A stretch of 36,732 bases of DNA from Candidatus Rokuibacteriota bacterium (GTDB taxonomy: Bacteria; Methylomirabilota; Methylomirabilia; Rokubacteriales; CSP1-6). This document shows positions 1-36,732 of the stretch, one piece after another. The stretch's first letter is position 1. Each line of letters opens with the position of its first letter. The stretch spans positions 1 through 36,732 of the forward strand of contig JACQWC010000210.1 of NCBI GenBank assembly GCA_016209635.1, in the 5' to 3' direction. A program made the translations under genes and the position numbers. The notes under the pieces were generated by a model. It saw only the letters and a program-made list of their open reading frames with translations. It ran no database searches and was not told the DNA's origin.

Positions 1-2
1 CG

Positions 3-131
3 TCGCGCGAGCGCGATATCCTCCTGGCGGGCGGCTTGCTCCCTTACACCCGAGGCTCTTCCACTCCCCCTCCCCCCACCCTCTTCCCCGGCGGCTCGAG
101 CCCTCTCCCCTCAGGGGAGAGGGCAGGGTGA
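3..131 (+). CDS. C-terminal end of an upstream gene (partial; the SRERDILLAGGLLPYTRG tail resembles aconitase/isopropylmalate dehydratase-type C-termini)
   Basis: Open frame from window edge to TGA at 129-131: SRERDILLAGGLLPYTRGSSTPPPPTLFPGGSSPLSPQGRGQG*. Family assignment is from memory of tail motifs and is weak. Confidence 0.3.
   Translation, partial: SRERDILLAGGLLPYTRGSSTPPPPTLFPGGSSPLPSGERAG
101..123. repeat. REP-like perfect inverted repeat ccctctcccc-tca-ggggagaggg
   Basis: 10-bp perfect stem, 3-nt loop, read directly; lies in the 3' end of the upstream frame and just before the PrpF-like gene. Confidence 0.7.
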
Positions 132-142
132 GGGGGCGGGGG

Positions 143-1246
143 ATGCCTCAACGCCGCATCCGAGCCGTCTTCATGCGCGGCGGGACGAGCCGCGCCCTCT
201 TCTTCCACGAGAACGACCTGCCGCACGCCCGGCCCGCGCGCGACCGGATCCTCCTCACGGCGCTCGGGAGCCCCGATCCCTACGGCCGCCAGCTCGATGG
301 CCTCGGCGGCGGGATCTCGTCCCTGTCGAAGGCGTGCGTCATCGGGGAGCCTTCCCACCCCGACGCCCAGGTGGACTACACGTTCGCCCAGGTCGACGTG
401 AAGACGCCCGCCGTCGACTACAGCGGCAACTGCGGCAACTGCTCGGCGGCGGTCGGCCCGTTCGCGATCGACGAGGGGCTCGTCGAGGTGACCGGGAGCA
501 CGACGATCGTGCGCATCCACAACACGAACACGAAGAAGCTGATCGTCGCGCACGTGCCGGTTCGCGACGGCGAGGCGGCCGTCGAGGGCGACTTCGAGCT
601 GGCCGGCGTGCCGGGCCGCGGTGCCCGGATCGCGCTCGACTTCCTCGACCCGGGCGGGGCGGGCACCGGGCGCCTCCTGCCGACGGGGCGCCCGCGGGAG
701 GTGATCGGCGGCCTCGAGGCCTCGCTCGTCGACGCCACGAACCCGGTGGTGTTCGTCCGCGCGAGGGATCTCGCCCTCGCCGGCACCGAGCCGCCCGAGG
801 CCATCGACGACGACCCGGCGCTCGGCGCGCGGCTCGAGGCGATCCGAAGACAGGCGGCGGAGCGGATGGGAATCCCGGGGAGCGCGGCGGTCCCGAAGAT
901 CGCTCTGGTCGCGCCGGCGGCCGCCTTCACGGCGCTCGACGGGACCCGCTATGACGCGGACGGGGTCGATCTCGTCGCGCGGGTCATCTCGATGGGGAAC
1001 TGCCACCGGGCGTTCGCGCTCACCGCGGCGATGTCCCTCGCCGTGGCGGCCCGCGTCGAGGGCACTATCGTCCAGGAGTGCGCCCGTCGCGGAACGCCCG
1101 CCGGCGACCTGCGACTCGGCCATCCGTCGGGCGTGCTGCCGATCGCCGCGATCGTGCGTCTCAAAGACGGCGAGCCGTGGGCCGAGCGGGTCACCGTCTA
1201 TCGGACGGCGCGCCGGCTCATGGAAGGCTACGTCCGGGTGCCCTGA
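143..1246 (+). CDS. PrpF-like isomerase / 4-oxalomesaconate tautomerase family protein
   Basis: MPQRRIRAVFMRGGTSRALFFHENDLP..., DYSGNCGNCSAAVGPFAIDEGLV, GHPSGVLPI motifs typical of PrpF family; start at ATG 143 preferred over GTG 128. Confidence 0.85.
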   Translation: MPQRRIRAVFMRGGTSRALFFHENDLPHARPARDRILLTALGSPDPYGRQLDGLGGGISSLSKACVIGEPSHPDAQVDYTFAQVDVKTPAVDYSGNCGNCSAAVGPFAIDEGLVEVTGSTTIVRIHNTNTKKLIVAHVPVRDGEAAVEGDFELAGVPGRGARIALDFLDPGGAGTGRLLPTGRPREVIGGLEASLVDATNPVVFVRARDLALAGTEPPEAIDDDPALGARLEAIRRQAAERMGIPGSAAVPKIALVAPAAAFTALDGTRYDADGVDLVARVISMGNCHRAFALTAAMSLAVAARVEGTIVQECARRGTPAGDLRLGHPSGVLPIAAIVRLKDGEPWAERVTVYRTARRLMEGYVRVP

Positions 1247-2493
1247 CCGTGCCCCCCGCGCCCACGGATCTCGTCGAGCACCGGCAGGACGTACTCGCGG
1301 AAGCGGACCGGGTTCTCGCTCATCGGGAAGTGTCCGAGCCCCGCCATGATGGTGACGCGCGCGCCCGGGATCTTCGCGGCCGTGCGCCGCGTGTCGTCGG
1401 GCGTGCAGGAGAAGTCGTACTCGCCGGTGAGGAGGTAGACTGGGCAACGGGCCGTGTCGATCGCCGCGACGCGATCCCGGAGATCGGAGTCGACCCGGTA
1501 GAAGTAGAGGTCCCCCTTGAAGACGCCCGGGCCCGAGGTCATGTAGCCCCAGAGAGTCTCCCACCGCGTCTCGTCCGGCGCCCGCGGCCCCACCAGACCC
1601 GACACGAGCGCCGCGCACACCTCGCCGCCGTGGACGTCGGGGCGGTGGAGCCACTCGGTGTCGTACCAGGGTTCCTGGTGGGCCGCGGCCTCGAGGCCGA
1701 TGACCGCGCGGAGGTCCTCCCCGTGCCGTCGCGCCAGCTCGAGCACGATCCGTCCGCCCATCGAGCACCCCATCACCACCGGGCGCTCGAGCCCGAGGGC
1801 GCTCCCGAAGGCCATGATCGCATCGACGTAGGCGTCGGTCGTCAGCCGGTACTCCCCGTCCTGCCAGCCGGGCGGCGGCGTCGACTTGCCGTGCCAGGGC
1901 ATGTCGAAGGCGAGGACGCGGAAATGGCGCGTGAGCGCCTCGTCGTTCATCAGGTGGCGGAAGTGACGGCCGTCGGCACCCGCCGTGTGGAGACAGACGA
2001 GCGGGAGGCCCTGGCCCGCCTCCTCGAAGTAGACGCGGTGCGGCCGGCCGCCGAGGACCAACGAGACATACCGGCCGACGATGGGCTCGACCCCCGCCGC
2101 TCGATCCGGGACCGGCGCCGCGGCGAGGCGCCCGCGCGGCGCCGCGAGCACCTCCTTCACGTACCGGAGGTTCGCCATGAGCGGCCCGAGATCGCCCTCG
2201 ATCCGCGCCTCGCCGCGCTTGGCCATCGCGAAGATGTCGTGGTAGCCGGGGGGCGGCACGGGCTCCCAGAAGCGCCGCCAGGCCTCCGCGGGCGCGCGGA
2301 GGGCGAAGGACCACGCCCGCATCGAGAACGGGCCGCGCTCGACGCGGGCGATCCGCCCCTCGACCACGCGGACGAGGTACGGGACCTCGCCGACCTCGAC
2401 CAGGAACGTGGTGGTGAGGAACCGTCCGCGCCGGACGAGCGCCTCGTCGCGATTGACCAGCTCGACGAGCCCGTCGATCACGCCGGCCATCAT
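1228..2493 (-). CDS. Alpha/beta hydrolase with an N-terminal SCP2-like (sterol-carrier-type) domain
   Basis: C-terminal half: GxSxG-type nucleophile elbow GCSMGG, ...LAFDMPWHGKS..., H in GLGHFPMSENP; N-terminal ~120 aa MRAWSFALRAPAEAWRRFWEPVPPPGYHDIFAMAKRGEARIEGDLGPLMANLRYVKEVL resembles SCP2-like sequence. Confidence 0.75.
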   Translation of the reverse strand: MMAGVIDGLVELVNRDEALVRRGRFLTTTFLVEVGEVPYLVRVVEGRIARVERGPFSMRAWSFALRAPAEAWRRFWEPVPPPGYHDIFAMAKRGEARIEGDLGPLMANLRYVKEVLAAPRGRLAAAPVPDRAAGVEPIVGRYVSLVLGGRPHRVYFEEAGQGLPLVCLHTAGADGRHFRHLMNDEALTRHFRVLAFDMPWHGKSTPPPGWQDGEYRLTTDAYVDAIMAFGSALGLERPVVMGCSMGGRIVLELARRHGEDLRAVIGLEAAAHQEPWYDTEWLHRPDVHGGEVCAALVSGLVGPRAPDETRWETLWGYMTSGPGVFKGDLYFYRVDSDLRDRVAAIDTARCPVYLLTGEYDFSCTPDDTRRTAAKIPGARVTIMAGLGHFPMSENPVRFREYVLPVLDEIRGRGGHGQGTRT

Positions 2494-2498
2494 ATCCC

Positions 2499-3890
2499 AT
2501 GACGACGCCCCCGCCCGACCCCGTCGACCGCTTCTACGCCGCCGTGCGGGCGATCGCCCGGTTCTGGCTCTGGTTCTTCCTGAAGAGCGTGGACGTGCGC
2601 CATCCCGAGCGCGTGCCGGTCGGCGGGCCGGTGGTCCTGTGCATCAACCACCCGAACAACCTCATCGACTCGCTGCTCGTCGGGGCGGTGCTCCCGCGGA
2701 AGGTCCACTACCTCGCGACGGCGTCCCTCTTCCGGAACCCGCTCATGGCGCGCTTCCTCTCGGCCTCCGGCGTGATCCCGGTCTACCGGCGCCAGGACGA
2801 TCCCGACAAGATGGACCGGAACGCCGAGACGTTCGCCGCGTGCTTCGCCGCGTTCGACCGCGGACGCCTCGTCGCCATCTACCCCGAGGGCACCACCCAC
2901 GCGGAGGCGCGCGTCCAGCGCATCAAGACCGGCGCCGCCCGCATCGCGCTCGGCTACGCGGCCGAGCGCCCGGGCGCCCTCACGCTCGTCCCCGTGGGGC
3001 TCAACTTCGAGGCGCGGAAGTCGTTCCGCGGGCGCGTGCTGGTCGCCTTCGGCGAGCCCATCCCCGTGACACCTTACCTCGACACCTTCCGCGAGGATCC
3101 GGTGAAGGCGGTCGACGCGCTGACGCGGAGCATCCAGTGGGGCATGGAGGCGCAGGTCGTCCACGTCGAGCGGATCGACGCAACCGAGCTGGTCCGCGCC
3201 GTGGACGAGATCTACCGGAGCGAGCTGGCCCGCCAGCTCGAGGAGGAGCGCGGCCTCGCGCAGAGGCAGATCGATCCCGTCCGCCTCGCGCGCTCGATCG
3301 TCGACGCGGTGAACCACTTCAAGGAGCGCGAACCCGCGCGCGTGGAGAGCCTCTGGCAGCAGATCCAGCGGTATCGCGCGCTCCTGGCCACGTACCGCGT
3401 CCGCGACGACGCGGTGCAGGCGCGGCTCCGGCGGCGGCCCACGCGCCAGCGGATCCAGAGCGGGTGGGTGGCCGTCGCGGGCTTCCCGTTCTTCGCCTAC
3501 GGCGCCGTCGTCAACGGCCTCCCCTACCTCATCCCGCGATGGCTCGCGCGTCGCGTCGCCCGGAAGGAGACCGACTACGCGACCACGCGCTTTCTCGCGG
3601 GCGTCGTCGCCATCCCCGTCTTCTGGGGGCTCGAGATCTGGATCGTCGGCCGGCTCACGGGCCCGGCCACCGCGCTCCTGTTCGCGCTCTCGCTCCCGCT
3701 CTCCGGGCTGATCGCCTACCGCTACCTTCGCGGCGCCGGCCGGCTGAGGGGGCAGCTGCGCCTCGGAGCCTTGGCGCTGACGCGGAGCCACGCCGCCCGG
3801 CGCATCGTGGCCGAGCGCCAGGCGCTCCTGGCCGAGCTGGACCGCGCGAAGGCCGACTACCTGGCCGCGACGAGGGGGAGCAGCTTTTGA
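2499..3890 (+). CDS. PlsC-type 1-acyl-glycerol-3-phosphate acyltransferase
   Basis: INHPNNLIDSLL and YPEGTTHAE acyltransferase motifs, C-terminal hydrophobic segments. Confidence 0.85.
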   Translation: MTTPPPDPVDRFYAAVRAIARFWLWFFLKSVDVRHPERVPVGGPVVLCINHPNNLIDSLLVGAVLPRKVHYLATASLFRNPLMARFLSASGVIPVYRRQDDPDKMDRNAETFAACFAAFDRGRLVAIYPEGTTHAEARVQRIKTGAARIALGYAAERPGALTLVPVGLNFEARKSFRGRVLVAFGEPIPVTPYLDTFREDPVKAVDALTRSIQWGMEAQVVHVERIDATELVRAVDEIYRSELARQLEEERGLAQRQIDPVRLARSIVDAVNHFKEREPARVESLWQQIQRYRALLATYRVRDDAVQARLRRRPTRQRIQSGWVAVAGFPFFAYGAVVNGLPYLIPRWLARRVARKETDYATTRFLAGVVAIPVFWGLEIWIVGRLTGPATALLFALSLPLSGLIAYRYLRGAGRLRGQLRLGALALTRSHAARRIVAERQALLAELDRAKADYLAATRGSSF

Positions 3891-4804
3891 GTGTCTACCG
3901 GCTGGAGGAGACGTCCAGCACCGCGCTCGACGCCCTCGACCGGGCGCGTACCGTCATCATCCTGACGGTGAGCCCGCTGGAGCAGCACGGTCCCCACCTG
4001 CCCGTCGGCGTCGACGCCATCGCCGCGCGCTACTTCGCCGAGACCATCGGCGAGCGCCTCGTGGCCGGGCGCACGGGCTGGTCGGTCGTGATCGCCCCGA
4101 CCCTCCACCTCGGCTCGTTCACGTTCGATGCCGTCGGCACGGTGAGCGTCCGGCAGCGGGTCGTGCGCGACGCCCTCGTGGACTACGGCGTGGCGTTCGC
4201 GCGCGCCGGCTTCCGCTGGATCCTCGTCGCGAACGGCCACGGTGGGCCCGGGCACCTCACCGCGCTTGAGGAGGCGGCGGCGATCGTCTCGCGGCGCCAC
4301 CGCGTCCTCATGGCCTCGTTCACCGGCCACCTCGCGTGGCAGTTCCTCCGCGGGCGGTACCTCGACCGGATCGAGGCCGCGCTCGCCCGGCCGCTCACCG
4401 GGGCCGAGCGCCAGGCGTTCGCCGAGGACGCGCACGGCGGCTGGTGGGAGACGTCGCTCATGCTCATGCTCCGGCCCGACCTCGTGGACGGGAGCTATCG
4501 CGACCTGCCGCCCGCGCGCTTCGGTCTGGCCTCGCGCGTGGTGCCGAACTACCCCCTGAAGAACGGCGGCCTGGGCTACGTCGGCCATCCCGCGATGGCC
4601 GACCCGGCGTTCGCGAAGGCGGCGGCAGAGGTGCTGATGGCGGAGACGATGGAGCTGGTCGAGGGATTGCTCGACGGGCGACTCCGGCCGGCCGAGCGGC
4701 GCTCGCCCTTCTTCGCGCTCCCGTTCCTCAGAACCAACTTCTGGCCGGCGGTCGCGGTGGCCGGCGCGGTGGCCGCCGCGGTCCTCTGGGCGCTCCTCCG
4801 CTGA
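3887..4804 (+). CDS. Creatininase-family protein with C-terminal transmembrane helix
   Basis: SPLEQHGPHLPVGVDAIAARYFAE and NGHGG(P)GHL motifs; TTG start at 3887 overlaps the previous stop; C-terminus FWPAVAVAGAVAAAVLWALLR. Confidence 0.8.
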   Translation: MSVYRLEETSSTALDALDRARTVIILTVSPLEQHGPHLPVGVDAIAARYFAETIGERLVAGRTGWSVVIAPTLHLGSFTFDAVGTVSVRQRVVRDALVDYGVAFARAGFRWILVANGHGGPGHLTALEEAAAIVSRRHRVLMASFTGHLAWQFLRGRYLDRIEAALARPLTGAERQAFAEDAHGGWWETSLMLMLRPDLVDGSYRDLPPARFGLASRVVPNYPLKNGGLGYVGHPAMADPAFAKAAAEVLMAETMELVEGLLDGRLRPAERRSPFFALPFLRTNFWPAVAVAGAVAAAVLWALLR

Positions 4805-5553
4805 TGGTCGAGCTGGAGGCGAAGGCCGGCGTCGCGTGGCTCCGGCTGAATCGGCCGGAGGCGCTGAACGCGCTGAACCGCGCCCTCACCGCGGCGCTCG
4901 AGGAGGCCCTCGACCGCGTCGCCGCGCTCGACGACGCCGCCGTTCTCGTCGTCGCCGGGCGCGGCCGCGCCTTCTGCGCCGGGAACGACGTCACGGAGAT
5001 GGCTACCCTCACGCCCGAAGAGGCCGAGGCGCTCGCCACGCGCCAGGCGCGGCTCATGGACCGTTTCTCCCGGCTGCCCCAGGTCACGCTCGGGGCGATC
5101 GACGGTTACGCGCTGGGCGGCGGCCTCATGCTCGCCCTGGCCCAGGATCTCAGGATCGCGTCCGACCGCTCGCGCTTCGGCCTGCCCGAGGTGTCGCTCG
5201 GCTTCAACCCGGCCTACGGTATCGCGCGGCTGCTCGACGTCCTCGCCGGCGGCCACGCGCGCGACCTCCTGCTGACCGGCCGCACGGTCCACGCGAGCGA
5301 GGCGCTCCGAATGGGGCTCGTGAATCGGGTGGTCGCCGCGCCAACGCTCGCCGAGCGCGCCGCCGCCTGGGCCGCCGAGATCGCCCGCTCGCCGCGGGCC
5401 GGCCTGGCGGCGACCAAGGAGATCGTCGCGTCGATCCGCGCCGGCGGTCACGGCGGCGAGCCGGGGGCGTACGGCGCCGCGCTCAGGACGAGCGAGGAGG
5501 CGCGCGCGCGGATCCAGGCGTTCGTCGCCCGGCGGCGGGAAACGTCGGGATGA
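4804..5553 (+). CDS. Enoyl-CoA hydratase/isomerase family protein
   Basis: MVELEAKAGVAWLRLNRPEALNALNRAL...GRGRAFCAGNDV...DGYALGGGLMLALAQDLRIA; ATGA overlap with previous gene. Confidence 0.9.
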   Translation: MVELEAKAGVAWLRLNRPEALNALNRALTAALEEALDRVAALDDAAVLVVAGRGRAFCAGNDVTEMATLTPEEAEALATRQARLMDRFSRLPQVTLGAIDGYALGGGLMLALAQDLRIASDRSRFGLPEVSLGFNPAYGIARLLDVLAGGHARDLLLTGRTVHASEALRMGLVNRVVAAPTLAERAAAWAAEIARSPRAGLAATKEIVASIRAGGHGGEPGAYGAALRTSEEARARIQAFVARRRETSG

Positions 5554-6677
5554 CGCGACTCCTCGAGGGCGTGCGGCTCGTCGACCTCACGACCCAGATG
5601 CCGGGCCCGTACTGCTCCATGATCCTCGCGGACCTCGGCGCCGACGTGATCAAGGTGGAGCCGCCGTCGGGCGACCAGCTCCGCGCCTACCGGCCCCTGT
5701 TCGACGCGGTGAACCGCGGCAAGCGCAGCGTGGCCCTCGACCTCCGGCACGAGGCGGCGCGGGGGGTGCTCTACCGGCTCGCGGGGACCGCCGACCTGAT
5801 GCTCGAGGGGTTCAGGCCGGGCGTGGCGGCGCGTCTCGGCGCCGATTACGGAGCCGTGAGCGCCCGCAACCCGGCCATCGTCTACTGTTCGATCTCCGGC
5901 TTCGGACAGGACGGGCCCGACGCCCAGCGCCCGGGTCACGACCTGAACTACCTGGCACTCTCGGGTATCCTCGGGCTCCAGGCCCTGATCGCCGGCGAGC
6001 CCTCGCCGCCCCCGGTGCTCGTCTCGGACCTGGCCGCGGGCCAGTACGCCACGATCGCGCTCCTGGCCGCCCTCGCCGGCCGCCGCGCGGGCGCGCCCGG
6101 CCAGTACATCGACCTCTCGATGACCGACGGCGCGGTCGGCTGGACCATGACGGAGATCGCGCGCCTCGAGGCCGAGGGGCGGGTGCCCGCGCGGCCGAAC
6201 GTCACGCTGGCGCCCCACTACGGCGTCTTCCGCACCGCCGACGACCGGTGGGTCACGCTCGGGATCGTCTACGAGGACCACTTCTGGCGGAACTTCTGTG
6301 ACGCCGTCGGCCTCGCCGACCTCCGCGACCTCCCTAACGTCGAGCGGCTCGCCCGCTTCGACGAGCTCCGCGCGCGGATCGTGGCGATCTTCGCCGGTGC
6401 CACGCGGGACGAGTGGGTCAAGCGCTTCGAGGGCACGAACGTCCCCTTCGCGCCGGTGCTCGATCTGCCGGAGGTGCTCGCGTGGCCGCAGTTCCGCCAC
6501 CGCGGCCTCTTCACGGCCCGGGGCATCGCGCTGCCGATGAAGTACTCGGCCGCCGACACCCGTCCCGGGCACCGGGCGCCAGAGCTGGGGGAGCACATGG
6601 GGGAGATCCTCGACTCGCTCGGCTACACGTCTGCCGAGCGCGCGGCGCTCGCCGCCGCGGGCGCGGTGCGGGGCTAG
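5550..6677 (+). CDS. CaiB/BaiF family CoA-transferase
   Basis: LLEGVRLVDLTTQMPGPYCSMILADLGADVIKVEPP...; NRGKRSVALDLR. Confidence 0.92.
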   Translation: MTRLLEGVRLVDLTTQMPGPYCSMILADLGADVIKVEPPSGDQLRAYRPLFDAVNRGKRSVALDLRHEAARGVLYRLAGTADLMLEGFRPGVAARLGADYGAVSARNPAIVYCSISGFGQDGPDAQRPGHDLNYLALSGILGLQALIAGEPSPPPVLVSDLAAGQYATIALLAALAGRRAGAPGQYIDLSMTDGAVGWTMTEIARLEAEGRVPARPNVTLAPHYGVFRTADDRWVTLGIVYEDHFWRNFCDAVGLADLRDLPNVERLARFDELRARIVAIFAGATRDEWVKRFEGTNVPFAPVLDLPEVLAWPQFRHRGLFTARGIALPMKYSAADTRPGHRAPELGEHMGEILDSLGYTSAERAALAAAGAVRG

Positions 6678-8974
6678 GAGGCCAGGCCCGGGCTCTGCTC
6701 CTCGGTGCGCCGCTGCTGCATGTCGCGGTCCGCCTCTCGCAGGAACTCGTCGGCCGTCTCGGGTGGGAACTGGCTGAAGGCAACGCCCATGCTGCACCCG
6801 ACCGTCAGCGGCAGCCGGCGCTCGCGGCACAGCTCGGCGAGCTTGTCCCGGACGCGGGCGGTCACCCGGTCGATGTCCTTCGAGCCCGCCTCGATCAGGA
6901 GCACCGCGAACTCGTCCCCGCCGTAGCGCGCCACCAGGTCCGTCGCGCGCGTCGCCTCCATGAGCGCGTCGGCCACGGTGCGGAGGACCTCGTCGCCGAG
7001 GGCGTAGCCGAAGTTGTCGTTGATGGTCTTGAGGTGGAAGACGTCGAGGGCCAGGAGGAGGAGCCCGCTCCGGCGCCGGCGGACGCCCGCGGCGAGGCGC
7101 CGGTACTGGTCGTGGAAGGCGCGGCGGCTCAGGAGTCCGGTCAGCGGATCGGGCGCGAAGCGCGCCAGCCGCCGGTCGGCGTCGTAGAGGCGCTCGGCCA
7201 GGACCCGCAGCAGCTCGACCGCGAGGTCCGACGAGCTCCGCAGCACCTGGAGGAAGTTGCTCTGGCGGAGCACCAGACAGTGCGTGCGCTCCACCGCGAT
7301 CACCGTCGCCGAGCGTGGCGAATCGCGGAGGATGCCCAGCTCGCCGAAGATCTCCGCCTGGCCGAGCTGCCCCAGCAGCATCTCCGTCTGCCCCTCGGGC
7401 ATGGCTTCGACGACGCGCACGCGCCCCGACAGCATCACGAAGAGGCTCTCGGAGGGCTCCCCCTGCCGGATGGAGACGTGGCCGGCCGGGTAGATCTGCT
7501 CCGTGGCATCCTGGACGAGCGTCCGGAGCTGCTCTCGCGTGAGCCCCCGGAAGAGGGGGAGGGCGGCGAGCATGCCCGCGTAGCGCTCCTCCGCATCGGC
7601 CCGCGCCCCCACGGGCGTCTCGACGACCGACTCGGCGACGGCCTGGGGTACCACCACCTCGCCCAGCCCGACCGATTCCGCCTCGCCCGGGAAGAGCGTC
7701 CGGGCGAGCCACGCGCGGACGCGCGAGCGCAGCATCGGTGAGCTGAACGGCTTCGCCAGGTAGTCGGTGGGCGACTCTCCCCGGTGGAGCGCGTCCGTGT
7801 CCGGGCCATCGGCGAGGAGGACCACGGGCAGGTTCTCCCGGCCCACCACGCTGCGCAGCTGCTGGACCATGACGGCGATGTCGCCGCCGGGCTGGGGGGC
7901 GTCGATGATCGCCAGGTCCGGGTTCAGCTCGGAGCTGCGCGTGAGGGCGGCGCTTATGTCCGGCACGGGCAGCGGTACCAGCGCGTCCTCCGCGAGCGCC
8001 TCCTCGATGGCGGCGACATCGCTTTCGTTCGAGCTGACCACCAGGACGCGGCCGCCGGCGATCGGCCGGCGACGGAGGGCCGACAGCTCGGCCACCGTCG
8101 CCGCGCGCCCGCTCCCCTTCACTTGTAATTCGAGCCCCTCGGCGGCGGCGAACACCTCGAGCGATCCGCCCCGCCCGGCGACCCGCGCGCTAGCGCTCCG
8201 CTCCATGCGCTCCATCATCGCGTCGTCGTGGATCGGGTCGTGGTGGAACAGGGCGAGGCGCCCGACCTCCGCCGCCAGGGCCACGTCGGTCGCGTACTCG
8301 ATCGTGCTGTGGCCCCAGCCGATCTTGCTGCGGTACTCGTCTGCGGTGTACTGGGCGTCATGGATCACGAGATCCGCGCCCCGGAGGAAGGCGATGTGGC
8401 GCTGATCTCCGGGATGGGCCGAGAGCCGTCCCACCGGATTCCAGAAGGGCTCGTGGTCGGTGACGTAGGCGACCGTCGTGTCGCCGGACGACATCCGGTA
8501 GGCGATGGTCGGCGCGGTGTGGTTCAGGTATTGCGTCTCCACCAGTACCTCGCCGACCCGGAAGAAACCCTCCTCCAGCTCCGTGAAGTGGATGCGGCTC
8601 CTGAGATCGCGGAGCTTCACGGGGAAGTAGGCGTACTCCATCTGCCCCGACATCGTGTCCTCGAGGCCGCGCTGGAAGCCGATGGGCGCGTAGATGTTCA
8701 CCTCGGCGCCCGCCATGAACGCCGGCGCGAAGAACGGGAAGCCCTGGATGTGGTCCCAGTGGGTGTGGCCGATGAAGAGGTGGATGCGCAGGGGCTGCGG
8801 GGCGGTGCGGAGGAGCTGGAGGCCGAGGTCGCGGGCCCCGGTCCCGCAGTCCAGCACGATCAGCGTGCCGTCCGAGGCGCGGACCTCGACGCAGGAGGTG
8901 TTGCCCCCGTACTTCGCCGTGGAGCTACCGGGCGCGGCGATGGACCCACGGGTGCCCCAGAACCGTACGTACAC
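6674..8974 (-). CDS. Multidomain signalling protein: MBL-fold hydrolase + degenerate receiver + cyclic-nucleotide-binding + GGDEF diguanylate cyclase
   Basis: VYVRFWGTRGSIAAPG...GHTHWDHIQGFPFF (MBL), RVLVVSSNESDV...DLAIIDAP...YLAKPF (REC-like), LPLFRGLTREQL...FGELGILRDSPRSATV (cNMP), DPLTGLLSRRAFH...RATDLVARYGGDEF (GGDEF with I-site). Start chosen at GTG 8974; ATG 9088 is an in-frame alternative. Confidence 0.88.
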   Translation of the reverse strand: MYVRFWGTRGSIAAPGSSTAKYGGNTSCVEVRASDGTLIVLDCGTGARDLGLQLLRTAPQPLRIHLFIGHTHWDHIQGFPFFAPAFMAGAEVNIYAPIGFQRGLEDTMSGQMEYAYFPVKLRDLRSRIHFTELEEGFFRVGEVLVETQYLNHTAPTIAYRMSSGDTTVAYVTDHEPFWNPVGRLSAHPGDQRHIAFLRGADLVIHDAQYTADEYRSKIGWGHSTIEYATDVALAAEVGRLALFHHDPIHDDAMMERMERSASARVAGRGGSLEVFAAAEGLELQVKGSGRAATVAELSALRRRPIAGGRVLVVSSNESDVAAIEEALAEDALVPLPVPDISAALTRSSELNPDLAIIDAPQPGGDIAVMVQQLRSVVGRENLPVVLLADGPDTDALHRGESPTDYLAKPFSSPMLRSRVRAWLARTLFPGEAESVGLGEVVVPQAVAESVVETPVGARADAEERYAGMLAALPLFRGLTREQLRTLVQDATEQIYPAGHVSIRQGEPSESLFVMLSGRVRVVEAMPEGQTEMLLGQLGQAEIFGELGILRDSPRSATVIAVERTHCLVLRQSNFLQVLRSSSDLAVELLRVLAERLYDADRRLARFAPDPLTGLLSRRAFHDQYRRLAAGVRRRRSGLLLLALDVFHLKTINDNFGYALGDEVLRTVADALMEATRATDLVARYGGDEFAVLLIEAGSKDIDRVTARVRDKLAELCRERRLPLTVGCSMGVAFSQFPPETADEFLREADRDMQQRRTEEQSPGLAS

Positions 8975-9160
8975 TCTGTCCCTCTCGTCGGCTGCGACCT
9001 GGAACGACGGGCACGCGGAGATCCGCCACCCATCCGAGCACCGGGCTCCGCCCGTATGGGGAGCCCGATGACCGAAGAATTCTAACATCAGACACGACCC
9101 TTGTGCAGGGCTTCCCGTAAAATTGGGGGGCCGGGGCCGAGGAACCCGGAAGGAGGGCGC

Positions 9161-10801
9161 GTGACGCACAACATGATCGACTACGCGAGCACTTACCGGG
9201 ATTTTCGGCTCTCGATCCCCCAGCGCTTCAACTGGGCGTTCGACACCTTCGACGGCTGGGCGCGCGACCCCGCGAAGCTGGCGCTGCTCTGGGTGTCGGC
9301 CGACGGCCAGCCCCGACGCTTCACCTACGCCGAACTCGCCGACCGCTCGCGGCGCTTCGCCAACGTGCTGGCGGGCCTCGGCGTCGAGCCGGGCGCCCGG
9401 GTGTTCATCATGCTTCCCCGCGTGTACCAGTGGTGGGAGATCGTCCTCGGCTGCATCCGCGCGCGAGCCGTCTCCGTCCCCGGGACCACCCTCCTCACGA
9501 CCAAGGACATCCAGTACCGGCTGACGGCGGCCGAGGCCTCGGTGGTCATCACCGACGAGGAGAATCAGTCGAAGATCGACCGCGTCCTCGCCGAGTGTCC
9601 GTCCGTCAGGCGCCTGATCGTGGTGGGGCGGGGCGGCGACGCGTGGCAGGAGTACGAACCCCTCATGGCGCGGGCGTCGGGGGAGGTCCCGCACCCCGGA
9701 AACCCGAGCGGCGACCCGATGATGATCTACTTCACGTCGGGGACGACCGGCTACCCCAAGATGGTGCTCCACACCCACGCCTCGTACCCGATCGGCCACA
9801 TCGTCACCGGCAAGTTCTGGCTCGACAACGGGCCCGACGACCTGCACTGGACGATCTCCGACACGGGGTGGGCGCAGGCGGCGTGGACGTGCTTGTTCGC
9901 GCCCTGGAACATGGGCGCCGCGCTCTTCGTCTGGGACGGCCGCGGCAAGAGGTTCGAGCCCGAGGCAGCCCTCGCGATGTTCGAGCGGTTCCCGATCACG
10001 ACGTTCTTCGCCCCCCCCACCGCCTACCGCATGCTCGTCCAGGAGCCGTTGCGGAAGTACCGGTTCCCCGCCCTGCGTCACTGTCTCGGCGCCGGCGAGG
10101 CGGTGAACCCCGAGGTGATCGAGGCCTGGCGCGAGGGCACGGGCCACCACATCTACGAGGGGTACGGCCAGACCGAGACCGTCCTCGTCGCGGGCACCTT
10201 CCCCGCCACGCCCTGGAAGCCCGGCTCGATGGGACCGGCAGCCCCCGGCCACCGGCTGGCGATCGTGGACGAGAGCGGACGGGAGCTGCCCCGCGGCACG
10301 GAGGGCGACCTCGCGATCCAGGTCGTGCCCGAGCGCCCGGTGGGGATGTTCCGCGAGTACTGGCGGAATCCCGAGGCGACGGCCCGGTGCCACCGCGACC
10401 AGTGGTACGTCACCGGCGACCGCGCCTCGATGGACGCGGACGGCTACCTCTGGTTCGTCGGCCGTGCGGACGACGTCATCAACAGCGCGTCCTATCGCAT
10501 CGGCCCCTTCGAGGTGGAGTCGGCGCTGGTCGAGCATCCCGCAGTCGCCGAGGCGGCCGTCATCGGGAAGCCCGACCCGCTGCGCGGGGAGATCGTGAAG
10601 GCGTTCGTGGTGCTGGCGCCCGGCCGGGCGGCCTCCGACACGCTCGCCCGAGAGCTCCAGGAGCATGTGAAGACGGTGACCGCGCCCTACAAGTACCCGC
10701 GCGAGATCGAGTTCGTCCCGGACCTCCCGAAGACCATCTCCGGCAAGATCATGCGGAGGGAGTTGCGCGAGCTAGAGCGCCAGCGGACGCCGCGCGCGTG
10801 A
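9161..10801 (+). CDS. AMP-forming acyl-CoA synthetase (medium-chain acyl-CoA / aryl-CoA ligase-like)
   Basis: MIYFTSGTTGYPKMVLHTHASY, YEGYGQTETV, WYVTGDRASMDADGYLWFVGRADDVI, SGKIMRREL; GTG start preceded by aggaggg. Confidence 0.9.
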   Translation: MTHNMIDYASTYRDFRLSIPQRFNWAFDTFDGWARDPAKLALLWVSADGQPRRFTYAELADRSRRFANVLAGLGVEPGARVFIMLPRVYQWWEIVLGCIRARAVSVPGTTLLTTKDIQYRLTAAEASVVITDEENQSKIDRVLAECPSVRRLIVVGRGGDAWQEYEPLMARASGEVPHPGNPSGDPMMIYFTSGTTGYPKMVLHTHASYPIGHIVTGKFWLDNGPDDLHWTISDTGWAQAAWTCLFAPWNMGAALFVWDGRGKRFEPEAALAMFERFPITTFFAPPTAYRMLVQEPLRKYRFPALRHCLGAGEAVNPEVIEAWREGTGHHIYEGYGQTETVLVAGTFPATPWKPGSMGPAAPGHRLAIVDESGRELPRGTEGDLAIQVVPERPVGMFREYWRNPEATARCHRDQWYVTGDRASMDADGYLWFVGRADDVINSASYRIGPFEVESALVEHPAVAEAAVIGKPDPLRGEIVKAFVVLAPGRAASDTLARELQEHVKTVTAPYKYPREIEFVPDLPKTISGKIMRRELRELERQRTPRA

Positions 10802-11460
10802 ACGCGCCTGCCCGCGCCGCGGCCGCGATCCTCCTCGGGGCCGCCGGCCTCGGGCTCTCGAGCCAGTCCGCGGGGGCCGAGCCGGCGCGGTTCAGGATCG
10901 AGCCCGGGGCGAGCGAGATCACCTTCAAGGCGACCTCCCGGCTCATGAACGCCGACGGGAGGTTCCACCGCTTCTCGGGCGAGGTGGTCGTGGACCCGGA
11001 CGATCTCGCGACGGCGCGCGTCACGCTGGTCATCGACGCCGCCTCCATCGACACGGACATCGCCCGGCGGGACAGCCACCTGCGCAGCGAGGACTTCTTC
11101 CACGTCGAGCGCTACCCGACGATCACCTTCGAGAGCGTCCGCATCGAGCCGCGCCGGAGCGGCGGCACGCCACCCACCGATTCACTCAGGCGCGCCTCGG
11201 GCGTCGGACGCCCTGCGGCTTCGCACTCCCACGCCGGCCTCGCGGTACCCGTGACCATCATCGGCCGCCTCACCCTGCGCGGGGTGACGCGCGAGATCGC
11301 GGTCCCGGTGGAGGTCCGGCTGACCGACGGCGCCCTCGTCGCGCGGGGCGAGCTCTCGCTCAAGCGCTCGGACTACGCGATCACCTACCAGTCGTTCCTC
11401 AACCCCATCGCCGACGTCGTGCGCGTCGCCTTCACGTTCCGCGGCCGCGCCGGGCTATAA
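10798..11460 (+). CDS. YceI-family periplasmic protein with an internal extra segment
   Basis: FRIEPGASEITFKATSRLMNADGRFHRFSGEVVVDPDD...SHLRSEDFFHVERYPTITFES...GRLTLRGVTREIAVPVEV; signal-like N-terminus. Confidence 0.85.
   Translation: MNAPARAAAAILLGAAGLGLSSQSAGAEPARFRIEPGASEITFKATSRLMNADGRFHRFSGEVVVDPDDLATARVTLVIDAASIDTDIARRDSHLRSEDFFHVERYPTITFESVRIEPRRSGGTPPTDSLRRASGVGRPAASHSHAGLAVPVTIIGRLTLRGVTREIAVPVEVRLTDGALVARGELSLKRSDYAITYQSFLNPIADVVRVAFTFRGRAGL
11146..11251. repeat. Diverged relative of the 25583-25780 tandem repeat, in-frame inside the YceI-like gene
   Basis: gagccgcgccggagcggcggcacgccacccac vs repeat gagccacgccgtgccgacagcacgccacccac (26/32 by hand) and gccggcctcgcggtacccg vs gcggcctcacggtacccg at the far end; contains hairpin gggcgt-cgg-acgccc (11199-11213). 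Confidence 0.5.
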
Positions 11461-11461
11461 T
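11431..11461 (+). promoter_or_regulatory. Possible sigma70-type promoter (ttcacg - N19 - tataat) overlapping the YceI stop codon
   Basis: Perfect TATAAT at 11456-11461 in a GC-rich context, 37 nt before the acyl-CoA dehydrogenase start; -35 is weak. Confidence 0.35.
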
Positions 11462-11497
11462 TCGGGCCTCATGAGCGCGACCCGCGGGTAGCCGCCG

Positions 11498-12652
11498 ATG
11501 GCCCGTCTCTTCACGGACGAGCACGACATGCTCCGCAAGGCCATCCGCGCCTTCGTCGAGAAGGAGGTCACGCCGCACGTGCAGGCGTGGGAGGAGGCCG
11601 GGCGGATCCCCCGCTCGTTCTGGCGCCGGCTCGGTGAGCTGGGCTTCCTCGGGGTCGACTTCCCGCAGGAGTACGGCGGCGGGGGCGGCGACTTCGTCTC
11701 GAGCGTCGTGCTGGGCGAGGAGCTGGCCCGCTGCCGCTCGGGCGGCGTGGCCTTCAGCGTGCTCGTGCACACGGACATGTCGTCGCCCTGGCTCGTCCGG
11801 TTCGGGACCGAGGCGCAGAAGCGGCAGTACCTCCCGGGGATCCTCCGGGGCGAGACCGTGTGCGCCCTCGGCATCACCGAGCCGGGGACGGGCTCGGACA
11901 TGGCGGCGCTCGCGACGCGCGCCGTCCGCGACGCCGACCACTACCGGCTCACCGGCAGCAAGATCTTCATCACCAACGGCGTGTACGGCGACCTCTACTT
12001 CGTCGCCGCGCGGACCGGCTCCGCCCCGGCCGACCGCCGGCACGCGGGGATCTCGATGTTCCTGGTCGAGCGCGGTCTGCCGGGCTTCCAGGTCTCGCGG
12101 AAGCTCGACAAGATGGGCATGCGGGCCTCCGACACCGCGGAGCTCGCCTTCCAGGACTGCCCCGTCCCGGCCGCGAACCTCCTCGGCGTGGAGGGGCGCG
12201 GCTTCCAGCAGCTCGCCTCCGGGCTCCAGCGCGAGCGCCTGATGGCCGCCGTCCTGGCCGTCTCGGGCGCCGACCAGGCGCTGGAGGACACGATGGCCTA
12301 CCTCCGGCAGCGCACGGCGTTCGGCGAGCCGCTGGCCACGCTCCAGGCGCTCCGCCACCGCGTCGCCGACCTCGCCACCGAGCTCGAGGCCGCGCGCCGG
12401 CTCGTCTACCACGCGGTCGAGCTGTACGCGTCGGGCGCCGAGTGCGTGCGGGAGGTCTCGATGGCCAAGCTCTTCGCCACCGAGGCGGCGAACCGGGTCG
12501 CCTACCACGCCGTCCAGCTCCACGGCGGCTACGGCTACATGCGCGAGTTCCCGGTGGAGGGTTTCTTCCGCGACGTCCGCCTCTACCCCATCGCGTCCGG
12601 GAGCTCGGAGATCATGCGCGAGATCATCGCCAAGCGGCTGCCCCTGCAGTGA
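11498..12652 (+). CDS. Acyl-CoA dehydrogenase
   Basis: FPQEYGGGGGDF, GITEPGTGSDMAAL, ITNGVYGD, LHGGYGYMREFPVEGFFRDVRLYPIASGSSEIMREIIAKRL. Confidence 0.95.
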   Translation: MARLFTDEHDMLRKAIRAFVEKEVTPHVQAWEEAGRIPRSFWRRLGELGFLGVDFPQEYGGGGGDFVSSVVLGEELARCRSGGVAFSVLVHTDMSSPWLVRFGTEAQKRQYLPGILRGETVCALGITEPGTGSDMAALATRAVRDADHYRLTGSKIFITNGVYGDLYFVAARTGSAPADRRHAGISMFLVERGLPGFQVSRKLDKMGMRASDTAELAFQDCPVPAANLLGVEGRGFQQLASGLQRERLMAAVLAVSGADQALEDTMAYLRQRTAFGEPLATLQALRHRVADLATELEAARRLVYHAVELYASGAECVREVSMAKLFATEAANRVAYHAVQLHGGYGYMREFPVEGFFRDVRLYPIASGSSEIMREIIAKRLPLQ

Positions 12653-12675
12653 ACGCCCAGGACAGGAGGACGGTG

Positions 12676-13713
12676 ATGGCGAACCCGAGACGGGACTTCC
12701 TCAAGGCGGCCGGCGCGGCCGGCACCGGAGCGCTCGCGTTCCCGAGCGTCGCCCGCGCCCAGCAGGTCCACCGGTGGAAGGCGCAATCGCTCTGGAGCGC
12801 CCAGGAGCTGACCTTCAAGATCTTCCAGGAGTTCTGCGAGAGGGTGAAGAAGCTCACCGGCGGGCGCCTGGAGATCACGCCCTTCTCGGCGGGCGCGGTG
12901 ACGGGCGTCTTCGAGACGCTGGACGCGGTCAGCGCCGGCGTGCTGCAGGCGCAGTCCTCGTGGCCCGGCTACTGGACCGGCAAGGAGCCGGGACTCGCCG
13001 TCATCAGCGACTTCGTCTTCGGCTACAGCCATCCGTGGCAGCACGACGCGTGGTTCCACTACAAGGGCGGGCTCCAGATGCTGCAGGAGGCGTACGGCAA
13101 GTTCAACCTCCACGTCGTCGGCGTGGGCTGGTGGGGCGTCGAGTCGATTCCCTCGAAGAAGCCCATCCGGAGCATGGCCGACTTCAAGGGCGTGAAGTTC
13201 CGCTCCCCGCAGGGCATGACGGCGGAGATCCTCGCGAAGCTCGGCGCCTCGGTGGTCGTGCTCCCCGGCGGCGAGGTGTACTCGGCGCTCGACAAGGGCG
13301 TCGTCGACGCCGCCGACTGGGCGACGATCTCGATGAACCAGCGCATGGGGTTCCACGAGGTCGCCAAGTACCCGATCTACCCCGGCTTCCACTCGATGCC
13401 GATCCAGGACTTCGCCGTCAACGGCGCCGCCTGGAAGGCCCTCCCCGACGACATCAAGGTGATCCTCGACAGCGCCGTCCGCGAGTGGGCGTGGGACCAG
13501 GTCGAGCGGGTCGCCCTCGACGACATCCGGGTCGTCGCCGAGCTCAGGCAGAAGGGCGGCGTGACGTTCGTGTCCTGGAGTGACGACGAGCTGCGGAAGA
13601 TCCGCGCCCTCGCCCAGGCCACATGGGACGACTGGGCGAAGAAGAGCCCGCTCGCCAAGCGCGCTGTCGACTCTCAAAAGGGCTGGCTCCGGGAGCTGGG
13701 GTTGCTCGGCTAG
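12676..13713 (+). CDS. TRAP transporter substrate-binding protein DctP-type
   Basis: Tat-like leader MANPRRDFLKAAGAAGTGALAFPSVARAQQ; ITPFSAGAVTGVFETLDAVSAGVLQ; GVESIPSKKPIRSMADFKGVKFR. Confidence 0.92.
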   Translation: MANPRRDFLKAAGAAGTGALAFPSVARAQQVHRWKAQSLWSAQELTFKIFQEFCERVKKLTGGRLEITPFSAGAVTGVFETLDAVSAGVLQAQSSWPGYWTGKEPGLAVISDFVFGYSHPWQHDAWFHYKGGLQMLQEAYGKFNLHVVGVGWWGVESIPSKKPIRSMADFKGVKFRSPQGMTAEILAKLGASVVVLPGGEVYSALDKGVVDAADWATISMNQRMGFHEVAKYPIYPGFHSMPIQDFAVNGAAWKALPDDIKVILDSAVREWAWDQVERVALDDIRVVAELRQKGGVTFVSWSDDELRKIRALAQATWDDWAKKSPLAKRAVDSQKGWLRELGLLG

Positions 13714-13716
13714 CCC

Positions 13717-13784
13717 CGGCCTGCGGGGCCCCTCGTCGACCACGCCGACAACTACAACGGGTCTCCGAGGGGCCCCACAGGCCG
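13717..13784. repeat. Long inverted repeat (19-bp stem with one mismatch, 30-nt loop) between dctP and dctQ
   Basis: Left arm 13717-13735 cggcctgcggggcccctcg, right arm 13766-13784 cgaggggccccacaggccg. Confidence 0.8.
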
Positions 13785-13819
13785 CGACTCCCCGTCAACC
13801 CCGGCTCCGGGAGGTCGAG

Positions 13820-14320
13820 ATGGAGCGCGTTCTGCGAGTGATCGACAGCCTGAACGACTGGTGCGGCCGGCTGGTCGGCTTCCAGATCCTGTTCGTCGCG
13901 GTCGTCATCCTCTACGAGGTCGTCCTCCGGGCCGGCTTCAACGCCCCCACTCTCTGGGCGAACGAGACGATGATCTACGTCACCGCGGTCGCCTACCTGC
14001 TCGGCGGCGGCTACGCGCTGCTCCACCGTCGCCACGTGAGCGTCGACGTCGTCTACGCGCGGTTCTCGCCGCGGACGCGGGCGCGGCTCGACGTCGCCAC
14101 GCTCGCGTTCCTCGTCCTCTACCTCGCGGCCCTCGGCTGGGCGGGGGGCCGGTTCGCCTGGGACTCGATCGGGGTCGGCGAGACCACCGGGACGCCCTGG
14201 AACCCCCCCATCTGGCCCGTGAAGCTCGCGATCCCGATCGCCGCGGCGCTGGTCCTCCTCCAGGGCATCGCGAACGTCGTCCGTGACGTGACGGCGGCGC
14301 GGCGGGACCCCGGCGCATGA
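13820..14320 (+). CDS. TRAP transporter small permease DctQ-type
   Basis: MERVLRVIDSLNDWCGRLVGFQILFVAVVILYEVVLR...LWANETMIYVTAVAYLLGGGYALLHRRHVSVDVVY; four hydrophobic segments, between DctP and DctM. Confidence 0.88.
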   Translation: MERVLRVIDSLNDWCGRLVGFQILFVAVVILYEVVLRAGFNAPTLWANETMIYVTAVAYLLGGGYALLHRRHVSVDVVYARFSPRTRARLDVATLAFLVLYLAALGWAGGRFAWDSIGVGETTGTPWNPPIWPVKLAIPIAAALVLLQGIANVVRDVTAARRDPGA

Positions 14321-15633
14321 GCATCGAGTGGATCACCCTCCTGATGCTCGCGGGCTTCATGACGATCCTCGCCGCGGGGCTGCCGCTCGCCTTCGCGACC
14401 GGCGCCGTCGCCGTGATCTTCGCGCTCTCGCTCTTCGGCGTCGACAGCCTCAACCTGATCGTGAGCCGCGTCTTCACGCTCATGGGGAACTACGTGCTCG
14501 TGTCGGTGCCGCTCTTCATCCTCATGGCGTGCATCCTCGAGCGCGCCGGCGTCGCCGAGGACCTCTTCCAGGCGGTCCATGTGTGGTCGGGGCGCGTCCG
14601 GGGCGGCCTCGCCGTCACGGTCATCGTCTCCTGCGCGATCATGGCGGCGATGGTGGGGGTCATCGGCGCCGAGGTCGTCACGATGGGGGTCGTCGCGCTC
14701 CCGGCGATGCTGAACCGCAAGTACGACAAGGACCTGGCGCTCGGCGCGATCTGCGCGGGCGGCGGCCTCGCCACGCTGATCCCGCCGAGCGTCGTCTTCA
14801 TCATGTACGGACTCACCGCGGGCGTCTCCGTCGGCCAGCTCTACATGGCGGGCGTGGTGCCGGGGCTCCTCCTGGCCGGGCTCTACATCGCCTACATCAC
14901 GACCCGCTGCTACCTCCGGCCGCACCTGGCGCCCGCGGCCAGCGAGGAGGAGCGGAACATCCCGCTCGTGGCCAAGCTCGGGCTCCTGCGGGGGCTGATC
15001 CTGCCCGCGCTGGTCGCCTTCGGCGTGCTTGGCTCGCTCTACGCCGGCCTCGCCACCCCGACCGAGGCGGCGGGCGTCGGCTGCCTGGGCGCGTTCGTCG
15101 CGGCCGCCGTCAACCGGCGGCTCACGTGGGAGAACGTGAGCCGGGCGGTGGCCGACACGACCAAGGTCACGTGCATGCTCTACTGGCTCTTCTTCGGCGC
15201 CTCGACGCTCATCGGCGTCTACACGCTCGCGGGCGGCACGAACTTCATGAAGCAGACGATCACGGCGCTCCCGATCGGGCCGTGGGGCATCCTCATCCTC
15301 ATGCAGATCGTCTGGGTCATCCTGGGCTGCCTCATCGACTGGATCGGCATTCTGCTCCTGACGGCCCCGATCTTCGTCCCCATCATCGAGAGCCTCGGCT
15401 TCAACAGCGTGTGGTTCGGCGTCCTCTTCTGCATGAACATGCAGATCTCGTACGTGTCGCCGCCGTTCGGTCCGGCGGTCTTTTACCTGAAGGGCGTCAC
15501 CCCGCCCGACATCAGCATCGGCGACATCTTCCACTCGATCTGGCCGTTCCTCGGCCTCCAAGTGATCGCGCTGGCGGCCGTGATGGCGTTCCCCCGGCTC
15601 GCGCTCTGGCTCCCGAGCCTGATGATCAAGTGA
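14317..15633 (+). CDS. TRAP transporter large permease DctM-type
   Basis: GLPLAFATGAVAVIFAL...IPPSVVFIMYGLTAGVSVGQLYMAGVVPGLLLAGLY...YVSPPFGPAVFYLKGV. Confidence 0.93.
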   Translation: MSIEWITLLMLAGFMTILAAGLPLAFATGAVAVIFALSLFGVDSLNLIVSRVFTLMGNYVLVSVPLFILMACILERAGVAEDLFQAVHVWSGRVRGGLAVTVIVSCAIMAAMVGVIGAEVVTMGVVALPAMLNRKYDKDLALGAICAGGGLATLIPPSVVFIMYGLTAGVSVGQLYMAGVVPGLLLAGLYIAYITTRCYLRPHLAPAASEEERNIPLVAKLGLLRGLILPALVAFGVLGSLYAGLATPTEAAGVGCLGAFVAAAVNRRLTWENVSRAVADTTKVTCMLYWLFFGASTLIGVYTLAGGTNFMKQTITALPIGPWGILILMQIVWVILGCLIDWIGILLLTAPIFVPIIESLGFNSVWFGVLFCMNMQISYVSPPFGPAVFYLKGVTPPDISIGDIFHSIWPFLGLQVIALAAVMAFPRLALWLPSLMIK

Positions 15634-15720
15634 TGGCGACGCCGGCACGTCCCTGTCCGAGGCCACCCACGCCGGTTCCGGCCTCGCGATCCGCGTTCCC
15701 ATGACGCTGCCCCCGACGCC

Positions 15721-17496
15721 ATGACCGGCGGCGAGGTGCTCGACGTGATGGCGGTGCGGGCGTCCGGCGACCCGGAGGCGGCGGTGCTGCGGGGACTCGC
15801 GCCCGACGGCGTCGACGACGTCGCGTGCGACATCCTGGTGGTCGGCGGCGGGACGGGGGGTATCGCCGCCGCTCTGGCCGCGGCGCGCGCCGGACGGCGC
15901 GTCTGCCTCCTCGAGGAGACCGATTGGATCGGCGGCCAGCTCACGGCCCAGGGCGTCTCGGCGCTCGACGAGCACGAGCATATCGAGCGCTTCGGCGGCA
16001 CCCGCTCCTACTACGCGCTGCGCGAAGCGATCAGGACCCACTATCGTCGCCTGTCGCCGACGCTCGCTGCGGCGGCCCATCCGAACCCGGGAAACTGCTG
16101 GGTGACGCGGCTGGCGTTCGAGCCCCAGGTGGCGCTGGCGGTTCTCGAGGGGATGGCCCGCCCGTTCGTCGAATCGGGCCGACTCCGCATCGACCGCCGG
16201 ACGAAGGCGTGGAGCGCGGACGTCGCGGGCGATCGGATCCGGACGGTGCTCGCCGTTCACCTCGACCATCGGCGCTGGACGTCATTCCGGCCGCGGATCG
16301 TCATCGACGCCACCGAGCTGGGCGATGTGCTGCCGCTGGTCGGCGCCGAGTACGTGGTCGGCGCGGAGTCCAAAGCCGAGACCGGCGAGCCGCACGCCCA
16401 GCCCGTCGAGCCCAAGACCCACTGCGTGCAGAGCTTCACCTATACGTTCGTCCTCGAGAACACCGGCCCCGGCCACTCGCACGTGATCCCGAGGCCGGAA
16501 AGGTACGAGCACTACCGCGACACGCAGCCGTACTCGCTCCGCATCCACGTCCACGGCGGGGAGATCTACGGTGAGGAGACGCGGTGGCTCGAGTACCAGG
16601 TGCTCGACCGGGCGCCGGCGACCAAGGGGAGTCTCTGGACCTATCGGCGGCTGATCGATCGGCAGAACTTCCCGGCCGGGCCTCCGAACGACATCAGCAT
16701 GATCAACTGGCCGGGGAACGATTACCGTGACGAGCGCATCCTCGACCGGTCGCCGGTCGACCAGGCGGGCGCCCTCCAGGACGCCAAACGCGTGAGCCTC
16801 GGGTTCCTCCACTGGCTCCAGACGGAGGCGCCCCGCCCGGGACATCCGCCCGGCTTCCCCGAGTTCAAGCCGCGACCCGACCTCTTCGGGACGGACGACG
16901 CGCTCGGGAAGTACCCGTACATCCGCGAGTGCCGGCGTCTCCGGTCGCTGAGGCCAGTGCTCGAGCACGAGGTGTCCGCGGACGATCAGGAGGGCGCGCG
17001 CGCCGAGCATTTCTCCGATTCCGTCGGGGTGGGCTGGTATCCGATCGACATCCATCGGGCGGGCGCCGAGGACGTCGGTGCCTCGTGCCGCACGAAGCCT
17101 TTTCAGCTCCCGCTGGGCGCGCTGATCCCCATCCGAATCCGGAACCTCCTGGCGGGCGCGAAGAATCTCGGCACCACGCATATCACCAACGGCTGCTACC
17201 GGCTCCATCCCGTCGAGTGGAACACCGGTGAGGCGGCGGGAGCCCTCGCCGCGTTCGCCCTCGATGTCGCGCGCGATCCCATCGAGATCCGCGCGGACGG
17301 CCGCCTGCTTCGCGACTTGCAGCGCCGCCTGGTGGCCGCGGGGGTGCCCCTCTACTGGTTCGTGGACGTGGGCGTGGACCACCCCGTGTTCGCCGCGCTG
17401 CAGATGGCGGCGCTCACGGGCGAGATCGACGGATCCCCCGAGAGCCTGGAGGCAGCGGCGCTGCCCGCGGCCGTCCGGCGCCGATTCGGGGTGTGA
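15721..17496 (+). CDS. FAD-dependent oxidoreductase (FAD_oxidored family)
   Basis: CDILVVGGGTGGIAAALAAARAGRRVCLLEETDWIGGQLTAQGVSALDEH; LAGAKNLGTTHITNGCYRLHPVEWNTGEAAGALAAFAL. Confidence 0.85.
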   Translation: MTGGEVLDVMAVRASGDPEAAVLRGLAPDGVDDVACDILVVGGGTGGIAAALAAARAGRRVCLLEETDWIGGQLTAQGVSALDEHEHIERFGGTRSYYALREAIRTHYRRLSPTLAAAAHPNPGNCWVTRLAFEPQVALAVLEGMARPFVESGRLRIDRRTKAWSADVAGDRIRTVLAVHLDHRRWTSFRPRIVIDATELGDVLPLVGAEYVVGAESKAETGEPHAQPVEPKTHCVQSFTYTFVLENTGPGHSHVIPRPERYEHYRDTQPYSLRIHVHGGEIYGEETRWLEYQVLDRAPATKGSLWTYRRLIDRQNFPAGPPNDISMINWPGNDYRDERILDRSPVDQAGALQDAKRVSLGFLHWLQTEAPRPGHPPGFPEFKPRPDLFGTDDALGKYPYIRECRRLRSLRPVLEHEVSADDQEGARAEHFSDSVGVGWYPIDIHRAGAEDVGASCRTKPFQLPLGALIPIRIRNLLAGAKNLGTTHITNGCYRLHPVEWNTGEAAGALAAFALDVARDPIEIRADGRLLRDLQRRLVAAGVPLYWFVDVGVDHPVFAALQMAALTGEIDGSPESLEAAALPAAVRRRFGV

Positions 17497-17521
17497 TGCG
17501 ACCTCATCGCGGAGCACGAGC

Positions 17522-19033
17522 ATGCTGATCGTCGGGAACCGCACCCTCAAGAGCGCGCTGGAGGACAAGGCCCGTCGCTTCCCCGACGACATGCTCCTCG
17601 CCTTCGAGGACGCGGCGGGGCGCGGCGACCGGTGGACCTGGCGGGAGCTCGACGAGATCGTGAACCGCGCCGCCCGCTTCCTCCTGGCCCGCGGCCTCAC
17701 GCCCGGCGAGAAGTTCAATCTCCATCTCGGGAACTGCCCCGAGTTCCTCGTCTTCTGGCTCGCGGCGGCGAAGACGGGCACCGTCATGGTGCCGACCAAC
17801 CCGCTCTCGACCGCGGACGAGATGGAGTACATCCTGTCCCACTCGGAGGCCCGGCTCGTGCTGACCGAGCGCCGCTACGCGGCCCCCTGCTACGCCGTCC
17901 ACGACCGCTGCCCCGCGCTCCGCGACGTGATCGAGTGCCGGCCCCTGGACCTCCTCCTCGAGGACTTCCCGCCCACGCCCCCCGACGTCACGGTGGGACC
18001 GGGCGACGAGGTCTCGATGCAGTACACGTCGGGCACGACCTCGAAGCCCAAGGGCGTGCTCCTCACCCACGCCAACTACGTCTATGGCGGCGAGGTCATG
18101 GCGAAGGCGATGCGCGTCCTGCCGACGGACCGCCATCTCATCGTGCTCCCGTTGTTCCACGCGGGCGCGCAGCTCCACGCCTTCCTCCCGATGCTGCTGG
18201 TCGGCGGCAGCGTGGCGCTCATGGAGCGGTTCAGCGCCAGCCAGTTCATCGAGCAGGCGATCGCGTACGAGGCGACCCTCGCCGCCCTCTTCGCCGCGCC
18301 GATCCGGATGCTCCTCGCCCAGCCGCGGACGGAGGACGAGGGGCGCACGCGGCTCCGGGCGGTCTCCTACGCGCAGAACATCACGCCCCAGCAGTTCGAG
18401 GAATGGCACGCGCGCTTCAAGGTGCCCCTCTTGCAGATCTGGGGGATGACCGAGACGATGTCGCTCCCGCTCATGCAGCCTCTCGACCTCCCGCGGAAAC
18501 CGCTCTCCATGGGCATGCCGGTGCTCGGGTACGAGGTGAAGATCGTGGACGAGGACGGCAGGCAGGTGCCCCCGGGCACCGTGGGCGAGCTGCTCGTCGC
18601 CGGCGTGCCCGGCGTCACACTGATGAAGGGCTACTTCAAGAACCCGAAGGCGACCGACGAGACGATCCGGGACGGCTGGCTCAGGAGCGGTGACCAGGCC
18701 TCCATGGACGAGGAGGGGTACTTCTACTTCGTCGACCGGAAGAAGGACATGATCAAGCGGGCCGGGGAGAACGTCGCGGCCTCCGAGGTGGAAGAGACGC
18801 TGAAGCAGCATCCGGCGGTCTTCGACGCCGCGGTCCTCGGCGTCGCGGATCCGGTCCGCGACCAGGCGATCAAGGCCTACGTGATCCTCCGGGAGGGCGC
18901 CGCCGCGAGCGGGTCCGACCTCATCGAGTGGTGCCGGGCGCGCCTCTCCCCCTTCAAGGTCCCCGAGCTGATCGAGTTCCGCGACACTTTCCCGCGGACC
19001 TCCGTGGGGAAGATCCAGAAACACCTTCTCTGA
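17522..19033 (+). CDS. AMP-forming acyl-CoA ligase (crotonobetaine/carnitine-CoA ligase-like)
   Basis: MQYTSGTTSKPKGVLLTHANY, IWGMTETMSLPLMQ, GWLRSGDQASMDEEGYFYFVDRKKDMIKRAGENVAASEVE, TSVGKIQKHLL. Confidence 0.92.
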   Translation: MLIVGNRTLKSALEDKARRFPDDMLLAFEDAAGRGDRWTWRELDEIVNRAARFLLARGLTPGEKFNLHLGNCPEFLVFWLAAAKTGTVMVPTNPLSTADEMEYILSHSEARLVLTERRYAAPCYAVHDRCPALRDVIECRPLDLLLEDFPPTPPDVTVGPGDEVSMQYTSGTTSKPKGVLLTHANYVYGGEVMAKAMRVLPTDRHLIVLPLFHAGAQLHAFLPMLLVGGSVALMERFSASQFIEQAIAYEATLAALFAAPIRMLLAQPRTEDEGRTRLRAVSYAQNITPQQFEEWHARFKVPLLQIWGMTETMSLPLMQPLDLPRKPLSMGMPVLGYEVKIVDEDGRQVPPGTVGELLVAGVPGVTLMKGYFKNPKATDETIRDGWLRSGDQASMDEEGYFYFVDRKKDMIKRAGENVAASEVEETLKQHPAVFDAAVLGVADPVRDQAIKAYVILREGAAASGSDLIEWCRARLSPFKVPELIEFRDTFPRTSVGKIQKHLL

Positions 19034-19060
19034 CGAGCCCGAGCGCGGAAAGGACGAGCG

Positions 19061-20098
19061 ATGGCCACGAAGCTTCCGGCGATTCCGACCCACGTGATCG
19101 GCAGCCACGGGTTTCCGGCCTGGTTCTGGACGGCCCTCGACAAGATCAAGGCCAGCGAGTACGGCCAGACCGACGTCCGGGAGACCCTCGACGACGCCAC
19201 CCAGCTCGCCATCCGCGACCAGGAGCGGGCGGGCGTCGACGTGATCTGCGACGGCGAGATGCGCCGGTACTTCTTCGTGCAGACCTTCTACGGGAAGATG
19301 GAGGGGCTCGACCCGATCGAGCCGCTGCGGAAGACCGGCCTCTACGCCTACGACAGCACGCCGCGCTACCGGCCACGCCAGAAGATCAAGGTGCCGCAGG
19401 GGCTCGGCGTCGTCGAGGACTTTCAGTATCTCAGGACCCAGACCGACCGGCCGGTGAAGGCGACTTGCCCCGGGCCAGTGACGCTCTCGATCCATATCCA
19501 GCTCCGGCCCGGCGACGCGTACGCGAACGACCGGCTCGCGCTCTGCTGGGACCTGGTGCCGGCCGTCAACGCCGAGCTCCGAGCCCTCGCCGCCGCGGGC
19601 GCGGACCGGATCCAGATCGACGAGCCGTCGGCGGCGATCGTCCCGGGCATGATCGACGAGTACGTGAAGATGTTCAACGCGTGCGTCGACGGCGTCGACG
19701 CGAAGATCGGATACCATATCTGCTTCGGCAACCTCATGTCCCGGCCGCGGGGGAAGCGAAGCTACCGGTGGATGTTCCCCGCGCTCCTGGCCGCCCGGTG
19801 CCACCAGTTCGTCTTCGAGTACGCGAACCGGGAGATGGCGGAGATCGACCACTGGCAGGAGATCGGCGTCGACCGCGAGGTCGCCTGCGGCGTCGTCGAC
19901 GTCAAGTCCTTCTACCTCGAATCGCCGGAGGACGTGGCCGAGCGGCTGGTGTTGTGCGCCCGCTACATCCCCGTGGAGAAGCTCTCCGCCGTGCCCGACT
20001 GCGGCTTCTTCCCGGTGCCCCGCTGGCTCGCGGTCGAGAAGCTCAGGCGGCTCGTCGCGGGCACCCGGCTCGCGCGGACGCAGCTCGGCGTCATGTGA
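19061..20098 (+). CDS. Stand-alone cobalamin-independent methionine synthase-core (MetE C-terminal domain-like) protein, paralog 1
   Basis: PTHVIGSHGFP, DGEMRR, RIQIDEP, GYHICFGN, FEYANRE, VPDCGF - zinc-ligand-type H-x-C / E / C pattern of MetE C-domain. Confidence 0.8.
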   Translation: MATKLPAIPTHVIGSHGFPAWFWTALDKIKASEYGQTDVRETLDDATQLAIRDQERAGVDVICDGEMRRYFFVQTFYGKMEGLDPIEPLRKTGLYAYDSTPRYRPRQKIKVPQGLGVVEDFQYLRTQTDRPVKATCPGPVTLSIHIQLRPGDAYANDRLALCWDLVPAVNAELRALAAAGADRIQIDEPSAAIVPGMIDEYVKMFNACVDGVDAKIGYHICFGNLMSRPRGKRSYRWMFPALLAARCHQFVFEYANREMAEIDHWQEIGVDREVACGVVDVKSFYLESPEDVAERLVLCARYIPVEKLSAVPDCGFFPVPRWLAVEKLRRLVAGTRLARTQLGVM

Positions 20099-20204
20099 GC
20101 CGGTTCGTCCAGGACACGCCGTCCTTCACCACGAGGTGGATCCGCTTGGCGTCGCCGAGGACCCGGATGTCGTCGAGCGGGTCACCGTCGACCACCCTCT
20201 CAAG
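20099..20204 (-). pseudogene. Truncated C-terminal remnant of an amidohydrolase related to the intact gene at 21295-22548
   Basis: gagccggttcgtccaggacacgccgtccttcaccacgaggtggatccgcttggcgtcgccgaggacccggatgtcgtcgagcggg... aligns gap-free with the segment beginning at 21302; no stop codon of its own, homology ends near 20204. Confidence 0.75.
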
Positions 20205-20324
20205 AGGACTTCGAACGGGAGAAGGAACGCCGCCTCGCGACCTTCGAGAGCTTGCGGAAAGAGGGGATCGCTCTACGCACTGACGGCTGCACGGTCGGCG
20301 AATCGGCGTTTAGAATAGCGCGCG

Positions 20325-21136
20325 ATGGCAGAGGCCAGCTGGCTGATGCAGGACGCCGATCCGCAGGCGTCGCGCCAGGCGACGGCGCGCGGGCCCACCA
20401 AAGGCACGCTGCGCTGGACATGGCGGCCAAGGCGAGAAGTCGTCTTGGTCGACGAGCCCCTGGTCGCCGCTGACAACGACGGCGTCCTGTTCGGAGGCAG
20501 CGGTGAATGGCTGGTGGCCATCGACGCCGAAGGCCGGGAATTGTGGAAGCGACACATCAAGCAGTATCCGACGGACCTTCGCCGCACGCCGTCCGGCGAC
20601 TTGATGTTCTTCGCCAACTTCGTCGGCTTCCTGCGCTTCGACACCGATGGCAATCAGGTATCCGTCCTGAAGGATGAAACCTCATCGTCCGGCGTGTTCG
20701 CCTTCGACCGCGCCACGAACGTTTACACCTTCGGCGCGTTTACCTGGACCAGCGAGGACGATGCGGCCGAGCACTGGGGCTGGATCACCGCCTGGGATTC
20801 GCGCGACCGGCAGCTCTGGCATCGGGATCTCACGGCACGGAGCGTCTCCGATCAGAACTGGTCGAGTTCGGTGTGGCGCTGGGCTGGGACCCCAGGCTCT
20901 CGCGCGCGCCGCGCCTGGCAAACGTAGTCGAAGGCTGGCTTGATTACCTGGAATGCGCGAGCGACGCCGACGGCAATATTTACTTCTGCCCTAAGTTCCA
21001 CGCCGTCTCGCTTGATCCCGAGTTTCGTGTTCGCTGGAGTCTGCGTTTCGAGTGCGAATACCTTTGGCACCCTGTGCTCACGCCCGACGGCACGCTGCTC
21101 ATCGCCGGCGGCGACACGCTCTTCGCGATCGAGTAG
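20325..21136 (+). pseudogene. PQQ-like beta-propeller repeat protein, frameshifted
   Basis: Two consecutive frames (20325-20927 and 20873-21136) encode one continuous propeller-like pattern: ...LVAIDAEGRELWKRHIKQYPTDLRRTPSGDLMFFANFVGFLRFDTDGNQ... then ...CASDADGNIYFCPKFHAVSLDPEFRVRWSL...LTPDGTLLIAGGDTLFAIE*. Lower GC than surroundings. Confidence 0.6.
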
Positions 21137-21275
21137 CTACACGAGCGGTGTGCAGCCGGGAACGGCGACTGTCGGAGTCGGCATGGGATCGAACGCCAAC
21201 TGGCACCAGGTCCTCCTGCGAATTGAGCGCCTGCTCCCAGGTGACCGCCTTGCCCGGGGCCCCCGCCCCTTTTAA
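21137..21275 (-). pseudogene. C-terminal remnant of a Gfo/Idh/MocA-type oxidoreductase, frameshifted
   Basis: Minus strand reads GKAVTWEQALNSQEDLVP then, after a frame change, QLAFDPMPTPTVAVPGCTPLV*; GKxVTWEQALNSxEDL is a characteristic tail in this superfamily (recognised from memory). Confidence 0.55.
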
Positions 21276-21294
21276 GGGCCTTCCGGATCTGGGT

Positions 21295-22548
21295 TTACTT
21301 GAGCTGGTTCTTCTGCGGCACGCCGTCCTTCGCCACGAGATGGATCCGCTTGGCGTCGCCGAGGATCCGGATGTCGTCGAGCGGATTGCCGTCGACGACC
21401 ACGACGTCCGCGACCTTGCCGGGCTCGAGCGTGCCGAGGTCCGGGCGCTCGAGGCACTCGGCGGCCGCTTTCGTCCCCGCCACGATCGCTTGCATGGGCG
21501 ACATGCCGAGGTGGCGGACCATGTATTCCAGCTCGACGAGGTTCTCCCCGGTGAGGAGCCGGTGGGACTGATCCGTTCCCATGGCCACCCGGAGCCCCCT
21601 CTCGACCGCGCGTTTCCAGAGCGGCACTTGCGCGAGCTGCCGCCGGTGGATCGCCTCGTCCTTGAGATCCTCCCGGGCGAGCTGGGCCCGGTCCCACGTC
21701 CTGTCGGCCGCGCGCCGCTCGCGCGAGCGGGGGACCAGGGCGAGCGTCGGTACCCACCAGGTCCCCCGGGCGAGCATCGTGTCGACGCACTCCTCGTCCA
21801 TGAACCACCCGTGCTCGACCGAGTGGACGCCGGCGCGGAGCCCGTTCCTGATGCCCTGGAGCCCCTCCGCGTGGATCGCGACCCGCCGATGGCGGGCCGC
21901 CGCCTCGTAGACGGCCGCCTGGATCTCCTCGACGGTGAACTGGGCCTCGTCGAAGTCGTCGGTCACCGAGGTGATCCCGCCGGTCGTGCAGAGCTTGAGG
22001 AAATTCGCCCCGGCCATCAGCATCTCGCGCGCCAGCCTCCGCACGCCGTCGACCCCGTCGGCAATCGCGTTCGGGAGCCAGGTGCGCTTGGGCACGCGGA
22101 GACCGGCCGGGACCCAGCAGTCGCCGTGGCCGCCCGTCTGCGACACCATCGCGATGCACACGAGGAGGCGCGGGCCGGGAACGACCCCTTCCTCGACCGC
22201 CTTGCGGAATCCCGGGTCCGCCCCCCCGGTGTCCCGCGCCGTGGTCACGCCGCACTCGAGCGTCTCGCGGAGGATCCCGGTCGACTTGAGGACGTTGAAG
22301 GTGGGAGGGTTCAGGAGGTGCTCGCCGATGTCGCGGGCCCGGTAGGTCGCGTGGACGTGGCAGTCGATGAAGCCCGGAAGGATCGTGCGGCCGGCGGCGT
22401 CGAGGATCTCGGCGCCCCGCGGCAGGGACAGCGCCGCCTCGGGACCGACGGCGACGACCCGTCCCTCGTCGAGGATGACGCCGCCCCGCGGGATCGGGTC
22501 CCGCCCCGTCCCGTCGATCACGCTGCCGCCGACGATCGCCCGGATCAT
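21295..22548 (-). CDS. Amidohydrolase family protein (imidazolonepropionase/prolidase-like)
   Basis: MIRAIVGGSVIDGTGRDPIPRGGVILDEGRVVAVGPE, LPGFIDCHVHATY, GANFLKLCTTGGI, VAIHAEGLQGI, VHSVEHGWFMDE, MGTDQSH, GTLEPGKVADVVVVDGNPLDDI. Confidence 0.92.
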   Translation of the reverse strand: MIRAIVGGSVIDGTGRDPIPRGGVILDEGRVVAVGPEAALSLPRGAEILDAAGRTILPGFIDCHVHATYRARDIGEHLLNPPTFNVLKSTGILRETLECGVTTARDTGGADPGFRKAVEEGVVPGPRLLVCIAMVSQTGGHGDCWVPAGLRVPKRTWLPNAIADGVDGVRRLAREMLMAGANFLKLCTTGGITSVTDDFDEAQFTVEEIQAAVYEAAARHRRVAIHAEGLQGIRNGLRAGVHSVEHGWFMDEECVDTMLARGTWWVPTLALVPRSRERRAADRTWDRAQLAREDLKDEAIHRRQLAQVPLWKRAVERGLRVAMGTDQSHRLLTGENLVELEYMVRHLGMSPMQAIVAGTKAAAECLERPDLGTLEPGKVADVVVVDGNPLDDIRILGDAKRIHLVAKDGVPQKNQLK

Positions 22549-22624
22549 TCGGGCACCTCCCTCCGCGCCCCCATAGGGTAAGCTCTCCGCGACAATACCG
22601 CACCCCGGCGCGAGGGAGCGAACA

Positions 22625-23248
22625 ATGGGCTGGAGCCTCCGTGGCGAGTACGTCGAGAACTGCAACTGCGACCTCTTCTGCCCCTGTCTCCTCGGACCGC
22701 GCGATCCCGTCCGCGGGCTCCCGATGGCGCCACCGAGCGCCGGCCACTGCGATCTCCCGGCCGTCTTTCACGTGGAGCGCGGGGCGTTCGATGGCGTCGC
22801 GCTGGACGGGCTCACCGTGGTTCTCGCGATCCGGACCCGCGGCCGGATGTCGGACGGCGACTGGCGGGCCGCGCCGTACCTCCCCCAGGAGGCGACGCCC
22901 GACCAGCGCCAGGCGCTGACCCGGATCTTCCTCGGCCAGGCCGGTGGGCCGATGGCCCGCGTCGCCCAGGTCGTCGGCGAGTGGTACCCACCCGCGCTCG
23001 TGCCGATCACCTACGCGGCCGACGGCGTCCGCCGCCGGGTCCAGATCCCCGGCGTGCTCGATCTCGAGGTGGAGGGGATCCTCGGCGCGGACGGCAGCAC
23101 CGAGGTCTGGATCCGCAACCTGAAGCACCTCGCCTGCCGGATGATGGCCTCGGCGATCGGCCGCCGCGGTGATTATCAGGACCATGGGATGCGGTGGAAC
23201 CACGCGGGCAAGAACGCCCACTACGGCCCGTTCGAGTGGGCCGTCTGA
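22625..23248 (+). CDS. DUF1326 domain-containing protein
   Basis: MGWSLRGEYVENCNCDLFCPCLLGP...HLACRMMASAIGRRGDYQDHGMRWNHAGKNAHYGPFEW. Confidence 0.85.
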   Translation: MGWSLRGEYVENCNCDLFCPCLLGPRDPVRGLPMAPPSAGHCDLPAVFHVERGAFDGVALDGLTVVLAIRTRGRMSDGDWRAAPYLPQEATPDQRQALTRIFLGQAGGPMARVAQVVGEWYPPALVPITYAADGVRRRVQIPGVLDLEVEGILGADGSTEVWIRNLKHLACRMMASAIGRRGDYQDHGMRWNHAGKNAHYGPFEWAV

Positions 23249-23259
23249 CGGAGGGGACG

Positions 23260-23811
23260 ATGGCGCGGATCCGGCTCGTGGACCCGAGCGAGGCCCAGGG
23301 GCGGGTGAGGGAGATCTTCGAGGAGATCGAGAGCGTGCGCGGACCCGGGCGCGTGCCGAACCTCATGCGCGCCTACGCGCACCACCTCCCGAGCCTCGAG
23401 TCGAACTGGGACCGGATGAAGCGGCTCCTCAAGAGCGGCCTCCTGCCCACGCGCACGAAGGAGGCGATCGGGCTCACGATGGCCGCCCTCCACAAGTGCG
23501 GTTACTGAGTGAAGTTCCACACGACCGCCCTCCGGGCCGAGGGCGGCGAGGTCGACGAGGTCCAGGAGATCCTGGGCGTCCCGGGGCTCCGGGGCACGCG
23601 CCTCACCCGGCGGGAGACGCTGATCCTCCAGTTCTGTCGCCAGGCCGCCCTCGACGCGAACGCGATCACCGAGGCCGAGGTCGCCGAGCTCAAGGCCGAG
23701 GGGCTCACCGACGCCGAGATCGTGGAGATGATCGAGACGATGAACTTCACCACGGCGCACACGAAGATCGTCGACGCGCTCGCGATCGAGCCCGACCCGT
23801 GGCTCGGGTAG
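23260..23811 (+). CDS. AhpD/carboxymuconolactone decarboxylase-like selenoprotein (in-frame TGA read as Sec, U83)
   Basis: ORFs 23260-23508 and 23509-23811 are in the same frame and join over TGA 23506-23508 as KEAIGLTMAALHKCGY-U-VKFHTTALRAEGGE, i.e. the CxxC-x3-H active site of AhpD-like proteins as CGYU-VKF-H. No RBS before GTG 23509. Confidence 0.85.
23525..23546 (+). promoter_or_regulatory. Candidate bacterial SECIS hairpin
   Basis: ccgccctc-cgggcc-gagggcgg: 8-bp perfect stem, 6-nt apical loop with G at second position, stem starts 16 nt after the TGA. Confidence 0.7.
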
Positions 23812-23852
23812 CCGCTGGCCCGGGCCCCGCTCGGTCCCAACGCGAACGGTGC

Positions 23853-23900
23853 TATAGTGCGCGTGCCGCCGGGGGGCGGCGCGTCCCGTATTCCGGGACG
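23853..23900 (+). promoter_or_regulatory. Possible promoter -10 (tatagt) followed by two leader hairpins
   Basis: TATAGT 23853-23858; hairpin gccgcc-gggg-ggcggc 23865-23880; hairpin cgtcccg-tattc-cgggacg 23882-23900; then ggaggagg RBS before ATG 23924. Confidence 0.4.
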
Positions 23901-23923
23901 GTGATCTCGGAGGAGGTCCCGCG

Positions 23924-24808
23924 ATGCAGCTGAACCCCTTCATCATCCGACCCATCGTCGAGGCGGCGCTCAGGGAGGAGATCGGGCCCGGCGACACCAC
24001 CGGGGGGTTCCTCGTCGGCCCCGGGGACACGGCGAGCTGCCAGATCTACCTGAAGGAGCGGGCCGTCGTCGCCGGCCTGCCGGTCGCCGAGCAGGTCTTC
24101 AAGACCCTGGAGCCCGACTGCACGGTCGTCCATGCGGTCCAGGACGGCGACGAGGTCCCGAAGGGCACGGTCCTCATGCGGATCACGGCCCCGTGCTGGG
24201 TGCTCTTCGCGAGCGAGCGCGTCTCCCTCGACTACATCCAGTACATGTCCGGCATCGCGACCAAGACCCGGCGGTACGTCCGGCTGGTCGAGCCCTACAA
24301 CGTGCGCATCACCGACACGCGCAAGGGCGTCCCCGGCTGCCGCGTCCTCCAGAAGTACGCCGTCCGCGTGGGCGGCGCGCACAACCACCTCTACGGGCTC
24401 CACAACTGCATCCTCGTCAAGGACAACCACATCAAGGCGGCCGGGAGCGTCACCCGCGCGGTCGAGATCTTGAAAGCGCGCGCCCAGCACACCTTCAAGA
24501 TCGAGGTCGAGTGCGAGTCGCTCCAGATGATCAAGGACGCGCTGGCGGCGGGGGCCGACGTGATCATGCTCGACAACATGACGATGGACGAGATGCGCGA
24601 GGCGGTCGCGTTCATCGGCAAGCGCGTCCCCGTCGAGGCCTCGGGGGGCATCCGCGAGAGCAACATCGTCGAGATCGCGAAGCTCGGCGTCGACGTGATC
24701 TCCGTGGGGGATCTCACCCGCAACGTCCAGACCGTCGACGTGAGCCTCGACGTCGGCGAGATCAAGGCCTCGGCCCTGCGCCAGATGCGCCTCGGGCAGG
24801 ACCACTGA
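23924..24808 (+). CDS. NadC-like (quinolinate phosphoribosyltransferase family) paralog
   Basis: EEIGPGDTTGGFL, ERVSLDYIQYMSGIATKTRRYV, ITDTRKGVPGCRVLQKYAVRVGGAHNHLYGL, VKDNHIKAAGS, IEVECESL, DVIMLDNM, VEASGGI, DVISVGDLT. Confidence 0.85.
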   Translation: MQLNPFIIRPIVEAALREEIGPGDTTGGFLVGPGDTASCQIYLKERAVVAGLPVAEQVFKTLEPDCTVVHAVQDGDEVPKGTVLMRITAPCWVLFASERVSLDYIQYMSGIATKTRRYVRLVEPYNVRITDTRKGVPGCRVLQKYAVRVGGAHNHLYGLHNCILVKDNHIKAAGSVTRAVEILKARAQHTFKIEVECESLQMIKDALAAGADVIMLDNMTMDEMREAVAFIGKRVPVEASGGIRESNIVEIAKLGVDVISVGDLTRNVQTVDVSLDVGEIKASALRQMRLGQDH

Positions 24809-24810
24809 GC

Positions 24811-25572
24811 GTGGAGGCGGCCCGGCAGCCGGTCGACGCGCGGCACGGCGTCGTCTGCGCCTGCGACCTCGACGACCTCGACGCGATCGCGCGGTTGCTC
24901 GAGGCGATCGATCCCGTCGAGGGCCTCGTCGGCTACAAGCTCGGCTCGCTCCTCACGCTCCGCTACGGGCTCGGCGCGGTCGTGCGGGCGTTCCGGAAGG
25001 CGACGGCCAAGACGCTCTTCTACGACCACCAGAAGGCGGGGCTCGACATCCCGAGCATGGCGGCCGAGTACGCCGCCGCGTGCCGCGACGCCGGCGTCGA
25101 CGCGCTCATCCTCTTCCCCCTGGGCGGGCCGCGGGCCCTCGACGCCTTCGTCGGCGAGACGCTCCGGGTCGGGCTCCGGCCCGTGGTCGGGGGCGCGCTC
25201 CCGCTCCCCGACTACCTCCTGAAGGGCGGCGGCTACGTCGCGGCGAGCGCGCTCCCGCGCATCATCGACCGGGCGTTCGGGCTCGGCGCGCGCGACTTCA
25301 TCATCCCGGCGACCGACGGTACCTCCATCCGCCGCGAGGCGGCGCGCCTGGCGGCGCGCGGCGGCGCGCGGCTCTACCTCCCGGGCATCGGGCCCCTCGG
25401 CGGCCAGCTCGAAGCCGCCTTCGCCGCCGCGCGGCCGCTCGCGACGTACGCGATCGTCGGACGCGCCATCTACGCCGACCCGCGTCCCGCCGCGGCCGCC
25501 CGGCGGCTGGCGGGGGCGGCTCGCGCCTTCGCGCAACCGAGCCGCGCCGCGCCCGCAGCACGCCACCCGTGA
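24811..25572 (+). CDS. Orotidine 5'-phosphate decarboxylase/HUMPS-like protein
   Basis: GVVCACDLDDLDAIARLLEAIDPVEGLVGYKLGSLLTLRYGL...KTLFYDHQKAGLDIPSMAAEYAAACRDAGVDALILFP...GVYAIVGRAIY-type ending (ATYAIVGRAIYADPRPA). Confidence 0.75.
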   Translation: MEAARQPVDARHGVVCACDLDDLDAIARLLEAIDPVEGLVGYKLGSLLTLRYGLGAVVRAFRKATAKTLFYDHQKAGLDIPSMAAEYAAACRDAGVDALILFPLGGPRALDAFVGETLRVGLRPVVGGALPLPDYLLKGGGYVAASALPRIIDRAFGLGARDFIIPATDGTSIRREAARLAARGGARLYLPGIGPLGGQLEAAFAAARPLATYAIVGRAIYADPRPAAAARRLAGAARAFAQPSRAAPAARHP

Positions 25573-25582
25573 AAGCCGGCCG

Positions 25583-25780
25583 GAGCCACGCCGTGCCGAC
25601 AGCACGCCACCCACGGTCTGACGCGGCCTCACGGTACCCGATACAATGGAGCCACGCCGTGCCGACAGCACGCCACCCACGGTCTGACGCGGCCTCACGG
25701 TACCCGATACAACAGAGCCACGCCGTGCCGACAGCACGCCACCCACGGTCTGACGCGGCCTCACGGTACCCGATACAATG
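25583..25780. repeat. Three tandem copies of a 66-bp unit (25583-25648, 25649-25714, 25715-25780)
   Basis: gagccacgccgtgccgacagcacgccacccacggtctgacgcggcctcacggtacccgatacaatg repeated; copy 2 ends ...acaaca instead of ...acaatg, otherwise identical by eye. A degenerate partial copy (27/34 by hand) lies at 25539-25572. Confidence 0.95.
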
Positions 25781-26350
25781 ACGCTCGCGCTCGACCACCG
25801 TCTCCCGCCGCGCACCGGCTGGGCCACGGTCGTGCCCCGCGGCCAGCGCCTGCGCATCCTCGAGGTGGACGGCGGCCAGATCGGCGACTTCGTCGTGTTC
25901 AACGCGGACGACCTCCGCGAGCGGTTCGACCAGGGACGGACCAAGGCGAACCAGGGGCGGATCCTGATCACGAAGGGGCACGTGCTCTACTCGAAGAGCA
26001 ACAACGTCATGATGACGATCACGGAGGACACGTACGGCATCCACGATCTCCAGTACGGGATGTGCAGCCGCTGGATCTTCACGAGCGGCGGGTACCGCGG
26101 CTTCGCCGGCGGCTTCCAGCCGGGCGGCGGCCAGGGGCTGCCCGAGTTCGGCTGCTGGGAGATCCTGACGGAGGCCCTCCGGCCGTGGGACATCCCGCCC
26201 GAGGACATCCCGAGCCCGCTCAACGTGTTCCAGACGATGCACATCGACGTGGAGACCGGGGCGCTCGGGATCCTGCCCGGGCGCAGCCGGCCCGGCGACT
26301 ACATCGAGCTGCGCGCGGAGATGAATTGCCTCTGCGCGCTCTCCGCCTGA
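25778..26350 (+). CDS. DUF1989 (urea carboxylase-associated family) protein
   Basis: RTGWATVVPRGQRLRILEVDGGQIGDFVVFNADDLRERFDQGRTKANQGRILITKGHVLYSKSNNVMMTITEDTYGIHDLQYGMCSRWIF. Confidence 0.85.
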   Translation: MTLALDHRLPPRTGWATVVPRGQRLRILEVDGGQIGDFVVFNADDLRERFDQGRTKANQGRILITKGHVLYSKSNNVMMTITEDTYGIHDLQYGMCSRWIFTSGGYRGFAGGFQPGGGQGLPEFGCWEILTEALRPWDIPPEDIPSPLNVFQTMHIDVETGALGILPGRSRPGDYIELRAEMNCLCALSA

Positions 26351-26421
26351 CCCTGCGGGGGGAAGTCCTCCCGGGTCCAGGTCTGGACCGAGTGAGCGGG
26401 CGGAAGAGGGGGCGCGGCGCG

Positions 26422-26769
26422 ATGGGAGCCCGGTGGCGGTTCGACACGAAGCTCGACTTCGGCAAGCTCGGGGGTCTGGTGCCGGTCGTCATCCAGCACG
26501 CCGACACGCGCGAGATCCTCATGGTCGGGTTCATGAACGAGGAGGCGTGGCAGAAGACGCTCGAGACGGGCCGCGTGACACTCTTCCGGCGCACCCTCGG
26601 CCGCGTGTGGGTGAAGGGCGAGGACGACGGCCACTACGTCGACGCCACGGAGATCCTCATCGACTGCGACGACGACTCCGTCATCGTGAGGGCCCGCCCG
26701 ACGGGGAACCTCTGCGGTCACGGCTACCCGGGCTGCTTCATCCACGAGGCGACGCCGGCCGGGGCCTGA
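26422..26769 (+). CDS. HisI-like (phosphoribosyl-AMP cyclohydrolase family) protein
   Basis: LVPVVIQHADTREILMVGFMNEEAWQKTLETGRVTLFRRTLGRVWVKGEDDGHYVDATEILIDCDDDSVIVRARPTGNLCGHGYPGCF; DCDxD and Cys spacing as in HisI. Confidence 0.8.
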   Translation: MGARWRFDTKLDFGKLGGLVPVVIQHADTREILMVGFMNEEAWQKTLETGRVTLFRRTLGRVWVKGEDDGHYVDATEILIDCDDDSVIVRARPTGNLCGHGYPGCFIHEATPAGA

Positions 26770-26835
26770 AGCGATTGACCGGGACGGGGCGATTGGGATA
26801 GGGTCCGCTACCAACAGCGCTCAAGGAGGAGCCTC

Positions 26836-28107
26836 ATGGTGACGACACGGCGACACTTTCTGACACTCATGGGCGGCGCGGCCGCCGCCGCGGCCACGCC
26901 CCTGGACACCGCCCCGGCGTTCGCCCAGTCCGGGCCCGTCAAGATCGGCGTCCTCGCCATCAAGGCGGGCGTGGGCGCGCTGCCCGGCGAGTACGGGCTC
27001 CGCGGCACCTACTGGGCGACCGACAGGATCAACGCCGCGGGCGGCATCCTCGGGCGCAAGATCGAGCTGCTCATCGAGGAGGAGTCCAGCCCCAAGGACA
27101 CCGTCGAGCGCTTCCGCAAGCTCGCCCTCCAGAACAAGGCGGATGTGATCGTCGGCGTCATCTCCACGGGCGTGGGGCTGGCCATCGGCCCCGTCGCCGA
27201 GGAGTTGAAGACGCTCTGGCTTTCTTGGGATGGCACGACCCAGAAGGGCGTCGAGGAGACGATGCCCAAGCCGAAGTACGCCTTCCGAAGCTGCGACAAC
27301 GAGTCCGAGGCGGTGATGTCCTCGATCCTCACGGCGAAGCACTTCAAGGGCAAGATCAAGACCGTGGCCGGCATCAATCCCGACTATTCGTACGGCCGCG
27401 ACAACTGGGCGGCCCTCCTGGCCATCATGAAGAAATACGAGATGGGCGTCACCCCGGTCACCGATCTCTGGCCCAAGCTCGGCACCACCGACTTCACCTC
27501 ACACGTGGCGGCGCTCCAGCAGGCCAAGCCCGACCTCATCTTCTCCTCCCTGTGGGCCGCCGACGTGTCGATCTTCCTGAAGCAAGCGCATGCGGTGGGG
27601 TTGACGGCCGGGACGAAGTTCGTCTTCCCCGTTGCTGGCCTTGTCCACGAGACGCTCAAGAAGGCCTTCACCCCGGAGGGGATGATTCTCGGCTACAACA
27701 CCATGTACTTCGAGATGCCGAACGCGAGTCCACTGCTCAAGCAGTTCACCAAGGACCATTTCGAGAAGTACAAGGAGTGGCCCAGCTATGAGTCCGATCA
27801 CGCGTACTTCGTGATCGCCGCCTACAAGGCCGCCATCGAGCGCGCGGCCAAGGCCATCGGCGGCAAGTGGCCCTCGACCGACCAGATCATCCAGGCCCTG
27901 GAGGGGATCGAGGTCCAGTCGCTGTCGGGGACGCGGCGTTACCGGCAAGACCACATCATGGAGGCCAACTTCTATCAGGGCCTCACCACCCACAAGAACA
28001 AGTACGACTTCGTGACGATCGATCCGGTCGAGGTGATGACGACGACGCAGGTCCAGAAGCCCTCGGGCATGGGGCTCTACGACTGGATCAACGGCTGGAA
28101 GGTCTGA
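26836..28107 (+). CDS. ABC transporter substrate-binding protein (branched-chain amino acid/LivJ-type)
   Basis: Tat-like leader MVTTRRHFLTLMGGAAAAAATPLDTAPAFAQ; VKIGVLAIKAGVGALPGEYGLRGTYWATDRINAAGGILGRKIELLIEEESSPKDTVERFRKL. Confidence 0.92.
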   Translation: MVTTRRHFLTLMGGAAAAAATPLDTAPAFAQSGPVKIGVLAIKAGVGALPGEYGLRGTYWATDRINAAGGILGRKIELLIEEESSPKDTVERFRKLALQNKADVIVGVISTGVGLAIGPVAEELKTLWLSWDGTTQKGVEETMPKPKYAFRSCDNESEAVMSSILTAKHFKGKIKTVAGINPDYSYGRDNWAALLAIMKKYEMGVTPVTDLWPKLGTTDFTSHVAALQQAKPDLIFSSLWAADVSIFLKQAHAVGLTAGTKFVFPVAGLVHETLKKAFTPEGMILGYNTMYFEMPNASPLLKQFTKDHFEKYKEWPSYESDHAYFVIAAYKAAIERAAKAIGGKWPSTDQIIQALEGIEVQSLSGTRRYRQDHIMEANFYQGLTTHKNKYDFVTIDPVEVMTTTQVQKPSGMGLYDWINGWKV

Positions 28108-28120
28108 GGACCGTGGCCCC

Positions 28121-29008
28121 CTGATCCAGCAGAGCGTCAACATCCTGCTTGGCGGCGTCTTCCACGCCGCCACGCTCTTTCTCGTGGCCGCGGGGCTCCA
28201 GCTCGTGTTCGGGGTCCAGCGCATCGTGAACCTCGCGTGCGGATCCTTCTACGCGCTGGGGGCCTTCTTCGGCATCACGCTCGTGCAGAAGGCGCTCGCC
28301 GCCGGGGTCCCGCGGCCCCTGTTCGTCCTCGTGCTGCTCCTGGCAGGTCTCCTGCTCGCGGCGCTCGGGCCCGTGATCGAGCGCCTCCTCCGGTTCATCT
28401 ACGACCGGGACGAGAGCTTCCAGCTCCTCCTCACCTTCGCCCTCGTCCTCATGTTCGAGGACGTCCTCCGGTTCTTCTGGGGGACCGCGCCCTACCAGCT
28501 CGGCGGCGGCCTCTACCTCCTCTACGGGCAGGTGAAGGCCGGGGACCTGACGATCCCGGTCTACAACCTGTTCGTCATCGCCGCCGGCCTGGCGATCGCC
28601 GCGCTCATGGGCTGGCTCCTCACGCGCACGCGCTTCGGCCGCATCGTGCGCGCCACCGCGGAGAACCGCGAGATGAGCGAGGCGCTCGGCGTCAACATGT
28701 CGAGCGTCTACGCGCGCGTGTTCACGCTGGGCACGGCGCTCGGCACGGTCGGCGGCGCGCTCGTCGTGCCCGCCACTGCGGCGGTTCTCGAGATGGGCAT
28801 CGAGCTGATCGTCGAGGCGTTCGCCGTCGTCGTCATCGGGGGGCTCGGCAGCATGCGCGGGGCGTTCGTGGGCGCGCTCACCGTCGGCGTGCAGAAGGCC
28901 GTCGCGATCGCCACCTACCCGGAGCTCGAGCTGCTGGCGATCTACCTCATCGTCATCGCCGTCCTGGTCCTGCGGCCGGCCGGCCTCTTCGCCAGGGCCA
29001 CGGCGTGA
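28121..29008 (+). CDS. Branched-chain amino acid-type ABC permease LivH-like
   Basis: IQQSVNILLGGVFHAATLFLVAAGLQLVFGVQRIVNLACGSFYALGAF...; no ATG/GTG/TTG at the expected N-terminus, CTG 28121 suggested; ORF track starts at GTG 28184. Confidence 0.85.
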   Translation: MIQQSVNILLGGVFHAATLFLVAAGLQLVFGVQRIVNLACGSFYALGAFFGITLVQKALAAGVPRPLFVLVLLLAGLLLAALGPVIERLLRFIYDRDESFQLLLTFALVLMFEDVLRFFWGTAPYQLGGGLYLLYGQVKAGDLTIPVYNLFVIAAGLAIAALMGWLLTRTRFGRIVRATAENREMSEALGVNMSSVYARVFTLGTALGTVGGALVVPATAAVLEMGIELIVEAFAVVVIGGLGSMRGAFVGALTVGVQKAVAIATYPELELLAIYLIVIAVLVLRPAGLFARATA

Positions 29009-29952
29009 TCGCCCGCCTCGTCCTCGGCCTGGCCCTCCTCGCCGTCCTGGCGGCGCCCAACTTGGTCGGTCCCTACTACACGATCCTCATGCTGCCATTC
29101 TTCGGCTACGGGATCGCGCTGCTCGGGTTGAACCTCCTCCTCGGCTACACCGGCCTCCTCTCGTTCGGGCACGCGCTCTTCGTCGCCCTGGGCGCCTACA
29201 CCGCGGCGTACATGACGAGCGTCTTCGGCGTCCTCCACCTGGAGGCGATCCTGCTCGTCTCGGTCGCGCTGGCGCTGGTCGTCGCGATCCCCGTGGGCCT
29301 CCTCTGCGTGCGCTACGTGAAGATCTACTTCGGCATGCTGACGCTCGCCTTCGGGATGCTGTTCTACTCGTTCCTCTACAAGTTCTATCACCTGACCGGC
29401 GGCGACGAGGGCATGCGGGTCCTCCGCCCCACGCTCCTCGGCAACGCGTTCACGGCGCTCGACAAGACCGAGTTCCTCACGGGCCCGTACTACTACTACG
29501 CGCTCGCGCTGCTCGTGCTCGCCGGGCTCGCGATGTGGCGCATCGTGCGCTCGCCCTTTGGCCTCTACCTGCGCTCGATCCGCGAGAACCCCGACAAGGC
29601 CGAGTACCTCGGCGTGGGCGTCCGGAGCTACCGGTTCTACGCGTTCCTCATCGCCGGCGTGTTCGGCGCGATCGGCGGCACGCTCCTCGCGGTCCCGACG
29701 GGCCTCGCCGACCCCCTCCTCGCGTACTGGACACACTCCGGCAACCTCGTGTTCATGCTCATCCTCGGCGGGTTCGCCAACTTCTTCGGCCCGATTCTCG
29801 GGGCCTTCGTGTTCATCTTCCTCCAGGACCAGGTCATGTCGCTCACCGAGTACTGGCGCTTCATCTTCGGGGGGATCCTGGCCATCGTCGTCATCTTCTT
29901 CCCCCGGGGGCTCATGGGGCTCCTCGATCCGCGCTCCCGGGCGCAGGCCTGA
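29005..29952 (+). CDS. Branched-chain amino acid-type ABC permease LivM-like
   Basis: LGLNLLLGYTGLLSFGHALFVALGAYTAAYM...YFGMLTLAFGMLFYS...GGFANFFGPILGAFVFIFL; GTG start overlaps LivH stop. Confidence 0.92.
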   Translation: MIARLVLGLALLAVLAAPNLVGPYYTILMLPFFGYGIALLGLNLLLGYTGLLSFGHALFVALGAYTAAYMTSVFGVLHLEAILLVSVALALVVAIPVGLLCVRYVKIYFGMLTLAFGMLFYSFLYKFYHLTGGDEGMRVLRPTLLGNAFTALDKTEFLTGPYYYYALALLVLAGLAMWRIVRSPFGLYLRSIRENPDKAEYLGVGVRSYRFYAFLIAGVFGAIGGTLLAVPTGLADPLLAYWTHSGNLVFMLILGGFANFFGPILGAFVFIFLQDQVMSLTEYWRFIFGGILAIVVIFFPRGLMGLLDPRSRAQA

Positions 29953-30707
29953 TGCCGATCCTCGAGGCCCTTCACGTCCGCAAGCTCTACGGCGACTTCT
30001 GCGCCCTCGACGACGTGAGCCTCGCGGTCGACGAGGGACAGTTCGTCTCGATCATCGGTCCGAACGGCGCCGGCAAGACCACGCTCGTCAACGTGCTGAC
30101 CGGGCTCGGGCGGCCGACCGCCGGGCGGGTCCGCTTCAAGGGCGAGGACGTGGCCGGCATCGGCCCGGTGCGGCTGGCCGAGCTGGGCATGGCCCGGAGC
30201 TTCCAGCTCGTCAACATCTTCCCCGGGCTCACGGTCGCGGAGACGATCGCCGTCGCCGCGGTGTCGCGGCTCGGGCGCGGCGGGCGGCTCCTCGCGTCGC
30301 TCGCGCGCGACGCGGAGGTCCGCGCGCGCGTGGAGGAGGTCGCCGAGCTGTTCGGCCTCGGTGACAAGCTCACCCGCCCCGCCCGGACCCTCGCGCAGGG
30401 GGACAAGAAACTCCTCGACGTCGCCAGCGCCTTCGCCCTCCATCCCGAGGTGATCGTGCTCGACGAGCCGACGAGCGGCGTCAGCACCCGGGACAAGAAC
30501 GCGATCATGGAGGTCCTGGTCGAGGCGGCCAAGCACATGGACGTCAAGGCCATCATCCAGGTCGAGCACGACATGGACATCGTCTTCGGCTACTCGGACC
30601 GCATCGTCGCGCTCCACCAGGGCCGGGTGCTCGCCGATACCACGCCGGACGGGATCCGCGCCGACGCGGAGGTCGTCGCGACGGTCGTCGGGAAGCGCCG
30701 CCACTGA
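29952..30707 (+). CDS. ABC transporter ATP-binding protein LivG-like
   Basis: Walker A GPNGAGKTT, signature-region LAQGDKKLLDVASAF, Walker B VIVLDEPTSG. Confidence 0.93.
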   Translation: MPILEALHVRKLYGDFCALDDVSLAVDEGQFVSIIGPNGAGKTTLVNVLTGLGRPTAGRVRFKGEDVAGIGPVRLAELGMARSFQLVNIFPGLTVAETIAVAAVSRLGRGGRLLASLARDAEVRARVEEVAELFGLGDKLTRPARTLAQGDKKLLDVASAFALHPEVIVLDEPTSGVSTRDKNAIMEVLVEAAKHMDVKAIIQVEHDMDIVFGYSDRIVALHQGRVLADTTPDGIRADAEVVATVVGKRRH

Positions 30708-31414
30708 TGCTGGCGATCAAGCAGCTGAACGTTTATATTCAGGCGAGCCACATCCTCCGCGACGTGACCCTCGAGGTCGGGGAACGCGAGGTGGTGTGTC
30801 TCGTCGGGCGCAACGGCGCCGGCAAGACCACGACGCTACGGACGATCATGGGCTACCTGAGGCCGGACCACGGCACGATCGAGTTCCAGGGTCGCGCCCT
30901 CGTCGGGCTCCCCACCCACGCGATCGCGGCCATGGGCATCGGCTTCTCGCCCGAGGACAGCGCAATCTTCGGCGACCTCACGGTCGGCGACAACATCGAG
31001 ATCTCGACGTGGACGCGGCCCTCCCCGCGCCCGGCGACGGAGCGCGTCGAGCGCGCCTACGCGGTGTTCCCGCAGCTGCGCGCCTACGCGGCGCGGGGCG
31101 GGACCCAGCTCTCCGGCGGCGAGCGCAAGATGCTCTCCATCGCCCGCGCGCTGGCGCTCGACCCCGAGATGCTGCTGCTGGACGAGCCCTTCGAGGGCCT
31201 TTCCCCGGCCATCATCCCCGCGATCACGGAGAGCATCGCCGCGATCACCCAGTTCGGGCACAGCATCCTGCTCGCCGAGTCCAACATCCACCACGTGCCC
31301 GACTACGCGAGCCGGCTCTACGTCATCGAGCGCGGTGAGATCATCTTCGCCGGGACCCTGGACGACGCGCACCGCGATCCGGGCGTGCTGCGCGTGATCG
31401 GAGGTACGGCGTAA
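30707..31414 (+). CDS. ABC transporter ATP-binding protein LivF-like
   Basis: Walker A GRNGAGKTT, LSGGERKMLSIARAL, LLLDEPFEGLSP. Confidence 0.95.
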   Translation: MLAIKQLNVYIQASHILRDVTLEVGEREVVCLVGRNGAGKTTTLRTIMGYLRPDHGTIEFQGRALVGLPTHAIAAMGIGFSPEDSAIFGDLTVGDNIEISTWTRPSPRPATERVERAYAVFPQLRAYAARGGTQLSGGERKMLSIARALALDPEMLLLDEPFEGLSPAIIPAITESIAAITQFGHSILLAESNIHHVPDYASRLYVIERGEIIFAGTLDDAHRDPGVLRVIGGTA

Positions 31415-32487
31415 TGGCGACCCAGCGAGGCTCGGGCCGGGCGGCACCGGCGCCCTCGGCCCTTCCACCGCTCCCCCTGATTCCCACCGCCGTCGTCGGC
31501 TCGCACGGCAAGGCCGGCTGGTGGTACGCGGGCGTCAAGGCCCTGGAGGCCGGCGAGTTCGGCCCCGCCGACCTCGAGGAGATGTTCGACGACGCCGCCA
31601 ACACCGCCATCCGCGACATGGAGGAGGCGGGAATCGACATCATCACCGACGGGGAGGTCCGCCGGCTCGACGGCTACGTCGACTCCTACTACGCGATCAT
31701 CAAAGGCATTACGCCGCTGCCCGTGCGCCGGAAGGCCGGTCCCTGGGGCTACGACCAGCAGACGCGCTACGAGGCGGTCGGCCGCTTCGAGGCGCCGCCC
31801 GGCGGGCTCGGGATCATCAAGGAGTTCGAGTACCTCAAGGCGCACACGCGGTACCGGACGAAGGCGACGTGCGCGGGGCCGCTGACCTTCGGCTCCCGCA
31901 TCCACCCAGGGACGGTCTACAAGAGCGTCGTGGAGGTGGCCGAGCGCTTCGCGGAGGTCATCAACCAGGAGCTCAAGGGGCTGGTGGCGGCGGGCGCCGA
32001 TCGCATCCAGATCGACGAGCCGGCGCGCGGGAACGTCTCCGGCGAGGAGATGGCGCGCCTGTTCAACATGGCCACCCAGGGGGTGAAGGCGAAGCTCGCC
32101 TACCACATCTGCTTCGGCAACCGCTTCGGCCGCTCGCGCTTCCTCCGCAGCTACGGGCCGTACTTCCCCGGCCTCCTCAAGGCCCGCACCGACCAGTTCG
32201 TCCTCGAGTTCGCGAGTCGCGAGCTGGCGGAGCTGGACCTCTGGCAGAAGTACGGTGAGGGCCGCGAGCTGGGCGCCGGCGTCGTCGACGTCAAGGGCTT
32301 CAACCCGGACACGCCCGAGGACGTCGCGCGCCGCATCCGGCGCGTGCTCCGGGTGTGTCCCGCCGAGAAGCTGACCGTGAACCCGGACTGCGGCTTCGGC
32401 TGGAGCCCGCGCTACATGTGCAACCAGAAGATCCGGGCGCTCGCCGCGGGCGCGGCGCTCGTGCGTAAGGAGCTCAAGGGGAGGTAG
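31414..32487 (+). CDS. Stand-alone MetE-core (C-terminal domain-like) protein, paralog 2
   Basis: PTAVVGSHGKAGWW, DGEVRRLDGY, RIQIDEPARG, YHICFGNRF, LEFASRE, NPDCGFGW. Confidence 0.8.
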   Translation: MATQRGSGRAAPAPSALPPLPLIPTAVVGSHGKAGWWYAGVKALEAGEFGPADLEEMFDDAANTAIRDMEEAGIDIITDGEVRRLDGYVDSYYAIIKGITPLPVRRKAGPWGYDQQTRYEAVGRFEAPPGGLGIIKEFEYLKAHTRYRTKATCAGPLTFGSRIHPGTVYKSVVEVAERFAEVINQELKGLVAAGADRIQIDEPARGNVSGEEMARLFNMATQGVKAKLAYHICFGNRFGRSRFLRSYGPYFPGLLKARTDQFVLEFASRELAELDLWQKYGEGRELGAGVVDVKGFNPDTPEDVARRIRRVLRVCPAEKLTVNPDCGFGWSPRYMCNQKIRALAAGAALVRKELKGR

Positions 32488-32489
32488 CG

Positions 32490-32861
32490 GTGCCGAAGCC
32501 CCAGCTCGAGTTCTTCCGTCCCGACCGCCTGCCGTGGCGGCCGGTGGAGGGCTCGGCGACCGGCGGCGCGGGCGGCCCGGGCGTCATGGAGAAGATCCTG
32601 AGTCATGACCCCGAGACCGGGGACGTCACGCGCCTGCTCCGCTTCGACGCCGGCGTCGAGACCTCGGGGACCATCGCCCACGACTTCTGGGAGGAGGTCT
32701 GGATCCTCGAGGGCGGGCTGATCGATCTCGGCAAGAGTCAGACCTTCACGGCCGGCATGTACGCCTGCCGACCGCCCGGCATGCTCCACGGCCCGTACCG
32801 CGTGGTCGGCGGGTGCATGACGCTCGAGATCCGTTACGGCAAGACGCGACGCGCTGGATAA
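32490..32861 (+). CDS. Cupin-domain protein
   Basis: HDFWEEVWILEGGLIDLGKSQTFTAGMYACRPPGMLHGPYRVVGGCMTLEIRY. Confidence 0.75.
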   Translation: MPKPQLEFFRPDRLPWRPVEGSATGGAGGPGVMEKILSHDPETGDVTRLLRFDAGVETSGTIAHDFWEEVWILEGGLIDLGKSQTFTAGMYACRPPGMLHGPYRVVGGCMTLEIRYGKTRRAG

Positions 32862-32871
32862 AGGAGCGGTC

Positions 32872-33867
32872 ATGGCGAAGCTCAAGTTCGGCATGTGGAT
32901 TCCGACCTACGCGTGGCAGGACCGCCGCGCGGGCCCCGGCAACGTGCGGCGCATCAAGGAGTCGATCGAGAAGTGCGAGCGACACGGGATCGACGTCTGG
33001 GTGATCGACCATCTCCTCACCGCGCCCGGCCTCTACGGGAACGCGTGGCTCGAGCCGCTCGGCGTCCTCTCCTACGCTGCGGCGCTCACCTCGACGGTGA
33101 AGCTCGCCACCGGCATCCTCGTCCTGCCGGTGCGGCACCCGGTCATGCTCGCCAAGGAGATCTCGACCCTCTGCCACATGTCGAACAACCGCTACGTCTT
33201 CGGCGTCGGCCCCGGATGGTACACGCGCGAGTACGAGGTGACGGGCTCGCGCATCCAGGAGCGCGGGAAGCGGACCGACGAGATCATCGAGGCGGTCACG
33301 CTCCTCCTCACCAGGCCGAACGCGACCTACCGCGGCCGGTTCTACCAGTTCGAGGACGTCACCATCGATCCCCGGCCGCCGAAGATGCCGCCGATCTGGG
33401 TCTCCGGGGGTTCCCGGGTGCCGGACCCCGACGAGCACGACGTCCCAGTCATCGCCACGACGGTCATGGACCGGATCGTCAAGGCGGGGAACTGGCTCTC
33501 GCGCTGCTCGGGGACGCAGGAGTGGGTCAAGCGCGATTGGGGCCAGCTCCAGGAGCACGCGCGCCTCCGCCGCCGCGACCCCAGAACGCTCACCTTCGGA
33601 CACTGCAACTTCACCCACCTGGTCGACACGAGGAGCCACGCGAAGGCGCTCGAGCAGTCGCGCGCGCCCTTCCTCCGCACGATGGGCACCCACCGGAGCT
33701 GGGAGCATTTGCAAGAATGCTACATGATCGGGCCGATCGACCGGATCAACGCGCGCATCGCCGACCTCGTCGGCGCCGGGCTCCAGTACCTCGTGGTGGG
33801 GCCCGTGACGGACGACCCCAAGCAGGTCGACCTCTTCGCGAAGCACGTGATGAAGAGTTTCAGGTAA
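32872..33867 (+). CDS. LLM-class (luciferase-like, F420- or flavin-dependent) oxidoreductase
   Basis: MAKLKFGMWIPTYAWQ...GIDVWVIDHLLTAPGLYGNAWLEPLGVLSYAAALTSTVKLATGILVLPVRHPVMLAKEISTL...YVFGVGPGWY. Confidence 0.88.
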   Translation: MAKLKFGMWIPTYAWQDRRAGPGNVRRIKESIEKCERHGIDVWVIDHLLTAPGLYGNAWLEPLGVLSYAAALTSTVKLATGILVLPVRHPVMLAKEISTLCHMSNNRYVFGVGPGWYTREYEVTGSRIQERGKRTDEIIEAVTLLLTRPNATYRGRFYQFEDVTIDPRPPKMPPIWVSGGSRVPDPDEHDVPVIATTVMDRIVKAGNWLSRCSGTQEWVKRDWGQLQEHARLRRRDPRTLTFGHCNFTHLVDTRSHAKALEQSRAPFLRTMGTHRSWEHLQECYMIGPIDRINARIADLVGAGLQYLVVGPVTDDPKQVDLFAKHVMKSFR

Positions 33868-33871
33868 CGCC

Positions 33872-35062
33872 GTGGCGCTCCCGCTCGAGGGCATCGTCGT
33901 CGTCGACCTGACCCAGAACGTCGCGGGACCCTTCTGCACCCAGATCCTCGGCGACATGGGCGCCGACGTCGTCAAGGTCGAGCGCCCCGGACGCGGCGAC
34001 GACGCGCGCGCGTGGGCGCCGCCCTTCTGGGGCGACGAGAGCGCCACCTTCATGGCCATGAACCGCAACAAGAAGAGCCTCGCCCTCGACCTCAAGCGCG
34101 CGGGCGGCCTCGAGGTGCTGCGTCGGCTCGTCGCGCGGACCGACGTGTTCGTTCAGAGCCTGCGCGCCGGCGCGATCGCGGAGCTGGGACTCGACTTCCC
34201 CCGTAGCTCCGCCCTGAACCCCCGGCTCGTCTACTGCTCGATCACGGCCTTCGGCACGCGCGGGCCGCTCCGCGACCTCCCCGGCTACGATCCCCTGATG
34301 CAGGCGTACGGCGGGCTCATGTCGGTGAACGGCCACCCGGGGCAGGAGCCGGCGCGCGTGGGGACCTCGATCGTCGACATGGGGACCGGCATGTGGGCGG
34401 CGCTCGGCATCGTGGCGGCGCTCCGCCAGCGCGACGCGACTGGGCGCGGCGGCCAGGTGACGACGGCGCTCTTCGAGACCGCGCTCATGTGGGTCTCGTA
34501 CCACGCGATGGGGTATCTGGGCTCGGGCGAGGTCCCGCGGCCGCAGGGCTCGGGCACCGCCATGATCGTCCCGTACCAGGCCTTCCCGTCGGCGGACGGC
34601 TTCGTGATGATCGCGGCGGGCTCGGACGCCCTCTTCGCCCGGCTCGCGCAGGCGCTCGGCGCGCCCGCGCTCGCCACGGACGAGCGGTTCAGGGACAATC
34701 CGTCGCGGGTCCGGAACCGCCCGGCCCTCGTCGACGCTCTCTCCGCCCTCACGCGCGAGCTGAAGACAACGGAGCTGCTCGAGCGGCTGCGCGTGGCGGG
34801 GGTGCCGAGCGCGCCGATCCTCACGATCGACGCCGTGCTGGACGAGCCGCAGACGCACGCGAGCGGGATGCTCGTCGCGGCGACGCACCCGCGGCTCCCC
34901 GACTACCGGAGCCTCGGGCTGCCGATCCAGTGGGACGGCCGGCGGCCCGAGGTGCGGCGGGTGCCGCCGGCGCTCGGCGAGCACACGAGCGACGTCCTCA
35001 CCTGGCTCGGCTACACCCTCGACGACGTGCGGAGCCTCCGCGCCCAGGGAGTCCTCGGATGA
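33872..35062 (+). CDS. CaiB/BaiF family CoA-transferase
   Basis: LEGIVVVDLTQNVAGPFCTQILGDMGADVVKVERPGRGDDARAWAPPFWGDESATFMAMNRNKKSLALDLKRAGG. Confidence 0.95.
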   Translation: MALPLEGIVVVDLTQNVAGPFCTQILGDMGADVVKVERPGRGDDARAWAPPFWGDESATFMAMNRNKKSLALDLKRAGGLEVLRRLVARTDVFVQSLRAGAIAELGLDFPRSSALNPRLVYCSITAFGTRGPLRDLPGYDPLMQAYGGLMSVNGHPGQEPARVGTSIVDMGTGMWAALGIVAALRQRDATGRGGQVTTALFETALMWVSYHAMGYLGSGEVPRPQGSGTAMIVPYQAFPSADGFVMIAAGSDALFARLAQALGAPALATDERFRDNPSRVRNRPALVDALSALTRELKTTELLERLRVAGVPSAPILTIDAVLDEPQTHASGMLVAATHPRLPDYRSLGLPIQWDGRRPEVRRVPPALGEHTSDVLTWLGYTLDDVRSLRAQGVLG

Positions 35063-35853
35063 CCGGCGACTATCGCCACCTGCTCGTCACCCGCTCGCCC
35101 GACGGCTGGGTCGTCACGGTGACGATGAACCGCCCCGAGCAGATGAACGCGATGAACACGCCGCTGGGCGAGGACCTGCTCGCCTGCTTCGACGGCTTCG
35201 CGCGCGATCGGGACGTGCGCGCCGTGATCCTGACGGGAGCCGGGACCCGCGCGTTCTGCGCCGGCGGCGACCTCAAGGAGCGGAACGAGATGACGGACGA
35301 GGCGTGGCGCGCCCAGCACGTCATCTTCGAGCAGGCGGCCCTCCGAATCCTCCGGTGCCCGGTGCCGGTGATCGCCGCCGTGGAAGGATTTGCGCTTGCC
35401 GGAGGATGTGAGTTGGCGGTGCTTTCGGATTTCATTGTTGCAAGTGAGACGGCAGTCTTTGGAGTGCCGGAGACGACGCTCGGGATCTTTCCAGGCATCG
35501 GCGGCACGCAGCTCCTGCCACGGATCGTCGGCGCCCCGCTCGCGAAGGAGCTGATCTTCACCGGCCGCCGAATGAAGGCCGACGAGGCGCGGGCGGCGGG
35601 GCTCGTGAACCACCTCGTCCCGGCGGGCGAGGCGCTCGCGCGGGCCCTCGAGATCGCCGACGCGATCGCCCAGAACGGTCCCGTCGCCGTCCGCCAGGCG
35701 AAGAAGGCGATCGCCTACGGCTCGGAGACCGACCTCGAGACGGCGATGATCCTCGCCATCGAGGCGTACAATGCGACCGTCGTGACGGAGGATCGGCTCG
35801 AGGGCGTCCGGGCCTTCAACGAGAAGCGAAAGCCCAGGTTCAGGGGGAAGTAG
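35059..35853 (+). CDS. Enoyl-CoA hydratase/isomerase family protein
   Basis: TMNRPEQMNAMN...GTRAFCAGGDLKE...EGFALAGGCELAVLSDFIVASETAVFGVPETTLGIFPGIGGTQLLPR. Confidence 0.95.
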   Translation: MTGDYRHLLVTRSPDGWVVTVTMNRPEQMNAMNTPLGEDLLACFDGFARDRDVRAVILTGAGTRAFCAGGDLKERNEMTDEAWRAQHVIFEQAALRILRCPVPVIAAVEGFALAGGCELAVLSDFIVASETAVFGVPETTLGIFPGIGGTQLLPRIVGAPLAKELIFTGRRMKADEARAAGLVNHLVPAGEALARALEIADAIAQNGPVAVRQAKKAIAYGSETDLETAMILAIEAYNATVVTEDRLEGVRAFNEKRKPRFRGK

Positions 35854-35865
35854 AGGGCGACGGCG

Positions 35866-36732
35866 ATGGCGGTCATCAGTCTCACGCTCACCGACGAGCA
35901 GCGGGCCCTCAGGGCTGGTGTGGCCGAGATCTGCAAGCGCTACCCCGGGGAGTACTGGCGCGAGCTGGATGCGCGGCGCGAGTACCCCGAGGCCTTCGTG
36001 CGCGAGCTGACGCGCGCCGGCTACCTCGGCGCGCTCATCCCGCAGGAGTACGGCGGTGCCGGGCTCGGCATCGCCGAGGGCGCCCTGATCCTCGAGACCG
36101 TCCACGCCTCCGGCGGCAACGCCGCCGCCTGCCACGCGCAGATGTACATCATGGGCACGGTGCTCCGGCACGGGAGCGAGACCCAGAAGCGCCAGTACCT
36201 GCCGAAGATCGCCACCGGCGAGCTGCGCCTCCAGGCGTTCGGCGTGACCGAGCCGAACTCGGGCTCGGACACCACGAAGCTCCAGACCACCGCCGTCCGC
36301 CGGGGGGACAGCTACGTCGTCAACGGCCGCAAGATCTTCATCTCGCGCGTGCTCCAGTCCGATCTCATGCTGCTCCTGGCCCGCACGACGCCGGTGGAGA
36401 AGGTCAAGCGCAAGACGGACGGGCTCTCGGTGTTCCTCATCGACATCCGCGGCCTCAAGGGGCTCGAGGTGCGGCCGCTCCGCATGATGATGAACCACTC
36501 GACCAACGCGCTCTTCCTCGACGACGCCGAGATCCCTGCCGAGAGCCTCATCGGCGAGGAGGGCCGCGGCTTCGCCTACAGCCTCGACGGCATGAACGCC
36601 GAGCGCATTCTCGTGGCCTCGGACTCCCTCGGCGACGGCCGCTGGTTCATCGAGAAGGCGGTGGCCTACGCCGGCCAGCGGGTGATCTTCGGCAAGCCCA
36701 TCGGGGCCAACCAGGGCGTGCAGTTCCCGATC
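35866..36732 (+). CDS. Acyl-CoA dehydrogenase (partial, runs off window)
   Basis: MAVISLTLTDEQRALRAGVAEICKRYPGEYWRELDARREYPEAFVRELTRAGYLGALIPQEYGGAGLGIAEG...FGVTEPNSGSDTTKLQTTA; no stop before window end. Confidence 0.93.
   Translation, partial: MAVISLTLTDEQRALRAGVAEICKRYPGEYWRELDARREYPEAFVRELTRAGYLGALIPQEYGGAGLGIAEGALILETVHASGGNAAACHAQMYIMGTVLRHGSETQKRQYLPKIATGELRLQAFGVTEPNSGSDTTKLQTTAVRRGDSYVVNGRKIFISRVLQSDLMLLLARTTPVEKVKRKTDGLSVFLIDIRGLKGLEVRPLRMMMNHSTNALFLDDAEIPAESLIGEEGRGFAYSLDGMNAERILVASDSLGDGRWFIEKAVAYAGQRVIFGKPIGANQGVQFPI

Follow-up and report, generated by a model that had tools for sequence, protein, structure and literature searches.

At one locus in a MAG of Candidatus Rokuibacteriota, the gap between a pyrF-like gene and a gene of the DUF1989 family is filled by three near-identical units of 66 bp, which raises the question of what such an array is and why it stands at this junction. 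The locus lies in a contig of 36,732 nucleotides that was analysed at its full length (here termed the window). A preliminary description had proposed that the units, taken to be perfectly identical, could be a triplicated promoter for the DUF1989 gene. The tandem expansion is real, since three units were called by TRF at 25582-25780 (period 66, 3.0 copies, score 384), and unit 3 does close with the ATG of DUF1989 (25778). Identity is not perfect but 97-100%; units 1 and 3 match exactly, whereas unit 2 departs from them at its final two bases. Several features had escaped the preliminary description, namely a partial fourth unit from which the last ~10 codons of pyrF (SRAAPAARHP) derive, two further copies elsewhere in the window, and an open frame that passes through all of the units (Table 1). 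This frame, here called the bridging ORF, overlaps the pyrF stop and the DUF1989 start by 4 nt each and reads V KAG RSHAVPTARHPRSDAASRYPIQ W SHAVPTARHPRSDAASRYPIQ Q SHAVPTARHPRSDAASRYPIQ before its stop codon. The 13-codon ORF that begins at the ATG of unit 1 (MEPRRADSTPPTV) does exist as described, but it is the 70-codon frame that matters.

Table 1. Coordinates of the repeat copies and adjoining genes in the window.
Feature	Position	Strand	Evidence
Copy in frame within YceI-domain gene	11146..11258	+	R1, E 2.8e-4
Second junction copy, DctM gene to FAD-dependent oxidoreductase	15631..15724	+	R1 15641-15704, E 1.3e-7
pyrF-like gene (OMPdecase family), stop TGA 25570-25572	24811..25572	+	Pfam PF00215, frame
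Partial unit 0, within pyrF 3' end	25539..25581	+	nhmmer; R1 23.5 bits, E 1.8e-6
GTGA, overlap of pyrF stop and bridging ORF start	25569..25572	+	Sequence; pyrF stop by GC-frame analysis
Bridging ORF, 70 codons, through all units	25569..25781	+	Translation, intact overlap chain
Repeat unit 1	25583..25648	+	TRF and repeat model R1, 65.9 bits
Repeat unit 2, final CA in place of TG	25649..25714	+	TRF and R1, 62.5 bits
Repeat unit 3	25715..25780	+	TRF and R1, 66.9 bits
ATGA, overlap of bridging ORF stop (TGA 25779-25781) and DUF1989 start	25778..25781	+	Sequence
DUF1989 gene	25778..26350	+	Pfam PF09347, E 2e-47; ORF

The repeat occurs well beyond this locus. A genome-wide search with the 66-mer, as the preliminary description had suggested, gave about 30 convincing unit matches in the MAG, several of them in tandem; the array as a BLAST query gave 22 matches, and a repeat model built from 57 diverse units gave 55. 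The same model has at least ~90 matches in each of four other genomes (G003, G040, G004 and G021), and detects the repeat in 39 of 57 genomes of the same family as against 0 of 38 elsewhere in the phylum. A pattern scan of GTDB contigs returned at least 80 records, and all those listed are Candidatus Rokubacteria/Rokuibacteriota MAGs; the hosts are Rokubacteria of soil and groundwater. Two blocks are conserved at the nucleotide level in the alignment, GGCCACCCACGG and CGGCCTCGCGG..CCCG.TACA. We found no description of this repeat family in the literature searched. Judged by these matches, the array is one site of a dispersed Rokubacteria family and not a local triplication of a promoter. That the copies have diverged and are spread over many MAGs also argues against an assembly artefact, although the exact count of units at this site is provisional.

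The 3' end of the element was defined by aligning 106 arrays; gene calls at the junctions came from GC-frame analysis rather than from annotation. In these arrays the element ends in TACA, and the next gene starts right after it, in most cases within an ATGA or GTGA; the gene 5' of the element usually terminates in ATGA or GTGA immediately before it. Copies between co-directional genes are usually flanked by two xTGA overlaps with an open frame in between. This strict chain of stop/start overlaps was unbroken at 43 of 57 junctions, compared with 11/57 and 16/57 when one or two bases were inserted after the upstream stop as a control (Fisher p 1e-10, for copies that are related and sites that are not independent). 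In a validation set of named GenBank loci, from which the contigs of the three main genomes were removed and which may include kin of the minor contributors, the chain was intact at 19/30 loci as opposed to 3/30 and 3/30 after shifting (p 2.5e-7); over both sets, it was intact in 10-28% of the frameshifted controls. About a quarter of the junctions are broken, often with TAA or TAG as the upstream stop, and nine further arrays extend the upstream gene in frame at its C-terminus.

Because the copies share ancestry, agreement between the 5' and 3' frames was also tested within single units. The two frames agree in 30 of 36 single-unit arrays, all of them open, where 20.3 would be expected by permutation with shuffled partners (1/20000). 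Most of this signal comes from one subfamily (MSDARLSQATHGPRRPRGPRYK; MSDARLSQATHG..), in which the core is read in another frame and the end is a compensating TACAAATGA rather than TACAATGA, and the frame rule may in part go back to a few founder elements. Tandem growth follows a similar pattern. Spacing between units in co-directional arrays is 0 modulo 3 in 37 cases, 2 in 11 and 1 in 4, a remainder of 2 being what a 4-nt overlap of successive ORFs would give. Whole-codon periods of 66, 63, 51 and 81 occur, as do relay arrays with periods of 3k+2; the 3 x 65-bp array of the MAG sits outside any co-directional junction. The longest array seen (G023 L105 1498-1945) has seven in-frame units and a bridging ORF of ~150 codons. 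A relay is present at the second junction copy in the window, where the DctM gene overlaps by TGA/ATG a 23-aa ORF (MATPARPCPRPPTPVPASRSAFP), followed by ATGA, a 7-aa ORF (MTLPPTP), and a further ATGA at the oxidoreductase. At a pqqC-pqqD junction (L015 1502-1570; G000 C247), the frame of the element enters pqqD and the expected ATG is ATA, which suggests from the reading frame that this PqqD is fused and N-terminally extended.

Copies are also found inside proteins. The YceI profile of 148 positions stretches over 183 residues in the window, in keeping with an in-frame insertion of ~33 aa of repeat DNA. Nested in this copy is a second repeat at 11181-11231, TTCACTCAGGC..GGGCGTCGGACGCCC..CGCACTCCCA, which has a perfect 7-bp stem and is read in frame within copies of the first; it occurs also at L119 1628-1659, with variants in L080 and L081. 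In HisH, antisense copies form in-frame insertions after FYFVHSYYP (L174, L179, L188 and L176), of ~39 aa in G000 (L174 1212-1331) and ~20 aa in G003 and G040, and a GNAT gene (C90) holds a further in-frame copy.

Relatives without the element show what such sites look like when empty. At hisH-hisA, the arrangement in G023 is ATGA-element-ATGA, while in the other genomes inspected the two genes are directly adjacent, typically with an xTGA overlap. The site at hemC is occupied in at least five genomes (G021, G003, G040, G044 and G041) and is a direct overlap in many others, and an element between hisA and hisF is common to G003 and G040, which belong to one genus. For the pyrF-DUF1989 site itself no close empty orthologue was found, the DUF1989 matches being at most ~41% identical, and a pyrF match was found only in G062 (56%). 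The element-free pyrF of that genome lacks the repeat-derived tail and ends in LAFETAR and a stop just ahead of hisI. Gene order there (L378) is nadC-pyrF-hisI with neither element nor DUF1989, both of which separate pyrF from hisI in the window.

The reading that we favour, with a probability of roughly 0.7, is that of a selfish repeat resembling the Rickettsia palindromic elements (RPE), whose surviving copies preserve the coupling of termination to reinitiation. The family, its sites, the double overlaps, the open frames, the frame compensation and the empty sites are seen in the sequences, whereas translation, reinitiation and mobility are what we infer. The preferred insertion site would be the 4-nt stop/start overlap (ATGA or GTGA) between co-transcribed genes, and insertion would leave an xTGA on either side of an insert that is itself an open frame. 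Ribosomes finishing the upstream gene could then reinitiate on the bridging ORF, translate across it, stop at the second xTGA and begin again at the downstream gene. Spacers of ~20-38 nt all but eliminate reinitiation in E. coli and Haloferax (PMC10666635), so that an insert of 66-200 nt would have to be an ORF for coupling to persist. A Shine-Dalgarno core was found at 2 of 64 element-associated starts, which are related by descent, compared with 11 of 22 element-free hisA starts. Spacers that uncouple and the rarity of this core at element starts together point to a ribosome relay through the bridging ORF. As the copies form an ORF overlapping both genes, the inserted DNA probably hands ribosomes on and leaves the operon unbroken. 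Tandem growth would keep the coupling either by whole-codon periods or by a relay of ORFs overlapping by 4 nt, and the element would persist only where it is translated through. The in-frame insertions and C-terminal tails behave as would selfish DNA that is tolerated where frames stay open. A stronger version, which we offer tentatively and hold to be somewhat doubtful, is that these are mobile mini-genes that target overlaps, duplicate them and add a relay cistron while their hosts stay coupled, in which case their number could tune expression.

A search for mobilising features turned up neither a transposase nor terminal inverted repeats, and no strict duplication of the target. The element begins CGGAGCC and ends CGCTACA, which are not inverted repeats such as a MITE of a DDE transposon would have. 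Junction copies carry xTGA on both sides, but intragenic sites have no matching flanks. The Y2/HUH transposase (PF04986) was considered as a mobiliser and set aside since it is not distributed in parallel with the element, and a phage or plasmid origin likewise, as a search of viral contigs, phages and plasmids gave no match.

It may instead be that the bridging ORFs are real small-protein genes with a functional Rokubacteria peptide (..RSHAVPTARHPR..ASRTPLQ). The peptide is recurrent, has its own start and stop, sits in operons and has a core conserved across genera. However, its codons show no periodicity, the dN/dS-like ratio in the main frame is ~0.94 (a weak test over 22 codons), and the peptide has no Pfam match. 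The other subfamily moreover uses a different frame of the same DNA, and copies occur antisense in hisH, inside YceI and as C-terminal tails. We therefore consider a small-protein gene unlikely.

A regulatory or structured RNA leader, such as an attenuator or the binding site of a post-transcriptional regulator, would fit the position of the element immediately 5' of start codons and its two blocks conserved as nucleotides. The structure this calls for did not emerge: RNAalifold gives only 3 consensus pairs, none of the structure covaries, and there is no significant match to Rfam. The small cgtgc/gcacg hairpin of the preliminary description is paired in 61% of cells, without covariation and not above shuffles, and the proposed switch between ccgtg and cacgg fared no better against shuffles. 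With copies in coding sequence and antisense, and downstream genes that have no evident common function, an RNA leader seems quite improbable.

A kinship with REP/RAYT elements is suggested by the reverse strand, where the repeat starts GTAGCGGGGnCCGCG, a REP-like GTAG-type tetranucleotide beside a short imperfect palindrome. Unlike in such systems, no RAYT (PF01797, Y1) is present in the element-rich genomes G000, G003, G021 and G023 and the stem has no covariation to support it, which makes this assignment very improbable. Least tenable is the triplicated sigma-70 promoter. Units 1 and 3 do contain CTGACG-N18-TACAAT as first described, and none is expected in shuffles. But TACAAT, which the conserved 3' end adjoining the start codon accounts for, shares its final AT with the ATG, so that transcription would begin inside codon 3 of DUF1989. 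No block of the family is more variable than the one with the supposed -35 hexamer (columns 36-41, entropy mostly 1.1-1.8 bits), and the sites lie within operons between overlapping genes.

Among known systems, the selfish repeat proposed here comes closest in behaviour to the RPE, whose short dispersed copies have open frames and lie in frame within protein genes that are unrelated to one another (review PMC10969869). The Rokubacteria repeat too is short, dispersed, multicopy and in frame within YceI, HisH and a GNAT gene. It differs in being ~66-90 bp rather than ~150 bp, in having no palindrome or consensus stem, in lying chiefly at stop/start overlaps as a separate bridging ORF, in forming tandem arrays and in its restriction to Rokubacteria. 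We class it as a small protein-coding dispersed repeat that is likened to the RPE by behaviour and is not a member of them, because the defining palindrome is absent. Enterobacterial repeats of the RU/ERIC type also join gene ends and supply new stop codons (PMC2759123), but such extension is sporadic, in contrast to the regular pattern here with stop/start overlaps on both sides. The TAACTGA tandem repeats of Beggiatoaceae stand immediately 5' of start codons, many of which lack a Shine-Dalgarno motif, and have been proposed to act as a regulatory or structured RNA leader (PMC4679880). The Rokubacteria repeat is likewise short, tandem and adjoins start codons at which Shine-Dalgarno motifs are rare, whereas the 7-nt TAACTGA unit has stops in all frames, is untranslatable and forms no bridging ORF. 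Termination-reinitiation at ATGA is known from direct gene-gene overlaps (PMC6728339, PMC10666635); the overlaps here are the same and the mechanism presumably so, with the difference that an ORF encoded by the repeat is interposed.

If this reading is true, repetitive DNA can colonise the overlapping genes of operons, the tightest part of a genome, and leave expression unbroken. The family would also provide dozens of natural termination-reinitiation experiments, with cistrons of 7 to ~150 codons placed at known overlaps whose sites are empty in relatives. Many small ORFs and C-terminal tails annotated in Rokubacteria would then be derived from repeats and would not be functional genes.
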